A program made the translations under genes and the position numbers. The notes under the pieces are model-generated. The model searched no databases. It had not been told where the DNA came from and saw only the letters and a list, made by a program, of their open reading frames with translations. DNA of 64,000 bases from positions 1,488,001-1,552,000 of the forward strand of contig NZ_LGRO01000001.1 in the NCBI RefSeq assembly GCF_001280565.1. The letters run 5' to 3'. Positions 1 through 64,000 of this stretch are shown here, piece after piece. This DNA is from Sulfobacillus thermosulfidooxidans. GTDB taxonomy: Bacteria > Bacillota > Sulfobacillia > Sulfobacillales > Sulfobacillaceae. How positions within the stretch are numbered: position 1 is the first letter of the stretch; each line of letters opens with the position of its first letter.

Positions 1-602
1 ACTGGCAAAATCCCTGCAATCGCTAAGATGCCAACCAAAATAAAGAGAATCGTCGCCGTAATCTTCGTGCCAGACATCCATGACTCCACGGTACTAAACC
101 CGCGCACGGTTAAAAAGTTTATCCCCACAACGATCAAGGCATAGCCCACACTAAAAACATAAACCGGAATTTGTGGAAACCAAAGACGCGTAAAAATGGC
201 GCCCGCAGTGGCTTCAGCAGAGATATTAAGGATACTGGAAAACCAAAAAATCCATCCCCCAACAAAGGCGGCCCCAGGTCCTAACGCATGGTGAGCAAAG
301 GCCAAAAACGATCCCCGTTCCCTGTCAGCCGCAGCCATTTCAGCAAGGGCTGCGACTTCCAAGGCCATAATCGTCACTCCAATTAACAATGAAATTGCAA
401 TGGCAGGACCCGCTAATCGAATGGCTTGTCCTATTGCTAAGAATAAACCCGAACCCATGATTCCCCCTACCGTCATCAACGTTAGACGGGTCGCGTTAAT
501 ATCGCGGGGAACCTTCACGCGCTTTCCTGAACCATATTTGTTACTAACAAGTCTGGATTGTGTTGGTTGTTTTATCCTGCTAGATGTTTTCGTTTTGTCC
601 AT
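1..602 (-). CDS. APC-superfamily amino-acid permease, C-terminus cut by window edge
   Basis: Reading the minus strand from an ATG at 602 gives an uninterrupted frame to the window edge (about 200 residues). A hydrophilic, Lys/Arg-rich N-tail of about 35 residues leads into hydrophobic segments typical of the amino acid-polyamine-organocation family. The first segment carries the glycine-rich GGIMGSGLFLAIG pattern (unwound TM1 substrate-binding motif of the family), followed by an Ala/Glu-rich second helix and further helices. Expected role: proton- or sodium-coupled amino-acid uptake in the cytoplasmic membrane; substrate not predictable. No convincing ribosome-binding site precedes the ATG, so the start is provisional. 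The C-terminal half lies outside the window. Confidence 0.8.
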   Translation of the reverse strand, partial: MDKTKTSSRIKQPTQSRLVSNKYGSGKRVKVPRDINATRLTLMTVGGIMGSGLFLAIGQAIRLAGPAIAISLLIGVTIMALEVAALAEMAAADRERGSFLAFAHHALGPGAAFVGGWIFWFSSILNISAEATAGAIFTRLWFPQIPVYVFSVGYALIVVGINFLTVRGFSTVESWMSGTKITATILFILVGILAIAGILP

Positions 603-703
603 AGTGATAGTATTTTGTTCAGTCCCGCACATCCTTATTCCACCGATATTCGGGCAAATTGGTGTATAATCCATTGAATCCATAGTAATGTGTGCGGATT
701 TCG

Positions 704-712
704 TGATACAAT
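704..712 (+). promoter_or_regulatory. Extended -10 promoter element for the 35-residue ORF
   Basis: TGATACAAT matches an extended -10 box (TGnTACAAT) about 60 bases upstream of the small ORF at 771. No good -35 hexamer is visible at the usual distance, which extended -10 promoters tolerate. The assignment is inferred from sequence alone. Confidence 0.35.
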
Positions 713-770
713 ATAACTAGATTTTGAAACCTGAAGTGCACTCAATTCAGGGTGTGAAGGAGGGATTGCG

Positions 771-878
771 ATGATTACAGCGGGTGACCTTCTGGTTATC
801 GCAGTGGTCGGAATCGCATTTATCGGTGCAATTGCGGTGTTGGCGCCTATGTTATACCGTGATTACAATAAGGAATAA
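771..878 (+). CDS. Small single-span membrane protein (35 aa)
   Basis: An ATG at 771 preceded by a strong Shine-Dalgarno (AAGGAGGG, 5-6 bases away) opens a 35-codon frame. The product has a short polar N-terminus, one continuous hydrophobic stretch (about residues 7-29, DLLVIAVVGIAFIGAIAVLA...) and a charged tail (YRDYNKE), so it should be a bitopic membrane peptide. A rho-independent terminator directly follows at 899-943, making this a compact monocistronic unit with its own promoter element, RBS and terminator. Function unknown. It is too short for routine gene calling; the complete expression unit is the main argument that it is real. Confidence 0.6.
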   Translation: MITAGDLLVIAVVGIAFIGAIAVLAPMLYRDYNKE

Positions 879-898
879 TTTATCATTGCCGCGCCTGC

Positions 899-943
899 CA
901 TCCTCCCACGCCTTAATTAGCGTGTCGAGGATGTTTTCTTTTC
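899..943 (+). terminator. Rho-independent terminator
   Basis: CATCCTC-CCACGC and GCGTGT-CGAGGATG form a long near-perfect stem around a CTTAATTA loop, followed by TTTTCTTTT. It terminates the 35-aa gene and overlaps the 3' end of the convergent phosphoesterase gene. Confidence 0.75.
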
Positions 944-2026
944 GGGGAAAAATGGAGTTAATACGGGCACATCCGCGTCTTGTGCATGGCCAAGATATGG
1001 CAAATCCCAACTATCTTCAATTGTCTTGAGCACGCTGTAATGATCGGCCCACAAGTTGATCTGCAAACGATGAGGATGACGCCCATACAGCACTAATAAA
1101 GGTACTTTACCGCCTCCTATAGCAATATCGGCAACAGGCACTACCGGAGCCTCCGGACCGGGAGCCAAATACTCGCGGAGATCGGTCGGTGATAAAAAGT
1201 TGGCGGGATCATTGGTCTCATCCCACGTGAGAAAAATTACTGAGTGACTATTCCAGCTCGGCGAATGAATGATCTCCGGAATCAACTGTTGAAGAAAATG
1301 GTCGCCATTTTCGATCAGCAACGTGGGGTTGCTCGTCGGACAACTAGCACCCGGCCCCGAGGCTTGGCCGTGCATGTCATGGCATAAATTCGGTGTAATC
1401 CAGGTAAATTGAGCAATATGGCCGGACGCTAGTTCCTGACGAAACTGGGTTAAATTTATGGTGTGAGTTGCCCGGCTTGGCTTTAAGGCTGGAAATAAGG
1501 CAAAAGGATTATGCTTTTTAGCATATAGTGCATCAGGAGGCGGAACAATCGGGGCGGTATTTTTCGGTAAATGATCCGGATACCAGTTCCCGTTAAAGTC
1601 AGAGGACGGAATACTTTCCATAACGGCTTGCCAGCTAATATTGGCCTGGTTTAGCTCTTGAGGCAAACTCATTTGATGAAACCGTTGTATGGGGCTATCG
1701 CTGTGTGTTCCTCCTGTAGAACCTGATAACAACGCGACGTAATTCGGTAGGCTTACATGCGTAACCCCAAAATAATTCGTGTCAAATCCCCACGTGTTCA
1801 TCAATTGATTAATATATTTTGCGTGGGGATTATTGAGCAAAATTTTATCGCCATGGTTTTCCATCATGATGACAACCACATGCGAAAAATATGGCAGACG
1901 TGGACGTGCAAGTTGAACAATCGGTTTTTGAAATTGTGGTCCCAGTATGATTTTAAGTATTAGAACAAATAAGAGGGCAAGTCCAATCAGTCCCACAATG
2001 AGTCGTCCAACCCACCGCAAAGCCAT
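917..2026 (-). CDS. Membrane-anchored phosphoesterase (alkaline-phosphatase-like / acid phosphatase, PF04185 type)
   Basis: From the ATG at 2026 the product is 369 aa: one N-terminal membrane anchor (about residues 2-28) then an extracytoplasmic hydrolase domain. Family marks are VVVIMMENHGDK near the start of the domain (metal ligand/nucleophile region of the phosphoesterase family), LPNYVALLSGST, a TWDE segment and the C-terminal DHYSVLKTIEDSW. These suit a phosphate-monoester or phospholipase-C-like hydrolase on the outer face of the membrane; the substrate is unknown. I chose the 2026 start because TGAGGA lies about 9 bases upstream; an ATG at 2047 is an alternative with a poorer RBS. The gene follows a 58-aa gene by 26 bases, probably as one transcript. 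Confidence 0.75.
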   Translation of the reverse strand: MALRWVGRLIVGLIGLALLFVLILKIILGPQFQKPIVQLARPRLPYFSHVVVIMMENHGDKILLNNPHAKYINQLMNTWGFDTNYFGVTHVSLPNYVALLSGSTGGTHSDSPIQRFHQMSLPQELNQANISWQAVMESIPSSDFNGNWYPDHLPKNTAPIVPPPDALYAKKHNPFALFPALKPSRATHTINLTQFRQELASGHIAQFTWITPNLCHDMHGQASGPGASCPTSNPTLLIENGDHFLQQLIPEIIHSPSWNSHSVIFLTWDETNDPANFLSPTDLREYLAPGPEAPVVPVADIAIGGGKVPLLVLYGRHPHRLQINLWADHYSVLKTIEDSWDLPYLGHAQDADVPVLTPFFPEKKTSSTR

Positions 2027-2052
2027 TATCGATTCATCCTCACTCATAAGAT

Positions 2053-2229
2053 TTACGATCGGGATAGAGCACGATCGATCTTGTGCTGAACTTTCAGATG
2101 AGCATAGCGAGAATAAAGCCATTGGGCTTCTGACTGCGTCACAAAGACATCACATCCTGCCAACAGCACACGTAATTGATCGGCATTTAAGGGCTGGCCT
2201 GCGAGCATCACCTTTTCCACAAGGTTCAT
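2053..2229 (-). CDS. Small hypothetical protein (58 aa) upstream of the phosphoesterase
   Basis: An ATG at 2229 has a good Shine-Dalgarno (GGGAGGTG, 6 bases upstream). The product is soluble and charged, with a Leu-rich helical middle (LNADQLRVLLAGCDVFV) and a basic C-terminus. It ends 26 bases before the phosphoesterase start and is presumably co-transcribed with it. I do not recognise the family. The RBS and tight spacing support translation. Confidence 0.5.
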   Translation of the reverse strand: MNLVEKVMLAGQPLNADQLRVLLAGCDVFVTQSEAQWLYSRYAHLKVQHKIDRALSRS

Positions 2230-2322
2230 CTTCGCACCTCCCACTTCTGTTCAATCACTACAGTATTCGCAGCGCATGATGTCTTTATACGGGTCATTCT
2301 CTGCCGATTCGCCAAATTTTAC

Positions 2323-2697
2323 TTACACCACGTGGCTGGCCACGACTGCTAAAAAGGCCCACGCTATAATAAACGCCAGTCCACCAAAAGGGGTTACCAT
2401 GCCCCACCGTTTCTGACCGGAAATGGATAAGATATATAAACTCCCGGAAAATAAGACAATCCCCGCGAGAAAAAGCCATCCGGCCCATGTGAGCAAAGTA
2501 CTTTGGGCGATGATATGACTGAGAAGCCCCGTAACGATTAATCCTCCCGCGTGATACATTTGATACTGTACACCCGTTTGGTAATTGGCCAAGCGCGTAC
2601 TATCCAATCGATTTTTGAGAGCATGTGCACCAAAAGCCCCGAGTGCCACAGATAAAAGGGCCATAACGGAGCCAAGAACCAAAAATATTGAGACCAT
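2323..2697 (-). CDS. DUF423 family small membrane protein (YwdK/YgdD-like)
   Basis: 124 aa with four predicted membrane segments, the usual length and topology for DUF423. The N-terminal ALGAFGAHAL signature followed by a YQTGVQYQMYHAGGL segment is characteristic, as is GWLFLAGIVLFSGSLY...TPFGGLAFIIAW in the second half. The start at 2697 is supported by GGGAGG seven bases upstream. Function of the family is unknown; it is widespread in bacterial inner membranes. Confidence 0.85.
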   Translation of the reverse strand: MVSIFLVLGSVMALLSVALGAFGAHALKNRLDSTRLANYQTGVQYQMYHAGGLIVTGLLSHIIAQSTLLTWAGWLFLAGIVLFSGSLYILSISGQKRWGMVTPFGGLAFIIAWAFLAVVASHVV

Positions 2698-2799
2698 GGT
2701 AACCTCCCTGGAATCTTAATGCTTCGCATTGTATACCAAGGACTGTATCAAGTTCCATGGTCTCTATCAAGCATGTTCCCCCTAAGGGCGAGCCTTTCT

Positions 2800-3573
2800 T
2801 TATGAATTGGGTGGAGATGGGGCCACTGAACCATACGCGACGTTAAATCCGTCGGTATCACTGTCTGGCAGCGACGGAGTCGAAACCTGCTTATTTTTTT
2901 GGATCATGACCCCACCATCTTGGCTAACCAATCCGGGATTTTGCCCATTGGCTGTACCCGGATTAAACGTGGTTTGCCCATAGTTGGCTAACGTAGCGAT
3001 ATGTCCACCAATAGTGGGCGCTTCTAAAATCCATTCTGCAGAGGAACCCGGGCCCGAGTAGGCTTGGTTCGTGGAAAAAGTCCAACCTTTCGTCAAATCT
3101 TTTAAGGTAATCGTCCAAACGCCCCCACCATCATTAACAATCGATGCCGACATATCGTCTCCAGGAGAGACGGGCTCATTGATCACGGTCTCGGCAGCTG
3201 GTAAAATTTCCCACCATGCAGAATACTGTGCTTTCCCTTGGGCATAGTCCTGCTCCGTGCCGGTTTGAATTAAATCACTGTTATTAAAGCCATCGATCCC
3301 AATCCAAGCCGATGAATAGGTGGATCCATGACTGGGGGACACGGTGGGAACAATCCATTGGCCGGTAATCGACGAGTAGGGTCCATTAGTAATCGCATAA
3401 CCTGACCAGTTACTGGATGCCCACCCGTAATTACTGGTACGGTGGGAAGGAGGAGCCAACTTTAACCGTGGAGCATGGACAAGGGCCTGGGTTGCTGAAG
3501 TCCACGATAATGACGGGGAAATCACAGCAAAAGACAGGGTCAATATACTCATCGCCCAAGACTTGGGACGCAT
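2800..3573 (-). CDS. Secreted peptidase of family G1 (glutamic endopeptidase, eqolisin)
   Basis: 257 aa with an N-terminal signal peptide (about residues 1-30) and a beta-rich mature domain. Alignment by eye to scytalidoglutamic peptidase places the catalytic Gln at Q103 in DLIQTG (family: AILQTG) and the catalytic Glu at E184 in AEWILEAP (family: AEFIIED). Conserved surrounding patterns include SSNWSGYA, VPTVSP, AWIGIDG and YSAWWEILP. G1 peptidases are acid proteases insensitive to pepstatin, fitting an organism living at low pH. GAGGAG and GAGG lie just upstream of the ATG at 3573. It appears monocistronic. Likely role: extracellular protein degradation for nutrition. Confidence 0.88.
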   Translation of the reverse strand: MRPKSWAMSILTLSFAVISPSLSWTSATQALVHAPRLKLAPPSHRTSNYGWASSNWSGYAITNGPYSSITGQWIVPTVSPSHGSTYSSAWIGIDGFNNSDLIQTGTEQDYAQGKAQYSAWWEILPAAETVINEPVSPGDDMSASIVNDGGGVWTITLKDLTKGWTFSTNQAYSGPGSSAEWILEAPTIGGHIATLANYGQTTFNPGTANGQNPGLVSQDGGVMIQKNKQVSTPSLPDSDTDGFNVAYGSVAPSPPNS

Positions 3574-3754
3574 GATACCTCAACTCCTCATCGTAAATTT
3601 CAATTGCTTAATATGTGAGATATTTCTGATCCTTGAATCCGTATATTCTCTTGCCTTACCTTTATTTCCTTTATATTGATTGGAGATTTTTTACCCGTTA
3701 GACAATCCTCTTAAGACAGCGCATAATTTGTAGATAAAGAGGAGGGATTTCGGA

Positions 3755-3979
3755 ATGTGTACGCCCTGGTCTAAAACGTTATTAATGCTTGGTGTGATGG
3801 CGAGTTTCGTGAACCCTTGGTTCATCATCATTGCGTTTTATCCCTTAGTTGCGAGTCTTTTGGCCCGTATATTACACCGAAAAATCTGGCCGGCTCAAAC
3901 ACATTGTCCATTGCCCACCTATGGACCGTCTAAAAAATCAGGAACACCATCAGAAAGGGTCAGTAGATCATGCCATTAA
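3755..3979 (+). CDS. Small membrane protein (74 aa) overlapping the sulfurtransferase start
   Basis: The ATG at 3755 has a strong RBS (AGGAGGG). The product has one or two hydrophobic helices (residues 7-40) and a hydrophilic, Pro/Ser-rich tail. Its stop lies inside the next gene (10-base overlap), suggesting translational coupling to the sulfurtransferase. No family recognised. Confidence 0.5.
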   Translation: MCTPWSKTLLMLGVMASFVNPWFIIIAFYPLVASLLARILHRKIWPAQTHCPLPTYGPSKKSGTPSERVSRSCH

Positions 3980-4812
3980 AATCGCCAAAATGGTTAGCAA
4001 CTCAAAACCCTGATGAGATCATCATTGTCGATTGCCGGTATAATTTAACCCAGCCTACTCAGGCAGCTCAAGACTATGCCCAGGCACACATTCCTGGAGC
4101 CTATTTTCTCGATCTGGAATCCGATTTGTGTGCACCAAAGGGACAACATGGAGGAAGGCATCCCCTCCCCTGTGCTGATCAGTTCGGATCTGTATTGTCA
4201 CATATAGGCTGGACACCCGACAAAACACTTGTCGCATATGACAGTGATGGGTCTGGGGCTGCACACTTTTGGTGGTTGGCCCGTTACTTTGGCCTAGATA
4301 AGGAGGTTATTATTCTCCAAGGTGGATTTCAAGGCTGGCTCAATGCTGGATTACCGGTGAGTGCCGATATTCCCCGTCCCCACCTATCCGAGAGGCCCAC
4401 CTTGACTCCGCAATCTCAATGGGTGGTAAACCGCGATTTTGTGTTAGAACACCTGGGCCGTTATCCCTTAATCGATTCACGCTCTTATGAACGGTACATG
4501 GGATATTATGAACCGATTGATCCCGTTGCAGGGCGAATACCAGGCGCCCAACACTTTGATTATAAGGCGGTCTATGCTTCACCGGCAGAATACCGGACAC
4601 TAGAAAATTTGCAACAGCATTTTGCTCCGGTGCTGGCTATAAATACGCCACCGATTGTCTATTGTGGATCAGGAGTCTCGGCATGCTCCAATATCTTTGC
4701 TTTATCCCTGTTAGGGATCCCTGCACTCTTATATGCCGGTAGTTTTAGTGACTGGATTACCTATCCCGATTCCCCTATTGAGCAAGGAGATCAGCCACAT
4801 GGAACCCCATGA
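3970..4812 (+). CDS. sseA: Sulfurtransferase, mercaptopyruvate/thiosulfate type (two rhodanese domains)
   Basis: 280 aa, the usual length for tandem rhodanese-domain enzymes. The N-terminal inactive rhodanese domain (DCRY, HIPGAYFLDL, AYDSDGSGAAHFWWLARYFG) is followed by the catalytic domain (LIDSRSYERYMG, GRIPGAQHFDY). The active-site loop is C232-GSGVSAC; a CGSGV loop is typical of 3-mercaptopyruvate sulfurtransferases rather than the CRxGxT/R loop of classical rhodanese. It moves sulfane sulfur to thiol or cyanide acceptors in the cytoplasm, and in a sulfur oxidiser may feed the TusA/DsrE pool. It overlaps the upstream small membrane protein and the downstream M50 protease, so the three are likely one operon. 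Confidence 0.88.
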   Translation: MPLKSPKWLATQNPDEIIIVDCRYNLTQPTQAAQDYAQAHIPGAYFLDLESDLCAPKGQHGGRHPLPCADQFGSVLSHIGWTPDKTLVAYDSDGSGAAHFWWLARYFGLDKEVIILQGGFQGWLNAGLPVSADIPRPHLSERPTLTPQSQWVVNRDFVLEHLGRYPLIDSRSYERYMGYYEPIDPVAGRIPGAQHFDYKAVYASPAEYRTLENLQQHFAPVLAINTPPIVYCGSGVSACSNIFALSLLGIPALLYAGSFSDWITYPDSPIEQGDQPHGTP

Positions 4813-5611
4813 CAAAGAACCTCATATGGATTGGAACTTTTCTCTAGATCACGAACAAGAACCACTAAACCCCGCACCGTCTAGACCCAGGCAGTCATGG
4901 ACAAATTCCATTCTGTCATTTTTTGCCCTGCTTTATAAGGCGAAAGTCTTTCTGGCTTTTGGCAGTCTCGTGATATCCATGCTGTTGTATGGATTAGCTT
5001 TCGGATGGGTGTTTGGTATCGGACTTGCCATCATTATTGCTATTCACGAAACTGGTCATGTGTTAGCAAATCGTCTAAAACATTTAGACGCATCCTGGCC
5101 CACCTTTATACCATTTCTCGGCGCGATGATTAATTTGCGACAAATGCCCCGCAATGCAGATGACGAAGCGTTTATTGGGATTGCCGGTCCCATCTTTGGA
5201 CTTTTCGCCACCCTTTTAACCTTGGGAGTTTACGAGATCATCCATATCCCAGCCTTGCGTTGGCTCGCATTATTTGGTTTTTTCATGCATATTTTCAATT
5301 TAATTCCCATCGTACCGCTGGACGGAGGACGCACCGTATCCTTTTTGGGATGGAAAGCCTGGATTATAGGTTTATTAGGTTTGGTTGTGGTTCTTTTTTA
5401 TAGTCCCTTTACCGGGCAGATTCATGTGGATCCGTTGACAGTGATCATTCTCGGTTTTATCATTTGGAATTTTATCGGTCGCATTAAGCATAATCCGGGT
5501 CGCGATTATAATGCCATTCCCTTTTGGCACAAGGTTGTCTATACCGCATTGTGGGCCGGCCTTATGATCCTATCGATTGCAGGCTATCTCTTAACGGGTT
5601 CGGGCTTTTAG
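4799..5611 (+). CDS. Membrane metalloprotease, M50 (site-2 protease-like) family
   Basis: 270 aa from the ATG at 4799, chosen because AAGGAGA lies 8 bases upstream; it overlaps the sulfurtransferase stop by 14 bases. After a charged 35-residue N-tail there are several membrane helices. The zinc motif HETGH (residues 83-87) lies in the second helix and the family's distal metal ligand sits in NLIPIVPLDGGRT (Asp175). An internal FIGIAGPIFGL glycine-rich segment is also typical. It probably cleaves membrane-bound substrates. No PDZ domain is present, as in short archaeal/Firmicute S2P-like proteins. The coupling to a sulfurtransferase is unexplained. Confidence 0.83.
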   Translation: MEPHDKEPHMDWNFSLDHEQEPLNPAPSRPRQSWTNSILSFFALLYKAKVFLAFGSLVISMLLYGLAFGWVFGIGLAIIIAIHETGHVLANRLKHLDASWPTFIPFLGAMINLRQMPRNADDEAFIGIAGPIFGLFATLLTLGVYEIIHIPALRWLALFGFFMHIFNLIPIVPLDGGRTVSFLGWKAWIIGLLGLVVVLFYSPFTGQIHVDPLTVIILGFIIWNFIGRIKHNPGRDYNAIPFWHKVVYTALWAGLMILSIAGYLLTGSGF

Positions 5612-5663
5612 TGGCGGGATGTCCTGTCAGTTACAAACCACTCTCACACCGGGATATGTTCAT

Positions 5664-6284
5664 TTAGTCTCCAGGAACCGGGTAAAATGGGGAATAGTGC
5701 GCGGGATTAATGCATTCGCGGTACTTATCAATAATGACTTTCATATCGTCCCAAGCCAAAATTTTCCACTCGGGGTTTCGCAGTAAGGCCGCAGGATGAA
5801 ATGTGGCCCGGAAAAAGACTCCACCACGCTCAAACCACCGGCCCCGTGCCGCACGCAAGGAGGCAATACCCAGCAATGTTTGCACAGCCGTAGACCCTAG
5901 TAATACCACTATACGTGGAGACAAATAACGTAATTGGGCTGATAAATTAGGCCAGCACGCTAGACGTTCCTCGCGGGTTGGCGTTCGGTTGTGGGGAGGC
6001 CGACATTTGACCACATTAAGGATATAGACTCCATGAAACCGATCAAAACCGCCAGCCTGTAACATTTTATCCAGCAATTGTCCCGCTGGACCAACAAAAG
6101 GGCGGAGTAAGCGATCTTCTTCGGCTCCCGGTCCTTCGCCAATGAAAACCAAAGGGGGATGATGGCTGTCGCCCTCACCAAACACGACGCCATGAGCCGC
6201 TGTTCGCAGATCGCATCGGTGGCATTGTAAAATTTTTTCACGTAGCCGACGAAATTCTTCATCCTCTGCCCAGTCATCAGCCAT
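5664..6284 (-). CDS. Uracil-DNA glycosylase, family 4 ([4Fe-4S])
   Basis: 206 aa, standard for thermophile-type UDGs. The four iron-sulfur cysteines are visible: C21 and C24 (CHRC), C94 (VKCRPP) and C110 (ACWP). Motif A is GEGPGAEEDRL (residues 49-59) with the family-4 Glu/Gly pattern, and the C-terminal catalytic loop is HPAALLRN (H163). It removes uracil from DNA produced by cytosine deamination, an important reaction at elevated temperature. The start overlaps the end of the PAP2-like gene by 8 bases, so the two are probably translationally coupled. Confidence 0.92.
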   Translation of the reverse strand: MADDWAEDEEFRRLREKILQCHRCDLRTAAHGVVFGEGDSHHPPLVFIGEGPGAEEDRLLRPFVGPAGQLLDKMLQAGGFDRFHGVYILNVVKCRPPHNRTPTREERLACWPNLSAQLRYLSPRIVVLLGSTAVQTLLGIASLRAARGRWFERGGVFFRATFHPAALLRNPEWKILAWDDMKVIIDKYRECINPAHYSPFYPVPGD

Positions 6285-6957
6285 TCACTATGACCCTGCC
6301 TTTAGATTCTGTACTTGTCCATTCCAGCCCCAATGACGCTAACACATAACCTCCAACGGCATCCCAGATCCAATGACCTCCCGTCGCTACCACACAGAAT
6401 GCCGCAACACCTGCTATCACCACCCGCCATTTGGATGACAAAAAAAGACCATAGGCATATGTGATGCGAAATACATGGCCACTCGGAAACGACCCACGCA
6501 AAAGGTGTGAAGCAAGATGGTGACCCACCCCTGCCGAAGGATTTAACTGACGTAACCATGCGAATACCGTCGACGGTTCGACATTGGTCCAAACAATGAG
6601 TTGACGATATCCTGCTGGCGGAGGCACATTCGGGGGAAATGGTGTCGCCACAAAATGTTTGACCAGGAGTTCTGTGACACTGCCTAAAATAAAAATCCCC
6701 AAAACACGCCACTTAGCGGGTTCACGCCCAAAATATCCACTTGCTCGGTAGATTACCAGCAACGTGGTTATCGGCAGACCTCCCACCACCCAAATCAATT
6801 GTAAAACCGGATAACGATGTCCCCAAAATTCCAAATCATGACTCACCATCTCATTAAAGAGATGCACCACGTAAGTCGGAGCAAGGAGCATGGACACCAT
6901 AAAGACTGCTAACCATAAAAGCACTGTAATCTTATTTCGTTGCATAAATTTATTCAA
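6277..6957 (-). CDS. PAP2-superfamily membrane protein, AUR1/PAP2_3-like variant
   Basis: 226 aa with about six membrane helices. The central phosphatase motif is SFPSGH (residues 156-161) and the third motif retains only its His and Asp (TGGHWIWD, H195/D199). The arginines of classical PAP2 motifs are absent: motif 1 reads KHFVATPFPP rather than KxxxxxxRP, and the SR pair before the last His is missing. This resembles the PAP2_3 group (inositol-phosphotransferase-like) more than classical phosphatidate phosphatases. Likely acts on a lipid-linked phosphate at the outer membrane face. The RBS for the 6957 start is weak; ATG at 6945 is an alternative. Confidence 0.7.
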   Translation of the reverse strand: MNKFMQRNKITVLLWLAVFMVSMLLAPTYVVHLFNEMVSHDLEFWGHRYPVLQLIWVVGGLPITTLLVIYRASGYFGREPAKWRVLGIFILGSVTELLVKHFVATPFPPNVPPPAGYRQLIVWTNVEPSTVFAWLRQLNPSAGVGHHLASHLLRGSFPSGHVFRITYAYGLFLSSKWRVVIAGVAAFCVVATGGHWIWDAVGGYVLASLGLEWTSTESKGRVIVNG

Positions 6958-7063
6958 TCATGCTTTGCTGTTTCTGTCATCCCTAGACGCCATCGCCCAA
7001 TTTTGATATGCTCTCATCAACGTCAAGTTCCCATCCTTCATGCACAAAGGAAAGGAGTATGTG

Positions 7064-7276
7064 ATGACCGTAGAAATTGCCATAATTGTCAGTCTATTGG
7101 TGTGGGTAGGAATTTTTGCTGGATGGTGGCTCCGCCAAATGCTTCTGATCGATAAAGAGCCCAAAACGCCAAAAGGCTGGAAAATCATTCGACCGCGACG
7201 GCGCTTTCACCAGTGGTTTCAGGATTATCCTTACGATAAATTTGACTCATCAAGTCCTACCCGATTCCCCAAATAA
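7064..7276 (+). CDS. Small membrane protein (70 aa)
   Basis: The ATG at 7064 is preceded by AAGGAG (7 bases), a better start than the upstream ATG at 7040. One N-terminal hydrophobic helix (residues 3-25, TVEIAIIVSLLVWVGIFAGWW) is followed by a strongly basic stretch (RPRRR) and a short acidic/aromatic tail, consistent with a type-I bitopic protein with a cytosolic tail. Divergent from the PAP2/UDG pair. No family recognised. Confidence 0.5.
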   Translation: MTVEIAIIVSLLVWVGIFAGWWLRQMLLIDKEPKTPKGWKIIRPRRRFHQWFQDYPYDKFDSSSPTRFPK

Positions 7277-7321
7277 CACCGGCTTTCAGCTCTTCTCATC
7301 CGTTAAATCTGGGTATCGTAT

Positions 7322-9097
7322 TTAAAACGGAAAGAATATTGGAATTAGCCAGGTGGCGACAGCTGCAAACAGCACGGTTAAGGGAATACCCAAGCGGAGA
7401 AAATCACCGTATTTAAATCCTCCCGGTCCCATGATTAAAAGGTCCACCTTGTTGGCCAATGGCGTTAACGGAGAGGCTGAAACCGCCACCATCACCGCCA
7501 TCACGAAGGGATCTGGAAGCACATGTAAGGGTCGAGCCAATTGGGCAGCGACAGGCGCCAAAACCAAGACGGTGGCAATGTTCGATAAGACTTGCGTCAA
7601 AATGGCGGCAATCATAAACAACATCGCGATCATCCAGGTAGGATGATTACCTAACATGTGATTCACCATGATTAAAGCAGATACCATCTTTTGTGTGATA
7701 CCTGTTCGAATCAATGCGGTTCCTAGCGGAATCATTCCCGCCACAAAAACCACAATACGCCATTCAATCGCTCGGTAAGCGTCTGAAATTTGCAAAATTC
7801 CCGTGATGGCCATCAACACAATTCCTAAAACGATAGCCAACTTAATATCGATAATGTTTAAGGCTGCAAGTAATAAAGAGCCCAATAAAATCGTGGGTGC
7901 TAACCACAACCCGTAACGCCTGGTAGGCACCCGTTGAATCGGCTCGTTTAGCGAAATAATGCCATGAAGATTTTGTAAGGCTGCGAGATTTTCTGGACTT
8001 CCTTGGACAAGCAAAATGTCACCCACCCGTAAACGGATATCGGTGAGGCGTTGATACACTAACTCTCCATCGCGATAAAGCCCCAATACTGTAATGCCAT
8101 ACCGGTGTCGCAAATGCAACTGGATGACAGTGCGTCCGACCCAAGGAGCGCGATGACCCAAGAGCAATTCCGCCACAACTACCTCACTGGGCTCCTGGGA
8201 GTCGGCGGGAGGATCCGCGGCTAGAACCATACCCCATTTTTGGTCGTCAGAATTTAATAAGCGATCAACATCTCCCAAAACCAATAAAATATCGTCGGCT
8301 TGCAAACGGCTTTGACTGTGCGCCGGCATAACCCGGCCATTTCTAACAATCCGCGTCACAGTTAGCCCTTTTTCGGTAAATACTTTAATCGTATCCAAAG
8401 TTTTGCCAATAAGAGGCGAATCCGCTAACACCTTAACTTCTGACATGTATTCGCGCAGAGAATCTGCATTATCAATTAAAGGAGTCTCGGATCGTTGAGG
8501 AATCAAAAAGCGGCCGAGAGTCACCATAAAGCCAATACCAACCAGCAATAAAGCCAAACCTAATGGGGTAATCCCAAATATACTAATAGGCGCATAACCC
8601 GCGGTCTTTAATGCTTGATTGCCAACAATATTGCCCGCACTGCCGACCATTGTCAGCAGCCCGCCCAATGTGGCCGCCACCGCCAGCGGCATTAACAGCT
8701 TTTGTACAGGAACCTGAATCCGCTGATGTAATGTTTTAACAACCGGTATGAACATACCCACGAGCCCTACATCGCTGATAAAAGCCGAGGGGAATGCTGC
8801 GGTAATCATTAATACCGTGGAAAGTCGTTTTTCTCCTGACCCGCCTATGCGCTGCAAAAATCGCGCGAGCCAATCTGTAACGCCCGATGCCACAAGGCCT
8901 TCGCCAAGTGCCAACATCCCTGCAATCAAAATCACCGCCTCCGATGAAAACCCGGAAAATAGGATGGAAAGCGGTAAACTGCGAGTGAGCCCAAGGCTTA
9001 ATAACACGATCAGTCCAATCAAATCAATGCGCACACGATTGGACGCGAGTAACGCCATAGCCAAGAGAAAAATTCCTAAGACAATAAGTGATTGCAC
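7322..9097 (-). CDS. SLC13/DASS-type anion transporter with two RCK_C (TrkA-C) domains
   Basis: 591 aa beginning at a GTG (9097) with AGGAG six bases upstream. The N-terminal block of helices contains a SNRVRIDLIG... start and a TMVGSAGNIVGNQ segment, the SNT-like substrate/sodium motif of the DASS/CitM family; the C-terminal block carries the second repeat (LSNIATVLVLAPVA, ...SASPLTPLANKVDLLIMGPG). Between them, about residues 210-390, lie two regulatory RCK_C domains recognisable by DDILLVLGDVDRL and VGDILLVQGSPENL. This is the common bacterial layout for divalent-anion:Na+ symporters of the YfbS type. Sulfate, phosphate or dicarboxylate are possible substrates. Monocistronic. Confidence 0.82.
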   Translation of the reverse strand: MQSLIVLGIFLLAMALLASNRVRIDLIGLIVLLSLGLTRSLPLSILFSGFSSEAVILIAGMLALGEGLVASGVTDWLARFLQRIGGSGEKRLSTVLMITAAFPSAFISDVGLVGMFIPVVKTLHQRIQVPVQKLLMPLAVAATLGGLLTMVGSAGNIVGNQALKTAGYAPISIFGITPLGLALLLVGIGFMVTLGRFLIPQRSETPLIDNADSLREYMSEVKVLADSPLIGKTLDTIKVFTEKGLTVTRIVRNGRVMPAHSQSRLQADDILLVLGDVDRLLNSDDQKWGMVLAADPPADSQEPSEVVVAELLLGHRAPWVGRTVIQLHLRHRYGITVLGLYRDGELVYQRLTDIRLRVGDILLVQGSPENLAALQNLHGIISLNEPIQRVPTRRYGLWLAPTILLGSLLLAALNIIDIKLAIVLGIVLMAITGILQISDAYRAIEWRIVVFVAGMIPLGTALIRTGITQKMVSALIMVNHMLGNHPTWMIAMLFMIAAILTQVLSNIATVLVLAPVAAQLARPLHVLPDPFVMAVMVAVSASPLTPLANKVDLLIMGPGGFKYGDFLRLGIPLTVLFAAVATWLIPIFFPF

Positions 9098-9498
9098 CGA
9101 GTTCTCCTATTCACCACTTGTTATATTAAACATCTCAGTGTGTTATTTTCCAATAAGAATATCGAAATTTGGGAATCATGTGCCACCTATTGCCTGACAC
9201 TTCTTCTGAATTTAGGTTTTTAAACGAATGCTAAGCTATATTTGTATTGGCAGTCATTGGGTTGTCGTGTTGACCTAACTCAGAAGCGTGCACAGTTCCT
9301 TAGGATAATCCTCTTTTAGGTCCATCAACAGATTATCTCGTTCCTTTCAAACCGGAGTAACCGGGTGAGTCGAATGTCGTGGCATTCCCACAGTCCTACT
9401 CAGGCTACAGGTTTCTTTTTACCGTTGGCAGGAAATATGCGGCGCTTTCCTTGAAACCTAATCCTTCCCCCGAAGTGTTGGAAAATCTTGATAGGGCA
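9098..9498. other. 400-base gene-free spacer with GC-rich self-complementary blocks
   Basis: No frame longer than a few dozen codons with an RBS is present. The block about 9340-9480 is richer in G+C and contains short inverted repeats (for example GAATG/CATTC around 9371-9388 and ACCGG/CCGG near 9350), so it could be a degenerate mobile-element end or a structured RNA; I cannot assign it. The left part, 9100-9260, is A+T-rich and probably contains the promoter of the SLC13 gene. Confidence 0.3.
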
Positions 9499-10728
9499 CT
9501 AACGAGTTTGCCCATGTCCCTTGGCGATCCATTTCCATGTCGTTAACGCTAAGAGTCCCATGGGTCCCCTGGCATGAAGTTTCTGGGTGGAAATTCCTAC
9601 TTCACCGCCCATTCCAAATTCATACCCATCGGTAAAACGTGTGGATGCATTCCAATAGACCACCGCGGCATCCACCGCGTTTAAGAAATATTCTCCACGC
9701 GAATAATCGTTGGTGACGATGGCTTCAGAATGTTTCGTCCCATATCGGGCGATATGGTCAATGGCCTCATCGATACTCTCCACAATTTTGACCGCCAAGT
9801 CGAGACTTAAATATTCTGTGGCGAAATCTTCTTCCGTCGCCGGAACAGCAAACGATAAATAAGGTCTAGACGAGGAATCTGCATGCAATGTCACTCCATA
9901 GGAATTTAGATGCTGTTCTAGCGCAGGAAGAAACTTGGCAGCCATATCGCGGTGCACCAGTACGGTTTCGGCAGCATTGCAGACTCCGGGATTTGAGACT
10001 TTAGCGTTGGTCACTATGTCCACGGCCATACCAATGTCTGCCCCATCGTCCACATACACATGGCAATTTCCGACGCCTGTTTCGATAACCGGTACGGTCG
10101 CTTCATTGACCACTTTTTGAATAAGACCCGGACCTCCTCGAGGAATGAGTAAATCAAGACCATGTAAATGCATCAAGTCGGTCACATATTGACGATCCGG
10201 GTCCAATATAGCTTGCACCAGCTCCTTATCGAATCCATTTGCGGTTATCGCATCTTGCCAACAATCGGTGATAACCCTAATGGATTCCATTGCCTCATGA
10301 CCTCCTCGCAATATGGCAGCATTTCCTGATTTGATAATGAGGGCAGTAGCTTCAATGGCCACACCGGGTCGACTTTCAAATACTAAACCAATGACCCCTA
10401 AAGGCACATGGACTGCTTCAATGGTCAATCCATTAGGTAAACGCCGTTGTCCCTCGCCTTGGCCTAGGGGATCGGGTTGCCGTATTACCACATGAATCCC
10501 ATCGATGAGGCGCATCAATTGTGCCTCTGTCAGTTCGAGGCGCTTCATCAATGCCGGAGATAAATCGATGGCACGTTCGATGTCATTTTGATTCGCTGCT
10601 AAAATCATCTCGCGTCGCTCCGCTAATAACGATGCCATGGTCTCTAAAATCTGATTTCGCTTTTCCCCAGGACTCAGGGCCAAGGTTTTTTGCGCCCGAC
10701 GGCTTGCTTCTAACATCTGTTGCAGCAT
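9499..10728 (-). CDS. proA: Gamma-glutamyl phosphate reductase (proline biosynthesis)
   Basis: 409 aa, full family length. Converts gamma-glutamyl phosphate to glutamate-5-semialdehyde with NADPH, the second step of proline synthesis. Aldehyde-dehydrogenase fold marks include VPLGVIGLVFESRPGV, LKSG-like IIKSGNAAILRGG, the catalytic Cys in NPGVCNAAETVLV and the terminal GGEVGISTQKLHARGPMG...LTTWKW block. I start at the ATG 10728, for which AGGAG is 8 bases upstream; the in-frame GTG at 10734 would be only two bases from the RBS. It follows proB by about 50 bases in the T-box-controlled proBA operon. Confidence 0.97.
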   Translation of the reverse strand: MLQQMLEASRRAQKTLALSPGEKRNQILETMASLLAERREMILAANQNDIERAIDLSPALMKRLELTEAQLMRLIDGIHVVIRQPDPLGQGEGQRRLPNGLTIEAVHVPLGVIGLVFESRPGVAIEATALIIKSGNAAILRGGHEAMESIRVITDCWQDAITANGFDKELVQAILDPDRQYVTDLMHLHGLDLLIPRGGPGLIQKVVNEATVPVIETGVGNCHVYVDDGADIGMAVDIVTNAKVSNPGVCNAAETVLVHRDMAAKFLPALEQHLNSYGVTLHADSSSRPYLSFAVPATEEDFATEYLSLDLAVKIVESIDEAIDHIARYGTKHSEAIVTNDYSRGEYFLNAVDAAVVYWNASTRFTDGYEFGMGGEVGISTQKLHARGPMGLLALTTWKWIAKGHGQTR

Positions 10729-10779
10729 ATCCACTGCTCCTTTTCTTAAAGTCCAAGAATTTGCCAGAATAGCGTTGTT

Positions 10780-11547
10780 CTATGAATTTTCGGGCTGCGA
10801 CAAGAAATAAGTAGCGCGCATAGGATCTCCCTGAATCAAATGTTGCAAAATTCCATAAGTGGAACTGTCCGCAAGGATGGTGGGAATGCCATGTTCCTGA
10901 GCAATGCGGGCGGCTAATAACTTTGTGTGCATCCCCCCTGTTCCCCATGGACCTTTTGACGCCATATGTCGGTTGAGGAGTTCTGCTGAAACCCACGGAA
11001 CCGTTGCAATGTGCTGGGCATCAGGATCTTGTCGGGGATCTTCTGTATATAATCCGTCGACATCCGATAATAAAATGAGAAGATCAGCCTCAATCAAGCC
11101 AGCCACGCGCGCGGCAAGCGTATCGTTGTCTCCAATACGAATTTCTTCATGCGCTACTGTGTCATTTTCATTCACAATGGGAAGTGCTCCCCATTCCAGT
11201 AAGCGTTGAATAGTGTTAGCAGAATTAGCACGTCGTGCGGGATGCTCAAGATCTTGTCGCGTCAAAAGAATTTGGGCCAGAGAAATGTCTGGCAAGTGTC
11301 GCTGATAGGCCTGCATCAAATAGGTCTGCCCAATGGCAGCTAGAGCTTGCTTTTCGATAACATTGGTGGGACGTTTGCCCGTATGTCCAATTCCTGCTCC
11401 GACTGCTCCTGACGAGACGACAATGAGTTCATGATGTTGTCTGCGGGTCCATGCAATTTGACGGGCCAAATTCTCGACCCGTTCGTCCATTAGCCGCCCA
11501 TCATCCCCACATAAACTTGATGTCCCAATCTTCACCACAATCCGCAA
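10780..11547 (-). CDS. proB: Glutamate 5-kinase without PUA domain
   Basis: 255 aa. Catalyses ATP-dependent phosphorylation of glutamate, the first and feedback-controlled step of proline synthesis. Kinase-fold marks are VVKIGTSSL at the N-terminus, VSSGAVGAGIG, NENDTVA, FGDND-like IGDNDTLAARVA and GTGGMHTKLLAARIA. The C-terminal PUA RNA-binding-like domain found in longer proB products (about 370 aa) is absent, as in several Firmicute and archaeal enzymes. The start is a TTG at 11547 with TGGGGGA upstream; no in-frame ATG fits. First gene after the T-box leader. Confidence 0.95.
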   Translation of the reverse strand: MRIVVKIGTSSLCGDDGRLMDERVENLARQIAWTRRQHHELIVVSSGAVGAGIGHTGKRPTNVIEKQALAAIGQTYLMQAYQRHLPDISLAQILLTRQDLEHPARRANSANTIQRLLEWGALPIVNENDTVAHEEIRIGDNDTLAARVAGLIEADLLILLSDVDGLYTEDPRQDPDAQHIATVPWVSAELLNRHMASKGPWGTGGMHTKLLAARIAQEHGIPTILADSSTYGILQHLIQGDPMRATYFLSQPENS

Positions 11548-11571
11548 CCGTCATATCCCCCATTCAACAAC

Positions 11572-11598
11572 AAAAATCCGTCCTCCATGAGGACGGAT
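11572..11598 (-). terminator. Regulated terminator of the proBA T-box
   Basis: On the minus strand ATCCGTCCTC and GAGGACGGAT form a perfect 10-bp stem with a 3-base loop, followed by TTTTTG. The 5' arm overlaps the T-box antiterminator region (AATCCGTCC), so the two folds are mutually exclusive. proB starts about 25 bases downstream. Confidence 0.9.
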
Positions 11599-11772
11599 TA
11601 GCTCCGCGGTACCACCTCGATTGCCTAAAAGGCCCCTCGACACCGGATAACGGCGGCACCGTCTTGTTCATCACAAGAATGCTCCGAAGTGGGTAAGATT
11701 TCTCTTTCATACCAGTTTTCACAGACTCTGGCTCTCTGTCATGAAGAGACAATCTATGGCTTCTTCATTGCA
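11572..11772 (-). ncRNA. T-box leader of proBA, probable tRNA-Pro specificity
   Basis: On the minus strand the antiterminator T-box core GGTGGTACCGCGGAGC lies at 11601-11616, followed by a terminator (11572-11598). Upstream, stem I can be drawn: TCTCTTCAT pairs with ATGAAAGAGA and encloses an AGAGAG bulge and a CCAG/CTGG distal stem; below it GATT/AATC and GAAG/CTTC close an internal loop whose 3' side reads TTACCCA. That loop occupies the specifier position and offers CCC or CCA, both proline codons. This agrees with the proBA genes downstream. Uncharged tRNA-Pro would bind and promote antitermination. T-box identity is near certain; the specifier reading is an inference from a hand-drawn fold. 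Confidence 0.93.
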
Positions 11773-11860
11773 CTCAAAAACATAATTCACTTGATTCCCA
11801 TCTGTAATCTTCAATCATAAGAAAACAAGATTACACCAAACCACTCATTTATTGAAACTA

Positions 11861-11890
11861 ATATTAATAACACGATTACATCTTTGTCAA
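11861..11890 (-). promoter_or_regulatory. Sigma-A-type promoter of the proBA T-box transcript
   Basis: On the minus strand a perfect TTGACA (11885-11890) is separated by 18 bases from TAATAT (11861-11866). Transcription would start near 11853, about 80 bases before the T-box stem I, a normal leader geometry. Confidence 0.7.
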
Positions 11891-12221
11891 TCACAAAGCG
11901 CATTATCGAGAGCTTGCCCAAACCACGATGGAGTTGTCACTTAACATCATTTCCGCAGTGGTGGCGATTTTTACAACCATTGCCTGAATATTCATAGTCT
12001 GTAAGTCCGTTCCTTTAGAATAAGCCGCAGACTTCCTAAAAAATTGACACCAACGCATACAATGTTCCGTTGTCTTATTTTTGCCACCGCTTATAACTCA
12101 CAAATAAAACTCTCTAGCCAATAGAGATAATGTCAAGTCACCGCAGCAGGAACCGCACGCAATAGAACAATCACTGACGGCTATTACGATTAAGGTCTTT
12201 GAGGAACAACTACATTCTTTT
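11891..12221. other. Gene-free A+T-rich spacer
   Basis: About 330 bases between the proBA promoter and the end of the ABC operon. I see no RBS-associated frame and no strong hairpin with a T-run; nothing can be assigned. Confidence 0.4.
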
Positions 12222-12896
12222 TTAAGATAGCATCCGTTGGTATAATCGCCGCGCCAAAATAATTGCCATGCTCATTAACAAGAAGCCTATCACAAATTGC
12301 GTGATCGATACGATTTGCCAATTCAAGCGAGTAACGGGCCAGCGATATGCAAATAAATTTGCCAATTGCAGGAATGGCAATGCCTGAAATCCTCCAAGAA
12401 TCCGAACAATTAAATCGGACACAGGCAGGGCTATCGCCACTAAATAGCCCACCGCTACACGTTTGGTGAGAGCGCTAGCCCATAGCGCCAAACTGGATTC
12501 CAAAAACAAAGGCCCTAGAGCCGCTAAGATTCCAGCTCCCAGTTTGACTGGTCCCCATAGGTCGATCATAACCGCCACAAAAACGGTATTCACCACTGTT
12601 GCCATACCCCAACTAATAGCCCACCGCACAAGCAAAATTTGCTGTCGGGGCAATGATGATGTCAATTCAATCATCCCAAATTCATGGTCGATGACCATCA
12701 AGGGAGCAGTAATAAAAGCATAGGTCAGGGGAAAAAAAGCTTCACAGTTTTCAATGAAATGATGTTGCCATAACCGCGCCAATTCAAGGGGACCATGGGT
12801 CAATGCCAATAAGGTCACGGAAATTCCAGCGAGGATAACCGGCATCCATCCGATAATCTCCACATTTACCTGGATAATGTGCCACAATGATCGCAT
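12222..12896 (-). CDS. ABC-2-type transporter permease subunit
   Basis: 224 aa with about six hydrophobic segments and almost no extended soluble loop. The N-terminal amphipathic segment precedes the first helix (MPVILAGISVTLLAL), and a conserved-looking MVIDHEFGMIELTSSLPRQQILLVRW stretch resembles the loop after TM2 in ABC-2 permeases, which tend to carry an ExG plus basic coupling helix. It is the last gene of a four-gene leftward set with two ATPases and a large permease. The start is 2 bases after the previous stop. Substrate unknown. Confidence 0.65.
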   Translation of the reverse strand: MRSLWHIIQVNVEIIGWMPVILAGISVTLLALTHGPLELARLWQHHFIENCEAFFPLTYAFITAPLMVIDHEFGMIELTSSLPRQQILLVRWAISWGMATVVNTVFVAVMIDLWGPVKLGAGILAALGPLFLESSLALWASALTKRVAVGYLVAIALPVSDLIVRILGGFQALPFLQLANLFAYRWPVTRLNWQIVSITQFVIGFLLMSMAIILARRLYQRMLS

Positions 12897-12898
12897 GA

Positions 12899-14929
12899 TT
12901 ATAGTCCTCCATCTGGCGATAATCCGGCGTAGCTAAGCCATTGTCGGGCCGAAAGCGTGGAGAGATGAGGCCATTCATTCAATATGGTTGCCGCCTCTTG
13001 GGACGTGAGTTTCGGTAACCCCGGGATTTGTCCCCGTTGAACCTCCGCCAATAATGAGTGAATTCTGGAACTTTCTCGGTACGCTTCCAGCAAAGTTTCG
13101 TACTGTAAAACAGTCGAATGAGGATATGGCTCCCACCATAACTGGTCCAATGTCACCGCGGCTTCAAATGGCGAAGGAACCTGAGAGGAGCCTGTTACCG
13201 GATCTCCAGGTAACGTATAAGGATGGACTGCCGAAACAATCAATACCCGCTGCCACAAAAGGGGATGAATGGTAATAGGACTATAAACTACGATAAAGGG
13301 TTTCTGTGTGCCGATTAGCCATGGCCCAAGACGATTCCACGCCTGCCTAAAGCTTTGAAACGAGCGAGTGGCTGATTTGGACAATGGTTGCGGTCCAAGC
13401 ACATCAAAGCCTCGATGGCGGACAATGCGGTATGGTGCTTGAAAGAAAAATAACGGACCTTGATTGGGCTCATAGATCCAAGTCTTAGAACCTTCAATAT
13501 CCATATCGGTTACCGGCACTGGTAAACGCTCACTGGCAGGCTCTGATAAAATCAACTTTGACAGTCCGGAGACAATTACAGCTTGTTGTTGATGAATTTG
13601 TAAAAGACGCGGATACCAAAATCCTCCGCTTTGTAGGAATACACGCGACCGTCCTACATATAAATGTTCATAAATATTGCCCGGAAAAAATGGCGGATAC
13701 ACTAATGGGGTCGGTTGTGGTAATAGATGGCCATAAAATGATAGAGTTAACGTCTTTACGGGATGGGTTAAGCGCACATTCCATTGGGCAGCAGCCGACA
13801 TGGCAAATACATCTCCGTGATTGAGACGCAATAGGGGAAAATTCCCCTTCAAAATCAATCCGCGGTTCAGTGCCACGCTCAGTTTTCCCACTTGGGGCTG
13901 CGAAAAAGACATAATGGCCTGACCCGAAACAAAGCCGGTAGATGGATTAACATGCAATGTCACCGTTTCATTGCGGGTCTGCACCTGTTCGTCTATGGTC
14001 ATAGCTAAGGGATATGGCGAAAGTTCGGTGGCCAAATGATGCAGCATGGCTAACCCCAGAAAAAATCCGGCTAGGAGAACGAAATATCCCAGGCGAACTT
14101 TTCCGCCACTTGTTAACGGATAAAAACGCGTAACAGTTCGTGAACTCATCAACGCTAAAAGAAAAAACCCCAAACCCACGGCCATCCAGACTAAACGGTT
14201 GATAACCAGCCACGAAGGGATCCCAATGGGACCATATAAAGCGGGCGGTAATGCCAACCCCAACATCAAAAATCCAGGAAAGGGATTGTAGAACAACAGG
14301 TGGGGATCCCACGCCTCTAGTGCCGGAATTTTGTACTCGCTAAAGGCAATGATTAAGGAAAGGACAATAGCGGGAACAAAATAATGACTCCCATCCCCCC
14401 GCCACTCACTAAGCCAGAGAAACATGCCTGTTACAACAACAAGACTCGGGGCGGCAATCGTCAACAAAAAGAAAAAGTTGTCGGCAATGCTTGGCATAAT
14501 GGGAAACGCCCCGATAATCGCCATAAGCAAGGAGCCTTCAATACCTATGAGGCCTAAAATAATGAGTCCCACAATAAGTAGTCCCAAAAACCGGCCACTT
14601 AAATAGGCAAAGCGCGGTAAACGCCGGGTATGCCACAAAAGCTCATGAGGCCGATTACGCCCCAATTGACCAATGATCAGGACTAAACTAAAAGGCGTCA
14701 CTTGATAGGAGATTGCCAGCATTTGAATCGCGCCATCACCTGCGTTGGGTGACCCAATGGTGGCAATCGCGGATAAAAAGGTTAAGATCGCCAATAACAC
14801 GATTTCTAATCGGGTTAACGGATCACGCCAACTTAAACGGACGGTATCTTTAATGACCACGGCGATAATGGTTCTAAATGGCCGTGGAATACCCATGGAA
14901 TTTAATGATGTCATCACTGCTGATTGCAT
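12899..14929 (-). CDS. Large ABC permease with extracytoplasmic M1-aminopeptidase-like beta domain lacking HExxH
   Basis: 676 aa from the ATG at 14929 (16 bases after the ATPase stop; an RBS-like AAAGG is close to it, and the stronger GGAGGAG lies at the end of the preceding gene). Residues 1 to about 330 hold roughly nine membrane helices of ABC-2 style. A final helix is followed by a soluble region (about 340-676) whose beta-rich start (VTLHVNPSTGFVSGQAIMSFSQP..., SGGFWYPRL) resembles the N-terminal domain of M1 aminopeptidases seen in ABC permease/M1 fusion proteins. The zinc motif HExxH is absent, so this looks like a binding rather than a hydrolytic domain. Function inferred from context only. 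Confidence 0.6.
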   Translation of the reverse strand: MQSAVMTSLNSMGIPRPFRTIIAVVIKDTVRLSWRDPLTRLEIVLLAILTFLSAIATIGSPNAGDGAIQMLAISYQVTPFSLVLIIGQLGRNRPHELLWHTRRLPRFAYLSGRFLGLLIVGLIILGLIGIEGSLLMAIIGAFPIMPSIADNFFFLLTIAAPSLVVVTGMFLWLSEWRGDGSHYFVPAIVLSLIIAFSEYKIPALEAWDPHLLFYNPFPGFLMLGLALPPALYGPIGIPSWLVINRLVWMAVGLGFFLLALMSSRTVTRFYPLTSGGKVRLGYFVLLAGFFLGLAMLHHLATELSPYPLAMTIDEQVQTRNETVTLHVNPSTGFVSGQAIMSFSQPQVGKLSVALNRGLILKGNFPLLRLNHGDVFAMSAAAQWNVRLTHPVKTLTLSFYGHLLPQPTPLVYPPFFPGNIYEHLYVGRSRVFLQSGGFWYPRLLQIHQQQAVIVSGLSKLILSEPASERLPVPVTDMDIEGSKTWIYEPNQGPLFFFQAPYRIVRHRGFDVLGPQPLSKSATRSFQSFRQAWNRLGPWLIGTQKPFIVVYSPITIHPLLWQRVLIVSAVHPYTLPGDPVTGSSQVPSPFEAAVTLDQLWWEPYPHSTVLQYETLLEAYRESSRIHSLLAEVQRGQIPGLPKLTSQEAATILNEWPHLSTLSARQWLSYAGLSPDGGL

Positions 14930-14948
14930 GACCTTTCGTGTAATCGGG

Positions 14949-15815
14949 TTACTCCTCCTTTCCCATATGTTGAATAACTGACAAATACCCGTCCAACACC
15001 GTGGGCTCACGGTAGGCCCACAGCGTTTCAGGTTTCGTGCTTAATACGGGAATTCCATGGGGAGATTTCAGCCCCGCCACAATCGTGTGATCGTGAGATA
15101 CAACAGGGTCTTTGGCCCAGAAACTGTAAGGTTGGGCTCTTTGACGCAAGTCATCCGTTGAACCCGCAAATCGTGTCGTCCCTTTATCTAAAATAATGAC
15201 ATACTGGCAATATTGTTCAACTTCGGTTAATAAATGGGTTGTAATCAGATAACCGCCATCGATCTGGAATTCGCGGTTCCATAACGTCAAATCCCGCCAG
15301 AAGGCCAATCGTCCAGCCGGGTCAAGTCCTGCGGTCGGTTCATCCAATAAAACAATAGGCTGCCTTTGCATCCATGCGGCGGCCAAGGCTAATCTCCTCT
15401 TCTGACCCCCATCAAGTTGTTTACCGGAAAAAAAAGCCACAGCAGACAGGTCCATCCTCAACAAAATCTCCCGCGCACGGTCTCTGGCCTGATCATACCT
15501 CAACCCATGAAATCCACCAATCCATACCAGATAGTCAAAGGGCGTAAGGTTCGGATAAGCTCCTGGAAACTGGGGAACATATGCGGCTCGGGAACGCGAA
15601 GGAAGACCCGGCAAATTCACTATCAAATGTCCCTCAGAAGGTTCATAGATACCGGCCAAAATACGAAAGAGCGTGGTTTTCCCAGCACCATTGGGTCCGA
15701 TGAGCGCGGTTATCCCACGATGTAAACGGAATGAAACATTTTTTAAAAGCCATTCATTACGGATAGATAGGCCTATGTGATCGGCCGCAAGCAAACAGGA
15801 TGAAGAAGTGATCAT
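14949..15815 (-). CDS. ABC transporter ATP-binding protein
   Basis: 288 aa. Walker A is GPNGAGKTTL, followed by the Q-loop, a signature region reading GKQLDGGQKRRLALAAAW (LDGGQ in place of LSGGQ), Walker B PIVLLDEPTAGLD and the switch His in LITTHLL. The C-terminal extension of about 60 residues is typical of DrrA/NatA-type exporters. I start at the ATG at 15815 because it overlaps the previous stop as ATGA; the longer form from 15848 has no clear RBS. Works with the second ATPase and two permeases of the set. Confidence 0.88.
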   Translation of the reverse strand: MITSSSCLLAADHIGLSIRNEWLLKNVSFRLHRGITALIGPNGAGKTTLFRILAGIYEPSEGHLIVNLPGLPSRSRAAYVPQFPGAYPNLTPFDYLVWIGGFHGLRYDQARDRAREILLRMDLSAVAFFSGKQLDGGQKRRLALAAAWMQRQPIVLLDEPTAGLDPAGRLAFWRDLTLWNREFQIDGGYLITTHLLTEVEQYCQYVIILDKGTTRFAGSTDDLRQRAQPYSFWAKDPVVSHDHTIVAGLKSPHGIPVLSTKPETLWAYREPTVLDGYLSVIQHMGKEE

Positions 15816-16657
15816 GACACCATCAACTCGCGTTGTGATAAATACCAATAATATCCATCTTCTAAGGTCGGTTCGACACTCACCGCATTGGGAAGAGGTT
15901 TATCACTAAAAATTTTTACCCGGCCATCAGGCATCGGTTGCCACAATCGCGATCGTCCCCAATCAACATCGTGTTCAGACAACAAAAATACATGCCCCAG
16001 GGCTACTTCTCGAAGTTGTTGCCGGCTCATGATCTCGACTTGACCTTGCGGTAACACCAAGACAATATCCCCTTGCAAAGCCGCCACCTCTTCCAGGCGC
16101 GAGGTCGCAATCACGACGTGCCGTTTCTGAGAAAGCTCTGATAATAAGCCCAGTACCGTCAATTGCTCTTCAGGATCGAGACCTGACGTCGGTTCATCGA
16201 TAATTACCCAGGGCGCAGGATAGAGAAGGACAGCAGCTAAGAGCGCGCGGCGTTTCATTCCGCCAGACATGTGTCCAAGCCGACGGTCTAACACTGACTC
16301 TAAATGCACAAGGGACGCCATGTCGTAAACCGTTTTATTTACCTGAATACTGGCTTGTCCGTCTAATTCGGCTAATTCGCTCAGGTATTCTCGCAGTGTC
16401 AAATCCCAAGGCAAAATGTTTTCTTGGGGCATATAACTAATCAATTGTCCCACGACAGTACGATCGGCTGGCACCCCGTCAATCAAAATTTCCCCTGCAT
16501 AAACTGATACGTAACCCAGCAAAGAGCTTAACAATGTCGATTTACCTGATCCCGACGGTCCAATCACCGACATGCTCGGATAAATCGTGAGATTTAATTG
16601 ATTAAAAATAGGATTATCCTGATCAAATCCCATGGTCACTGCCGACCACGATAACAC
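15812..16657 (-). CDS. ABC transporter ATP-binding protein
   Basis: 281 aa starting at GTG 16657 with AGGAA upstream. Walker A GPSGSGKSTL, signature MSGGMKRRALLAAVLL and Walker B WVIIDEPTSGLD are all present. The LSGGM-type signature and the C-terminal extension place it with exporter ATPases. With the next ATPase it may form a heterodimeric engine. ATGA overlap with the downstream gene supports one operon of four genes (16657 to 12222). Confidence 0.88.
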   Translation of the reverse strand: MLSWSAVTMGFDQDNPIFNQLNLTIYPSMSVIGPSGSGKSTLLSSLLGYVSVYAGEILIDGVPADRTVVGQLISYMPQENILPWDLTLREYLSELAELDGQASIQVNKTVYDMASLVHLESVLDRRLGHMSGGMKRRALLAAVLLYPAPWVIIDEPTSGLDPEEQLTVLGLLSELSQKRHVVIATSRLEEVAALQGDIVLVLPQGQVEIMSRQQLREVALGHVFLLSEHDVDWGRSRLWQPMPDGRVKIFSDKPLPNAVSVEPTLEDGYYWYLSQRELMVS

Positions 16658-16725
16658 CGATCATTCCTGCCTTTCTTAGTACCCTAACCACTCACAAGAT
16701 CGTACTGCTGATCCATTGATGGACG

Positions 16726-17076
16726 CTAACCTTCTTCAATTTCAGCTTTTTCAAAGAAGCGGGTCCAAATGCCCCTGACCAAAACAATTAATGATATCGC
16801 AATAGCCACTGGCAAAACACCTTCCACACTGTGCGCTAAAGCCAACTGTCTGGCTAAAACGGTAGCAACAATGTCTAAAAGCCTTGTTGGTGATAAGTGA
16901 CGAAATAAATCCCGCATTTCTACAAGCAACGCCAAGGTAAAAATGTCATCCAATATTCCCCGCAAATTCATCAGAATTTGCTCCGGATGATAGATAAGTC
17001 CTCCCCAATGGGCAAAAAAGGCCACAATGCCCACCGCCAACGTCACTAAAATAACGACTTCAATAAACCACCGCAA
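16726..17076 (-). CDS. PsiE-like (phosphate-starvation-inducible E family) membrane protein
   Basis: 116 aa from a TTG. Three to four hydrophobic segments; the second contains ILDDIFTLALLVEMRDLFRHL, which fits the PsiE family signature (LDxxxxxxxxxEL near the second helix), and RQLALAHSVEGVLPVAIAISLIVLVRGIW is family-like. The start is uncertain: in-frame coding potential extends upstream (sense codons reading FRLTRHITYWL) to a strong AAGGAGG near 17132, but no ATG, GTG or TTG lies there, only a CTG at about 17118. Function of PsiE is unknown. Confidence 0.6.
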   Translation of the reverse strand: MRWFIEVVILVTLAVGIVAFFAHWGGLIYHPEQILMNLRGILDDIFTLALLVEMRDLFRHLSPTRLLDIVATVLARQLALAHSVEGVLPVAIAISLIVLVRGIWTRFFEKAEIEEG

Positions 17077-17208
17077 CCAATAGGTAATATGGCGCGTAAG
17101 ACGAAATAAAGCTGCTGGTACCGTAAACAGAACCCTCCTTCATCCTTTTCCACCTTAATAGGGAAAAATTAAAATAAAAAAAATATCAGTTGCGTTGCAA
17201 TTCTCCTC

Positions 17209-18159
17209 TTATCCTTTCGAAACACTTAAATATTGACGTCGTCGATTATTGAGCAACAAGCTCAAAAAGAGCAGGTACGAAAGAGCGACGTCCAAAATCG
17301 ATAAATCGCCATATCCTAATGATGCATCGTAGAATCCGTGAAAAATTGCGGCAATCAGATAAGCCCCAACCGCAAGATGCCAATCGCGGTATCCCCTTTG
17401 TGCCACAATTCCTAAAGCATAAGCGACAATGCCTGCCCAAATGGCATGCAAAAAGGGCGTATATAATGCGCGCGTTAATGCTGTAATAGTACCAAGACCC
17501 ACACTATGATGAAGAACGTCGAATAAAATACCATGTTGCACATAGGAAATATTTTCGACAGCAGAAAAGCCCAAACCCGAACTGATTCCCACCATCATAT
17601 AGGCTAGCGGACTCCAAGCCTTCTTTTTAGTCCGATTAAAAAAGAAGATTAACAGTACAATCATTTGTTTGGCAAACTCTTCGGTCAAGCCAATGAATAA
17701 CACGTAAGCGGGAGCCGATATAAACAATACATGCGAATTCAACAGTAAATTAGCCCCATGATTTATCCAAAACGACTCCACGGTCAGGGCAACCAATACC
17801 CCAATCGTGCCCGTGAATACATAAGCTGTAATGTCTAACAGCAAGGACCGAATACGCAATTGTGCAGCCATTAATGGTTGAAAAATGAAAAACCAGAATA
17901 AAGAAAAATAGACCATCATTCCGTCAACAATATTGAGATGTAAATCTCCTAGAAGAATTGGCGCTGTAGCAAATACAAATAACCCTAAAAACAACCGGGA
18001 TTTGAGAATCGTGAAAACATATAAAAGAAGGTTGTTGGGCAACGGACGATATGCAACAGCAAACAATCCGGCCTGACGATTTCGGCACGCATCACACAAC
18101 AATTCATCAATTGGCGCACCGCAATTTTCACATTGATGGCGATGTGGAGGGAGGTTCAT
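17209..18159 (-). CDS. PrsW-family intramembrane protease with N-terminal zinc ribbon
   Basis: 316 aa. Residues 10-25 form a CxxC-x8-CxxC zinc ribbon (C10, C13, C22, C25). About eight membrane helices follow. PrsW/CPBP-type catalytic features are visible: E160-E161-xx-K164 (TEEFAKQ), GFSAVENISY (E202, N203), FLHAIWAG (H238) and IFHGFYDAS (H274). In Bacillus PrsW cleaves an anti-sigma factor; no sigma/anti-sigma pair is adjacent here, so the substrate is unknown. AAAGGCGG lies upstream of the ATG. Confidence 0.82.
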   Translation of the reverse strand: MNLPPHRHQCENCGAPIDELLCDACRNRQAGLFAVAYRPLPNNLLLYVFTILKSRLFLGLFVFATAPILLGDLHLNIVDGMMVYFSLFWFFIFQPLMAAQLRIRSLLLDITAYVFTGTIGVLVALTVESFWINHGANLLLNSHVLFISAPAYVLFIGLTEEFAKQMIVLLIFFFNRTKKKAWSPLAYMMVGISSGLGFSAVENISYVQHGILFDVLHHSVGLGTITALTRALYTPFLHAIWAGIVAYALGIVAQRGYRDWHLAVGAYLIAAIFHGFYDASLGYGDLSILDVALSYLLFLSLLLNNRRRQYLSVSKG

Positions 18160-18340
18160 CCCAAAATCCGCCTTTCATGATTAGTAACAGCAACCATCTT
18201 GGTCTTCGTTCCTTCGTTCTTTAATCGGAATGGCCATTTCGCCAAACACGGTTAGCAGTTGGTTATAAAGCCGTAAAATTTCTATCCCTCAAAAGACATC
18301 ATGATTATAAAGACATCATACACAACATCTGTCTTTGTGA

Positions 18341-18685
18341 CTAATCATGTAATATGCCATCCTGCCAAGCCTGATCTACTCGATTGTTCCATTCTTGCCA
18401 TGATTTTTCAGGTGGTACATGTTCAAGAATCCATGCCGCATACCACAAGGCGGCCCGAACTTCTTGTTCTGGAACATTGAGGTCCTTTGCAATAGCCTTT
18501 AAGGGTGCCAGATGTTCCAGTTGTTTTAGCAACTCTGGTATAGACCTTAAAGACCGTCTGGCATAGGGCAAGTGATCACACTTAGTTTGGCTATGCCCGA
18601 TTTCTTTAAAAATAACCCATAACGGAAATTTCGGATCCGAGCGGGTGTCGACCCAATAATCGAGACGTAAAGAAGCTTCATCCAT
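18341..18685 (-). CDS. Hypothetical protein with DUF433-like C-terminal helices (114 aa)
   Basis: Start at ATG 18685, with AAGGAG 8 bases upstream. The N-terminal half is rich in charged and aromatic residues (LRLDYWVDTRSDPKFPLWVIFKE). The C-terminal half is helical, with LKAIAKDLNVPEQEVRAALWYAAWIL, which resembles the terminal helix-turn-helix of DUF433 proteins, a family often found as antitoxin-like DNA-binding modules. No toxin gene is adjacent. The family link is tentative. Confidence 0.5.
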   Translation of the reverse strand: MDEASLRLDYWVDTRSDPKFPLWVIFKEIGHSQTKCDHLPYARRSLRSIPELLKQLEHLAPLKAIAKDLNVPEQEVRAALWYAAWILEHVPPEKSWQEWNNRVDQAWQDGILHD

Positions 18686-18763
18686 ATTAATACTCCTTCC
18701 CTTTCCTGTTCGCGTTTCCAAGATAGACGAGTAAGTGGCGTAAGGTAATGTTTTGCAGCCAGA

Positions 18764-18802
18764 TTAAAACGAGCCGAATGATAACAACGATCATTCGGCT
18801 CG
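18764..18802 (-). terminator. Terminator at the end of the sHdr operon
   Basis: On the minus strand CGAGCCGAATGAT pairs perfectly with ATCATTCGGCTCG around a 7-base loop and is followed by TTTTAAT. It lies 15 bases after the GAF gene and marks the 3' end of the long leftward transcript. Confidence 0.85.
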
Positions 18803-18816
18803 GAGTTCCAGGGCGA

Positions 18817-19269
18817 TTAACTTAATAGCGAGGCCATTTGACCTAGCCATTCTACTGCCACTAAATCGATTCCGTCCACCTCAGGTGATTGACAGTCCAA
18901 CACCGCATAGAGATGGTTATCACGGATGAGAGGAAGTCCAACTTCGCACTTAGTTTCCGCAATCGCGGCAATGTAACCGGGAAATTTCTTAATGGACCCG
19001 ACTATTTGCACCGCACGTTCAGCCGCGCAGGATCCCACAACCCCTTGGCCCCACAAAATAAGAGATGGCGCTGGGTCCCCATAAAATGGCCCCAGGATTA
19101 AGTCATGTCCTAAATGAAAGACACGGTAAAATCCGATCCAACACCAAGCAGGCCACAATTGACGTATTTGGGCTACAACATTCGCCATTACGGCAACATC
19201 ATCAGGTCCCTGATTCTTCCACTGGGTAATCCGGTCAATTGCCTTTTGGTAATCAGCAAGTTCAGCCAT
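18817..19269 (-). CDS. GAF-domain protein, free-methionine-(R)-sulfoxide-reductase-like with altered cysteines
   Basis: 150 aa, the size of fRMsr (MsrC/YebR). Family landmarks are GFYR, LGPFYGDPA, GQGVVGSCAAE, FPGYIAA and VLDCQSPEVDGID. In active fRMsr the catalytic Cys sits in HIACD and a resolving Cys in GVCG; here these positions are A102 and V79, while cysteines occur at C81, C108 and C126. Either the redox chemistry uses another Cys arrangement or the domain is a small-molecule sensor. It is the last gene of the sHdr operon, 56 bases after dsrE, which suggests a role in sulfur metabolism or redox sensing rather than methionine repair. Confidence 0.75.
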   Translation of the reverse strand: MAELADYQKAIDRITQWKNQGPDDVAVMANVVAQIRQLWPAWCWIGFYRVFHLGHDLILGPFYGDPAPSLILWGQGVVGSCAAERAVQIVGSIKKFPGYIAAIAETKCEVGLPLIRDNHLYAVLDCQSPEVDGIDLVAVEWLGQMASLLS

Positions 19270-19325
19270 CGACTCATCCTCATTCGTCTCACATCTTTAA
19301 TTAGGCCGACGATTATTGAACTCCG

Positions 19326-19706
19326 CTAAAAGGTAATCACCACATCAGATTCCAGCGCCATTTCATTTACAGCACTGCCGCCAACCACACCTTCTGTTTC
19401 AATCAAATCCTCCAAGGTACAATCATTTAAGTCCAAACTGGGAGCACACACATAAAATTTCACCCCAGCATCGCGAGCTTGATCAATGAAAAACTGTAGC
19501 CGCGCCCCATCACCACCTTCTTTGACCGTTAACTCTTCGGCGACTCCGCGCTTTAAAAGAGCCGTCGCTCGAATGGTAAAGACCATCGACACATCATGAT
19601 CCATCAAAGCGGCAGTTGTTGCTAAAAAGAACGGGGAAGCGGCACGGTAAGCGACTTCGGGTCCCGTAGTTAGGATGTAAAGATATTTCTTCACGTCTGA
19701 TGACAT
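19326..19706 (-). CDS. dsrE: DsrE-family sulfur-carrier protein
   Basis: 126 aa. The fold pattern of DsrE/DsrF is clear: YLYILTTGPEVAYRAASPFFLATTAALMDHDVSMVFT at the N-terminus and KFYVCAPSLDLND at the conserved cysteine region. C87 matches the sulfur-accepting cysteine position of DsrE-like proteins and C96 is a second one nine residues on, so a disulfide or trisulfide switch is possible. DsrE proteins relay persulfide sulfur with TusA, which is encoded next door. Cytoplasmic. Part of the sHdr operon. Confidence 0.85.
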   Translation of the reverse strand: MSSDVKKYLYILTTGPEVAYRAASPFFLATTAALMDHDVSMVFTIRATALLKRGVAEELTVKEGGDGARLQFFIDQARDAGVKFYVCAPSLDLNDCTLEDLIETEGVVGGSAVNEMALESDVVITF

Positions 19707-19733
19707 AATGGACTCCTTTCTTCGTTTCCTTGA

Positions 19734-19976
19734 CTATTTCATACGGCGGATTAAAAACCGAAAGACTTCGCCTTGTTGTTCTGCCAGGAGCAGTTCATGA
19801 CCCGTGGACCGTGCCCAAGCTTTGAAATCAGCCATCGATCCGGGATCTGTACTCAGAATTTCCACTACCTGTCCCACTTCGACGCTAGTGATACCTTTTT
19901 TCGCTCGAATAACAGGCATCGGGCACTTGAGCCCCGATGCATCAACTTTTAAATCGGCTTCAACAGGAGTACTCAT
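19734..19976 (-). CDS. tusA: TusA sulfur-carrier protein
   Basis: 80 aa from the ATG at 19976 (AAAGGA about 10 bases upstream; an in-frame GTG at 19985 is too close to the RBS). The hallmark CPxP is present as C18-PMPVIRAKK, and the rest follows the family: VGQVVEILSTDPGSMADFKAWARSTGHELL. TusA carries sulfane sulfur as a persulfide on the CPxP cysteine; in sHdr organisms it is regarded as the donor to the sHdr machinery. Confidence 0.95.
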   Translation of the reverse strand: MSTPVEADLKVDASGLKCPMPVIRAKKGITSVEVGQVVEILSTDPGSMADFKAWARSTGHELLLAEQQGEVFRFLIRRMK

Positions 19977-20010
19977 GCGTTCCACATCCTTTCATGGATT
20001 ATCAAAATCT

Positions 20011-21087
20011 TTACAGTACAGGAGATTGTTGGGTGCTTTCAGCACGCCGAAAACATTCCACGATATCCGAGGCGACAACCCCGGGTATCGACACCTTTTC
20101 GAATAACTGGCGAGATGCTTCCTCCACATTGTGTTCGTTCACTAGCCGTCCACAAAGATACCGTTGAAAATCTTCCACCGCTGAACTATCCCATGGATCC
20201 ATGAAGAAATCCCCACTAAAGTTGACATCGTCAAAAACCCCGTCGTTCACACGATATATTAACCGAAGTAGTCCACCGGGTGCTTTAAAGACGCCTTCGT
20301 GCAGATATACGCCCGAGCGAATCTTAATTCCGGATTGAAATAATCCTCTTTCACCCCGGTAGACAAACTCGGGATCAAATAATTTCAACGCGTATTTCTC
20401 TATATCCGCCTCTTCTTCAGATGATAACTGATCAGCATGCACGGGCTCGTTTAGTAATCGGGAGAAGTTGTCTACGAGTTTGGCGACAACCATCTGGCGT
20501 TCAGGCGGTTCGCCAAGTTCCTGATTAATTGTGGTCATATACTCGCTGAGACTCGAAATCATTTTATCGCGAAATTTTTCGGACGGGACCTTTAAGACCC
20601 GAGCCATTAATGCCACATTAAAGTCAAATAACAAGCTCCCCACTATGACGGTAGTCGTTCCCATTGTCGATGCGCCAGTTCCCCCAATCTTTCGTGGCCC
20701 TACCACAATGTCATTGACTGGGCGAAACTGCGCATTAATTCCCATTTGCTGGTACGTTTCAATCGGAGCCTTGAGAATTTCTCGGTACATATCCTCGACG
20801 GGTCCCCGTGGCTTCGGCAATAACAAATGCCAAAAAACTTGACCGTGATCGAGATAAACGGCACCACCTCCTACAAATCTCCGACCCACTAATATTTGAT
20901 GGGTCTCACAAAATTCGCGGTCGATTTCTCGACTGGCCAGTTGATGATAACCAACACAAACATAGGGACGGTCAGGACTAACAGTCACCAGTGTTATTTC
21001 GTCGTGGGGTTTCAAACGCTGGGCTAATGCATGATAGACGGCTTGAGACATTTCCCGCTTGACTGTTCCTAAATCGAGATACCGCAC
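20011..21087 (-). CDS. lplA: Lipoate-protein ligase for LbpA (sLplA type)
   Basis: 358 aa. The LplA core is present: the lipoyl-AMP binding motif RRFVGGGAVYLDHGQ (residues 69-83), the lysine in PRKIGGTGAS (K133) and NDIVVG. A C-terminal accessory domain (about residues 235-330) follows, containing FQSGIKIRSGVYLHEGVFKAPGGLLRL, the accessory-domain module that in some lineages is the separate LplB. Encoded right after the two lipoate-binding proteins, so it most likely lipoylates these rather than 2-oxoacid dehydrogenases. Dedicated ligases of this kind have been described for sHdr clusters. Start at ATG 21087. Confidence 0.9.
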   Translation of the reverse strand: MRYLDLGTVKREMSQAVYHALAQRLKPHDEITLVTVSPDRPYVCVGYHQLASREIDREFCETHQILVGRRFVGGGAVYLDHGQVFWHLLLPKPRGPVEDMYREILKAPIETYQQMGINAQFRPVNDIVVGPRKIGGTGASTMGTTTVIVGSLLFDFNVALMARVLKVPSEKFRDKMISSLSEYMTTINQELGEPPERQMVVAKLVDNFSRLLNEPVHADQLSSEEEADIEKYALKLFDPEFVYRGERGLFQSGIKIRSGVYLHEGVFKAPGGLLRLIYRVNDGVFDDVNFSGDFFMDPWDSSAVEDFQRYLCGRLVNEHNVEEASRQLFEKVSIPGVVASDIVECFRRAESTQQSPVL

Positions 21088-21102
21088 CGTGTTTCCCCCA
21101 TT

Positions 21103-21585
21103 TCATAAATCATCATCAGAGTCGCTCGTTGTGGTCTCTTCAATCGGGGCGCAACGCATACAGGTAATCCCTTCTTCTTGAAGCTTTTCCCGGTAAATGG
21201 CCGCGACATCTGAACCTTTTATCAGATGTGGACTCAGCCACTCACTCCCTGGTTGCAGTTCGGCTACCCATCCTTCTCCATAGGGATCGCGATTAATCAT
21301 GTTGGGATCGCTCAAAACGATCTCATTCACACGCACAACCGTACCATCGACCGGCGCAGGAAATGGACCTACCCACTTCGCTGATTCGATAGTCGCCACA
21401 TTTTTTCCAGCTTTGACGGCTTTTCCAGGCCGTCCTCTCACATGAAGAATTTTTCCTGCGCGCGTTTGAGCAGGATCGGTCATTCCAATACGCAATATGC
21501 CTGAAGGCAAGCTCTCAATCCACACATCACGTTCCACGTCAAACCATAAATGATCGGGGAATTCACATGCAAATACTTGTGACAC
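21103..21585 (-). CDS. lbpA: Lipoate-binding protein LbpA (second copy), GcvH-like
   Basis: 160 aa from a GTG at 21585, preceded by GGGGGAGA; an in-frame TTG at 21609 lacks an RBS. The GcvH fold is evident: LRIGMTDPAQTRAGKILHV, IESAKWVGPFPAPVDGTVVRVNE, NRDPYGEGWVAEL. The lipoyl-lysine is K70 (ESAKW), flanked by the WVG typical of LbpA rather than glycine-cleavage GcvH. A C-terminal extension contains CMRC and ends in an acidic tail (SDSDDDL). Its gene follows the other lbpA after 11 bases. In sHdr organisms LbpA is required for thiosulfate oxidation and carries sulfur intermediates on its lipoyl arm. Confidence 0.93.
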   Translation of the reverse strand: MSQVFACEFPDHLWFDVERDVWIESLPSGILRIGMTDPAQTRAGKILHVRGRPGKAVKAGKNVATIESAKWVGPFPAPVDGTVVRVNEIVLSDPNMINRDPYGEGWVAELQPGSEWLSPHLIKGSDVAAIYREKLQEEGITCMRCAPIEETTTSDSDDDL

Positions 21586-21596
21586 GTCTCTCCCCC

Positions 21597-22034
21597 CTAT
21601 TTTTGACAATGAATCCCGTCTTGTTCTAATTTTTCACGGTATGAAGCCACGCCCGTTTCTCCCGTTGCTAAGGCTTTAGCGTCCTCATCCCAGTTGGTAG
21701 GCTTGACTTTTAGTAGCCAGCCTTCTCCGTAAGGATCTTCATTGACTAATCCGGGATTAGCTTTAACGGCTCCATTGACCTCTATCACCTCCCCTGCCAC
21801 TGGGGTCGGAATAGATCCCACCCATTTTCCACTCTCTAGTGTTCCGCCACTCTTGCCACGGGCCAATGTTTTACCCGCGGATTTTAGGTTAACGACGATA
21901 ATCTTGCCAGCCAAACTTTGGGCCACATCGGTCAATCCGACAAGGACGACATCCCCCTCCGGTTTAGCCCATACATGTTTTTCGATCCAGTAATAACGAT
22001 CTTCAGGTATGTTACACCCCTGTACCTCAGCCAT
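21597..22034 (-). CDS. lbpA: Lipoate-binding protein LbpA (first copy), GcvH-like
   Basis: 145 aa. GcvH-like order: YYWIEKHVWAKPEGDVVLVGLTDVAQSLAGKI, then LESGKWVGSIPTPVAGEVIEVN with the lipoyl-lysine K70, then NEDPYGEGWLLKVKP. The lysine motif ESGKWVG is LbpA-like. The C-terminus ends GIHCQK with one Cys where the second copy has CMRC. No glycine-cleavage genes (gcvT, gcvP) are nearby, supporting an sHdr role. Confidence 0.93.
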   Translation of the reverse strand: MAEVQGCNIPEDRYYWIEKHVWAKPEGDVVLVGLTDVAQSLAGKIIVVNLKSAGKTLARGKSGGTLESGKWVGSIPTPVAGEVIEVNGAVKANPGLVNEDPYGEGWLLKVKPTNWDEDAKALATGETGVASYREKLEQDGIHCQK

Positions 22035-22053
22035 GACGTTCTCCTCCTTGATT

Positions 22054-24051
22054 TCATTTCATAGCGACGGCTGTTTCAGGAACAAGCAGTCCCACGGCCT
22101 GAGCCAACAATTCTGCGACATCGACCACCTTGATGCGGTCTTCATTTCCCGTACTTTGCACGGCCGCCGAAAACATCGACATGTCTTTAGGACACGCCAC
22201 CACAAAGTAGTTCACATTGGGTAAAGCGACGGCTTCGCGAATGCGGTTGTCGGCTGGACGCTCTTTCACTCCCACCTCTTCCATCCAAATCCTGCCACCG
22301 CCAGCGCCACAGCAAAAACTGTTAGGACCATGCCTCGGCATCTCCACCAATTCCACGCCCATTTTTTCCAACAATTGCCTGGGAGCGTCAAAAACCCGGT
22401 TCCAACGGCCTAAATAGCACGGGTCATGATAGGTGACACGAATATCCAAAGGGGCTGGGGACAACCGTCCTTGTTCGATCAAATCTAAGAACGCTTGGGT
22501 ATAATGTTTTATGGGTTTCTCAAATCCAAATTTGCGATATTCGTTTCGCAGCGCGTTAAATGAATGCGGATCCGTGGTGAAAATCTGGTTGTATTGGGCC
22601 TCTTCCAACCATTTCAGATTTTTATGTGCCAAGGTCTCAAATAATCCGTATTCGCCCATACGCAAAGCCTCATTGCCCGCATTAGACTCCCCTTCATAGA
22701 GAATCCCGAAATCGATTCCCGCGCGTTGCAACAGTTGCGCCACCAACCGCGAGAGCTCTTGAAGCCGGGGATCATAAGACGCAAAATCGCCAACAAACCA
22801 TAGCCAATCCACTGGTTCCTTGCGTGCATCTTTGATAGCTACGTCGAGCCCTTTCGTCCACGCCGGTCGTTTACGCTGCGGCTGGCCAAAAGAGTTTCCC
22901 TGACGATCCCAACCCACAAGCACCTTTTGACTGTTCTTATCCACATCGCCATCTTCAAGTAGAGCCGCACGCAAACCGGCAATCTTGGGAACGTGTTCAA
23001 TAAATACGGGGCAAGCTTCCTGACAAGCTCCACAGGTTGTGCATGACCATAATTCTTCAGCACTAACGACGCCTCCCGCCAATGGCTCGGGCTCTGCACC
23101 CGATAATTCCCGGCGTAAGGCATCTCGCAGTTCCAAAATGACCATTTTTGGCGATAGTGGTTGCCCAGCAGCATGGGCCGGACAGACGGCTTGGCATCGT
23201 CCACACTCCGTGCATGTAAAAAGGTCTAATACATCTTTCCAGTTCATGTCCTCGAATGTCCGAATGGCCATCCCTTCGTCCTCTTTCATGGGCGGCACAA
23301 GTTCCCCATGGGGCCGCGTCTTATGCAAGAAGATACTGGGAACAGCCAAAAAGATATGGAGATGTTTTGAGGTCGGTAAATATGCCAAAAATGCTAACAC
23401 CATACCAATATCCAAAAGATAGCCCAAAATGTAACCAGTTTCCGCAACGCTTGGATGATAAGCAAGACCTGTACTCATCCACACATGGCCTAACGCGTAG
23501 CCCAAAAAGCCCCAGGGATCCAACTGGGCATGCACATGATACAAATACGGCGCTGCGAAGGGATAAAAGGATTCATGAAGAATAATGCCAATCATGATGA
23601 TTCCAATCATCCCCAAGATAATGTAACCATCTTTCTCATCCGACCCGTGATAACGTTCCGGTTTTATCACAGCTCTTTGATAAACGGCCAGCACCAATCC
23701 CACTAAAACCAAGACCACCCACAGGTCAACAGCAAAGTCTAACGGCGCATCCAAATGGAATCCAGGCACAAAAACTTGGCCAATGGCGTCAACGATATCA
23801 ATAAACAACACCACGAATCCACTGAAAATAAAGAAATGAAGAACGCCAGATAACCGAAGACGCAATAATCTTTTATGGCCAAAGACCTGGCCCAGCATAA
23901 AGCTGAGACGGCTGGGCCAGTTGTCCAAACGGTTAGTCGAGCGAGCTTTTTGCATTACCCGAAAGATGGGGAGCATCCGAATAACGAAATAAACGCTTGC
24001 CGCGACAAACATCAAGATGGTTAAGGCCATTAAGATGTCTTGGCCACTCAC
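22054..24051 (-). CDS. EMO-type membrane FeS oxidoreductase (EtfAB:menaquinone oxidoreductase; HdrDE-like)
   Basis: 665 aa. The N-terminal 250 residues form about six membrane helices of NarI/HdrE type with several helix-embedded histidines suited to b-heme ligation (LHFFIFSGF, HESFYPF, HVHAQL, LGHVW). A soluble HdrD-like part follows: two [4Fe-4S] motifs (CTECGRCQAVCP and CTTCGACQEACP) and CCG domains, the last with HDPCYLGR and FCCGAGGGR. This architecture matches the EtfAB:quinone oxidoreductases called EMO, which accept electrons from EtfAB and reduce menaquinone. etfB and etfA are immediately upstream (1 base gap to etfA), so the partner assignment is strong. It would connect the sHdr system to the respiratory chain. 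Confidence 0.85.
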   Translation of the reverse strand: MSGQDILMALTILMFVAASVYFVIRMLPIFRVMQKARSTNRLDNWPSRLSFMLGQVFGHKRLLRLRLSGVLHFFIFSGFVVLFIDIVDAIGQVFVPGFHLDAPLDFAVDLWVVLVLVGLVLAVYQRAVIKPERYHGSDEKDGYIILGMIGIIMIGIILHESFYPFAAPYLYHVHAQLDPWGFLGYALGHVWMSTGLAYHPSVAETGYILGYLLDIGMVLAFLAYLPTSKHLHIFLAVPSIFLHKTRPHGELVPPMKEDEGMAIRTFEDMNWKDVLDLFTCTECGRCQAVCPAHAAGQPLSPKMVILELRDALRRELSGAEPEPLAGGVVSAEELWSCTTCGACQEACPVFIEHVPKIAGLRAALLEDGDVDKNSQKVLVGWDRQGNSFGQPQRKRPAWTKGLDVAIKDARKEPVDWLWFVGDFASYDPRLQELSRLVAQLLQRAGIDFGILYEGESNAGNEALRMGEYGLFETLAHKNLKWLEEAQYNQIFTTDPHSFNALRNEYRKFGFEKPIKHYTQAFLDLIEQGRLSPAPLDIRVTYHDPCYLGRWNRVFDAPRQLLEKMGVELVEMPRHGPNSFCCGAGGGRIWMEEVGVKERPADNRIREAVALPNVNYFVVACPKDMSMFSAAVQSTGNEDRIKVVDVAELLAQAVGLLVPETAVAMK

Positions 24052-24052
24052 G

Positions 24053-25003
24053 CTACTCCCCCCTTAGTCGTTCCGCTAAGACCGGCATTAATTCCAACAT
24101 ATCCACGGTTGTACCGTAATGCGCGACATCCATAATAGATGCATTTTCATCGGTGTTAACCGCAATAATCAAATCGGCATCGCGCATTCCTTGGAGATGT
24201 TCGGGAGCACCGGAAATACCCAACGCGAGATACAATTTAGGCTTGACAGTTTGTCCTGATTTGCCTACTTGACGTGCTTTAGGAAGCCATCCGGCATCCA
24301 CCACAGGACGGGAACAACTGACCACGCCGCCTATAGCTTCAGCCAATTCTTCTACCAGGGGCAAGTTATCGGGACTTTCAATACCCCGTCCCACACTAAC
24401 CAAAATGTCTGCTTTGGTGATATCCACATCACCTTTTTCGGGTTCGATAGTTTGCAAGACACTCATGGTTTGGGGCACGTCAAAGGATAGGACTTCCACT
24501 TCTGGGTCACCTGGTTCGTTATAGGCAGCCCATGCGCCGGGCATAACCGTTAGCACGGCCCCTTGATCCGGAACACGGATCTCTGCCATGAGCTTACCAG
24601 CAAATACCTGGCAAGTGGCCACGAGTTCATCGCCATTTATGACCAGATCACTACAATAAGCAATCAGAGGAAGGTTTTCCCGGGCAGCCACCCCTGCCCC
24701 CAAATCAAGTCCTAAAGTCGTATTAGACATCAAGGTTATATACGGGTGGACTTGCTCAATGATGCCGCTTAAAACCTTTTCATAGGCCAAAGGATTGTAT
24801 TGGGTCAACAGGGGATCCGATACCGCTAAAACCCGGTCCACCGCGAGATGTCGGAGGTGGTCCTCTTGGTCGGGTCCAAATCCCACTGCCACCGCAGCAA
24901 CACCCAATTGAGTGGCCAATTCGCGCGCCTTGCCGACCAGTTCCCTGCTAGATTCGGTAAATCCTGTTTCACCATTTTCCATCATCACCAATATCGGCCC
25001 CAT
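24053..25003 (-). CDS. etfA: Electron transfer flavoprotein alpha subunit
   Basis: 316 aa, full length. The C-terminal FAD-binding domain is well conserved: VSVGRGI, RPVVDAGWLPKARQVGKSGQTVKPKLYLALGISGAPEHLQGM and AVNTDENASIMDVAHYGTTVD. Forms a heterodimer with EtfB and carries electrons from a dehydrogenase to a membrane quinone reductase. Starts 5 bases after etfB with AGGAGG upstream. Because the flanking genes are sHdr subunits and EMO, its donor is plausibly the sHdr complex. Confidence 0.95.
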   Translation of the reverse strand: MGPILVMMENGETGFTESSRELVGKARELATQLGVAAVAVGFGPDQEDHLRHLAVDRVLAVSDPLLTQYNPLAYEKVLSGIIEQVHPYITLMSNTTLGLDLGAGVAARENLPLIAYCSDLVINGDELVATCQVFAGKLMAEIRVPDQGAVLTVMPGAWAAYNEPGDPEVEVLSFDVPQTMSVLQTIEPEKGDVDITKADILVSVGRGIESPDNLPLVEELAEAIGGVVSCSRPVVDAGWLPKARQVGKSGQTVKPKLYLALGISGAPEHLQGMRDADLIIAVNTDENASIMDVAHYGTTVDMLELMPVLAERLRGE

Positions 25004-25008
25004 AACAT

Positions 25009-25776
25009 TTACCTCCTCACTAAATTCCGTTCTTGCAGAATCTCGATAATGCGATCTGCCACTTCCTCCACATCACCATCGATCATTTCGGCATGGCCAG
25101 CTGCCACGGGTTTGTAAAACCGGCGAATTTCCAATGAAGGCACTTCTGGCATAGCCATCTCAACCTCTTCAATTTGTGCCGATTTGGCCACCTGACGAAC
25201 CTTTGCAATTGAAGCATAGCGAGGAGGCTTTCGGGCGGCTTGTATTCCAATGACAGCCGGTGTCGGTGTTTGAATTTCGGCGACGACACCCCCGGCATAT
25301 TCCTGACGCAAGATTACGGTGTCCCCGGTGACATGCACTTCGGTGACAACGGAAGCGTGAGGCCATCCTAGAATCCCTGCCACGAGTCCCGGTATCTGAC
25401 CGTCAATATCATCAATCGCTTGCACACCCGATAAGACCAAATCAAAATCCTGTTGGCGAATGTAATCACTCAAAATTTGAGCGCGACTGCGGTTAGAGAG
25501 AGAGGGATCAAAATCCCCGACCAATTTGACGGCATGATCAGCACCTTTAGCCAACGCTGTATAGAGCATGTTGTCGCTATCGCCGGTATCGACAGTGACC
25601 GCAGTCACCTCTGCACCCGATTCTTCTTTAATCAAAAGCGCCTCTTCTAAAGCTTGATCATCCCATTCACTAGGCACATAGCTCATATCGTCATAGAGGA
25701 TTTCCCCTGATTCCTCGTCCAGCGCAATGTCTTCCACTAAATCTGGTACAGCTTTTAGCAAAACCGCTATCTTCAT
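25009..25776 (-). CDS. etfB: Electron transfer flavoprotein beta subunit
   Basis: 255 aa. N-terminal MKIAVLLKAVPD and the AKGADHAVKLVGDFD, LVLSGVQAIDDIDGQIPGLVAGILGWPHAS segments are standard for EtfB; the signature-like VEMAMPEVPSL corresponds to the recognition-loop region. AAGGAGG lies upstream of the ATG. Located between the fused HdrC2B2 gene and etfA. Fatty-acid beta-oxidation genes are not nearby, so this EtfAB is likely dedicated to sulfur oxidation. Confidence 0.95.
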   Translation of the reverse strand: MKIAVLLKAVPDLVEDIALDEESGEILYDDMSYVPSEWDDQALEEALLIKEESGAEVTAVTVDTGDSDNMLYTALAKGADHAVKLVGDFDPSLSNRSRAQILSDYIRQQDFDLVLSGVQAIDDIDGQIPGLVAGILGWPHASVVTEVHVTGDTVILRQEYAGGVVAEIQTPTPAVIGIQAARKPPRYASIAKVRQVAKSAQIEEVEMAMPEVPSLEIRRFYKPVAAGHAEMIDGDVEEVADRIIEILQERNLVRR

Positions 25777-25801
25777 ATCCGTGTTCGTCCTCCTTGTCGG
25801 G

Positions 25802-27091
25802 TTAAAGAGTCATCACAAGATCATCAATTAAGCCCATGCTGTAAGCCACAAGTTCAGCGATATCCATAACGGCAAGCTTTCCGGCATTACCAGTTGACTT
25901 CACCGCATCTTCAAAGCGAGGCACTTCATAGGGACAAGTTACAGCTAAAATTTCGGCACCATATTCGACGGCTTCACGCACGCGTTTTTCTGACAGCCGC
26001 TGACTCGAGTAGTCGCGGGTAAAACTATCCAGCCACATGCCGCCACCACCTCCGCCGCAGCAATAAGATGTTTCGCGGCAGTGACCCATTTCAACCAGTT
26101 CAGCACCAGGCAAGGCATTTAATAATCGCCTAGGTGCCTCGTATTCACCATTGTGGCGTCCTAAGTAGCATGGATCATGGAACGTGATTCGTTTGGGAAT
26201 GTCCCGGACAAAGGCCAGATCGGGCAGGCGTTCTGAGAGGTATTGGGTATAATGCTGTACTGGCCATTCTCCACCCATTTGGGGATATTCATGGAGAAAA
26301 GCGTTATAGGCATGGGGATCTGTGACGACAATCTGATGAAACGTATATTTCGATAACGTCTTAATGTTGTGTTCCGCCAACATCTCAAATAATCCCCGTT
26401 CGCCCGCCATCCGTTGGGAATCTCCCGCGCATTTCTCCTCGGTCCCTAAAATGCCGAAATCGACGTGGAGAGCATTAAAAATTCTCGCGAGTGCAACCGA
26501 GGCTTCTTTGCCACGGGGATGATAGGCGGGATAACATTCGACAAACCACAACACGTCAACCGGAGCTTTTTTCTGCGACATAATGGGCACGGGAACACCC
26601 GCCGATTTTGTCCACTCCGCTCTTTTACGGGGAGATTCTCCGATGGGATTGCCATAGCGTGCCGTGTTTTCGAAGGCCGTTAACAACTCTTCTGGCGCTT
26701 TGCCTTGTAAGACGGCTTGTTCTCTCACTGCAGGCATAATCTTGATCATGTTTACTTCTTTGGGGCATACCCGTAAACAGTTACGGCACGTCGTACATAA
26801 CCACAAGTCAGGCGAGTCGATTAAGGAAGCTCCCAATTGGGTACGGCGAAATATTTTTCGGGGTGAATAATCTCCTACAGTATCCACCGGACAAACCGCA
26901 GTACATTTACCGCATTGATAGCAATATCCGAGAGACTCCGCGCCCGGTATGCTGGTGATTTCGTCTAACACGGACAAATCATATTCGGATATCGCACGCG
27001 GGACAAACATCCGATTCCATGAACCAGACAACTCGACCCCGTCGACAATTGCAACGTCTAATTCAATGGCTTTTGCTTTTTGCAACGACAT
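25802..27091 (-). CDS. sHdrC2-B2 fusion (HdrD-like FeS protein with CCG domains)
   Basis: 429 aa. Residues 57-67 (CYQCGKCTAVC) and 99-109 (CTTCRNCLRVC) bind two [4Fe-4S] clusters as in HdrC. The C-terminal 250 residues are HdrB-like: a degenerate first CCG region (WFVECYPAYHPR) and a complete second one (HDPCYLGR ... SYCCGGGGGG). In many sulfur oxidisers these parts are separate genes, hdrC2 and hdrB2; here they are one polypeptide. Its start overlaps shdrH by 29 bases and has GGGAGGG as RBS. Expected to be the second catalytic half of the sHdr complex. Its similarity to the C-terminal part of the EMO gene suggests common ancestry. Confidence 0.88.
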   Translation of the reverse strand: MSLQKAKAIELDVAIVDGVELSGSWNRMFVPRAISEYDLSVLDEITSIPGAESLGYCYQCGKCTAVCPVDTVGDYSPRKIFRRTQLGASLIDSPDLWLCTTCRNCLRVCPKEVNMIKIMPAVREQAVLQGKAPEELLTAFENTARYGNPIGESPRKRAEWTKSAGVPVPIMSQKKAPVDVLWFVECYPAYHPRGKEASVALARIFNALHVDFGILGTEEKCAGDSQRMAGERGLFEMLAEHNIKTLSKYTFHQIVVTDPHAYNAFLHEYPQMGGEWPVQHYTQYLSERLPDLAFVRDIPKRITFHDPCYLGRHNGEYEAPRRLLNALPGAELVEMGHCRETSYCCGGGGGGMWLDSFTRDYSSQRLSEKRVREAVEYGAEILAVTCPYEVPRFEDAVKSTGNAGKLAVMDIAELVAYSMGLIDDLVMTL

Positions 27092-27770
27092 AACCCTCCC
27101 ATCTTGGAATCCCTAAAAGGCTAGCCACCACTTTAGGAAAAGGCGGCAAGACCTGGGTAAATTCATCGGTTAAACGCCATGATGTCATGGTAAAAAGATA
27201 AACTGCGTAAACCATGGCCAATGCCACGAGATGTCGGTAAGGAGTGTCGATCCAAGATAACCGGTGCCAGCCGTCTAGTATCTGTTCCGTAAACTGTCCT
27301 GCCTGATTCATAGCCCCATAAAGGTTGCGAAGATCTGTTTTTAGACAACTGGGATCGCTTACAATCAAAGCCACAGCACCGGTTTGACTGTCAGCCCGGT
27401 ACATCCACCGGGACCACCACACATAATCATCAGGATAGGAATTGGCGAGCCAAAATGTTGCCCATTCCCAGAGCCAAGCGGGAGCCTGATTTTGGACCAA
27501 GATATCGACAACCTGATTTGGACGGTGCTCAACAGCTTTTCGAATTTGCTGTTCTGTCTCAATCCATAATCCGTGTTGCTCGGGTTTGATGCGAGCAGTA
27601 GCCGGTACTACGCGCCAACAGTAGACATCATCATATAGGGCTGTCATGACGGATTGGGAGCGAGTGATTAAAACATTGTTCCAGCCCCGGAAGTCAGTTT
27701 CCGAGATAAACGATTCTGCTTTATCCAAAAATTCCGCCATCGCTTCGGCATCAATGACGAGGGTGTTCAT
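27063..27770 (-). CDS. sHdrH, conserved hypothetical protein of sHdr operons
   Basis: 235 aa, located between hdrA and the HdrC2B2 gene exactly where sHdr operons carry an uncharacterised gene. No cofactor motif is visible; the sequence is Trp-rich (WRVVP, WLWEWATFWLANSY, WWSRWMYR) with a hydrophobic stretch near the C-terminus (HLVALAMVYAVYLFTM). Translation is coupled to hdrA by a TAATG overlap at 27768-27772, and the 3' end overlaps the next gene. Assigned by position and size; sequence similarity needs a search. Confidence 0.7.
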   Translation of the reverse strand: MNTLVIDAEAMAEFLDKAESFISETDFRGWNNVLITRSQSVMTALYDDVYCWRVVPATARIKPEQHGLWIETEQQIRKAVEHRPNQVVDILVQNQAPAWLWEWATFWLANSYPDDYVWWSRWMYRADSQTGAVALIVSDPSCLKTDLRNLYGAMNQAGQFTEQILDGWHRLSWIDTPYRHLVALAMVYAVYLFTMTSWRLTDEFTQVLPPFPKVVASLLGIPRWEGYVVAKSKSH

Positions 27771-28831
27771 TAGACTTCGAGAGTTAATCGGTTCAGAATT
27801 CCGACGGCCTTAGCGGCGGCTGCCGCACCCATTGACACAGAATCCTCAATGTCTTTAGGACCTGCCGCAGCACCAGCCACAAAAATCCCCGGGACAGGCG
27901 TAGAAACGGTATCTAACGGTCCCCCAACCACTTGAAGAAAGCCGTGGTCCTCCCGAGGAATCTGAAAAATCCGGGACATTTCTACGGTCCCTTTAGAAGG
28001 CTCCATTCCTACGGACAAAATAACCAAGTCCATCAACACTTCCATGGGACGTCCCATCGTCGTATCTTCGCCTTTAATCAACAATTTATCGCCCTTACGA
28101 ATGATTTCGGTAACAATGCCGCGGATATAGTTGACTTTATACTCCTCCTGCGCTTTCCAATAAATCTGATCTTCCCAAAAGCCATACATTCTCATATCGA
28201 TATAAAAAATGAACACCTTGGCATTGGGAAGCATCCGCTTAATTTCGATGGATTGTTTGGAAGCAATTCCACAACACACCTTCGAGCAATATTTATTTCC
28301 GATCTGCCGGTCCCTCGATCCTACGCACTGGATAAATGCCACCCGTTCAGGAGGCAAACCGGTCGATGGGCGAACAATTTTTCCCTCCTTAAACATTTTT
28401 TCTGCATCGACCAAAGTAATGACATCGTCATATTCGTAATACCCATACATTTGAGTTTCGCGACCCGGATCGAAATGTTGGAAGCCGGTCGCCACGACGA
28501 TGGCGCCCACTTCTTCCACCGATTGCGCCCCATCAGCGCTCTCTAATGTGACATGAAAGGCTCCGAGATTGCCTTCACTTTTCACGACGCGGGTATTCAA
28601 TCGCACATCGACCGCAGGATTATTTCGTACAGCATCCAACATGTGTTCCATCGCGTGTTCTGTTTCTTGCAAATCCGGGGTCAAGCTCGCATAGGACGCA
28701 TACGGAGTGCCCCCTAATTGATCCTTCGTTTCAATTAACATGGCACGTTTCCCTAGCTCCGCAACGGTACGCGCCGCTTCAAGTCCTGCCGGACCAGCAC
28801 CCACGATCATGACCGTATCCGCTTTTCCCAT
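27770..28831 (-). CDS. hdrA: sHdrA flavoprotein
   Basis: 353 aa. An FAD-binding Rossmann motif MIVGAGPAGLEAA opens the protein. The HdrA signature CVGSRDRQ...YCSKVCCGIASKQ follows at about residues 180-205, then a second NAD(P)/FAD-like region and the C-terminal GIFVAGAAAGPKDIEDSVSMGAAAA. It lacks the N-terminal thioredoxin-reductase-like extension and ferredoxin insertions of methanogenic HdrA, as expected for sHdrA. The flavin is thought to gather electrons from sulfur oxidation by the sHdr complex. It lies 43 bases after hdrB1. Confidence 0.93.
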   Translation of the reverse strand: MGKADTVMIVGAGPAGLEAARTVAELGKRAMLIETKDQLGGTPYASYASLTPDLQETEHAMEHMLDAVRNNPAVDVRLNTRVVKSEGNLGAFHVTLESADGAQSVEEVGAIVVATGFQHFDPGRETQMYGYYEYDDVITLVDAEKMFKEGKIVRPSTGLPPERVAFIQCVGSRDRQIGNKYCSKVCCGIASKQSIEIKRMLPNAKVFIFYIDMRMYGFWEDQIYWKAQEEYKVNYIRGIVTEIIRKGDKLLIKGEDTTMGRPMEVLMDLVILSVGMEPSKGTVEMSRIFQIPREDHGFLQVVGGPLDTVSTPVPGIFVAGAAAGPKDIEDSVSMGAAAAAKAVGILNRLTLEV

Positions 28832-28874
28832 GGATTCTATCTCCTACCTTTCCTTTTCCGACCGACGTTTCAAT

Positions 28875-30074
28875 TTAGAGGACATGCTCCCACGTCAGGT
28901 ATTCCATCTCACCATGCTTAATTTTTTCGACATCTGCTTCAAACTCAGCCCAAGCTCTTTCCACGTCAATCCCCATCTTGTGCAATAAAGGCCGATAGTC
29001 TACCGCATGCCAATGGAGCTGACACACCCGGAAAGGATGGGCCCCCACCGCCAGCGCGGCAAATTGCGACTCAGACATCACCGGAACCCCTACGTTACGC
29101 CCATGAGCTTGCGCCGCAAATTGACTTTTGTCGAGAGAAGTAACACATCCTGTGTCATGTGTGAGGACAACGTCGGGATTGGCTTCCTGCTTCATAACTT
29201 CAATCTTTCTCAATGTGGCAAAGCTACGGGTAAAGTCCCGTTGCACCAAAATGTGGCGAAACCCAAATCCACAACAGTCATACCATGTTGAATAATCAGC
29301 CACCTGAGCGCCAAGTTCTTGGACAACAGCCGTTACTGCCGCTGTGCGTTGGCCTCCATAAATCTCGGGATCGTAAATAGCGTCACCGCTTTGCAATTTG
29401 TAATAATGACAGGCAGGGTGAACTGTGGCAGTAATCTTAGACAGATCGAATTGCACCCGTTCTGATAATTGCTTGCGCACTGCATACATCCACTCGCTGT
29501 AATGAACAATTTCTTCCGGCATCACAAAAGGACGGCCCAATTTTTCAATGATGGCCCGGACTTGCCGGCGCAACTTCGCATCATGCACCAATTCATGACG
29601 GACCTCTTTGTAATGGCCAAAACTGGTTCCGCAATGGATGAGAGGATAATAACCCGTTTCATAGGCTGCCGAGAAATTTCGCATGGCTACGGCTGCCTGA
29701 GCAGCCTGATTGGAGGTTGCGGAGGCGTAATAATTCCATGCTGTACACGAAGTTTGATCGCGGGGATCGAAATAATCAAATCCTAACAAGCGGTTAAGCC
29801 AGAATATTGACGTGGAATATCCAGGAATGTGCCCACATTGCCCACAACTTTTATGATGCCAGGTGTGTTCCAAAGGGATTTTCTTTTGTCGGCCAAATTT
29901 TGTCGGGGCAAGATAATAAGGTTCTGGCACGGGTTGCACGATCCACTCGCCTTCCCGTCCAAGTTCCCAGATGGCTTCGCGCAAATCCTCATCGCGAACC
30001 GTCTCCGGATCCCGTTCAAAAACACGCGATGTCTGGACTTTTGTGCCGGCCACAGGAATATCTATCGGTTCCAT
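28875..30074 (-). CDS. hdrB1: sHdrB1 subunit (CCG-domain FeS protein)
   Basis: 399 aa from the ATG at 30074, which has GGGAGGAG 7 bases upstream; a longer in-frame start at 30107 has none. Cysteine clusters typical of the sHdrB1 branch are seen: HHKSCGQCGHIPGY, DQTSCTAWNYY, then ATVHPACHYYK and YDCCGFGFRH with THDTGCV downstream, i.e. the CCG cysteines for a noncubane [4Fe-4S] site. HdrB subunits are the disulfide/sulfur-acting subunits. In sHdr, B1 pairs with C1 around an A dimer. Confidence 0.92.
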   Translation of the reverse strand: MEPIDIPVAGTKVQTSRVFERDPETVRDEDLREAIWELGREGEWIVQPVPEPYYLAPTKFGRQKKIPLEHTWHHKSCGQCGHIPGYSTSIFWLNRLLGFDYFDPRDQTSCTAWNYYASATSNQAAQAAVAMRNFSAAYETGYYPLIHCGTSFGHYKEVRHELVHDAKLRRQVRAIIEKLGRPFVMPEEIVHYSEWMYAVRKQLSERVQFDLSKITATVHPACHYYKLQSGDAIYDPEIYGGQRTAAVTAVVQELGAQVADYSTWYDCCGFGFRHILVQRDFTRSFATLRKIEVMKQEANPDVVLTHDTGCVTSLDKSQFAAQAHGRNVGVPVMSESQFAALAVGAHPFRVCQLHWHAVDYRPLLHKMGIDVERAWAEFEADVEKIKHGEMEYLTWEHVL

Positions 30075-30118
30075 CACATTCTCCTCCCTCATCAATCTAA
30101 TCGTCACACCATTCGGAA

Positions 30119-30805
30119 TTATTCAGTCGGTAATCCGCTCTCTTCTAAGGCATCGTCCATAATTTCCTCCATGATGTCATGAAGGCCCTCATCCAGCTCT
30201 CCAATCATGTCAAGCGTTCCCGTCATTTTCCAAATCGCATACAGTTCATGCATCGTACGTTCTTCGACTTGCCATGAAAGACCCGTTGTGTGTAATGTTT
30301 CTGGAGGCAAAGCCCGGCGCCACACATCTAAATTCTGCGAAACCGCTTTGACCTGGGGACCCCAGTCGGGAAAAGCATCTTCTTGCAGCATATCAGGTGA
30401 CACTTGGGTTCCAGTAGTCATGATCTTGTAAATAATGCGAGTATATCCGGCCAACGCTTCTTTGGTTGTTCGTAAACCGTTTTTGACGGCCACTTCACGC
30501 ATAATCGTGATGAGACCGCCAGGACTATTTTGGCGCGGGCACCGGTTGCAGGAGAAACATTGGGAACAATTCCATACATCGTCATTTAACTGCTCATAAA
30601 AAAGTTCAACATCTTCGCGGGCTAAAGTTTGTGCAATTTTACGCGGTGAAAAATCATAGAAGCGCGCCGAGGGGCAAGCTGCCACACAAATACCACATTC
30701 ATAACAGCCATACAGATACGTTTTATAACGGGGATCCGCTTTTACCTCGTCGAATAACCGTTGCTTTTCTTCTAACGCGACCTCAGCATAACGATCAGAG
30801 GGCAT
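30119..30805 (-). CDS. hdrC1: sHdrC1 subunit (di-[4Fe-4S] ferredoxin-like)
   Basis: 228 aa. First cluster motif C34-xx-C37-xx-C40-xxx-C44-P (CYECGICVAACP). The second has shortened spacing, C80-xx-C83-xx-C86-xx-C89-P, one residue fewer than canonical before the last Cys. A helical C-terminal half of about 130 residues follows, rich in acidic residues at the end (GELDEGLHDIMEEIMDDALEESG). Carries electrons between HdrB1 and HdrA. RBS AAGGAGG before ATG 30805. Confidence 0.92.
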   Translation of the reverse strand: MPSDRYAEVALEEKQRLFDEVKADPRYKTYLYGCYECGICVAACPSARFYDFSPRKIAQTLAREDVELFYEQLNDDVWNCSQCFSCNRCPRQNSPGGLITIMREVAVKNGLRTTKEALAGYTRIIYKIMTTGTQVSPDMLQEDAFPDWGPQVKAVSQNLDVWRRALPPETLHTTGLSWQVEERTMHELYAIWKMTGTLDMIGELDEGLHDIMEEIMDDALEESGLPTE

Positions 30806-30831
30806 TATTCTACCTCCTTAGCCTCTATACC

Positions 30832-31299
30832 TTAGACAAATAGAGAAATCTTGGCATCGCGGGCAAAATCCAAAAAGGTCGCGGCCCCTACCACATCCTC
30901 CACCTCAGGAACCAAATCCTCGCGTTTTACGCCGAGAACATCCATAGACATTTGACACGCCACCATGTGTACACCCAGTTCCTTGGCTTCCGACACAAAT
31001 TCTCTAATTGACATGACATGAGAGTTAGCAAACTGATTTTTCATCATCGAGGACACCATTTTTGTCCCAAATGGCACAACACCTGCCACTTTTGCTAACG
31101 CTGGCATTCCTGGATTGCCGGCAATAGATACGGACAGATTATCAATTTTGTCCTTATGGATGACGTCGAGGCCCCAAAACGTAAAAAACAACATACATTC
31201 CATATCAATGGCGGCAGCAGCCGTCGCCAATATGAACGGGGGATAGGCCATATCCAAACTGCCCTTTGAGACAATAATGGCTAAACGGTCTTGTTCCAC
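30832..31299 (-). CDS. dsrE2: DsrE2-type sulfurtransferase
   Basis: 155 aa from a GTG at 31299 with AAGGAGG 8 bases upstream. The DsrE/DsrF-like fold is evident (RLAIIVSKGSLDMAYPPFILATAAAAIDMECMLFFTFWG), and the second conserved cysteine region is HMVACQMSMDVLG. C35 and C115 are the two candidates for persulfide transfer; C115 in the VACQMSMD context is the family's conserved position. DsrE2 is regularly linked to TusA in sulfur oxidisers. First gene of the sHdr operon, immediately behind the promoter. Confidence 0.92.
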   Translation of the reverse strand: MEQDRLAIIVSKGSLDMAYPPFILATAAAAIDMECMLFFTFWGLDVIHKDKIDNLSVSIAGNPGMPALAKVAGVVPFGTKMVSSMMKNQFANSHVMSIREFVSEAKELGVHMVACQMSMDVLGVKREDLVPEVEDVVGAATFLDFARDAKISLFV

Positions 31300-31364
31300 G
31301 AGATTTCCCTCCTTTATCACTCTGATCGCCTATGTCTTATTGTCTAGTTCTTTAGACTGATCTA

Positions 31365-31393
31365 ATGATATAGTGTTTAAAGACAAAATACAA
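31365..31393 (-). promoter_or_regulatory. Promoter of the sHdr operon
   Basis: On the minus strand TTGTAT (31388-31393) and TATCAT (31365-31370) are spaced by exactly 17 bases. A 5-bp inverted repeat TTAGA-CTGA-TCTAA (31352-31365) abuts the -10 box, at the transcription start, where a repressor could bind. Assignment by pattern only. Confidence 0.5.
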
Positions 31394-31420
31394 TTCATTA
31401 TAGATTTTGTGAATTCATTA
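31392..31420. repeat. Direct repeat of AATTCATTA upstream of the sHdr promoter
   Basis: The 9-mer AATTCATTA occurs at 31392-31400 and 31412-31420, a 20-base period (two helical turns), so both copies lie on the same DNA face. It overlaps and precedes the -35 box, the position expected for an activator or repressor of the sHdr operon. The spacer is shared with a divergent gene at 31503. Confidence 0.45.
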
Positions 31421-31502
31421 ACTTGTTTTATTTAAACTGTGTCATTCACATCTTAACTGTTGTTGGACATTGCCCTATCAAAAATCGAGGAGAGGAATCA
31501 TT

Positions 31503-31871
31503 GTGAAAACGCTGTCAGTAAGCCTTTTTCGACTAGATGAGTGGGTTCCTGGATTTTCCGAAATATTAATTGCAGTCAACCAATCGTTGCGCAATATTAA
31601 CCGTGGGAAAATGGATTTTTTACCTTATAGTAAAACCATTGAATCATTTGAATGGTTTATGGAAGCTCTATTAACACCGCAAGGCGAAAACCGTCCCCCG
31701 GCAGTCGGCCATTGGCAAATACGGATCACGCACTGCCATGATCTGCCCGATATCCTTTTACAAGGAAAATCCCGCAATAATGAAGAACGCGGCCTGTTAG
31801 TTTTTTATTGCCCGGATTCTCCTTGGCAAGTCCAGGCATTACAGTGGCCCGAGACTCACCCGGAAGAGTAA
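31503..31871 (+). CDS. Hypothetical protein divergent from the sHdr operon (122 aa)
   Basis: Starts at GTG 31503 with GAGGAGAGG about 7 bases upstream; an earlier in-frame start at 31470 lacks an RBS. Soluble protein with mixed alpha/beta composition, no recognised motif, and histidines/cysteine in ITHCHDLPD. Shares a 200-base regulatory region with dsrE2, so it may be co-regulated with sulfur oxidation. Function unknown. Confidence 0.55.
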   Translation: MKTLSVSLFRLDEWVPGFSEILIAVNQSLRNINRGKMDFLPYSKTIESFEWFMEALLTPQGENRPPAVGHWQIRITHCHDLPDILLQGKSRNNEERGLLVFYCPDSPWQVQALQWPETHPEE

Positions 31872-32226
31872 AAAATAGATCCAGTCAAGAAAAACTATGG
31901 TTTAGAAGCTCACAATCCCCTACGGTATGGAAGAGGGTCTATGACCAAAGAAAATATGTTAGGAGAGAAGGTAAGTACGAAGAAGACCACATAATGACGA
32001 TTAATCCGTTTGAATGCTCGTCATATCTTTGCGAGGATATTCAGGGATATAAAGATGGCTTGAACAAACAAAACTGTTGCGTACGTTCAGTAATTCCTTT
32101 CATGAGATTATGAGTTCAAATCATTAGTTCATTAGTTCAAAGGAAGCTTGTTCTTATGAGCTAATTCTGCTACGCTCACCCACATATCCGAGAAATTTGA
32201 TATTTCCCCGATTTTGAGGTGATTAT
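31872..32226. other. 355-base spacer with tandem 8-mer
   Basis: No convincing gene: short frames exist (for example an ATG near 31994) but without a proper RBS. ATTAGTTC occurs twice in tandem (32123-32138), with TAGTTCA/GAGTTCA variants on both sides, just upstream of a weak promoter-like TTGTTC...TACGCT for the flavoprotein gene at 32227; it could be an operator. Confidence 0.3.
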
Positions 32227-33558
32227 GTGAACGTGTTAAACCATCGCGTAGTGATAATTGGAGGCGGACCTTCCGCTATCGCAGCCGCTCTTGAAGCGAA
32301 AAAATTTACCCATGATATCGTCATGATATCGGCTGAACCTGTTGGAGGAAATGCCGTTTTACACAGCTTAGTTCCTAGCAAAGCGTTAATCGAGGCAGCC
32401 CATCATCGACAATATTTCACCCGCTTGGGGGCTGACCCCGATGTCATGACCCTTTCTCAGGTAATGCATCTCCAACAAGAACAGATAAAAACTCTTGTAG
32501 AAACGACTCAAAAGGCATTAAATCCAGTGCAAATCGTATCCGCCAATGCGCATTTGGAAAAACATGACGGGGTCATTCATGTTGTGACCGATTCCCAACA
32601 GCATTTTGTCGGCGACACCGTCATCATTGCTAACGGATCCCGCCAACGCCTCATTCCCGGCGTTAAGCCGGACGGCCAGAACGTGCTCATTCCTCGAGCA
32701 TTCCACACCCTAAAGAGCATTCCCCGGTCTTTAGCCATCATTGGTGCAGGAGCCACAGGTCTTGAGGCGGCATCCCTATTTGCGCACTTCGGCAGTCAAA
32801 TCACGCTCTATACTCCCCTTCCCGAATTATTGCCGCAATATTCCCCAACCCTGCGCCACATCTTCACCAATCATTTGAACGATTTGGGCATACAGATGCA
32901 ATTTAACCGGCGGGTCACATTGCTCGCGCGAAATGACGAGGGAATTATGATTCAATGGAATAACCCCGAAACCGGCGAAATAGGACAGAATGTTCATCCC
33001 ACGATATTTCTTGCCACCGGACGCGAAGGCATGTGGACAGCGGATGAGTTGGTTCATCTTGGGTTTCATGTCGATCCACAAGGGTTTTTTATCACTGATG
33101 GGATAGGACAAACCAATATTCCGCATGTTTATGCCGTCGGTGACGCTCAAGGCCGTCCTCTCTTAGCAAACAAAGCATTGTGGCAAGGAGTCCAAGCTGT
33201 GCGCCATGCCTTTGATCACTCAGTTACCACTCCTCCCCAATTCGTGGAAGCCATTTACACCATACCAGAACTGGCACGGTTCGGAACGGTAGATGAAGAC
33301 CATTTGGAGATTTGGGAAGCCAAAATAGACCATCCTTTGATGTACAAACCGTTTTTGGTTGGCCGTGAACCGGGCCTTCTTCGAGTTTACACTCACCATG
33401 ATCATATTGAGGGAGCTGAAGCCATAGGCACTCAAGCCGCAGATGTTGTCAGCCTCTTGGCTATGGTCAGTGCTCAGGTACCATTGCCGAATTTAATCCA
33501 GAATGCGGCGGCGAGTCCCACCATGTTGGAATGGCTACAACATCTTACGCGTATTTAA
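32227..33558 (+). CDS. Dihydrolipoamide dehydrogenase-like flavoprotein lacking the redox disulfide
   Basis: 443 aa starting at GTG 32227 (GAGGTG upstream). FAD motif VVIIGGGPSAIAAALEA, NAD motif LAIIGAGATGLEAAS and VYAVGDAQGRP are intact, and the length matches Lpd. But the GGTCLNVGCIPSKAL active-site motif reads GGNAVLHSLVPSKAL: both cysteines are replaced (A43, L48). The C-terminal HPT...E motif reads SPTMLE, so the catalytic His is also lost. It cannot perform normal disulfide chemistry; an NAD(P)H:flavin or transhydrogenase-like function is possible. Divergent from the sHdr-lbpA operon, raising the idea that it meets lipoyl-LbpA. Ends at a strong terminator. Confidence 0.8.
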   Translation: MNVLNHRVVIIGGGPSAIAAALEAKKFTHDIVMISAEPVGGNAVLHSLVPSKALIEAAHHRQYFTRLGADPDVMTLSQVMHLQQEQIKTLVETTQKALNPVQIVSANAHLEKHDGVIHVVTDSQQHFVGDTVIIANGSRQRLIPGVKPDGQNVLIPRAFHTLKSIPRSLAIIGAGATGLEAASLFAHFGSQITLYTPLPELLPQYSPTLRHIFTNHLNDLGIQMQFNRRVTLLARNDEGIMIQWNNPETGEIGQNVHPTIFLATGREGMWTADELVHLGFHVDPQGFFITDGIGQTNIPHVYAVGDAQGRPLLANKALWQGVQAVRHAFDHSVTTPPQFVEAIYTIPELARFGTVDEDHLEIWEAKIDHPLMYKPFLVGREPGLLRVYTHHDHIEGAEAIGTQAADVVSLLAMVSAQVPLPNLIQNAAASPTMLEWLQHLTRI

Positions 33559-33588
33559 CATCTCAATCTCAAAACAATATTGTGACAA

Positions 33589-33628
33589 AGAAAATCACAA
33601 CCTCGTTGGCGTCAGGTTGTGATTTTCT
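33589..33628. terminator. Bidirectional terminator
   Basis: AGAAAATCACAACCT and AGGTTGTGATTTTCT form a 15-bp perfect stem with a 10-base loop and A/T-rich arms, serving both the flavoprotein gene (+) and the convergent FnIII gene (-). Confidence 0.88.
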
Positions 33629-33642
33629 CTTATCAGAACCAA

Positions 33643-34620
33643 TTAATGGAGCGTGGAAGAAGGTATCGCCATCCATTGACCAAGATTGTTGGTCAGCGCA
33701 ATGACCTTGCCATAACCATTCATCACCACAGCATTAGCAGGCAAGTTGGCAACAGTCCCAGTAAATAATTGATGGTGCCATGTGCCTTGGTGATACCACA
33801 CTAAAACGTTGGTGGTGGTGACCGATCCCGGTACTAAAGAGACGAGGGTCTTCTCTTTAAGTGGCATTGGCAACACTGTTAACTGGTGAGTCGTCTTCAA
33901 TACATGCACCGGTAAACCAGCAAGCGTCCAACTCACCCAGTGCTTCGTCAGCCATGTCGAGTGTGAATCACTGGACGGAATATATAAGGACGTATAGAGA
34001 ACGCCATCAATAGCGAAAGCGAGCGAATGATAGGTCTTTTGGGTCGGGGCAAAAATCCCCAATCCTCCTTGAGTCCATGCCGTCGCCTGGACTGGCACGG
34101 CGCTTTGTTCCACACGTTGGGCGATCGTGGAAGGCGCCAAATACGTTTCCCCACTGAGCGCTTGGGTCATAGGACCTTGCCCGGCAGCATTTATTGCAGC
34201 GATCCAATAGGTATACTGCGTGCCAGGAAGAACACCCGAATCCACAAACTCCACCTCATGGGTGCTCTGGATAACTTGGCCAATTTTTTGAGCCTCTGCA
34301 ACACTTTGATTCCCCGCTACCCGATAAACCACGTAAGCACTGGCGTGGGGAACCCGTGTCCACTTAAGAACAACCTGAGACAAGCCCCACGATGCCACAA
34401 TGTGGCCCGGAGCTTGACTGGGAGGTTCTTTCGGGATAGCCTTTGCTTGCCGCATCGTAGCTTGTTGCGCTTGGCTTAGTTGAGTCAATACAGGCCGCAC
34501 TTGACTCATATCCGCCAACCATCCCGCGATAAAGGCCACTGGAACTAACAGCACACTCACCCCAGTCACTATCCACAGTACCCAGTGCTGGAACCGGGGT
34601 CTTTGCGAAAGATTAACCAT
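33643..34620 (-). CDS. Membrane-anchored fibronectin type III-domain protein
   Basis: 325 aa from ATG 34620 (AAAGG 8 bases upstream; an upstream ATG at 34647 is less well placed). A basic N-terminus and one transmembrane helix (VLWIVTGVSVLLVPVAFIAGWLA) are followed by a short coiled/Gln-rich linker, then an FnIII domain (about residues 75-165: VVLKWTRVPHASAYVVYRV ... TQYTYWIAAINAAGQGP). The C-terminal 150 residues form a beta-rich region without recognised family. Likely an extracytoplasmic, surface-associated protein. Two ATGATCGT copies, 11 bases apart, lie just upstream (34651-34669). Confidence 0.7.
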   Translation of the reverse strand: MVNLSQRPRFQHWVLWIVTGVSVLLVPVAFIAGWLADMSQVRPVLTQLSQAQQATMRQAKAIPKEPPSQAPGHIVASWGLSQVVLKWTRVPHASAYVVYRVAGNQSVAEAQKIGQVIQSTHEVEFVDSGVLPGTQYTYWIAAINAAGQGPMTQALSGETYLAPSTIAQRVEQSAVPVQATAWTQGGLGIFAPTQKTYHSLAFAIDGVLYTSLYIPSSDSHSTWLTKHWVSWTLAGLPVHVLKTTHQLTVLPMPLKEKTLVSLVPGSVTTTNVLVWYHQGTWHHQLFTGTVANLPANAVVMNGYGKVIALTNNLGQWMAIPSSTLH

Positions 34621-34905
34621 CTTACCGACCTTTCCTCTGGCCATCATCTTATGATCGTATCATGATCGTCTTATCGAATTGTCGAAATGAGTGCTAATTT
34701 GTTAATACCGTTAGTATACTATACCGCTATATATTGGCAGGACGTGTTGCTAGAAATGCAGAAATGTTTTGATCAGGATTCAGAAATGATTTACACTTTA
34801 CGGAACCAGCAAAATTCACACCGTAGTCTATTTATCATGCTCTCCGAATATTTTGGCTGGTCATACCCGAGGAACTATTGACTTCTTATACATCTTAAGG
34901 AAGTG

Positions 34906-36504
34906 ATGGGATCATTGATGTCAAATCCAATCCAACTGTATGACACCACATTGCGTGATGGGACGCAAAGACGGGGAATCTCCCTCTCGGTCGAAGATAA
35001 ATTGCAAATTACAAAACTCTTAGATGAATTTGGCTTCGATTATATCGAGGGAGGATGGCCGGCTTCGAATCCCAAAGATACCGCGTTCTTTAAAAGTGCG
35101 GGCCGTTATGTCAAACATGCAAAAATTACAGCTTTTGGAAGCACCCGTCGCCGTGGCGTGTTCGTGGATTCCGATGTGAATTTGCGTGCCATATTAGATG
35201 CTGAATGCCCCGCGGCCACATTATTTGGAAAATCATCGGTATTTCAAGCCACGAAAATTCTAGGATTGAGCCTAGAAGAAAATCTTGCCATGGTTGAAGA
35301 ATCGATACAATTCCTGCGCAATCATGGTCTGGAAGTGATTTTTGATGCCGAGCATTTCTTCGATGGGTGCCAAGAAGATTTATCCTATGCGCTCGATGTG
35401 CTTAAAGCCGCTGAGAATGGTGGAGCCGCTTGGATCGTTTTGTGCGATACAAATGGCGGGAGTTTACCTGATCAAGTTCGAGAGTTTGTGGGACAAGCGC
35501 GCAATGTCGTGACAGTGCCGTTAGGCATTCATGCCCACAATGACGGCGGCTTAGCCGTTGCCAACTCGCTTGCCGCCGTTCAAGCCGGAGTGAGCATGGT
35601 TCAAGGCACAATCAACGGCTATGGAGAACGGTGTGGCAATGCGAATCTTTGCACCATTTGGCCTAATTTAGTGTACAAAATGAAATTACCTGCGGGCAAT
35701 GAAGCCATGTTGAGGGAGCTGACCCGCTTATCACGTACAGTGGCGGAAATTGCGAATTTAATTCCGGACGATTCAGCCCCCTTTGTCGGCGATAATGCCT
35801 TCACTCATAAAGCAGGAGTTCATGTTGGTGCCGTGCGAAAATATCCTGAAGCTTATGAGCATATTCGTCCGGAACAGGTGGGGCAGACTCGCCGCATTTT
35901 GGTGTCCGAATTAGCGGGACGCTCAAATTTACTCTATCATTTTCAAAATCTTGACGCCTCATCGGAAACGGTCAAAGAGTTGGTGCAGACGGTTAAACGT
36001 ATGGAAGCGCGCGGATATCAATATGAAGATGCACCCTCTTCCATGAAACTCTTGGTGGAACGGTCTTTAGGCCATGTGCCAGTATATTTTGACGTCGATC
36101 GTTTCCACGCGTCTGTCACCCACGATCAACGAACCATTGCCGAAGCAACGGTTCGCATCGTTGTGGGCGATGATCACTTCGTTGAAGTTGGTGAAGGCGA
36201 TGGCCCTGTTCACGCTCTTGATGCCGCTTTAAGGCGTGCCTTGACACGAATTTATCCCGTTATTGAAGGATTGCGCTTAAAAGATTATAAAGTGCGGGTG
36301 CTCGACGGACGCGATGGCACCAGAGCATTAGTAAGAGTCTGGATTCGCTCAGAATTTCGGGATGAAACCGTCCAAACTGTTGGGGTATCCCGCAACATTC
36401 TGGAAGCTTCATGGCTAGCCTTACTCGATTCCGTCAATTATGTTTTGTGGATTTCCCATGCAGTTCCCGCAATTAATGAACACCAGCTCCGGCCTTCAAA
36501 ATAG
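34906..36504 (+). CDS. cimA: (R)-Citramalate synthase
   Basis: 532 aa. HMGL-like TIM barrel with LYDTTLRDGTQRRGISLSVEDK, GWPASNPKD, HAHNDGGLAVANSLAAV and NGYGERCGNANL, followed by a C-terminal regulatory LeuA-dimer domain (about residues 410-520). Length and the RRGISLSVEDKL context fit CimA-type citramalate synthases rather than LeuA. It condenses acetyl-CoA and pyruvate to citramalate, giving 2-oxobutyrate for threonine-independent isoleucine synthesis. AAGGA lies before ATG 34906; ATG 34918 is an alternative. Confidence 0.9.
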   Translation: MGSLMSNPIQLYDTTLRDGTQRRGISLSVEDKLQITKLLDEFGFDYIEGGWPASNPKDTAFFKSAGRYVKHAKITAFGSTRRRGVFVDSDVNLRAILDAECPAATLFGKSSVFQATKILGLSLEENLAMVEESIQFLRNHGLEVIFDAEHFFDGCQEDLSYALDVLKAAENGGAAWIVLCDTNGGSLPDQVREFVGQARNVVTVPLGIHAHNDGGLAVANSLAAVQAGVSMVQGTINGYGERCGNANLCTIWPNLVYKMKLPAGNEAMLRELTRLSRTVAEIANLIPDDSAPFVGDNAFTHKAGVHVGAVRKYPEAYEHIRPEQVGQTRRILVSELAGRSNLLYHFQNLDASSETVKELVQTVKRMEARGYQYEDAPSSMKLLVERSLGHVPVYFDVDRFHASVTHDQRTIAEATVRIVVGDDHFVEVGEGDGPVHALDAALRRALTRIYPVIEGLRLKDYKVRVLDGRDGTRALVRVWIRSEFRDETVQTVGVSRNILEASWLALLDSVNYVLWISHAVPAINEHQLRPSK

Positions 36505-36512
36505 CGCAGGTC

Positions 36513-36570
36513 ATCAAGGGACACATCGTTACAAACAGCGGTGTGACAATGTGTCCCTTGATTTGGTTTG
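36513..36570 (+). terminator. Terminator after cimA
   Basis: ATCAAGGGACACAT (36513-36526) pairs perfectly with ATGTGTCCCTTGAT (36549-36562), followed by TTGGTTTG. The T-run is modest but the 14-bp stem is strong. Confidence 0.7.
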
Positions 36571-36693
36571 CGGGCGCTGAGCAAACAAGCATTTGATGAA
36601 GGACAATCTTTGATCCCTGGTGTTATTCAAAAAACAACGCGGGTGACATGGCTATCCGAAAACGTGCAAAACAAAAGGAAGGAGACAATAACC

Positions 36694-37500
36694 ATGGCAC
36701 CACTTATCGAATTAGACCACATCAATTTTTCGCGCAATGGTCAAAATATCCTTCAAGATATTTCATGGCGAGTCGAACCGGGACAAAATTGGGCATTAAT
36801 CGGCGCCAACGGTTCGGGAAAGACCACATTGCTCAATATTATAACCGGATATCTGTGGCCTTCTTCGGGGCACGTCAGGGTGTTAGGACATGAATATGGT
36901 CATGTTGATCTTCGTGAAATTCGCAAGACCATTGGATGGGTCAGTGTGTCATTAGGCGATTGGTTCTTTTCTCATCATGGCGACAATACGGTCTTACAAG
37001 TCGTGGCGAGTGGTCGGGATTCTTCGATCGGAGTCCCTTACCGCAATATCTCGGATGATACTAAGGCCCATGCTACAAAAGCGTTAGAAGCAGTCCGCAT
37101 GGCAGACAAGGCCGAACGAGTGTACCGCCTCCTATCTCAAGGTGAACGACAACGCGTATTACTCGCACGGGCTTATATGGCATCCTTTCGCTTGCTCATT
37201 CTTGATGAGCCCTGTACAGGCTTAGACATTCCCTCAAGGGAAATGGTCTTGGACAGTATTGAACAATTAGCTCATGAAGGAGAAATTGCTCTGTTATATG
37301 TAACACACCATGTCGAAGAGCTCCGTAATACCTTTAGTCATGGTCTCCTCCTCGATCATGGCCGCATTCTGCAACAAGGACGCTTAGACCACGTCATTAC
37401 CAACCAAACCTTGTCAGATGCGTTTGGGATGCCAATTGAAGTACAATGGGATCATGGACGGCCATGGGTAAAAGTCATTCACTCTACATATTTCCACTAG
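36694..37500 (+). CDS. ABC-type ATPase (YlmA-like)
   Basis: 268 aa from ATG 36694 with AAGGAG 9 bases upstream. Walker A GANGSGKTTL, signature-like LSQGERQRVLLARAYM, Walker B LLILDEPCTGLD and switch His in YVTHHVEEL. No permease gene is adjacent. The long Q-loop region (SVSLGDWFFSHHGDNTVLQVVASGRDSSIG) matches the YlmA/ModF-like group of stand-alone ATPases. May act as a soluble ABC protein or with a distant permease. Confidence 0.8.
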   Translation: MAPLIELDHINFSRNGQNILQDISWRVEPGQNWALIGANGSGKTTLLNIITGYLWPSSGHVRVLGHEYGHVDLREIRKTIGWVSVSLGDWFFSHHGDNTVLQVVASGRDSSIGVPYRNISDDTKAHATKALEAVRMADKAERVYRLLSQGERQRVLLARAYMASFRLLILDEPCTGLDIPSREMVLDSIEQLAHEGEIALLYVTHHVEELRNTFSHGLLLDHGRILQQGRLDHVITNQTLSDAFGMPIEVQWDHGRPWVKVIHSTYFH

Positions 37501-37579
37501 GAATGATGTGTGGCCCTGTTTCATAATAAGAGTGAATTGCTCGGCAAGTTCAGACATCATCAACAAAGGAGTCATTTCA

Positions 37580-38677
37580 ATGGCTAGTGTCGTTCTACAA
37601 CATGTAACCAAACGCTATGGTTCTGTCGAAGCCGTGCATGACGTCAATTTAAACATTCAAGACCAAGAATTTTTAGTCTTCCTAGGACCATCCGGCTGTG
37701 GTAAAACCACCACATTACGCATGGTGGCAGGTTTAGAAGAACTATCAGATGGAGACATTTTCATTGGAGATGAAAATGTGAGCCAAAAACCTCCCAAAGA
37801 TCGGGATATTGCGATGGTCTTTCAAAACTATGCGCTTTATCCTCATATGACCGTCTATGAAAATATGGCATTTGGTCTGAAATTGCGCAAAACACCAAAG
37901 AGCGAGATTGACCGTCGAGTCAAAGAAGCTGCGGAAATTTTGGGATTAGGGCAACTGCTGACGCGTAAACCCAAGGAACTTTCCGGAGGACAACGCCAAC
38001 GAGTAGCCCTCGGACGCGCCATTGTACGAGAACCGAAAGCCTTTTTAATGGACGAGCCGTTGTCTAATCTGGATGCAAAACTGCGCACCCAAACACGCGT
38101 AGAACTTAAAAATTTACACCGGCGTCTAGGCGCTACAATAATTTATGTGACCCATGATCAAACCGAAGCCATGACGATGGGAACACGGATCGTTGTCATG
38201 CGTGATGGCGTCGTCCAGCAGGTTGACACTCCCGACGGAATTTACAACAATCCCGCCAATCAATTTGTCGCCACGTTTGTAGGCACACCTGCGATGAACC
38301 TCATTAAGGGTACGGTACAAGTCCAGGGCGATCAGAGTGTCTTTCATGTCGGATCACAATTTATTGAGTTACCTGCGCGGATTCGGCATGCCTTAAGTAA
38401 ATTGGGCAACAACCAACTCACCATTGGTTTACGGCCCGAGGACATTTTCTTACACAATCATCAAGAAACCTCTGCGGTCCTGAATGCAACGGTCCAAGTA
38501 ATCGAACCCATGGGGCACGAAAATATCGTTTATCTCGATTTAGAAGGTCAGCCACTGATTGCGCGCACTGATAACTCGTGGCTCGCCCGCAGCGGTGATA
38601 CCGTCAAGATGGCTATTAATCTTCCCCGGTTGCACGCTTTTGATCCCTCGACCGAAGCCTCTTTACTCTATTCATAG
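37580..38677 (+). CDS. msmX: Multiple-sugar ABC transporter ATPase (MsmX/UgpC type)
   Basis: 365 aa, with AAAGGAG before ATG 37580. Walker A GPSGCGKTTTLRMVAGLE, signature ELSGGQRQRVALGRAI, Walker B AFLMDEPLSNLDAKLR and a C-terminal TOBE/regulatory region (about 240-365: GLRPEDIFLH ... NIVYLDLEGQ). Typical of ATPases that energise several sugar importers in Firmicutes; no permease or binding-protein gene is adjacent, in line with a multitask role. Followed by a strong terminator. Confidence 0.9.
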   Translation: MASVVLQHVTKRYGSVEAVHDVNLNIQDQEFLVFLGPSGCGKTTTLRMVAGLEELSDGDIFIGDENVSQKPPKDRDIAMVFQNYALYPHMTVYENMAFGLKLRKTPKSEIDRRVKEAAEILGLGQLLTRKPKELSGGQRQRVALGRAIVREPKAFLMDEPLSNLDAKLRTQTRVELKNLHRRLGATIIYVTHDQTEAMTMGTRIVVMRDGVVQQVDTPDGIYNNPANQFVATFVGTPAMNLIKGTVQVQGDQSVFHVGSQFIELPARIRHALSKLGNNQLTIGLRPEDIFLHNHQETSAVLNATVQVIEPMGHENIVYLDLEGQPLIARTDNSWLARSGDTVKMAINLPRLHAFDPSTEASLLYS

Positions 38678-38691
38678 AATTCCATGACTGG

Positions 38692-38723
38692 CAAAAGCCG
38701 TCCGTGATACTGGACGGCTTTTG
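38692..38723. terminator. Bidirectional terminator
   Basis: CAAAAGCCGTCC and GGACGGCTTTTG form a perfect 12-bp stem with an 8-base loop between msmX (+) and murQ (-). Confidence 0.88.
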
Positions 38724-38743
38724 CTATACAGTCCACTCAAGAG

Positions 38744-39643
38744 CTATAAGAACGCATCAAGCATGCCTCGATGCTCGTTTAAAAGTTGACGGGCTTTCTT
38801 GGCTTCAACATGCAATAGATGCATTAAAATGGCTGTTTTCACTTCATATTCTGATTGCGTCAATAAAGCATCTGCGGTCGGATAATCAACATCGGCTGCT
38901 AACATAACAATTCGGCGAGCGCGTTCCCGCAATTTAAAATTTGTCGCTTTTACGTCCACCATCAAATTATGATAAGTTTTGCCAAGACGAATCATTGCTC
39001 CCGTCGACAACATATTCAGAACTAACTTTGTTGCTGTCCCGGCTTTCAAACGGGTTGAACCCATAATCATTTCCGGCCCGGTCGGAATGACAATGGTAAT
39101 GTCCGAATATTGTTGTGTTTCGGGATCACGATTACAGTTCACCGAAATTGTACGTGCTCCCAATTGCCGGGCTTCTCGTAGTGCTCCCAAAACGAATGGG
39201 GTACGGCCTGAAGCCGACAACCCTACGACGACATCACCCTCATCGATACCATAATCCTTCATGGCATGCCGTCCCGCATCAACATCATCTTCGGCTCCTT
39301 CAACAGCATGTCGTATAGCCTCTTGTCCGCCCGCCATAATTGCTTGAATCATTGTGGGATCCGTATTAAATGTGGGTGGACATTCTGCCGCATCAAGAAT
39401 TCCCAAGCGGCCACTGGTTCCTGCGCCAACATAAAATAAACGCCCTCCTCGTTGTAAGACCTCAGCAATCAGGTCAACTGCCTCGCCAATTACCGGAATC
39501 TGCTCCCCAACCAAAATCGGGACAGCTTGATCGGCCTGGTTAATCGCTCTCAACATCTCGACTGTACTGAGGTTCTCCAACCAGGGCATCGTCCGGTCCC
39601 ACATCTCGGTTTCCAACCGTTCGATCGATTTATCGGGTTCCAT
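38744..39643 (-). CDS. murQ: N-acetylmuramic acid 6-phosphate etherase
   Basis: 299 aa, full family length. SIS-domain enzyme with the MurQ signature LFYVGAGTSGRLGILDAAECPPTF, AGG...AVEGAEDD, VVGLSASGRTPFVLGAL and MIMGSTRLKAGTATKLVLNMLSTGAMI. It cleaves the lactyl ether of MurNAc-6-P to give GlcNAc-6-P during cell-wall recycling. GGAGG precedes ATG 39643. The downstream neighbour of the broken cysQ on the same strand. Confidence 0.96.
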   Translation of the reverse strand: MEPDKSIERLETEMWDRTMPWLENLSTVEMLRAINQADQAVPILVGEQIPVIGEAVDLIAEVLQRGGRLFYVGAGTSGRLGILDAAECPPTFNTDPTMIQAIMAGGQEAIRHAVEGAEDDVDAGRHAMKDYGIDEGDVVVGLSASGRTPFVLGALREARQLGARTISVNCNRDPETQQYSDITIVIPTGPEMIMGSTRLKAGTATKLVLNMLSTGAMIRLGKTYHNLMVDVKATNFKLRERARRIVMLAADVDYPTADALLTQSEYEVKTAILMHLLHVEAKKARQLLNEHRGMLDAFL

Positions 39644-39676
39644 AGAGATCCTCCATATTATGAAAATGCCATAGGT

Positions 39677-40494
39677 TTATTCTGAAAATGTTCCTTGACG
39701 GGTAAAATACTCTTGCCATGCTGCCCAATCTCCCACCGCCACAAATCCTTCGTTATGCAAATCGGGTTTATTATATTGAAGAGGATGCCCGAGAAAATCG
39801 ACCACCTGGCCTCCCGCTTCAGCTACCAAAACATGACCAGCGGCACTATCCCATTCCATATTGGGAGTCAATCTCGGATAAACGTCATCACGCCCTTCGG
39901 CAATCCGGCAAAATTTTAAAGCACTCCCGACATAATCAATCGAACCAATGGCTATTTGGCTCCGGCGGACCCAATCTATCTCCGATTGACGGTGGGAACG
40001 ACTGATAACAACATTAGCGGGATTCGAAAAACTATGACTATGAAGCCGGATACTGTCCGTTTTCTCTAGTCGGTAAGCCCCTTCATTTTTTATAGCCATG
40101 TACGTTATATCACCCACCGGCCAGTCAATGACGCCGATCACCGGCTGGTGGTTTTCAATTAGTGCCACATTAATCGTAAATTCTCCATTTCCCCGGACAA
40201 ATTCTTTGGTTCCATCGAGCGGATCGACCATCCCATCCACAACCGCGGCCACTTCAGGCGGGTCTCATAATCTATGGTCTTTAGTTCCTCCGAAACCACA
40301 GGAATAGTAGAATCAACCTGGTGCAATTTTTCAATCAAGACCGCTTGAGAGGCTATATCAGCTTCTGTCACTGGCGAATGATCCGTTTTATATTGAACCT
40401 CATAAGCGCGTTTCATAATCGTCAGGATCTCCGCACGCGCGGCCTTTACCGCATCTAGCGCTCCCTGAGCCAATAGCTTCCATTCGGTCATCAT
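39677..40494 (-). pseudogene. cysQ: CysQ / inositol-monophosphatase family gene, frameshifted by a 5-bp tandem duplication
   Basis: The N-terminal part (from ATG 40494) reads KTDHSPVTEADIASQA, PVVSEELKTIDYETRLKWPRLWM and then leaves the family pattern; the family continues one frame over with VDPLDGTKEFVRGNGEFTINVALIE to GHVLVAEAGGQVVD. At the junction the minus strand reads GGATGGGATGG. Removing one GGATG (40229-40233 or 40234-40238) restores LWMVDPLDGTKEF, exactly the family consensus. The intact product would be about 270 aa, 3'(2'),5'-bisphosphate nucleotidase (PAP phosphatase). It is therefore a recent pseudogene, a slippage-prone phase-variable allele, or an assembly error. Confidence 0.88.
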
Positions 40495-40703
40495 GCACCA
40501 TCCTCAATGTTCGCACCATAGCTGAAATCATCATTCTGACGCTCCGCGTTAATCATCGTAAGCCGATTGCCCTTAGCTATGATGTCTGATTGCCGCTGAT
40601 ATTGTGTCACTGCTTCTGTCCTCATTTCATCATACCCGGAAGACCTCAAGACGGAAAGTTGTCCGTAAAGAGCTTTCAATCTTTGGCCGTACCCGAGTCT
40701 CAT
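40491..40703 (-). CDS. Small hypothetical protein upstream of cysQ (70 aa)
   Basis: Its TGA stop overlaps the cysQ start in an ATGA arrangement, the main evidence that it is translated. Composition is helical and charged (LKALYGQLSVLRSSGYDEMRTEAVTQ). The RBS is weak (AAGGG adjacent to ATG 40703) and an internal start at M26 is possible. No family recognised. Confidence 0.4.
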   Translation of the reverse strand: MRLGYGQRLKALYGQLSVLRSSGYDEMRTEAVTQYQRQSDIIAKGNRLTMINAERQNDDFSYGANIEDGA

Positions 40704-40859
40704 CCCTTATTTATTGAGGGGTGTCTTTTGGCGATAAGCGATCATTTGGCTAATTGAGTGAGTCATAGTATGCTGTCTTACGGAAGCTGAAAGCCTTTGG
40801 AATTCAGATAGGCTGCGTAACCGAATAAAACCCAGAAATGTTAAAGGAGCGATCTCTTT

Positions 40860-43259
40860 TTGAAAGCCCTTACAACCTTGCATCCCACCCAGGAACAAGC
40901 AGCGTTTGTTGGTTTTGTTTCCGGATATCTCAGCACGGATTCATTATGTGCCATATTTGAATCGGAAAATTCCCAAGAAATATTTCACGTGGCTATTACC
41001 GATTCTGGCATTGTTCACGTGTATTGGGTCAATGGCGATGATGCCTATGCCATATTACAACAAGAGGCAGGATATCCACGTACTTCCCGGGTCCCACTAC
41101 ATTTATCCGTGACAGCCTATGGATGGGAAATCACCTGCGACGAGATCCGCATTACCGTGGATCAACAGGGTTCGTTCCAGATTCATGCCCCGTCTGGCAA
41201 CTTTGCACTCAATTCATTTCTTCGACACCATCATAGTCTGCGGTGCCAAATCTCGTCGCCTGCTTCAGAAAGTTTATTCGGCTTGGGAGAGAAAGTCGGT
41301 CCGCTCAACAAAAAGGGGCGTTTTTGGACACAATGGACGACCGATGTCGCGCCCCATGAAGATGACACCGATCCGTTGTATCAAGCGATCCCCTTTGCCC
41401 TTTTGGGACAATCCTCAGGATTTCGTGGAATATTTCTGGCCAATAGTGCAAGAAGCTACGTTGACGCCACTGATATGGAAAATTTGTGGTTTGGCGTCGA
41501 CGACGGTCCCTTAAGTTTGTATTTAATACCCGGCCCCCAAATTTCTCAGGTTGTGGCACGGTACAGTGCTTTGACCGGGCGTATGCCCCTTATGCCGACC
41601 TTTGCCTTAGGCTTCCAACAAAGCCGGTACAGCTATATGACGCAAAATGAAGTCGTGGAAATTGCCAAACAGTTTCGGCGTTGGCATTTACCACTGGACG
41701 TCATTTATCTGGATATTGACTATATGGATGGTTACCGTATTTTTACCTTTGATCCTGACCGGTTTTCCAATCCTCAAGACATGATTTCCACACTGGATGA
41801 GCTCGGAATTAGTCTGGTAACCATTGTCGACCCTGGCGTAAAATACGACGAAGACTATGCCGTCTATCAAGAAGGGCATAATCAACATCATTTTATTTCG
41901 TATCTCAACGGCCTAGAATTCCTAAGCCGGGTGTGGCCCGGTTTATGTGCCTTTCCCGATTTTGCTAAATCAGAAACTCGTCAATGGTGGGGTCAGTGGA
42001 ACGCCAGGTGGTTAGCACAGGGCATTAAAGGGATATGGAATGACATGAACGAGCCAGCATGGTGGGGATACACGGAAAATGAACGGGCATGTCATCCGGA
42101 TGAAGAAGTGGGTATTGTTCACCATACCTCAACGGGGAAGGAATTGCCGCACTATCTTGTACACAATCTTTATGCGTTATTAGAAGCTCAGGCGACCTTT
42201 GAGGGGATTGGTCGTGTATCATCCTTCAGACCTTTTATCCTGAGCCGTTCCGGTTTTAGCGGTATCCAACGTTACGCCGCCGTGTGGACGGGGGACAATA
42301 CTAGTTCGTGGGAGCATTTGGCTTTATCCATTCCCATGTGCCTCAATTTGGCATTATCCGGCGTCCCTATGGTGGGTCCGGATATTGGCGGGTTTCTCGA
42401 TAATGCCACCCCCGAGCTGTTTGCTCGGTGGATTCAAATGGGTGTTTTTTTTCCTTTTGCACGGGCCCATACCGCCATTAATACGATGCGTCACGAACCG
42501 TGGGCGTTTGGAGAGGATGTGCTTCGCATAGCACGTCGTTATATCCAATATCGTTACCGTTTACTGCCTTATTGGTATACGTTAATGTATCAAGCCCACA
42601 TCGATGGCGCGCCCATGATGCGGCCCTTGTGTTGGTATGATCCTTCGGACAGGGCGCGGAATATTGATGATCAATTTTTCGTCGGAGAGAATTTTTTGGT
42701 TGCGCCGATTATCCATAAAGGGGCAACTCGGCGCCAAGTTGTCCTTCCGCCTGGCCTCTGGTACGATATATGGAACCGTCAGTGGCTTGAAGGGCCTACA
42801 GAAATAGAGGTTGAAGCCTCGTTAGAGCAGTTGCCCCTATTTATTCGACAGGGTTCCATAATTCCTTTGGCTCCACGAACCCTCTCGACACAATATTGGA
42901 GGGATACCAGTCCTTGGCCTGCTTCGTTGTGGGTTCTTCCGGGTCATGGTCAATATGATCTATACGTCGATGATGGACGGACTACGGCTTACCAAAACGG
43001 AAGTTTTTCCTTAATTCAGTTTTTCGTGCATACGACTGCGGATTCCTTGTCAGTATCATGGCGGTGGATTCGCCACGAGTTTCACCATGATATCATGAAT
43101 CAGCCAGTAATTTTACGCATCGGACCAATCGATGGCACAATTCACCAGGTTTTCTTAAACCATAACATAGTTCCCAATAGTCGAATTCGCAATGCGATCG
43201 TCTCAATTCCCATCATGCTAACATCTGACGGGAACGTTGATGTGATTTTTTCTCATTAG
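40860..43259 (+). CDS. Glycoside hydrolase family 31, alpha-glucosidase-like
   Basis: 799 aa, usual for bacterial GH31. Begins at TTG 40860 (AAAGGAG about 10 bases upstream). The N-terminal beta-sandwich ends at the FGLGEKVGPLNKKG segment; the barrel carries LDVIYLDIDYMDGYRIFTFD, the nucleophile D395 in GIWNDMNEPA and the acid/base D479 in RYAAVWTGDN. C-terminal beta domains follow (LYVDDGRTTAYQNGSFS). No signal peptide, so intracellular. Hydrolyses terminal alpha-glucosidic linkages, perhaps for maltodextrin or glycogen breakdown. Stands alone with no sugar transporter adjacent. Confidence 0.93.
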   Translation: MKALTTLHPTQEQAAFVGFVSGYLSTDSLCAIFESENSQEIFHVAITDSGIVHVYWVNGDDAYAILQQEAGYPRTSRVPLHLSVTAYGWEITCDEIRITVDQQGSFQIHAPSGNFALNSFLRHHHSLRCQISSPASESLFGLGEKVGPLNKKGRFWTQWTTDVAPHEDDTDPLYQAIPFALLGQSSGFRGIFLANSARSYVDATDMENLWFGVDDGPLSLYLIPGPQISQVVARYSALTGRMPLMPTFALGFQQSRYSYMTQNEVVEIAKQFRRWHLPLDVIYLDIDYMDGYRIFTFDPDRFSNPQDMISTLDELGISLVTIVDPGVKYDEDYAVYQEGHNQHHFISYLNGLEFLSRVWPGLCAFPDFAKSETRQWWGQWNARWLAQGIKGIWNDMNEPAWWGYTENERACHPDEEVGIVHHTSTGKELPHYLVHNLYALLEAQATFEGIGRVSSFRPFILSRSGFSGIQRYAAVWTGDNTSSWEHLALSIPMCLNLALSGVPMVGPDIGGFLDNATPELFARWIQMGVFFPFARAHTAINTMRHEPWAFGEDVLRIARRYIQYRYRLLPYWYTLMYQAHIDGAPMMRPLCWYDPSDRARNIDDQFFVGENFLVAPIIHKGATRRQVVLPPGLWYDIWNRQWLEGPTEIEVEASLEQLPLFIRQGSIIPLAPRTLSTQYWRDTSPWPASLWVLPGHGQYDLYVDDGRTTAYQNGSFSLIQFFVHTTADSLSVSWRWIRHEFHHDIMNQPVILRIGPIDGTIHQVFLNHNIVPNSRIRNAIVSIPIMLTSDGNVDVIFSH

Positions 43260-43372
43260 GATTTTCATGCAATCTCGGAATTGTGTGAATTTATCACGCA
43301 AGCGATCCCAATAGAACGGCTATGGTATTTTATTCAATACGACGATTGATGATATGAAAGGACGTGACAATA

Positions 43373-44485
43373 TTGTCAGACCAAAATTATCGTCCCGGAT
43401 TAGAAGGGGTCATTGCCACCGAAACGACCTTATCTTATCTCGATGTAGAACAAGAACAAATCGTAATCCGCGGATATGATCTCATCGAACTCGCAACCAA
43501 AGTGGACTATTTACGTGTCGCCTATTTACTTGTCGCAGGGCATCTTCCAACAGAAACAGAATATCACGCCTTTACTGAGCAATTGACTGCTGGACAAAAG
43601 GTTCCTGAAGAAATATTCCAAATTATGGGCTCACTCGGTCCCCACACGCACCTCATGGATTCGCTACGCACCGGTCTTTCCGCGTTAGCCACATTTGATC
43701 CCGCCTTAACCGACCGTGATCTGGAGAATACCTGGCGGCAAGCCTTGATCTTGTTGGCCACCATGCCGACCATCGTCGCCAACAGCTACCATATCAAGAA
43801 TCATGAGCCGGTGATTTATCCGGATCCCACCCTGAGTTATTCTCGCAATTTCCTTAAGATGATTACAGGCCGGATACCCGACGATACCGAAACTCGAGCG
43901 TTTGATCAATTACTGACGGTATATAGTGAACATGAGATGCCCAATTCCACGTTTACGGCGATTGTCATCGCTTCAACATTATCTGATATGTATGGCGCTT
44001 TAGTGGGCGCGATTGCCTCTCTAAAAGGCACATTGCATGGTGGCGCTAATGAGGCCGTGATGAAAATGCTTTTGGAAATGCAAACCCCTGATCAAGTCGA
44101 ACCGTATCTCATGGCCAAATTAGCCAAAAAAGAACGGATAATGGGATTTGGGCACCGCGTTTATATGCGAAAGCCTGATCCCCGCGCTCTTTTGATGAAG
44201 GAATCCCTAAAAGAGCTTGTTGCCATCAAAGGGCACCACGATCTTTACGAAATGTGTGTCAAAGGCGAAGAAGTGATGCAACGAGAAAAAGGTTTATTCC
44301 CCAATTTAGATTATTATGCAGCTCCGGTCTATTATTTACTCGACGTGCCCATTGAACTGTACACGCCGATCTTTTTTGCGGCTCGTACGGCGGGTCTCGT
44401 AGCGCATGTTCGTGAACAATATGAGCATAACCGGTTATTCCGTCCCCGAGTTCTCTATACAGGACCACGGAATTTACATCCTTAA
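43373..44485 (+). CDS. prpC: 2-Methylcitrate synthase (citrate synthase family)
   Basis: 370 aa. Short type-I citrate-synthase-like enzyme: GLEGVIATETTLSYLD, IRGYDLIELA, HEMPNSTFTAIVIASTLSDMYGALVGAIASLKGTLHGGANE and MGFGHRVYMRKPDPRA (catalytic His residues in the HGGA and GHRVY segments; catalytic Asp in the DYYAAPVYYLL region). The gene precedes prpD and prpB, so it most likely condenses propionyl-CoA with oxaloacetate. Start: TTG 43373 is spaced 10 bases from AAAGGA; the in-frame GTG 43364 is too close to it. Confidence 0.9.
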   Translation: MSDQNYRPGLEGVIATETTLSYLDVEQEQIVIRGYDLIELATKVDYLRVAYLLVAGHLPTETEYHAFTEQLTAGQKVPEEIFQIMGSLGPHTHLMDSLRTGLSALATFDPALTDRDLENTWRQALILLATMPTIVANSYHIKNHEPVIYPDPTLSYSRNFLKMITGRIPDDTETRAFDQLLTVYSEHEMPNSTFTAIVIASTLSDMYGALVGAIASLKGTLHGGANEAVMKMLLEMQTPDQVEPYLMAKLAKKERIMGFGHRVYMRKPDPRALLMKESLKELVAIKGHHDLYEMCVKGEEVMQREKGLFPNLDYYAAPVYYLLDVPIELYTPIFFAARTAGLVAHVREQYEHNRLFRPRVLYTGPRNLHP

Positions 44486-44598
44486 AGACCGGGTTCAAAT
44501 ATCGGGTTCGATCCTAGTGATTTTACGGATAAGATTGTCACGGGATTTTTGAAGAGAAAGGACTGTTGTGATTGTCACATCATAAAGGTGAAGCCTCC

Positions 44599-46011
44599 AT
44601 GGTTCCTGATAGCGTGTTAACCGAAATTGCCGATTATGTTTTGACAACTCCCATCACGAGTCAAGAAGCCTATCATATGGCTAAATGGGTCTTATTTGAT
44701 GCGATGGGTTCTGGAATATTGGCTCTCAATTATCCAGAATGCCGGAAATTAATTGGGCCATGGGTCCCAGGGACCACATCTTTAGGAGGCTGCCCCATTC
44801 CCGGCACATATCTTGAACTCGATCCCATTCAAGCCGCTTTTAGCATTAGCTGTATGAACCGGTGGTTGGATTATAACGATACTTGGCTCGCGCAAGAATG
44901 GGGACACCCTTCTGACAACATTGGTGCGATTTTGGCCACGGCGATTTGGAAAAGCCAGCAGAATATGCAAGATTCTCGACCTCCCTTATCCATGCATGAG
45001 GTCCTCACGGCAATTATTAAAGCGCATGAAATCCAAGGAGTCCTTGCCTTGGGCAACAGTTTAAACCGTGTCGGACTAGATCATGTTTTGTTTGTGAAAA
45101 TTGCTTCCACCGCTCTAAGCGCCTACCTGTTAGAAGCTAACCGTCAACAAATCATTAATGCCTTGTCCAACGCATGGATTGATAACGGGAGTTTAAGGAC
45201 GTACCGCCATTTTCCTAATACGGGATCACGCAAATCCTGGGCCGCAGCGGACGCAACCAGTCGTGCTGTGCGCCTCAGTTTTTTGGCTTTAACCGGTGAA
45301 ATGGGTTATCCAACAGCTCTTTCCGCCCCCGAATGGGGTTTTAACGATGTTGTCATGCATCACAATCCTATTCGCTTGGTTCAACCGTTGAGTTCATATG
45401 TCATCGAACATGTCTTGTTTAAAATTTCGTATCCGGCGGAATTTCACGGACAAACGGCCGTAGAAGCGGCTATTCGGCTTCATCCACTGGTTTCCCAACG
45501 TCTTGATGAAATTGCTGAAATCGTTATTGAAACCCAAGAATCCGCCATGCGCATTATCAACAAAACGGGACCATTACAGAATCCCGCCGACCGTGATCAT
45601 TGTTTGCAATATATGACCGCCGTAGGTTTGTTAAAAGGCTCCTTAACCGCGGAAGATTATTTGGATGAAGCCGCCATGAATCCCGAGATTGATCGTTTGC
45701 GCGCCAAAATGACGGTTAAAGAAAACCCGCAATTTTCCCAGGACTATCTGGATCCTGACAAACGCTCTATTGCTAACGCCATTCAGATTTATTTTCAAGA
45801 TGGATCCATGACACCAAAGATTACAGTCGAATACCCTATTGGCCACCGCAACCGCCGCCACGAAGCCGAAGAACCCTTGATGCACAAGCTTCATTCGAAT
45901 TTACTATCGTGGTACGTGCCTAATAAGGTGGATCGTTTGTTGCAATTATTCCACGATCCGGACTTTGACAATATGAGTGTGCTCGAGTTTATTAAACCAT
46001 GGAAGTTATAG
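44599..46011 (+). CDS. prpD: 2-Methylcitrate dehydratase (MmgE/PrpD family)
   Basis: 470 aa from ATG 44599 (AAAGGTG upstream). PrpD family signs: [60 protein letters not shown] and a C-terminal acidic domain. Converts 2-methylcitrate to cis-2-methylaconitate in the methylcitrate cycle of propionate oxidation. Lies between prpC and prpB. No prpF/acnD-type partner is seen, fitting PrpD-dependent cycles. Confidence 0.92.
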
Positions 46012-46027
46012 CAAGGGGGTGTATCTG

Positions 46028-46954
46028 ATGGCTTGGCTTTTTGAAGAACCCTTATCGCAGAAGGATTTAGCCGAACAATTTCGTGGATTAATGCAAGGTC
46101 AACATATATTAAAAATTCCTGGCGCGCACGACGCAATGGCCGCCCTCGTAGCGAAATCCGTGGGGTTTCAGGCTTTATACCTATCGGGCGCAGCCTATAC
46201 GGCGAGCCGTGGCCTACCGGACATTGGTTTAATCAGTGCGTCAGAGGTAGCGGAGAGAGCACGAGACATCATCCGAGCGACCAATCTTCCCCTACTTGTT
46301 GATGTTGATACCGGATTTGGCGGAATTCTCAACGCTGCCCGAACCGCCCGTGAAATGGCAGAATCTCGTGTCGCTGCGATTCAAATTGAAGATCAGGATT
46401 TACCCAAAAAATGTGGTCATCTCAATGGCAAGAGCCTCATTACCGCGGACGAAATGGTGGCCAAAATTCGAGCCATCAAACAGGTGGTTCCTGACATGGT
46501 GATCGTGGCCCGGACAGACGCCTACAGCGTTGAAGGCCTGTCATCGGCCATTGAGCGCGCCACGCAATATATTCAAGCAGGAGCCGATGCCATTTTTCCT
46601 GAGTCTCTCGATTCTCCGGACAGTTTTCAGGAGATGGCACGTTCAATCCCCGCTCCATTATTGGCCAATATGACGGAGTTTGGCCGAACTCCTTACTATT
46701 CAGCACAGGAATTTGAAGATTGGGGCTACCGGATGGTGATTTATCCCGTATCATCGCTGCGTGTGGCGGCTAAAGCTTATGAACGGTTATATCAAACCTT
46801 GGCAGCGACCGGCACCCAGATCAATCTCCTAGAGGATATGCAAACCCGTCAAGAACTTTATGACCTCATTCGCTATTGGGATTACGAGTCGCTCGACGCG
46901 AATATTGCCCAAACAATCTTACCCACCTTACCTGACACGCAAAACAAAGGGTGA
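46028..46954 (+). CDS. prpB: 2-Methylisocitrate lyase (PEP mutase/ICL superfamily)
   Basis: 308 aa from ATG 46028 with AAGGGGG upstream, 16 bases after prpD. Motifs: KIPGAHDAMAALVAKSVGFQALYLSGAAYTASRGLPDIGL, DVDTGFGG (metal site), QIEDQDLPKKCGHLNGK (the KKCGH catalytic loop of methylisocitrate lyases) and VARTDA. Splits 2-methylisocitrate into pyruvate and succinate. Completes the prpC-D-B set, ending at a terminator. Confidence 0.95.
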   Translation: MAWLFEEPLSQKDLAEQFRGLMQGQHILKIPGAHDAMAALVAKSVGFQALYLSGAAYTASRGLPDIGLISASEVAERARDIIRATNLPLLVDVDTGFGGILNAARTAREMAESRVAAIQIEDQDLPKKCGHLNGKSLITADEMVAKIRAIKQVVPDMVIVARTDAYSVEGLSSAIERATQYIQAGADAIFPESLDSPDSFQEMARSIPAPLLANMTEFGRTPYYSAQEFEDWGYRMVIYPVSSLRVAAKAYERLYQTLAATGTQINLLEDMQTRQELYDLIRYWDYESLDANIAQTILPTLPDTQNKG

Positions 46955-46975
46955 CCCATATGGGTCACCCTTTTT
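46946..46975. terminator. Terminator of the prp operon, probably bidirectional
   Basis: AAAGGGTGACCCA pairs with TGGGTCACCCTTT around a short loop, followed by TT. It overlaps the prpB stop codon and lies 24 bases from the convergent pntB stop. Confidence 0.88.
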
Positions 46976-46998
46976 AAACTTCAGTAGTTTGCTCGATG

Positions 46999-48390
46999 TT
47001 ACACCTCATCCAAGGCGCGAATGATTTGGGATAAGGACGATTTGGCGTCACCGAAGAGCATCGACGTTTTGGGATTGGTGTAAAGCGGATTGTCAATGCC
47101 CGCAAAACCCGGATTCATACCACGTTTGAGAACGATGACCCGCTGCGCCTGATCCACATTTAAAATTGGCATACCATATAAGGGACTACCGGGTTGATTT
47201 CGCGCCGCAGGATTGGTCACATCGTTAGCCCCTATGACCAAAACGACATCGGTCTGCGGGAATTGTGGGTTAATCGCATCCATTTCATATAGGCTGTCAT
47301 AAGGCACGTCAGCTTCCGCCAGCAAGACATTCATATGACCGGGCATCCGTCCGGCGACCGGGTGAATACCAAATCGCACATTAACGCCACGTTCAGTCAA
47401 TTTCTCCATCAATTGCCGTACCTCTTGCTGGGCCCGGGCGACTGCCAATCCGTATCCCGGAACAATGACTACGTTGCGGGCATATGCCAAAATGGTGGCT
47501 ACATCTTCCACATTAGCGGTTTGAACCACGCCATCGCTCTCGCCAACGGCACCAGGCGCACCGCTCGCCACTTTCCCAAATGCACCAAAAATAATGTTTT
47601 GAATCGGCCGATTCATGGCCCGGCTCATTTGTTGCGTCAGAATGGTTCCAGAAGCCCCGACTAAAGCACCGGCAATAATTAACACGTTATTAGCCAGCAA
47701 AAATCCGGTTGCGGCAGCGGCTAGTCCTGTAAACGCATTGAGGAGGGAAATCACCACAGGCATGTCCGCCCCACCAATGGGAAGAACGACCAGAAATCCC
47801 AACACTGCCGCAAGAATAATGTAAATGGTTAATAATGTGAAATCTTGCGTGCCACCGGATACGCTCATATAAATACCTAAGACCACAGCGACTAACAACA
47901 AAATGCCGTTAAAAAGTTTTTGTCCGCCAAAGGTAATTGGCCGGCCACTCACCCATTCTTGTAATTTGGCAAAGGCGAGTAAACTTCCTGTAAAGCTTAG
48001 CGATCCAATCAATACTGTCAACAAAGCACTGATTGAGGCCCCTGGTGAGGAAATCCCATGGACCCAATTCGAATGAAGTTCGCCAATAGACACCAAAGAG
48101 GCTGCACCGCCGCCCATGCCATTGAATAATGCCACCATCTGAGGCATAGCCGTCATCCGTACCTTTTTGGCAGCGTATGTTCCCGCAATAGCACCTAGAA
48201 TGAGCGTCAAACCAATGAGTCCCCAGGAAAATGAGTGATAACGAATCACGGTAACGATAAAGGCAATTACCATACCACTGGCCGCGATTAAGTTTCCCGA
48301 ACGCGCTGTCGCTGGTGAACGTAAGCGCATGACGCCGAGAATGAATAAAATAGCGGTCAATAAATAGCCGACTTGCAAAAGAATATTCAT
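46999..48390 (-). CDS. pntB: NAD(P) transhydrogenase subunit beta
   Basis: 463 aa. About nine membrane helices (dII) followed by the NADP(H)-binding dIII domain: IVPGYGLAVARAQQEVRQLMEKL, RFGIHPVAGRMPGHMNVLLAEADVPYD and VVLVIGANDVTNPAAR are diagnostic. With PntA it transfers hydride between NADH and NADP+ coupled to proton movement across the membrane, usually to make NADPH. Last gene of a three-gene operon. Confidence 0.96.
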   Translation of the reverse strand: MNILLQVGYLLTAILFILGVMRLRSPATARSGNLIAASGMVIAFIVTVIRYHSFSWGLIGLTLILGAIAGTYAAKKVRMTAMPQMVALFNGMGGGAASLVSIGELHSNWVHGISSPGASISALLTVLIGSLSFTGSLLAFAKLQEWVSGRPITFGGQKLFNGILLLVAVVLGIYMSVSGGTQDFTLLTIYIILAAVLGFLVVLPIGGADMPVVISLLNAFTGLAAAATGFLLANNVLIIAGALVGASGTILTQQMSRAMNRPIQNIIFGAFGKVASGAPGAVGESDGVVQTANVEDVATILAYARNVVIVPGYGLAVARAQQEVRQLMEKLTERGVNVRFGIHPVAGRMPGHMNVLLAEADVPYDSLYEMDAINPQFPQTDVVLVIGANDVTNPAARNQPGSPLYGMPILNVDQAQRVIVLKRGMNPGFAGIDNPLYTNPKTSMLFGDAKSSLSQIIRALDEV

Positions 48391-48397
48391 CTACTGT

Positions 48398-48700
48398 TCA
48401 CTCCGTAGGCCGTTCGGCAGATTTTTTCTTAAACATGCCTAAGATTCTATCGGTGACCACATAGCCCCCGACAACATTGAGTGTCGCCAAAAATACGGCA
48501 GCCACGCTAATGGCCACATCCAATGCTCCATGGACAGACGCGGCTAAGGCAATAGCGCCAACGAGGATAATTCCGTGAATAGCATTGGTGGCTGACATCA
48601 AAGGGGTGTGTAGTACAGAGGGCACTTTAGAAATCAGCTGGAAGCCCACAAAAACAGCCAACACGAAAATATAGACTTCAATGAGCAAATGACTAGACAT
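48398..48700 (-). CDS. pntAB: NAD(P) transhydrogenase subunit alpha part 2 (PntA2)
   Basis: 100 aa with three hydrophobic segments. Contains VPSVLHTPLMSATNAIHGIILVGA, the diagnostic membrane-segment signature of the transhydrogenase alpha subunit. The split of PntA into PntA1 and PntA2 is common in many bacteria. Gaps of 7 bases to both neighbours indicate tight coupling. Confidence 0.94.
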   Translation of the reverse strand: MSSHLLIEVYIFVLAVFVGFQLISKVPSVLHTPLMSATNAIHGIILVGAIALAASVHGALDVAISVAAVFLATLNVVGGYVVTDRILGMFKKKSAERPTE

Positions 48701-48707
48701 TCAGCAA

Positions 48708-49871
48708 TCAACTCCTTACCTGTGTCATGCGTTTAGCCAATACATCATGCAAAATTTGGCCATCGCGCAGAATCATGGTACGTGCGACAATTTCGTCGCT
48801 GAAATCTAGTTCTTTCCCTTCTTGTCCCAACCCCATGGAAAATAAATGCGTCAGGAAGTTGAAAACATTGCGCGAATACAGTTGGCTGGCATGGGGAGCC
48901 AATTGGGAAGTAATATTCAATGGCGCTTCAATAATCACCCCATTGTCGGTTACCGTTCGTTCTCCGGGTCGACTTAATTCGCAGTTTCCTCCTGTCTCGG
49001 CCGCTAAATCGACAATCACAGAACCAGGCCGCATATTAGCCACCATCTCTTTGGTCACCAAAAGAGGAGCAGGTTTTCCCGGAATGAGGGCCGTGGTAAT
49101 CACCACATCTGCTTCCGCCACGGGTTTAGACAACAGTTTAATTTCTTGTTGATGAAGGTCTTCCGCCAACGCTTGGGCATATCCGTCCTGAGTTTGCTGC
49201 GTTTGAATTTCCAAGGTCAAAAAAGAGGCACCCAAACTTTCGACTTGTTCTCGCACCACGGGACGGGTATCAAACGCTTGGACAACCGCCCCAAGACGGT
49301 GGGTCGTCGCAATGGCTTGAAGACCCGCAACACCCGCTCCTAAAACCAACACATGAGCCGGGGTAATGGTACCAGCTGCGGTCATCAACAAGGGAAAAAA
49401 GCGCGGAAGTTGTTCAGCGCCAATTAAGGCGGCACGATATCCGGCTACTGTACTCATGGAGGATAATACGTCCATACTTTGAGCACGGCTTATCCGTGGA
49501 ATCGCATCCATACTAAATGCGGTCAGTTTATTCTGCAACATTAATTCAAATGTTTCAGGCGGGGATGACAAGGGCCCAAGCATACCGATAATGATGGTTC
49601 CTGGTTTTAAATAGGCATACGGTGATGACGGCCCAAAATCAGAATTTTGAACAGTCACCACAATATTCGCGGGTTTCATCCATTGGACATCCGGTTTCAC
49701 AATTTCTGCCCCTGCGTCCCGGTAGTGCTGATCGGAAAATCCAGATTCAATTCCGGCCCCCTCTTCCACAAGCACTTGATGATTTAACTTCGTGAGACGG
49801 GCAACCGTTTCTGGTACAAGTGAAACGCGGCGCTCTCGAGGGCCCCGCTCACGAGGAACGGCAATAATCAT
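48708..49871 (-). CDS. pntAA: NAD(P) transhydrogenase subunit alpha part 1 (PntA1)
   Basis: 387 aa. Opens with IIAVPRERGPRERRVSLVPETVARL, then the NAD(H)-binding dI domain: VLVLGAGVAGLQAIATTHRLGAVVQAFDTRP, VVITTALIPGKPAPLLVTKEMV and VIVDLAAETGGNCE are characteristic and separate it from alanine dehydrogenase. GGAGG lies 10 bases upstream of ATG 49871, and a 14-bp palindrome lies 19 bases upstream of the start. Confidence 0.95.
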   Translation of the reverse strand: MIIAVPRERGPRERRVSLVPETVARLTKLNHQVLVEEGAGIESGFSDQHYRDAGAEIVKPDVQWMKPANIVVTVQNSDFGPSSPYAYLKPGTIIIGMLGPLSSPPETFELMLQNKLTAFSMDAIPRISRAQSMDVLSSMSTVAGYRAALIGAEQLPRFFPLLMTAAGTITPAHVLVLGAGVAGLQAIATTHRLGAVVQAFDTRPVVREQVESLGASFLTLEIQTQQTQDGYAQALAEDLHQQEIKLLSKPVAEADVVITTALIPGKPAPLLVTKEMVANMRPGSVIVDLAAETGGNCELSRPGERTVTDNGVIIEAPLNITSQLAPHASQLYSRNVFNFLTHLFSMGLGQEGKELDFSDEIVARTMILRDGQILHDVLAKRMTQVRS

Positions 49872-49889
49872 GTTTCATATAACCTCCAG

Positions 49890-49903
49890 ACCGCACGTGC
49901 GGT
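49890..49903. promoter_or_regulatory. Palindromic operator-like site upstream of pntA
   Basis: ACCGCACGTGCGGT is a perfect 14-bp palindrome adjacent to the pntA ribosome-binding site. It could be a repressor site or a small hairpin controlling translation. Upstream, GAATATTATTC (49931-49941) is an 11-bp palindrome. Confidence 0.4.
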
Positions 49904-50651
49904 AAAATAGTCATCGACTTATTCAAAACTGCGAATATTATTCAATTTATCTCCGATTGCGAACTTCCTGTCAATATTCACGGAGAGAAAGGATACGACG
50001 GTGTGATCCTCTGTCATGATTTACCCCACCAGGTATGATTGACGATATCATAAGCCCATATGGCTGGCAATTGCTAAATCTTATTATTTCCCTATATACA
50101 GACAATCCCATGCGTTTACGGACGTGATCTCCCCGAGGATAAAGCTCGCGATGCATAAAACAGAGTTGTCATGAAACAGTGTGAGTCAAGACTAAAGAGG
50201 CTTTTAAGTTCTCTAATAAAGCTTTGTCTGTTTGCCTGGACGAACAACCCATTGTTCTTGGCGGCTTAGGCTAAAGCACCTCATTTCTCTGGCCTATGGG
50301 GGTATTCACAAACAACAATAAATTTGGTCGGCGCTCGCCTCGATCCTGCTCATCATCAAAACACTTTCTAAGGGTCCCGTGACACTTTTCTCATTCTCCC
50401 ATTCAGATTCTGCGTAAATACAGTGGACGCATATATAGATGTCTTGGAAAACAATAGCAGGGTTGATAGTGTGTCCCCTATCCTTTCTTAGCTGTCGATA
50501 GATTTGTAGAGTGGCGAAGAGAACAAGCCGTTTCCTGGAAGGGGTTTCATCTATTACTATTCATAGTAACAGGATAAGCGAGATCCAGTGGCTCGTTGCA
50601 ACCTTGAGGAAGGTATTCACCACTGAGAATAACAAATAAGGACGGTGGAAT
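49904..50651. other. 750-base gene-free spacer
   Basis: No frame with an RBS and no recognisable RNA or transposase remnant. The left end should carry the pntA promoter (A+T-rich stretch 49905-49950) and the right end that of the kinase at 50652. The middle 500 bases remain unassigned; unusually long for this compact window. Confidence 0.3.
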
Positions 50652-51515
50652 ATGTCCTCTTGGCAAGAATTGATCATTCAGTATTTTGGCAAGGCAACCC
50701 TGACGCCACTAACGGGCGGTTCATTGGCCGAAAGCTATGTGCTATCTACCCGTACGTCCCGCTATTTTGTTAAATATTACGACCCTTCTTGGATAAAAGA
50801 TACCCATATAGCGCGGCGTGAGGCTTCAGCGTTAAAGGCTCTAAAACAGGCAGCATGGCCAGTTCCCGACGTGATCTTAAGCCATGATTCCTTTCTTGTT
50901 TTGTCATGGATAGACCACGGATCGACCGCTTATAAAGAAAAAGCTGGTCACATTTTCGGTGAACGCCTTGCCAAAGTCCATCAACACGTTGTAAGTTCCT
51001 TCTCTTTGCCATGGGGAAACGGCATTGGTATTGTTCAGCATCCGTCTTCAAATTATTTCATGGCCGGCGATTTTTATTGGGAAATCCGTCTCGCCCCCCT
51101 AGTCAAATCATTATCCAGCCAATATCCCTTTCTTGGCTCATTAAAAGACTATGAAACCCCAATCCGACAATTTTTGAATCAGACCGTGACATTTCCCACA
51201 TTGGTCCATGGTGACTTATGGAGCGGGAATTTCCTCTGGCAATCCGACAGTTCTCCTTATGTCATCGATCCGGCTAGTTATTATGGCGATCCCGTATCGG
51301 ACATTGCTTTCTCAGAGCTTTTCGGAGGATTTCCCCGTTCGTTTTATCACTCTTACTGGCTCACAATGGGTTCGGATCCGCATTATCCCTGCAAAAAACC
51401 CATTTACCAACTATATCATGCCTTGGTTCACCTGAAATTATTTGGACAGGCCTATATCGGTTTAAGCAAAAGTCTCATTGACCAAATAAGGGAGAGCCCT
51501 TGTCTTCCTAGGTAG
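50652..51515 (+). CDS. Fructosamine/ketosamine-3-kinase-like protein
   Basis: 287 aa, standard length for the FN3K family. Small kinase-lobe pattern GGSLAESYVLSTRTSRYFVKYY; catalytic loop LVHGDLWSGNFLW; metal region VIDPASYYGDPVSDIAFSELFGGF, diagnostic for fructosamine kinases rather than aminoglycoside phosphotransferases. It would phosphorylate Amadori products on proteins or small molecules, a deglycation step relevant at elevated temperature. AAGGACGG precedes ATG 50652 with an adequate distance. Confidence 0.88.
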   Translation: MSSWQELIIQYFGKATLTPLTGGSLAESYVLSTRTSRYFVKYYDPSWIKDTHIARREASALKALKQAAWPVPDVILSHDSFLVLSWIDHGSTAYKEKAGHIFGERLAKVHQHVVSSFSLPWGNGIGIVQHPSSNYFMAGDFYWEIRLAPLVKSLSSQYPFLGSLKDYETPIRQFLNQTVTFPTLVHGDLWSGNFLWQSDSSPYVIDPASYYGDPVSDIAFSELFGGFPRSFYHSYWLTMGSDPHYPCKKPIYQLYHALVHLKLFGQAYIGLSKSLIDQIRESPCLPR

Positions 51516-51635
51516 CATAAGCGCGGTTGTACCAGGTTTAGAACTCGAGTACACTGGGAAAGTATGATTGGTCCGAAACATTTTTGCAACATTGGTGGGG
51601 CAGAATGTAGCAGGATAAACAAAGGAAGGTGCAGC

Positions 51636-52592
51636 ATGGCAAACCCACAACGGTTATATAAATTTATTGGTGCCACTATAGTCGTATCCCTAGGTACTGC
51701 AGCTTTGGCTGGCTGTGGACAATCATCCACTACAGCGGCCAAACCTCTAGCGGTCGTCAACGGTACAGATATTACCAATTCGCAGTTGAATACCATGGTC
51801 CGCATGACGGAGCTTTTCAACGGTTCCACTTTGCCGAATACACATGCCGAAAAGGTTAATGAGGTTAAATATTTAGTCCAAGAAAAAAGTGTAGAAGATT
51901 GGGCACTCGCCCACCATCTCATTACTCAAGCCCAAGCCAAAGCGTCTGCCACATCCGTTATTACTAAGTCCATTGAACCTCAAGTCGGCGGAAAAACTGG
52001 CCTTGAGAAAATGTTGAAAAGTAAAGGCGTGACATACCAGCAATTAACGGATTATCTCACCGAACAAATGATATTGCAGCAAGCCTATAATCAGGCCACG
52101 AAAAATGTTAAACCGATTTCCACTGCCGCCGCCGAAGCTTTTTACAAAGCCAATCCACAATATTTTACGGGCACTCCTCAAGTCGAACTGCGCGAAATTA
52201 CAGTCAAGACACAGGCTGAAGCTAGCGCTATTGAAAAGCAGTTAAAGGCAGGAGCTAGTTTTTCGGCATTAGCGCAAAAAGATACTATCAATAGCGCACT
52301 AAAAAGCAAGGGCGGAGAAATTGGGTGGGTCGCAGATTCCCTCCAATCTTTGTCACCAGCAGTTTATAAAGAAATTAGCACACTCAAACCCGGACAGATC
52401 GGCGTCACTCAAGGATCCCACGGATATGATGTGATTGAGTTACAAGCGACTAAAGCCGCTCAAGAAAGTCCGTTCAGTCAGGTTGAAAGCGAAATTAAAA
52501 GTAACTTGCTCCAAACCGCCCAGGGAAACGCCTATCAAACTTTTGCAGGAAAAATTGAAAAACAGGCGAAAGTCACCATTTATTTCAAATAA
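51636..52592 (+). CDS. prsA: PrsA-like foldase lipoprotein (parvulin-type peptidyl-prolyl isomerase)
   Basis: 318 aa from ATG 51636 (AAGGAAGG upstream). Lipoprotein signal ending LAG-C27, a helical N-domain (SurA_N/PrsA-like, residues 40-170), and a parvulin domain about 175-275 (VELREITVKTQAEASAIEKQL, GASFSALAQKDTINSALKSKGGEIGWV, GQIGVTQGSHGYDVIEL). Assists folding of secreted proteins at the outer face of the membrane. A strong terminator follows. Confidence 0.92.
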   Translation: MANPQRLYKFIGATIVVSLGTAALAGCGQSSTTAAKPLAVVNGTDITNSQLNTMVRMTELFNGSTLPNTHAEKVNEVKYLVQEKSVEDWALAHHLITQAQAKASATSVITKSIEPQVGGKTGLEKMLKSKGVTYQQLTDYLTEQMILQQAYNQATKNVKPISTAAAEAFYKANPQYFTGTPQVELREITVKTQAEASAIEKQLKAGASFSALAQKDTINSALKSKGGEIGWVADSLQSLSPAVYKEISTLKPGQIGVTQGSHGYDVIELQATKAAQESPFSQVESEIKSNLLQTAQGNAYQTFAGKIEKQAKVTIYFK

Positions 52593-52602
52593 TCCGGTGT
52601 TC

Positions 52603-52639
52603 ATGAAAAACTCGCCTCTTGATGGGGCGAGTTTTTCAT
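52603..52639. terminator. Bidirectional terminator
   Basis: ATGAAAAACTCGCC pairs with GGCGAGTTTTTCAT around an 8-9 base loop between prsA (+) and the LCP gene (-). Confidence 0.88.
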
Positions 52640-52648
52640 TGTCTTTTC

Positions 52649-53938
52649 TTACGATTTTGGTGGAGAAAAATCACTTCCAACCGTAATTTTGACATCCCAC
52701 GGTGTTGTATGATACGCCGTAAAAGAATTGACTGACGGACCCGTTAACGATGCCAATCGCGAACCCAACCACTTATCCCCCGTGGTGTTTAGAATGACGG
52801 TGCGGTGATGATTATGGTGATTAGCCCATCCAATTCCCACCACACTATAACCTTGCGCTGTTAAGAGGTGTGCTAACTCTTCGGCGGGAGCAAGCGTGCT
52901 GGTTCCACTCGCAACAAATATTTTTAAGCTTTTCTTTTGCGCTTTCGTTAATGGCGAAGCTAATAATACATCTTGAATCAAGATATTGGTTAAATGCGGG
53001 TCATACGTCCAATAACTAAGCTGTTGATGCATATACGGATCCATATACGTCGATCCATATCCCGGCACTGTTGCGAAACGGACGGTATGAAGTGGTACGT
53101 GTTGAGCAGCTAACCCTAATGCAATTAATTGATTGACAGAGAGATTCGTATAACTCAGGGCTTGAATAACGTCATGAGCGATTTTTGGCCAATGAATAAT
53201 ATTTTGAGGTTTCAACATCTGTTGAGCTATATCTCGTAATAGCTGTTGCTGCTGTTGAATTCGACCAATATCACCCATCTGCGTTTCCCGAAACCGTGCA
53301 AATTCTAAAACTTGTTTACCATTTAAATGATGAATCCCTTTCTTTAAATTAATGCCCAAAGGATCCCCATTGGCTTCATAGACTTCATTTTGCGGCACAT
53401 TCACTGTCAGTCCGCCCATATCGTTAATGACTTTTTCAAATTGGAACATGCTCATATAAGCATAATAATCAACGGGCACATGAAACGTATTTTGAATCAC
53501 CCGGATCATTTCCGGGACACCGCCAAAATACGTAGCCTCTGCGATCTTCGTTTTACCAATGCCAGGAATAAAGACCCTCGTATCGCGGGGAATGGATAAC
53601 ACGCCAATTTTTTTTGTCTGCGGGTCGAAAGACACGAGAATGATGGTATCGGCCCGGTCACGCACTTTACCATTTTTGATAACCTGATTGTTTACCGTCG
53701 CCAATGAACTTCCCATAAGTAAAAATGTTATGCGATGATCGAATGCTGGATTGCCGGAGGCTTGGTTATAGTGGATTACTTTGGGTGTCAACAACAAGTT
53801 TTTCGGATTCGCATAATATTGATATACGCCATATCCCGCCATGCCTAATATCAAGATTATGCCTAGAAGCCACGCCCAAAATCGTCCTCGTTTTCGCCGT
53901 GTCTTTTTAGTTAAATCCGAACGTTTCATGGAAACCAC
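52649..53938 (-). CDS. LytR-CpsA-Psr family protein with LytR_C domain
   Basis: 429 aa starting at GTG 53938 with AGGAGG 8 bases upstream. A basic N-tail and one membrane helix (WAWLLGIILILGMAGYGVY) are followed by the LCP domain (about 70-290): FLLMGSS, DRADTIILVSFDPQTKKIGVLSIPRDTRVFIPGIG, YYAYMSMFQFEKVINDMGGLTVNVPQ and GKQVLEFARFRETQMGDIGRIQQQQQLL. The C-terminal 100 residues resemble LytR_C (IFVASGTSTLAPAEELAHLLTAQGYSVVGIG). Transfers glycopolymers from lipid carriers to peptidoglycan. Confidence 0.93.
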   Translation of the reverse strand: MVSMKRSDLTKKTRRKRGRFWAWLLGIILILGMAGYGVYQYYANPKNLLLTPKVIHYNQASGNPAFDHRITFLLMGSSLATVNNQVIKNGKVRDRADTIILVSFDPQTKKIGVLSIPRDTRVFIPGIGKTKIAEATYFGGVPEMIRVIQNTFHVPVDYYAYMSMFQFEKVINDMGGLTVNVPQNEVYEANGDPLGINLKKGIHHLNGKQVLEFARFRETQMGDIGRIQQQQQLLRDIAQQMLKPQNIIHWPKIAHDVIQALSYTNLSVNQLIALGLAAQHVPLHTVRFATVPGYGSTYMDPYMHQQLSYWTYDPHLTNILIQDVLLASPLTKAQKKSLKIFVASGTSTLAPAEELAHLLTAQGYSVVGIGWANHHNHHRTVILNTTGDKWLGSRLASLTGPSVNSFTAYHTTPWDVKITVGSDFSPPKS

Positions 53939-54127
53939 TTTATCTACCTCCTACATCGTTCATTGTCTACGGTGCCCATGGCTATCCTTTAGCAATATTA
54001 CTACTATACACTGTTTGACAAAGATATAGGGTTTTCTCATCCGAAAGCGATGGGCTTGTCAGAAAATTTCTAGGTCGTTATACTCGGAATGATTTTATTG
54101 ATTTCATAGAGAATCGAGGGTATAGTC

Positions 54128-54742
54128 ATGCATCGCAAATTTTTTTTAGCAAGCTTTGTCTTTATTCTTCCTGTCCTGTTAACGGGCTGTGGTTCCTCGG
54201 CCCCTGAAACCGTTGCTCCGATAACCGGCACACAAATCGCCCACATGGTTCGCAGATGGCCCGTGCCTTTGCTATCGGGAAAAATGGTCAAGCCCTCGAC
54301 TGTCATGATTAATCCCTTGTCATCTTCGCCTACCTCACTTTACGCAAATTTGATTAATAACAGCCTCAATAACGCCAGTATGGGGGTTCCTAGTAATTGG
54401 CGCGGATTAAGTGTCCCAGCGATGTGGATTACCGATGGCCGCACCACATTTAATGTCGGAATGTACCGGGGAATTACCGATAATCCCAGTCTCAATACAG
54501 CTGTACCCGTGACAAATCGTCGCATCGACTCGCTATTACTCCGTATTATGCACAATCATTACATGCTCTTATCTCGTAAAACGTACACCATTCTCATCCA
54601 AAAGATTCCGCCGACGACTGCGGACCGACTGGCCAACAGCGCTAGCAGCATTATTGAAAACTTGGACACGAGTTCTACCGCTCCCTCGTATTTAGTGTTA
54701 TGGGTTGGTCAGAGTGCTCTCGCATCCCGCCCGTCAACGTAA
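54128..54742 (+). CDS. Lipoprotein of unknown function (204 aa)
   Basis: Lipoprotein signal: basic start, hydrophobic core and LLTG-C lipobox (Cys at about residue 22). The mature part is Ser/Asn/Thr-rich with Ile/Leu clusters and a segment (LLLRIMHNHYMLLSRKTYTILIQKIP) that may be amphipathic. GAGGG lies upstream of ATG 54128. No family recognised. First of a group of rightward extracytoplasmic genes. Confidence 0.6.
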   Translation: MHRKFFLASFVFILPVLLTGCGSSAPETVAPITGTQIAHMVRRWPVPLLSGKMVKPSTVMINPLSSSPTSLYANLINNSLNNASMGVPSNWRGLSVPAMWITDGRTTFNVGMYRGITDNPSLNTAVPVTNRRIDSLLLRIMHNHYMLLSRKTYTILIQKIPPTTADRLANSASSIIENLDTSSTAPSYLVLWVGQSALASRPST

Positions 54743-54948
54743 CTGTCAAGTAATAGTTTCAACAAATTCTTGAAAGAATCCCGTTAATAGGAAGAATCTC
54801 CACCATATTTTTGGAACAAAGTGAAGAAAATCTAGTCGTTTTGCTTAATTTTATGGTATGGTTTCTATGTACTAATCCTTGTTCATCCCTTCCTTGGGAT
54901 GAGATAGATAATTTTGATAACTTGACAAGTGTAGCAGGAGGAACGTCA

Positions 54949-55470
54949 ATGAAACACGTCACAAAGTGGGGGGCAATCGCCGCCATAGGATTAGCCACCG
55001 TCGGATTGGCCGGTTGTGGCACAGCTCCAATCGATGCATCACAATTTATGCAAGTTCATCCCGCTTCAAAAACTGTGGACTTGAAAATTGTCGGGGAATA
55101 CAGTAGTAGTCAACAGGTTAATACTTTTGACGGATATACCAACGGGCAATTGGTCGTGACCATTCCGGTCGGTTATCACGTCAACATGGATTTTGTGAAC
55201 AATGGTCCTATTCCCGAAGCCATAGGGATTTATAAGCATGACCATTTAGCATTTCCTAATGCCGGTATGCCCTATCAGCAAGTCATGGTTAACCCTTCAG
55301 CAGGACTCTTACCGGGACAGTCGCAATCATTTAGTTTTACTGCGACACAAGTCGGAACCTATAAATTAGCAAATGTTCTAAATGGTAATAACAATAATTC
55401 CCCTACAAGCGGACAATGGGACATTGTTAAAGTTGTCTCATCAGGCTCACCGAGTATGTCCACCACTTGA
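54949..55470 (+). CDS. Sulfocyanin-like lipoprotein lacking copper ligands
   Basis: 173 aa from ATG 54949 (AGGAGG upstream). LAG-C23 lipobox, then a cupredoxin-like domain: TFDGYTNGQLVVTIPVGYHVNMDFVNNG matches the sulfocyanin N-terminal strand pattern and SGLLPGQSQSFSFTATQVGTYKL the pre-ligand strand. The C-terminal ligand loop, C-x4-H-x4-M in sulfocyanins, is here replaced: N142 stands at the Cys position, an Asn-rich loop follows, and SGQWD replaces SGMWD. The early His is also missing (IPEAIGIY). Copper binding is not expected. Perhaps structural, a binding protein, or a decoy of the paralogue at 56334. Confidence 0.75.
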   Translation: MKHVTKWGAIAAIGLATVGLAGCGTAPIDASQFMQVHPASKTVDLKIVGEYSSSQQVNTFDGYTNGQLVVTIPVGYHVNMDFVNNGPIPEAIGIYKHDHLAFPNAGMPYQQVMVNPSAGLLPGQSQSFSFTATQVGTYKLANVLNGNNNNSPTSGQWDIVKVVSSGSPSMSTT

Positions 55471-55496
55471 TTTCTCAAATCTTGAAAAAGTATACA
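55467..55496 (+). promoter_or_regulatory. Putative promoter for the TusA-like/DUF2250 pair
   Basis: TTGATT (55467-55472, overlapping the previous stop codon) is 18 bases from TATACA (55491-55496; TACAAT at 55493 also possible). A strong hairpin follows at 55511-55540. Confidence 0.4.
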
Positions 55497-55510
55497 ATAG
55501 TCTGTTATTT

Positions 55511-55540
55511 GGCGATCGTGGCTATAGGCCAACGATCGCC
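55511..55540 (+). terminator. Hairpin between the sulfocyanin-like and TusA-like genes
   Basis: GGCGATCGT-GGC pairs with GCC-A-ACGATCGCC (12 bp with one bulged A), followed by TGCCTTTTGG. Either a terminator of the upstream gene or a 5'-leader structure of the downstream pair, since a promoter-like element precedes it. Confidence 0.55.
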
Positions 55541-55647
55541 TGCCTTTTGGTAAGGATTCATGAGCTGTGTTAAAATGTGAACATGTAACGGTAAAAATGC
55601 TGCTATCGGCATGATGGTTCAGGTTTTCGTTTACGAAAGGGTAAATT

Positions 55648-55992
55648 ATGAAAACGATTTATTGTCCGACCAAAACGCTTAGACCCGTGATTCTCGATAT
55701 TGCGCGTGCTATGGAAACCGTCAATCACGGGGAATGCCTCCAAATAATCTCGGACAAATCTTTCTTGGTGCGTGAAGCGAAAGCCTTTGCCCATATGCAA
55801 GGCTGCGAAGTCATTCGTATAACGCATCGCGATGTCAGGACATTTACCTTATCTTGTGATGACGATGATCAATTTAGCTGGAACCGCCATGACCCGATAG
55901 TGGATCACGAATGGCTTATTTGGCTCAAAAAACCTGAACGCGCTCAACAACACACAGATATCTCATACGACGGGGTGGATTATGGACCGTAA
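55648..55992 (+). CDS. TusA-like protein lacking the CPxP cysteine
   Basis: 114 aa from ATG 55648 (AAAGGG upstream). After the first ten residues the sequence follows TusA: LRPVILDIARAMETVNHGECLQIISDKSFLVREAKAFAHMQGCEVI aligns in pattern with PMPVIRAKK...VVEILSTDPGSMADFKAWARSTGHELL, here split into shorter pieces by eye. The CPxP motif reads TLRP, so the sulfur-carrying Cys is absent there; C6 (YCPT) nearby and two other Cys exist. It may bind rather than transfer sulfur. Overlaps the DUF2250 gene by 11 bases, so the two are likely coupled functionally. Confidence 0.6.
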   Translation: MKTIYCPTKTLRPVILDIARAMETVNHGECLQIISDKSFLVREAKAFAHMQGCEVIRITHRDVRTFTLSCDDDDQFSWNRHDPIVDHEWLIWLKKPERAQQHTDISYDGVDYGP

Positions 55993-56293
55993 ACTCGATG
56001 AGACAGATATTAAGCTCCTGAAGTATTTTAAAACGCTAGGGCCAGATTATGCGAAATTATTAGCCGCACGCTTTAACATGGATGTAGCGGCTATGCGTGA
56101 ACGCCTCAATTATTTAGAATCGCTGAACTTCATTGAACGGGTGGAAGGCCGGATTGTCAAGTATTATCACCGACGTATGAAAAGTGTCAAACACCGCAAT
56201 CATACGTACTATATGATATCGCGCGAAGGCGATCATTTTCTTCGTCAACAAGAAGAAGTGCCGGAAATCACGTGGAAAAAACCCCGGCGATAG
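55982..56293 (+). CDS. DUF2250-like winged helix-turn-helix protein
   Basis: 103 aa. Order: LDETDIKLLKYFKTLGPDYAKLLAARFNMDVAAMRERLNYLESLNFIERVEG is a winged-helix DNA-binding pattern, and the C-terminal KHRNHTYYMISREGDHFLRQ matches the strongly conserved end of DUF2250, a family best known from archaea. Probably a transcriptional regulator. Overlap with the TusA-like gene suggests a sulfur-responsive pair. The similarity is from memory of the family pattern. Confidence 0.7.
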   Translation: MDRKLDETDIKLLKYFKTLGPDYAKLLAARFNMDVAAMRERLNYLESLNFIERVEGRIVKYYHRRMKSVKHRNHTYYMISREGDHFLRQQEEVPEITWKKPRR

Positions 56294-56304
56294 GGTTCGA
56301 AATG

Positions 56305-56331
56305 AAAGCCTCGCGCATGGCGGGAGGCTTT
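56305..56331 (+). terminator. Hairpin ending the DUF2250 gene and masking the sulfocyanin RBS
   Basis: AAAGCCTC (56305-56312) pairs with GAGGCTTT (56324-56331); the right arm contains the GGGAGG Shine-Dalgarno of the TTG start at 56334. It could terminate the upstream transcript and also control translation of the sulfocyanin. Confidence 0.6.
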
Positions 56332-56333
56332 GA

Positions 56334-56810
56334 TTGTTGACATTACTTTCGTCCCTTTTTTTTGTGTTGGGTTTTCCTAGCCATCCTTCTCGCTCATCTT
56401 CTGCACAGTGGTTGCAAATTGATCCCCGAAGACATACTGCAACATTGATGGTGATCGCCCATTTTAATGACATGAACAACGGCTATAACCTCAACGGCGG
56501 TTATAACGGCAATATGACCATCAATATTCCAGAAAGTACCCGGGTCACAGTAACATTCATTAACAACGCGCCCCATCAATTCCATTCCTTAGCATTAATT
56601 GGTCCCCATGGGCTGAGCGCCACTCGTCCCATCCTTGCCGGTGCCAGTATATCGGCTCCACTTCAGGGCATTATTGGCCCACATAGCTACGCCGTCTTTA
56701 CCTTTATGACGCCAAACCGGCCCCGCCATTACCGGCTGGCTTGTCTCCGACCGGGCCACCTCGGCTATGGAATGTATTTAGATCTCAACGTGACGCCTTC
56801 AAATCAATAA
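56334..56810 (+). CDS. Sulfocyanin-like blue copper protein
   Basis: 158 aa from TTG 56334 with GGGAGG 6 bases upstream. A hydrophobic signal sequence (residues 1-14) precedes a cupredoxin domain: MVIAHFNDMNNGYNLNG...NMTINIPESTRVTVTFINNAP matches sulfocyanin strands. Type-1 copper ligands are complete: H84 (or H81) in PHQFHSLAL and the loop C137-LRPG-H142-LGYG-M147, the C-x4-H-x4-M spacing of sulfocyanins. An exported electron carrier of acidophiles, used in iron/sulfur oxidation chains towards terminal oxidases. No lipobox seen; may stay membrane-anchored by its signal segment. Confidence 0.82.
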   Translation: MLTLLSSLFFVLGFPSHPSRSSSAQWLQIDPRRHTATLMVIAHFNDMNNGYNLNGGYNGNMTINIPESTRVTVTFINNAPHQFHSLALIGPHGLSATRPILAGASISAPLQGIIGPHSYAVFTFMTPNRPRHYRLACLRPGHLGYGMYLDLNVTPSNQ

Positions 56811-56837
56811 AAAAACTGGCAACCGCCAGTTTTTTTG
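56809..56837. terminator. Bidirectional terminator
   Basis: AAAAAAACTGGC, loop AACC, GCCAGTTTTTTT: a perfect 12-bp stem with A/T-rich flanks between the sulfocyanin (+) and the 52-aa gene (-). Confidence 0.92.
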
Positions 56838-56857
56838 TGCTTCATTCGGCCCCAATT

Positions 56858-57016
56858 CTATAACCATGCCATAACAAAATATCCGGCCATTATCACAAAG
56901 AGAGCACTCAATACGAAAAACAACCCAAATACCGCTACATCTATCAGTTCCGATTGAAGCCATCCCGATCGATTTTCCGCTGCGATCATTTCCATGCCGG
57001 GTTCGTATTGAGCCAT
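56858..57016 (-). CDS. Small single-span membrane protein (52 aa)
   Basis: ATG 57016 has GGGAGGC 7-8 bases upstream. A hydrophilic 24-residue N-terminus (QYEPGMEMIAAENRSGW...) is followed by one long hydrophobic helix (about residues 25-52, VAVFGLFFVLSALFVIMAGYF) that reaches the C-terminus. The gene ends just before the bidirectional terminator. Such tail-type small proteins often associate with respiratory or transport complexes; no family recognised. Confidence 0.6.
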   Translation of the reverse strand: MAQYEPGMEMIAAENRSGWLQSELIDVAVFGLFFVLSALFVIMAGYFVMAWL

Positions 57017-57192
57017 GATAAACGCCTCCCATATGTGATACTTTTGAACTGGTTTTATTATAGCTCTTGCGAACTAGTTTGCCTAGTCAGTTTGCATTAT
57101 TTTATTTTAATTTTTTCATTGCTATTAGTCCGTAAGGACTGCTCTATAATCTCTATATTATCTTAGACATTCTCATCGGAAAAATGTCGGCA

Positions 57193-57238
57193 AAATATAA
57201 AGAGACCGATTTGTGATATGACCCACAAATCGGTCTCC
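57193..57238 (-). terminator. Terminator of the PucR-HTH/zinc-finger pair
   Basis: On the minus strand GAGACCGATTTGTG pairs with CACAAATCGGTCTC around a short loop and is followed by TTTATATTTT. Confidence 0.85.
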
Positions 57239-57255
57239 TGTTTAAACCTCCGAAA

Positions 57256-57477
57256 CTAGGACTGCACCGCAATCCATGTAAATTCATCGATACGCACCTC
57301 TCCTATGCCGTGACAAATGCGGCATACGGTATATCCCCTCTCCCCACAACGTAGACATCCTTCTCCTTCACACTCTTGGCAAATATCTTCACCATAGCCA
57401 AAACACTGATCACATTCTTTCCATTCCCCTTGCGGCGACTTAGGGAACACGGGTAATCTCCTCGACTTTGGCATCAT
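57256..57477 (-). CDS. Small DnaJ-type zinc-finger protein (73 aa)
   Basis: Four CxxC pairs resembling DnaJ central-domain repeats: CDQCFGYG, CQECEGEG, CLRC and CRICHGIG. Probably binds two zinc ions. Start overlaps the end of the upstream HTH gene, so co-translated. May act as an assembly or redox partner; function unknown. Confidence 0.65.
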   Translation of the reverse strand: MMPKSRRLPVFPKSPQGEWKECDQCFGYGEDICQECEGEGCLRCGERGYTVCRICHGIGEVRIDEFTWIAVQS

Positions 57478-57787
57478 CTTTCCCTCCGTTCTCTAGAATT
57501 CCATCATGATAAAAATCTAGGGCCAATCGCAAATCAATGACTGTATCCAAATCCTTGAGATCACATCCCAGTAGTGCTTGCAGCCGTTCTAAACGATATG
57601 CTAGCGTGTTGCGATGCACATAGAGACGTTTTGCAGCTTCCCGTGCCTGACCGTTACTTTCCAAGTAAACTTGCAAGGTCCACAGCAACTCACGACTATA
57701 AGTACTATCCTCCAACAAAGCTCCCAATTTTTCCTGAACAAAGGTTGACCGTACAGATACCGGTATCGAATCAAACAAGCGTGTCAA
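57440..57787 (-). CDS. Stand-alone PucR/CdaR-type C-terminal helix-turn-helix protein (115 aa)
   Basis: The sequence LLWTLQVYLESNGQAREAAKRLYVHRNTLAYRLERLQALLG followed by LRLALDF matches the HTH_30 domain at the C-terminus of PucR/CdaR regulators, which normally are 300-500 aa with an N-terminal sensor. Here only about 30 residues precede the HTH. Start codon is TTG 57787 with GGGGG about 11 bases upstream. I see no sensor-domain coding sequence upstream, so this is either a minimal regulator or a remnant. Confidence 0.7.
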   Translation of the reverse strand: MTRLFDSIPVSVRSTFVQEKLGALLEDSTYSRELLWTLQVYLESNGQAREAAKRLYVHRNTLAYRLERLQALLGCDLKDLDTVIDLRLALDFYHDGILENGGKDDAKVEEITRVP

Positions 57788-58138
57788 TTGCTATGAACCC
57801 CCTTATAAAATCAAATCGTCTCGACAAAATCCTCTTTGCTCGATAACGCGCTTGTCATGTTTTCAGCAAGTTGTGTCAGAGTATCCTAAGATGAATCCCG
57901 AGAGAGCTTACCTTTTGGGTTTCAATGTTAGCCCCTAGCGGTTTTTAATAGGATCTCGGTAGCTCATGGTGTCAGTTTACACGCTTATTTGTTAACTTTC
58001 AATAGGTTTATAAAAAAATATGTGAGGTTTATTTTAAGGTCCCGGCAGAATTTCAAAAGAAGCTGACGTGTTCAAGCAGCCATTTCTCGCCATGGTACAA
58101 TCATGACAGAAAATAGGCATGGACACAGGAGAGGTGAA
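57788..58138. other. 350-base intergenic region between divergent genes
   Basis: A+T-rich. Contains an extended -10 element for acyP (58093-58101) and presumably a promoter for the HTH gene. No further gene or RNA seen. Confidence 0.4.
58093..58101 (+). promoter_or_regulatory. Extended -10 promoter of acylphosphatase gene
   Basis: TGGTACAAT fits TGnTACAAT; transcription would begin near 58108, 30 bases before the ATG. Confidence 0.45.
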
Positions 58139-58423
58139 ATGGGGATGACCATAAAGCGTTATCGCATCGAGGTTGTCGGCCGAGTTCAAGGTGTCGGGTT
58201 TCGGCAATCAGCGTGGGAAGTCGCGCAGCGCTATCACATTGCTGGATGGGTGCGAAATTGTTCAGAACGCACCCGTGTGCAATTGGAAATTGAAGGGGAA
58301 CAAGAGCAGCTATCCTCGTTTATTGATTGGCTAAAACAAGGTCCAACATTAGCACGGGTTGACCATCTTTATCAAGAAGAAATTCCGGTGCAAGGGATTT
58401 CACAATTTGAAATTCGCCGATAA
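58139..58423 (+). CDS. acyP: Acylphosphatase
   Basis: 94 aa from ATG 58139 (GGAGAGG upstream). Family motifs GRVQGVGFRQ with the phosphate-binding Arg22, and GWVRN with catalytic Asn40, are intact. Hydrolyses acyl phosphates such as carbamoyl phosphate and 1,3-bisphosphoglycerate. Its stop is immediately adjacent to that of the convergent gene (58424), with no intervening base. Confidence 0.95.
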   Translation: MGMTIKRYRIEVVGRVQGVGFRQSAWEVAQRYHIAGWVRNCSERTRVQLEIEGEQEQLSSFIDWLKQGPTLARVDHLYQEEIPVQGISQFEIRR

Positions 58424-58927
58424 TCACTGCTCAGGCCATTGTAGCATAACTTTGTGTGCCCATCGTGTTTGGGCATAGTTTTCACGTAACGTCCGCCAAA
58501 TCCGGGCTGTTTCTCGCGGATTGTGAGCTAAATGGTTCGCCACACCCAAATAATATAAACATTCGGGTATAAATCCACTAAGAGGAAAAGTTTTGGAGGT
58601 GGTTTCAAGCAACTGCAAACATGTGGTGTAATCTTTTTGCTTCAACAATTGCTTGGCTTCGGCTAGATGCAAAAAGACTAAAAATTCATAGGGCGGAATA
58701 AATCCCTCTTCCCGCCGTAAAACTTGAAACATGGTATCGTAAGCCACCATCGTCGGATACCAAATAAAGTCAGTGCCCGCTTCGTCTTCGTGAGCACGAT
58801 ATGAGTAAACGTCCCATTTGGCTTCCAGCGCCATTTGCACTTCAGGATGGTTTAAGGTCGTACGCCTCATCAATTCACAACCCGAACAATGAGGTTTGGT
58901 CACAATAAGAAGCGTCAAGGATTTCAA
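58424..58927 (-). CDS. Thioredoxin-like protein with TPR-like C-terminus
   Basis: 167 aa from TTG 58927 (GGAGGAG 9 bases upstream). N-terminal thioredoxin fold with C14-SGC17 (LLIVTKPHCSGCELM) and a cis-Pro region (WYPTMVAYD), then about 65 residues resembling a tetratricopeptide unit (LAEAKQLLKQKDYTTCLQLLETTSKTFPLSG, ECLYYLGVANHLAHNPRETARIWRTL). No signal peptide. The combination suggests a cytosolic redox protein with a protein-protein interaction tail, similar to YbbN-type co-chaperones although shorter. Confidence 0.7.
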   Translation of the reverse strand: MKSLTLLIVTKPHCSGCELMRRTTLNHPEVQMALEAKWDVYSYRAHEDEAGTDFIWYPTMVAYDTMFQVLRREEGFIPPYEFLVFLHLAEAKQLLKQKDYTTCLQLLETTSKTFPLSGFIPECLYYLGVANHLAHNPRETARIWRTLRENYAQTRWAHKVMLQWPEQ

Positions 58928-58999
58928 CGCATTGGTCTCCTCCCTGCCCTGTCCACATTCGGACCTATGCGATTATTATCGAACTATAATTGTTGTAAT

Positions 59000-60367
59000 T
59001 TACCGGATATAATCCATTATGGCATCAATTCGTTCTATCAGCCTAGGATTTTTTACTGGGTGAATTACAATGTCCTGACTCTCGGGGGACACTACAGGCC
59101 AGCCTTGTGTATGAGCAGCTAATTTTACGGCCCCCCAGACAGATGCGTCTTCATGACTAGATACAATCAAAGGAACATCGACAATTTGAGAAACCAATTG
59201 TCCCCATAGACTTTGGTGGGACAAATTTGGTCCCACGTGAAGAGAAATGAGAGGCCCTGTGGATTGTTGTAAGCGTTGGTAGGCCGCTTTCAGAAGCGCC
59301 AGTAAGGACACCAGAATAGCCCCGGCAAAATGCATTCCTTGATGTTGCGGTAGCACACCCTCAAAACCTGCGTTTACATTTTCATCCCATATCGGTGAAC
59401 GTTCCCCATAAAGATAGGGAATAAAGACAGGTAAAGAATCCTGCGAATTAATAGCCTCTATTCCTTGAGTCATTAGCACGGGAATGGAGAACCCCAACAT
59501 TTTTGACGCCCATACCAAAACATTTCCCGCATTGGACAAGGCTTGTCCCACCAAATATCCCTGCTTAGGTCCCAAAAAATAAGCAAAATTACCCACCGGC
59601 ATAAAATTCTCCGGTTCCGCTTTATCGGCCGTAATCCGAATGGCCGCAGAAGTTCCCCAAGTAAGCACACCGTGATGCGAATTCGGTGTCACATTCAACC
59701 CATAATGGGCCATGGCGCCATCACTGCCGCCAACCAAAATATTATCGTTCACAACATAATCCCATGAGTGAATAGAGGGAAGGATCTGCTCAGAAAGATG
59801 CAATGTGGCCAAAATTTCTGGTTCCCACGTTCCCTGACGCGACATCATACCACTAGCTGCAGCAATAGAATAGTCTGTTACTAGTTGGTGTCCCAAGGAA
59901 TAAATAATCCAATCTCTTAGGGAGATCGGCCTAAAACCGGAATCAAAGCGTGAATAAGCTAGCCACTTGACAGCCGGGGACATTGCATGCACAGGACATC
60001 CAGTGAGACGGTACCATAGCGTTCCTCTCCCTTGTTGACGCAGCATATCTGCAAAAGGGCGTGCGCGGCGATCCATCCAGGTCCAGACTTTTGTCACCGG
60101 ATTCATTTGATTATCTACCACCATAAAAGTGTGCATGGCGGCACTAAACGCCACAGACTCCAAATGCGCTTGCTCTCGACAATGTGTGATAAATAATCGC
60201 ACTATCTGAAGAATTTCGGCGGGATCTTGTTCAAAGTGCCCTTCGGACGCCATGTAAAGCTTAGGTTGCTGACTCGCCTTAAATACGACCTTTCCTGTTC
60301 TATTTATCGCGACCGCCTTTATGTGGGTTGTTCCCAAATCAATACCTAACAGCCAATTATCAGCCAT
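59000..60367 (-). CDS. gntK: FGGY-family carbohydrate kinase, gluconokinase-like
   Basis: 455 aa. LLGIDLGTTHIKAVAIN is the phosphate-1 motif; VWTWMDRRA, LRDWIIYSLG, LVGGSDGAMAHYGL and LVGQALSNAGNVLVWA are typical, and VFIPYLYGERSPIWDENVNAGFEGV with HVGPNLSHQSLWGQLVSQIVDVPLIVSSHEDASVWGAVKLAA completes the C-domain. Phosphorylates a sugar acid, probably gluconate, in the cytoplasm. Monocistronic. The sugar specificity of FGGY kinases cannot be read by eye. Confidence 0.85.
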   Translation of the reverse strand: MADNWLLGIDLGTTHIKAVAINRTGKVVFKASQQPKLYMASEGHFEQDPAEILQIVRLFITHCREQAHLESVAFSAAMHTFMVVDNQMNPVTKVWTWMDRRARPFADMLRQQGRGTLWYRLTGCPVHAMSPAVKWLAYSRFDSGFRPISLRDWIIYSLGHQLVTDYSIAAASGMMSRQGTWEPEILATLHLSEQILPSIHSWDYVVNDNILVGGSDGAMAHYGLNVTPNSHHGVLTWGTSAAIRITADKAEPENFMPVGNFAYFLGPKQGYLVGQALSNAGNVLVWASKMLGFSIPVLMTQGIEAINSQDSLPVFIPYLYGERSPIWDENVNAGFEGVLPQHQGMHFAGAILVSLLALLKAAYQRLQQSTGPLISLHVGPNLSHQSLWGQLVSQIVDVPLIVSSHEDASVWGAVKLAAHTQGWPVVSPESQDIVIHPVKNPRLIERIDAIMDYIR

Positions 60368-60533
60368 AGCCCCGGTTCGACTCCTTAAATGCGGTTATGT
60401 TAACATAAGATTGTATTATCGCTTCACGTTCTTTCTTTCCGGTATAACCTTGATAAAGGCGATGATACATCCTTACGTAGTTAATTCCCATTCTACAATG
60501 ACACAGAAGAGATCGTGGAAAGGATGATTCAGT

Positions 60534-61283
60534 GTGAGCACAATCGCCGATAAAGTGGTCGTTATTACGGGAGCGAGTAGTGGTATTGGCGAAGCAGCAG
60601 CTCGACTCTTGGCGAGCCGGGGCGCCAAACTGGTTCTCGCAGCTAGACGCCGCGAAAGGTTAGAGAGTATTGCCCAAGATTTGCAGGCAGGCGGAGGGCA
60701 AGTGGCCATCATTCCCGTTGATGTCACCAAGCGCAATCAAGTTGAACAGGCTAAGGACCTGGCGTTGCATCAGTTTGGTCGCATTGATGTGTGGATCAAT
60801 AATGCCGGTCTCATGCCTCTGGCGTACATGGAAAAACTCCATGTGGAAGAATGGGAACAAATGGTCGATGTGAATATCAAGGGCGTTTTATATGGAATCG
60901 CCGCCGTTCTCCCCGTGATGATTGCTCAAGATAGTGGCCACATTATCAATATTGCTTCTGTCGCTGGCCACAAAGTCGGACTCGCGGGGGCCGTTTACAG
61001 CGGAACGAAGTTTGCAGTCCGGGCTATCACAGATGGATTACGAATGGAGCTAGTTTCCGCTCATCATCACATACGTACCACCCTCATTTCGCCCGGTTTG
61101 GTCGAAACCGAGTTATTACATACAACAACAGATCAAGAGGCACTCAATGCGCTAAAGGCCCGTGTTCCTGGGAAACCTCTTAATAGCCAGACTATCGCAG
61201 AGGCCATTTTGTATGCGATTGAACAGCCTGAGTCTGTATCGGTGAGCGAGATTATTATTCGGCCTTCTGAACAACTCAATTAA
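60534..61283 (+). CDS. Short-chain dehydrogenase/reductase
   Basis: 249 aa from GTG 60534 (AAAGGA upstream). Classical SDR: cofactor motif TGASSGIG, NNAGLMP, catalytic Ser in IINIASVAGHK and YSGTK (Tyr-x3-Lys), followed by SPGLVETEL. The AARRRERL after beta-2 suggests NADP preference. Substrate unknown. Its last 4 bases overlap the convergent Nudix gene. Confidence 0.92.
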   Translation: MSTIADKVVVITGASSGIGEAAARLLASRGAKLVLAARRRERLESIAQDLQAGGGQVAIIPVDVTKRNQVEQAKDLALHQFGRIDVWINNAGLMPLAYMEKLHVEEWEQMVDVNIKGVLYGIAAVLPVMIAQDSGHIINIASVAGHKVGLAGAVYSGTKFAVRAITDGLRMELVSAHHHIRTTLISPGLVETELLHTTTDQEALNALKARVPGKPLNSQTIAEAILYAIEQPESVSVSEIIIRPSEQLN

Positions 61284-61915
61284 GACTCTGCCATGTGTTG
61301 TTTAAACCACATAATCCAGTCAAGATAATACGCCGGACCCCGTGGGACGAAGCTGTGAACATTCACCGGTAGGGTTGTGCCAGACAATCCTTCCGGGGTT
61401 TGTTTCCATCCCTGGACATTGTGGAGGGTCTCGCCATGGTGGCTAAACACATCATAAAGAATGTGCAAACTGATAGGAAAGATCCCGGCGACTTCGCTTG
61501 AGTCTAAGACAAAGAGATCAGGCACGATCGGCTGCCCCATTAAAAACGCATATTCATAACAATATTCACGGTCAATTATGTTCGGCCCCACAAAAGATTG
61601 GCGCGAAACCCCCACAAAAATCACATCAGAAGCATTTAAGGCCAAACCGAGTTCTTCACGCACCTCCCGGATACCATCTTCGGGACTCTCACCGTGAAGA
61701 AGATGACCCGCTGATGAAATATCTAGGAGTCTAGGGTGCATATCCTTGTTTGGTGAACGTTGCTGCAACATTAACACGGGTTCATCCTGCCAATAGCCCC
61801 CAATCCAGCAATGAAAGGTCTTGTGCCATAATCCCTCGCGATGAACCGTATCACGAGATCGGACCCCAATCCACCGTCCCTGATCATCATAGACATCAAG
61901 AAATTCCTTCGCCAT
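61280..61915 (-). CDS. Nudix hydrolase, isopentenyl-diphosphate-isomerase-like type
   Basis: 211 aa from ATG 61915, with GGAGG 7 bases upstream. Start DVYDDQGRWIGVRSRDTVHREGLWHKTFHCWI is typical of the IDI-like Nudix group (YfcD-like). The Nudix box is GHLLHGESPEDGIREVREELGL; between the first Glu and RE there are six residues rather than seven, a small deviation. The substrate is probably a nucleoside or isoprenoid diphosphate. A long C-terminal helical region with an aromatic-rich end follows. Confidence 0.85.
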   Translation of the reverse strand: MAKEFLDVYDDQGRWIGVRSRDTVHREGLWHKTFHCWIGGYWQDEPVLMLQQRSPNKDMHPRLLDISSAGHLLHGESPEDGIREVREELGLALNASDVIFVGVSRQSFVGPNIIDREYCYEYAFLMGQPIVPDLFVLDSSEVAGIFPISLHILYDVFSHHGETLHNVQGWKQTPEGLSGTTLPVNVHSFVPRGPAYYLDWIMWFKQHMAES

Positions 61916-61975
61916 GACCATCCCTCCTTCCATTGTTCACTGTTTAGATGATTTGCCAGAACTTTTGCTGGAGCA

Positions 61976-63087
61976 TCATGGCAGATAACGCCAAAAATAC
62001 TGTTCCAGCATGTCCGTTGAGTCATCCCAGGTAAAATTTTGCAGCGTATTAAATCCTTCCTGTTGTAATCTATCGCGCAAATCTTCGTGTTCAATCACCC
62101 GCGATATCTGCAGGAATAGCTCTTCGGTATGACCTGGTTCAACTAGCAAGGCATTGACGTTGGGAATAGCATAATCGCGGTTTCCCCGACTATCGGTTCC
62201 CACAAAAACACACCCCGATGCCATTGCTTCGGCCGGCGGTAATGCCCATCCTTCCAAATAACTGGTGTGAACGAAAATGGCATGATTCCGGTATAAAATC
62301 GCCAACTCTGGCTGTGAAGGATTTTGCACATATCGTATCGATGGCGGAAGATCCTTTGGGCGAGCACCCGTCCCAAACAGGGAAATAGGAAGGGACGGAT
62401 ATTGCTCATTTAGACGCGTCACCACCGCCAACATATCTTGTCCACCCTTCCATGGAGCAGGATGATACATTCCCAAAATGCTCAGTGGTCGCCGTGTCAA
62501 CGACTGACCGGGATGAAACAATTGATGATCCACGGCAATAGGTATATGAACCAAGTCCTCAATCCCTCGTTTCGTTCCTTCCGTATGAAGCCAGTGCGAC
62601 ACCACAATTTTATGAAACGGAAAATGCCATGTAGCTAGCGCACGCTCACGCTTTCCCTGCCATGTTTCCAGATGTTGGATAAGATAGAAAGGTTCCCCTT
62701 TCTCTTTTGCATAATCTTGGACGTATTCCGCAGTCGTCCACGCTGTGGCGACAATGATATCCGAAGCCGGCATTACACGATTAACGGGCTCTCCAGACAA
62801 AAAGGATAGCTTTACCTGGGGATGAAAATTATGCCATGATATATGAGGGGGGATAATGGCCGGCTTAATCCGCAACCAATATCGCCACAGATTGCGTAAG
62901 GCTCGCCACGAAGAGGGCTGTGGAGCGGGAAATTGCCCTAATTTCCCGGCATGGACAATTTCCACCCTGTGTCCTCGTTTTGCCAAATAATTCGCATAGG
63001 TATAGACAACCCGGTAACCGCCCACCGGAACCGAAGGAGGTCCGGGCAACAAAAAGGTAATGCGTAAATGGCGTTTATTGATACCAT
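61976..63087 (-). CDS. Glycosyltransferase family 4 protein, probable 5' frameshift
   Basis: GT-B fold: N-terminal LPGPPSVPVGGYRVVYTYANYLAKRGHRVEIVH, C-terminal donor site with LFGTGARP and YLEGWALPPAEAMASGCVFVGTDSRGNRDY (EGWxLPPxEAMA motif). Transfers sugar from a nucleotide-sugar to an envelope acceptor. In the frame of the protein the only starts are TTGs at about 63049-63052, in the middle of the first beta-strand. An ATG with GGGAG upstream lies at 63087 in another frame; inserting one A at the AAA run (63074-63076) would join them as MVSIKRHLRITFLLPG. So the gene seems to have a 1-base deletion, or uses an odd start. Confidence 0.72.
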
Positions 63088-63148
63088 TCTCACTCCCGCT
63101 AGTAAATTAATCTTAGCATAACGCATTTTTCACAAGGAGACGACAAAT

Positions 63149-64000
63149 ATGGAATACCGAGTTTTAGGACGTACAGGGGAACAAGTTAGCATTATTGGAT
63201 TTGGGGCACTGGAAATTGGCCGGGACTGGGGCATAGGACATGGAGAAGAAATTAAGCGTCCTTCAGTTGAACAAGCCGCAACGGTCTTACACCACGTCTT
63301 GGATTTGGGTATCAACATCATTGATACCGCGTCCGCCTATCATCAAAGCGAGGCTCGCATTGGACAAGCCCTTTCGGAAAGGCGCCATCAATATTTTCTA
63401 GCCACTAAATGTGGAGAACATAACCAGGAACCTAATACCTATTACGATTTTAGCTACCACGCTATTACCATGTCTATTGAGGAATCCTTAGCTCGGCTTC
63501 GCACCAGTCAAATCGATTTATTACAAATTCATTTTGGACCGAATCCCCGGAATGTACTCGAACAGGGCGAAACGGTAAAAGCCATGCGGGAGGCCAAAAA
63601 CGCAGGAAAAGTACGCTTTTTGGGAGCATCGTGTGAATATGATCTAATCGATGATATCATTGCGTTACAAGACTTCGATGTTGTGCAGTTGACCTACAAC
63701 CTGCTAGATCGTAGGGCTCTGGATGCCATAAAAAAAGCGGCTGACCATGCTGTCGGCGTTCTGATTCGTTTTCCCTTGGCTATGGGCTGGCTCACACCTC
63801 GCGCCCAGACACTTATCACATCCTCTTCACCACAAGCCGATCAACTAAAGCCCTACTTAGCACTACTTGACAACGATTTTCACCAACTCATTCCTCTCGC
63901 GCTACAATTCATTGCCCAACGTCCGGAAGTTAGTTCGATATTGGTTGGAACAAAAAATGTGCAGCACCTGGATGAAGCGGTTCAGGCTATCAACCGTCCC
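63149..64000 (+). CDS. Aldo/keto reductase, C-terminus cut by window edge
   Basis: From ATG 63149 (AAGGAG upstream) the frame is open to the window end (284 residues). TIM-barrel AKR pattern: YRVLGRTGEQVSIIGFGALEIG, INIIDTASAYHQSEARIGQAL (Asp and Tyr of the catalytic set), FLATKCGEH (catalytic Lys), and IDLLQIHF (His region); a C-terminal VSSILVGTKNVQHLDEAV helix is typical. NADPH-dependent reduction of aldehydes/ketones; substrate unknown. Confidence 0.9.
   Translation, partial: MEYRVLGRTGEQVSIIGFGALEIGRDWGIGHGEEIKRPSVEQAATVLHHVLDLGINIIDTASAYHQSEARIGQALSERRHQYFLATKCGEHNQEPNTYYDFSYHAITMSIEESLARLRTSQIDLLQIHFGPNPRNVLEQGETVKAMREAKNAGKVRFLGASCEYDLIDDIIALQDFDVVQLTYNLLDRRALDAIKKAADHAVGVLIRFPLAMGWLTPRAQTLITSSSPQADQLKPYLALLDNDFHQLIPLALQFIAQRPEVSSILVGTKNVQHLDEAVQAINRP

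Follow-up and report, generated by a model that had tools for sequence, protein, structure and literature searches.

Fifteen genes of Sulfobacillus thermosulfidooxidans form a leftward operon that encodes a complete type II sHdr–LbpA system. This system very probably acts as proposed, with a sulfur relay, oxidation by sHdr and electron transfer from EtfAB by way of EMO to menaquinone. The operon lies in a 64,000-nucleotide stretch of DNA (the window; positions 1,488,001–1,552,000 of the main contig of a 3.83-Mb genome). Neither its kind nor its occurrence in this genus is new, and its layout is that already described. Type II sHdr has been defined by a single syntenic cluster that unites shdrC1B1AHB3 with etfAB (Commun Biol 2024, PMC11582611), "Group III" hdr–lbpA clusters have been described in Actinobacteria and Firmicutes (eLife 2018, PMC6067878), and Justice et al. 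2014 (PMC4378227) reported an "hdr gene cluster II" from every Sulfobacillus genome. Because the cluster has been on record in Sulfobacillus since 2014, its presence here is unsurprising. The operon confirms, for a bioleaching genus, a gene arrangement for sulfur oxidation that was already described, and it yields three testable additions: EtfAB as a dedicated type II partner, a natural experiment in ligase sharing by the two sHdr systems and a conserved GAF protein.

Architecture, class and conservation of the operon

All 15 open reading frames between 18817 and 31299 lie on the minus strand, with intergenic gaps of −29 to +56 bp, as the initial annotation had described. Pfam and NCBIfam profiles support 14 of its 15 family names, the exception being HdrH, and the gene that it called a fused hdrC2B2 is shdrB3. 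The features of the locus, in the direction of transcription of the operon, are as follows.

31503–31871, plus: divergent conserved neighbour gene, adjoining dsrE2 at some 22 loci within the order
31365–31393, minus: promoter TTGTAT-N17-TATCAT, conserved in the genus
31342–31357, minus: operator candidate GTCTAAAGAACTAGAC, directly downstream of the −10 element; block partly conserved in the genus
30832–31299, minus: dsrE2 (DsrE/F/DrsH-like), first gene of the operon; PF13686, E = 7e-46; GTG start at 31299
30119–30805, minus: shdrC1, Fe–S electron carrier; Fer4 and HdrC profiles, CX2CX2CX3CP
28875–30107, minus: shdrB1, proposed catalytic CCG subunit; PF02754 and HdrB profile
27770–28831, minus: shdrA, FAD/Fe–S flavoprotein; HdrA profiles, CVGSRDX8CSKVCC motif
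27063–27770, minus: shdrH, conserved helical protein; position and orthologues
25802–27091, minus: shdrB3, fused C2–B2-like subunit and type II marker; two Fer4 motifs and a CCG domain
25009–25776, minus: etfB; PF01012, E = 3e-26
24053–25003, minus: etfA; PF00766 and PF01012, EtfA tree
22054–24051, minus: EMO-type membrane oxidoreductase; N-terminal helices, two Fer4 motifs, CCG
21597–22034, minus: lbpA1; GCV_H, lipoyl lysine in ESGKW, Cys7 and Cys143
21103–21609, minus: lbpA2; GCV_H, ESAKW, Cys15 and Cys150/153
20011–21087, minus: lplA, lipoate:protein ligase with C-terminal domain; PF21948, PF10437, TIGR00545
19734–19985, minus: tusA sulfur carrier; PF01206, E = 6e-24, CPMP motif
19326–19706, minus: dsrE, sulfurtransferase-like; PF02635
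18817–19269, minus: GAF gene, relative of free methionine-R-sulfoxide reductase (fRMsr) without its essential cysteines; phmmer and 25-row alignment
18770–18802, minus: intrinsic terminator behind the GAF gene; 13-bp stem and T-run, the strongest in the region
18341–18688, minus: conserved neighbour gene behind the terminator, on the opposite side of the locus in other genera

For dsrE2 we preferred the GTG at 31299, which follows the ribosome-binding site AAAGGAGGG, over the longest-ORF start at 31320. The promoter and the strong terminator first proposed as the boundaries of the operon both held up: the −35 element, 17-base spacer and −10 element of the promoter recur in all five other loci of the genus that cover the region, and the terminator is the best that the region contains. 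The promoter is absent from the list of a consensus scan. A regulon for the GTCTA-N6-TAGAC palindrome was rejected, its strict form occurring at one other genomic site, the same count as for the reversed control. Other genera of the order (L076, L077, L095, L097 and others) have a palindromic ACACCGGTACCCGTACCGGTGT / ATACCCGTACC behind the −10 element ahead of dsrE2; the genus of the window carries a different block at this site. We take this palindrome to resemble a CsoR/CstR-type operator.

The cofactor motifs are intact across the operon: C1, B3 and EMO carry CX2CX2CX3CP, B1, B3 and EMO have a CCG domain, HdrA has its cysteine motif, TusA has CPxP, and both LbpA proteins have the lipoyl lysine. 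Cysteines close to the N and C termini (C7 and C143 in LbpA1; C15, C150 and C153 in LbpA2), which GcvH lacks, mark the two carriers as LbpA. All genes of the operon are under purifying selection (dN/dS of 0.008–0.15). The operon contains no lipoate synthase gene, and the genome holds two copies of HdrA.

The genes shdrC1, B1, A and H and the fused B3 stand in one syntenic cluster with etfAB, and the type II label first given to the operon thereby agrees with the published definition. Compared with type II sHdr (PMC11582611) and Group III (PMC6067878), the defining parts are identical, with two or three lbpA genes. With hdr gene cluster II (PMC4378227), the operon has in common the hdr subunits, etfAB and many of the cluster I subunits, and the long six-helix CCG "HdrC" beside etfAB in that cluster corresponds to EMO here; the text consulted mentions neither a GAF gene nor the loss of a ligase alongside a type I ligase.

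HdrH, for which neither Pfam nor NCBIfam returned a match, owes its identity to its position and to orthologues in about 50 loci (24-row alignment). Its AF2 model is helical (pLDDT of 90.5), and a Foldseek search with it returned nothing significant. Structural alignment with VIA-align gave a Z score of 6.8 to Ogg (HhH-GPD) glycosylases, below the level trusted for helical proteins, with all other rows at or below 2.8; at this weak Z, 158 residues align with 3fhg at 4.2 Å and 168 with 3knt at 4.0 Å.

A synteny search, proposed with the initial annotation, recovered the same gene set in 27 relatives of the order and orthologous clusters in other phyla. Because the set recurs in these 27 relatives, with etfBA and EMO inside the operon in the loci that cover them, its association is not one of chance. 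The etfBA–EMO block follows shdrB3 in the genus and its near kin and follows dsrE–GAF in other genera, and it lies inside the operon in every locus of the order that covers it, even where it has been relocated. Relatives of shdrB3 within the order are 75–98% identical. Orthologous clusters are present in Chloroflexota, Planctomycetota, Bacteroidota, Calditrichota, Myxococcota and Alicyclobacillus. In Alicyclobacillus tolerans (L109), HdrC1, B1, A and B3 are 80–87% identical to those of the window, but EtfB, EtfA and EMO are just 41–45% identical, which suggests that the core was transferred or the electron branch exchanged; an lpl–lbpA–lpl cassette follows this operon. The Bacteroidota clusters are of type II and occur in metagenome-assembled genomes of Saprospiraceae and relatives (L111, L112, L116, L124 and L126). 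To our knowledge, Bacteroidota are not usually counted among sulfur oxidisers.

The EtfAB–EMO branch and the proposed pathway

The operon had been proposed to carry its own electron branch, and synteny, the EtfA tree and the presence of further etfAB and EMO genes in the genome all back this proposal. The gene first called an EMO-type oxidoreductase can be specified as a CCG protein with N-terminal membrane helices: a simple hydropathy scan gives five helix-like stretches, and the protein has two CX2CX2CX3CP motifs and CCG. We take an EMO to be defined by N-terminal membrane helices, two [4Fe–4S] motifs and a CCG domain, a definition that draws in part on PMC4378227. The predicted role of this protein is the reduction of menaquinone from reduced ETF.

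EMO and EtfAB generally serve acyl-CoA dehydrogenases, and EtfA and EtfB of the operon resemble many solved ETFs, as might be so if they were general beta-oxidation proteins merely located in the operon. A role in beta-oxidation only was also what the initial annotation had named as fatal to its proposal. We give this reading hardly any credence. A second etfAB at C1:765 kb and a second, paralogous EMO at G000:C1:746k indicate that housekeeping versions exist elsewhere in the genome. In a maximum-likelihood tree of EtfA, all 45 sHdr-linked sequences, from Bacillota, Chloroflexota, Thermomicrobiota, Planctomycetota, Bacteroidota, Calditrichota and Myxococcota, fall into one group with 100/100 support, together with two sequences from non-sHdr loci (L132 and L133), whereas the housekeeping EtfA of this genome and of its relatives lies outside. 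The retention of the block inside the operon after relocation, in the loci that cover it, likewise speaks against a beta-oxidation role. The EtfAB branch of the operon therefore looks dedicated to sHdr.

The closest solved structure to EtfA is a bifurcating EtfA (5ol2_A, 187 bits), which raises the alternative that the operon EtfAB is electron-bifurcating and yields low-potential ferredoxin along with menaquinol. The bifurcating flavin, however, sits in the EtfB subunit, and EtfB scores 128 bits to the non-bifurcating ETF 1o94 (1o94_C) against 78 bits to bifurcating EtfB; moreover, we found no gene for a ferredoxin or NAD partner in the operon. Given that the nearest solved structure to EtfB is non-bifurcating, simple electron transfer is the likelier mode, and we regard bifurcation as very unlikely.

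In the proposed pathway, DsrE2, DsrE and TusA would deliver sulfane sulfur to LbpA1 and LbpA2, which serve as lipoylated carriers, and the sHdr proteins (C1, B1, A, H and B3) would oxidise the LbpA-bound sulfur, probably to sulfite. Electrons would then pass to the dedicated EtfAB, on to the membrane-bound EMO and finally to menaquinone. LplA would add the lipoyl group; where a genome also has a type I cluster, the ligase of that cluster could probably substitute for LplA. The genetic tests that we found, gene deletions in Hyphomicrobium, concern type I sHdr only (PMC6067878, PMC10332631), and for this reason we infer the substrate and direction of the type II system, whose predicted activity is the oxidation of sulfane sulfur to sulfite.

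Published expression data lend some weight to a different assignment, in which the substrates of sHdr are organic thiols, disulfides or sulfur freed in starved or iron-grown cells, and the system is not a main route of sulfur oxidation. Six hdr genes of S. acidophilus TPY gave more mRNA on FeSO4 than on elemental sulfur (PMC5114278). In Thermomicrobium roseum, starvation raised expression of a similar cluster 45-fold; that study showed no sulfur substrate and proposed thiol oxidation (PMC6776052). The S. acidophilus contrast, however, is between iron and elemental sulfur and not with thiosulfate or tetrathionate, and TusA, DsrE, DsrE2 and LbpA are the hallmarks of the proven sHdr–LbpA pathway. 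We consider the thiol or starvation role unlikely and favour sulfane-sulfur oxidation.

A type I cluster and the fate of the operon ligase

The operon had been called the strongest system in the window; it is indeed complete, but that claim could not allow for a complete type I sHdr cluster in the same genome, 0.58 Mb away (G000:C1:2.094–2.104 Mb; L004:2152–11688). A type I cluster has previously been reported for S. thermosulfidooxidans. The genes of the cluster at L004 run in the order ligase, dsrE, tusA, lbpA, divergent dsrE, hdrC1, B1, A, H, C2, B2 and lbpA, and it adjoins hypA/hypB-like hydrogenase maturation genes. Type I sHdr, here and in Hyphomicrobium denitrificans, shares C1, B1, A, H, LbpA, ligase, TusA and DsrE with the operon but has separate C2 and B2 and lacks EtfAB and EMO; within this genome, HdrA of the two types is 45% and HdrB1 54% identical.

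Several relatives have lost the ligase of the type II operon. Between lbpA2 and tusA, G001 and G005 (S. benefaciens AMDSBA1) retain only degraded ligase fragments with stops; in G002 and G006, this interval of 250–330 bp gave no ligase match; and the operon ligase is likewise missing from G008 and G035. All six genomes carry a type I ligase elsewhere. Across the 27 genomes of the order, loss affects six of the ten with a type I ligase and none of the 17 without one (Fisher p = 0.0007, for rows that are related), and a by-eye count on the EtfA tree requires at least four separate losses. As every loss of the type II ligase falls in a genome that has a type I ligase, the simplest reading suggested by these gene distributions is that the type I ligase may also lipoylate type II LbpA. 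Cross-species activity reported for these lipoate ligases (PMC10332631) is consistent with such sharing. In three of the ligase-loss genomes (loci L085, L087 and L088), dsrE2 is degraded to a non-coding state, yet the promoter of the operon ahead of it has been kept. G008 has further ligase-like genes downstream of its operon. An lpl–GcvH–lpl cassette occurs at G000:C1:3018468–3020889, and in L081 and L095 a cassette of this kind comes immediately after the type II operon.

The GAF protein and neighbouring genes

The last gene of the operon encodes a GAF protein that matches fRMsr structures in phmmer searches (E = 1e-17 to 1e-18). It shares the GAF fold with fRMsr by sequence but lacks the three cysteines of that enzyme, the corresponding motifs having changed from IAC to IAA, from GVC to GVV and from PAC to PAP. 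A canonical fRMsr, with VAC and IAC kept, is encoded by a separate gene (G000:C1:2782667). Of 26 relatives in the order with a located dsrE, 25 carry such a GAF gene behind it, as does Alicyclobacillus tolerans, and a profile search of 27 sHdr loci outside Bacillota found none.

A dN/dS of 0.11 in the window pair indicates purifying selection on the GAF gene. Its products are 18–25% identical between genera, and no cysteine is conserved across the order; this fast divergence and the absence of a conserved cysteine make a ligand-binding or structural role likelier than an enzymatic one. We also considered thiol chemistry, and persulfide carriage by the four cysteines of the window protein is unlikely because these residues are not retained outside the genus. 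The GAF protein may be an unrecognised accessory component: a conserved non-enzymatic subunit, derived from fRMsr, that together with the divergent partner gene may sense or handle a sulfur intermediate in the type II systems of Bacillota. Our search of mainly open-access literature found no account of a GAF protein with sHdr, a weak negative.

The divergent gene at 31503–31871 has a counterpart within the operon in Alicyclobacillus tolerans, and a low-confidence model of its product gave no fold match. Near the divergent promoter, positions 32227–33558 on the plus strand encode a flavoprotein that resembles dihydrolipoyl dehydrogenase but lacks the CxxxxC redox cysteines, carrying NAVLHSLVPSK at the site of this motif in active relatives.
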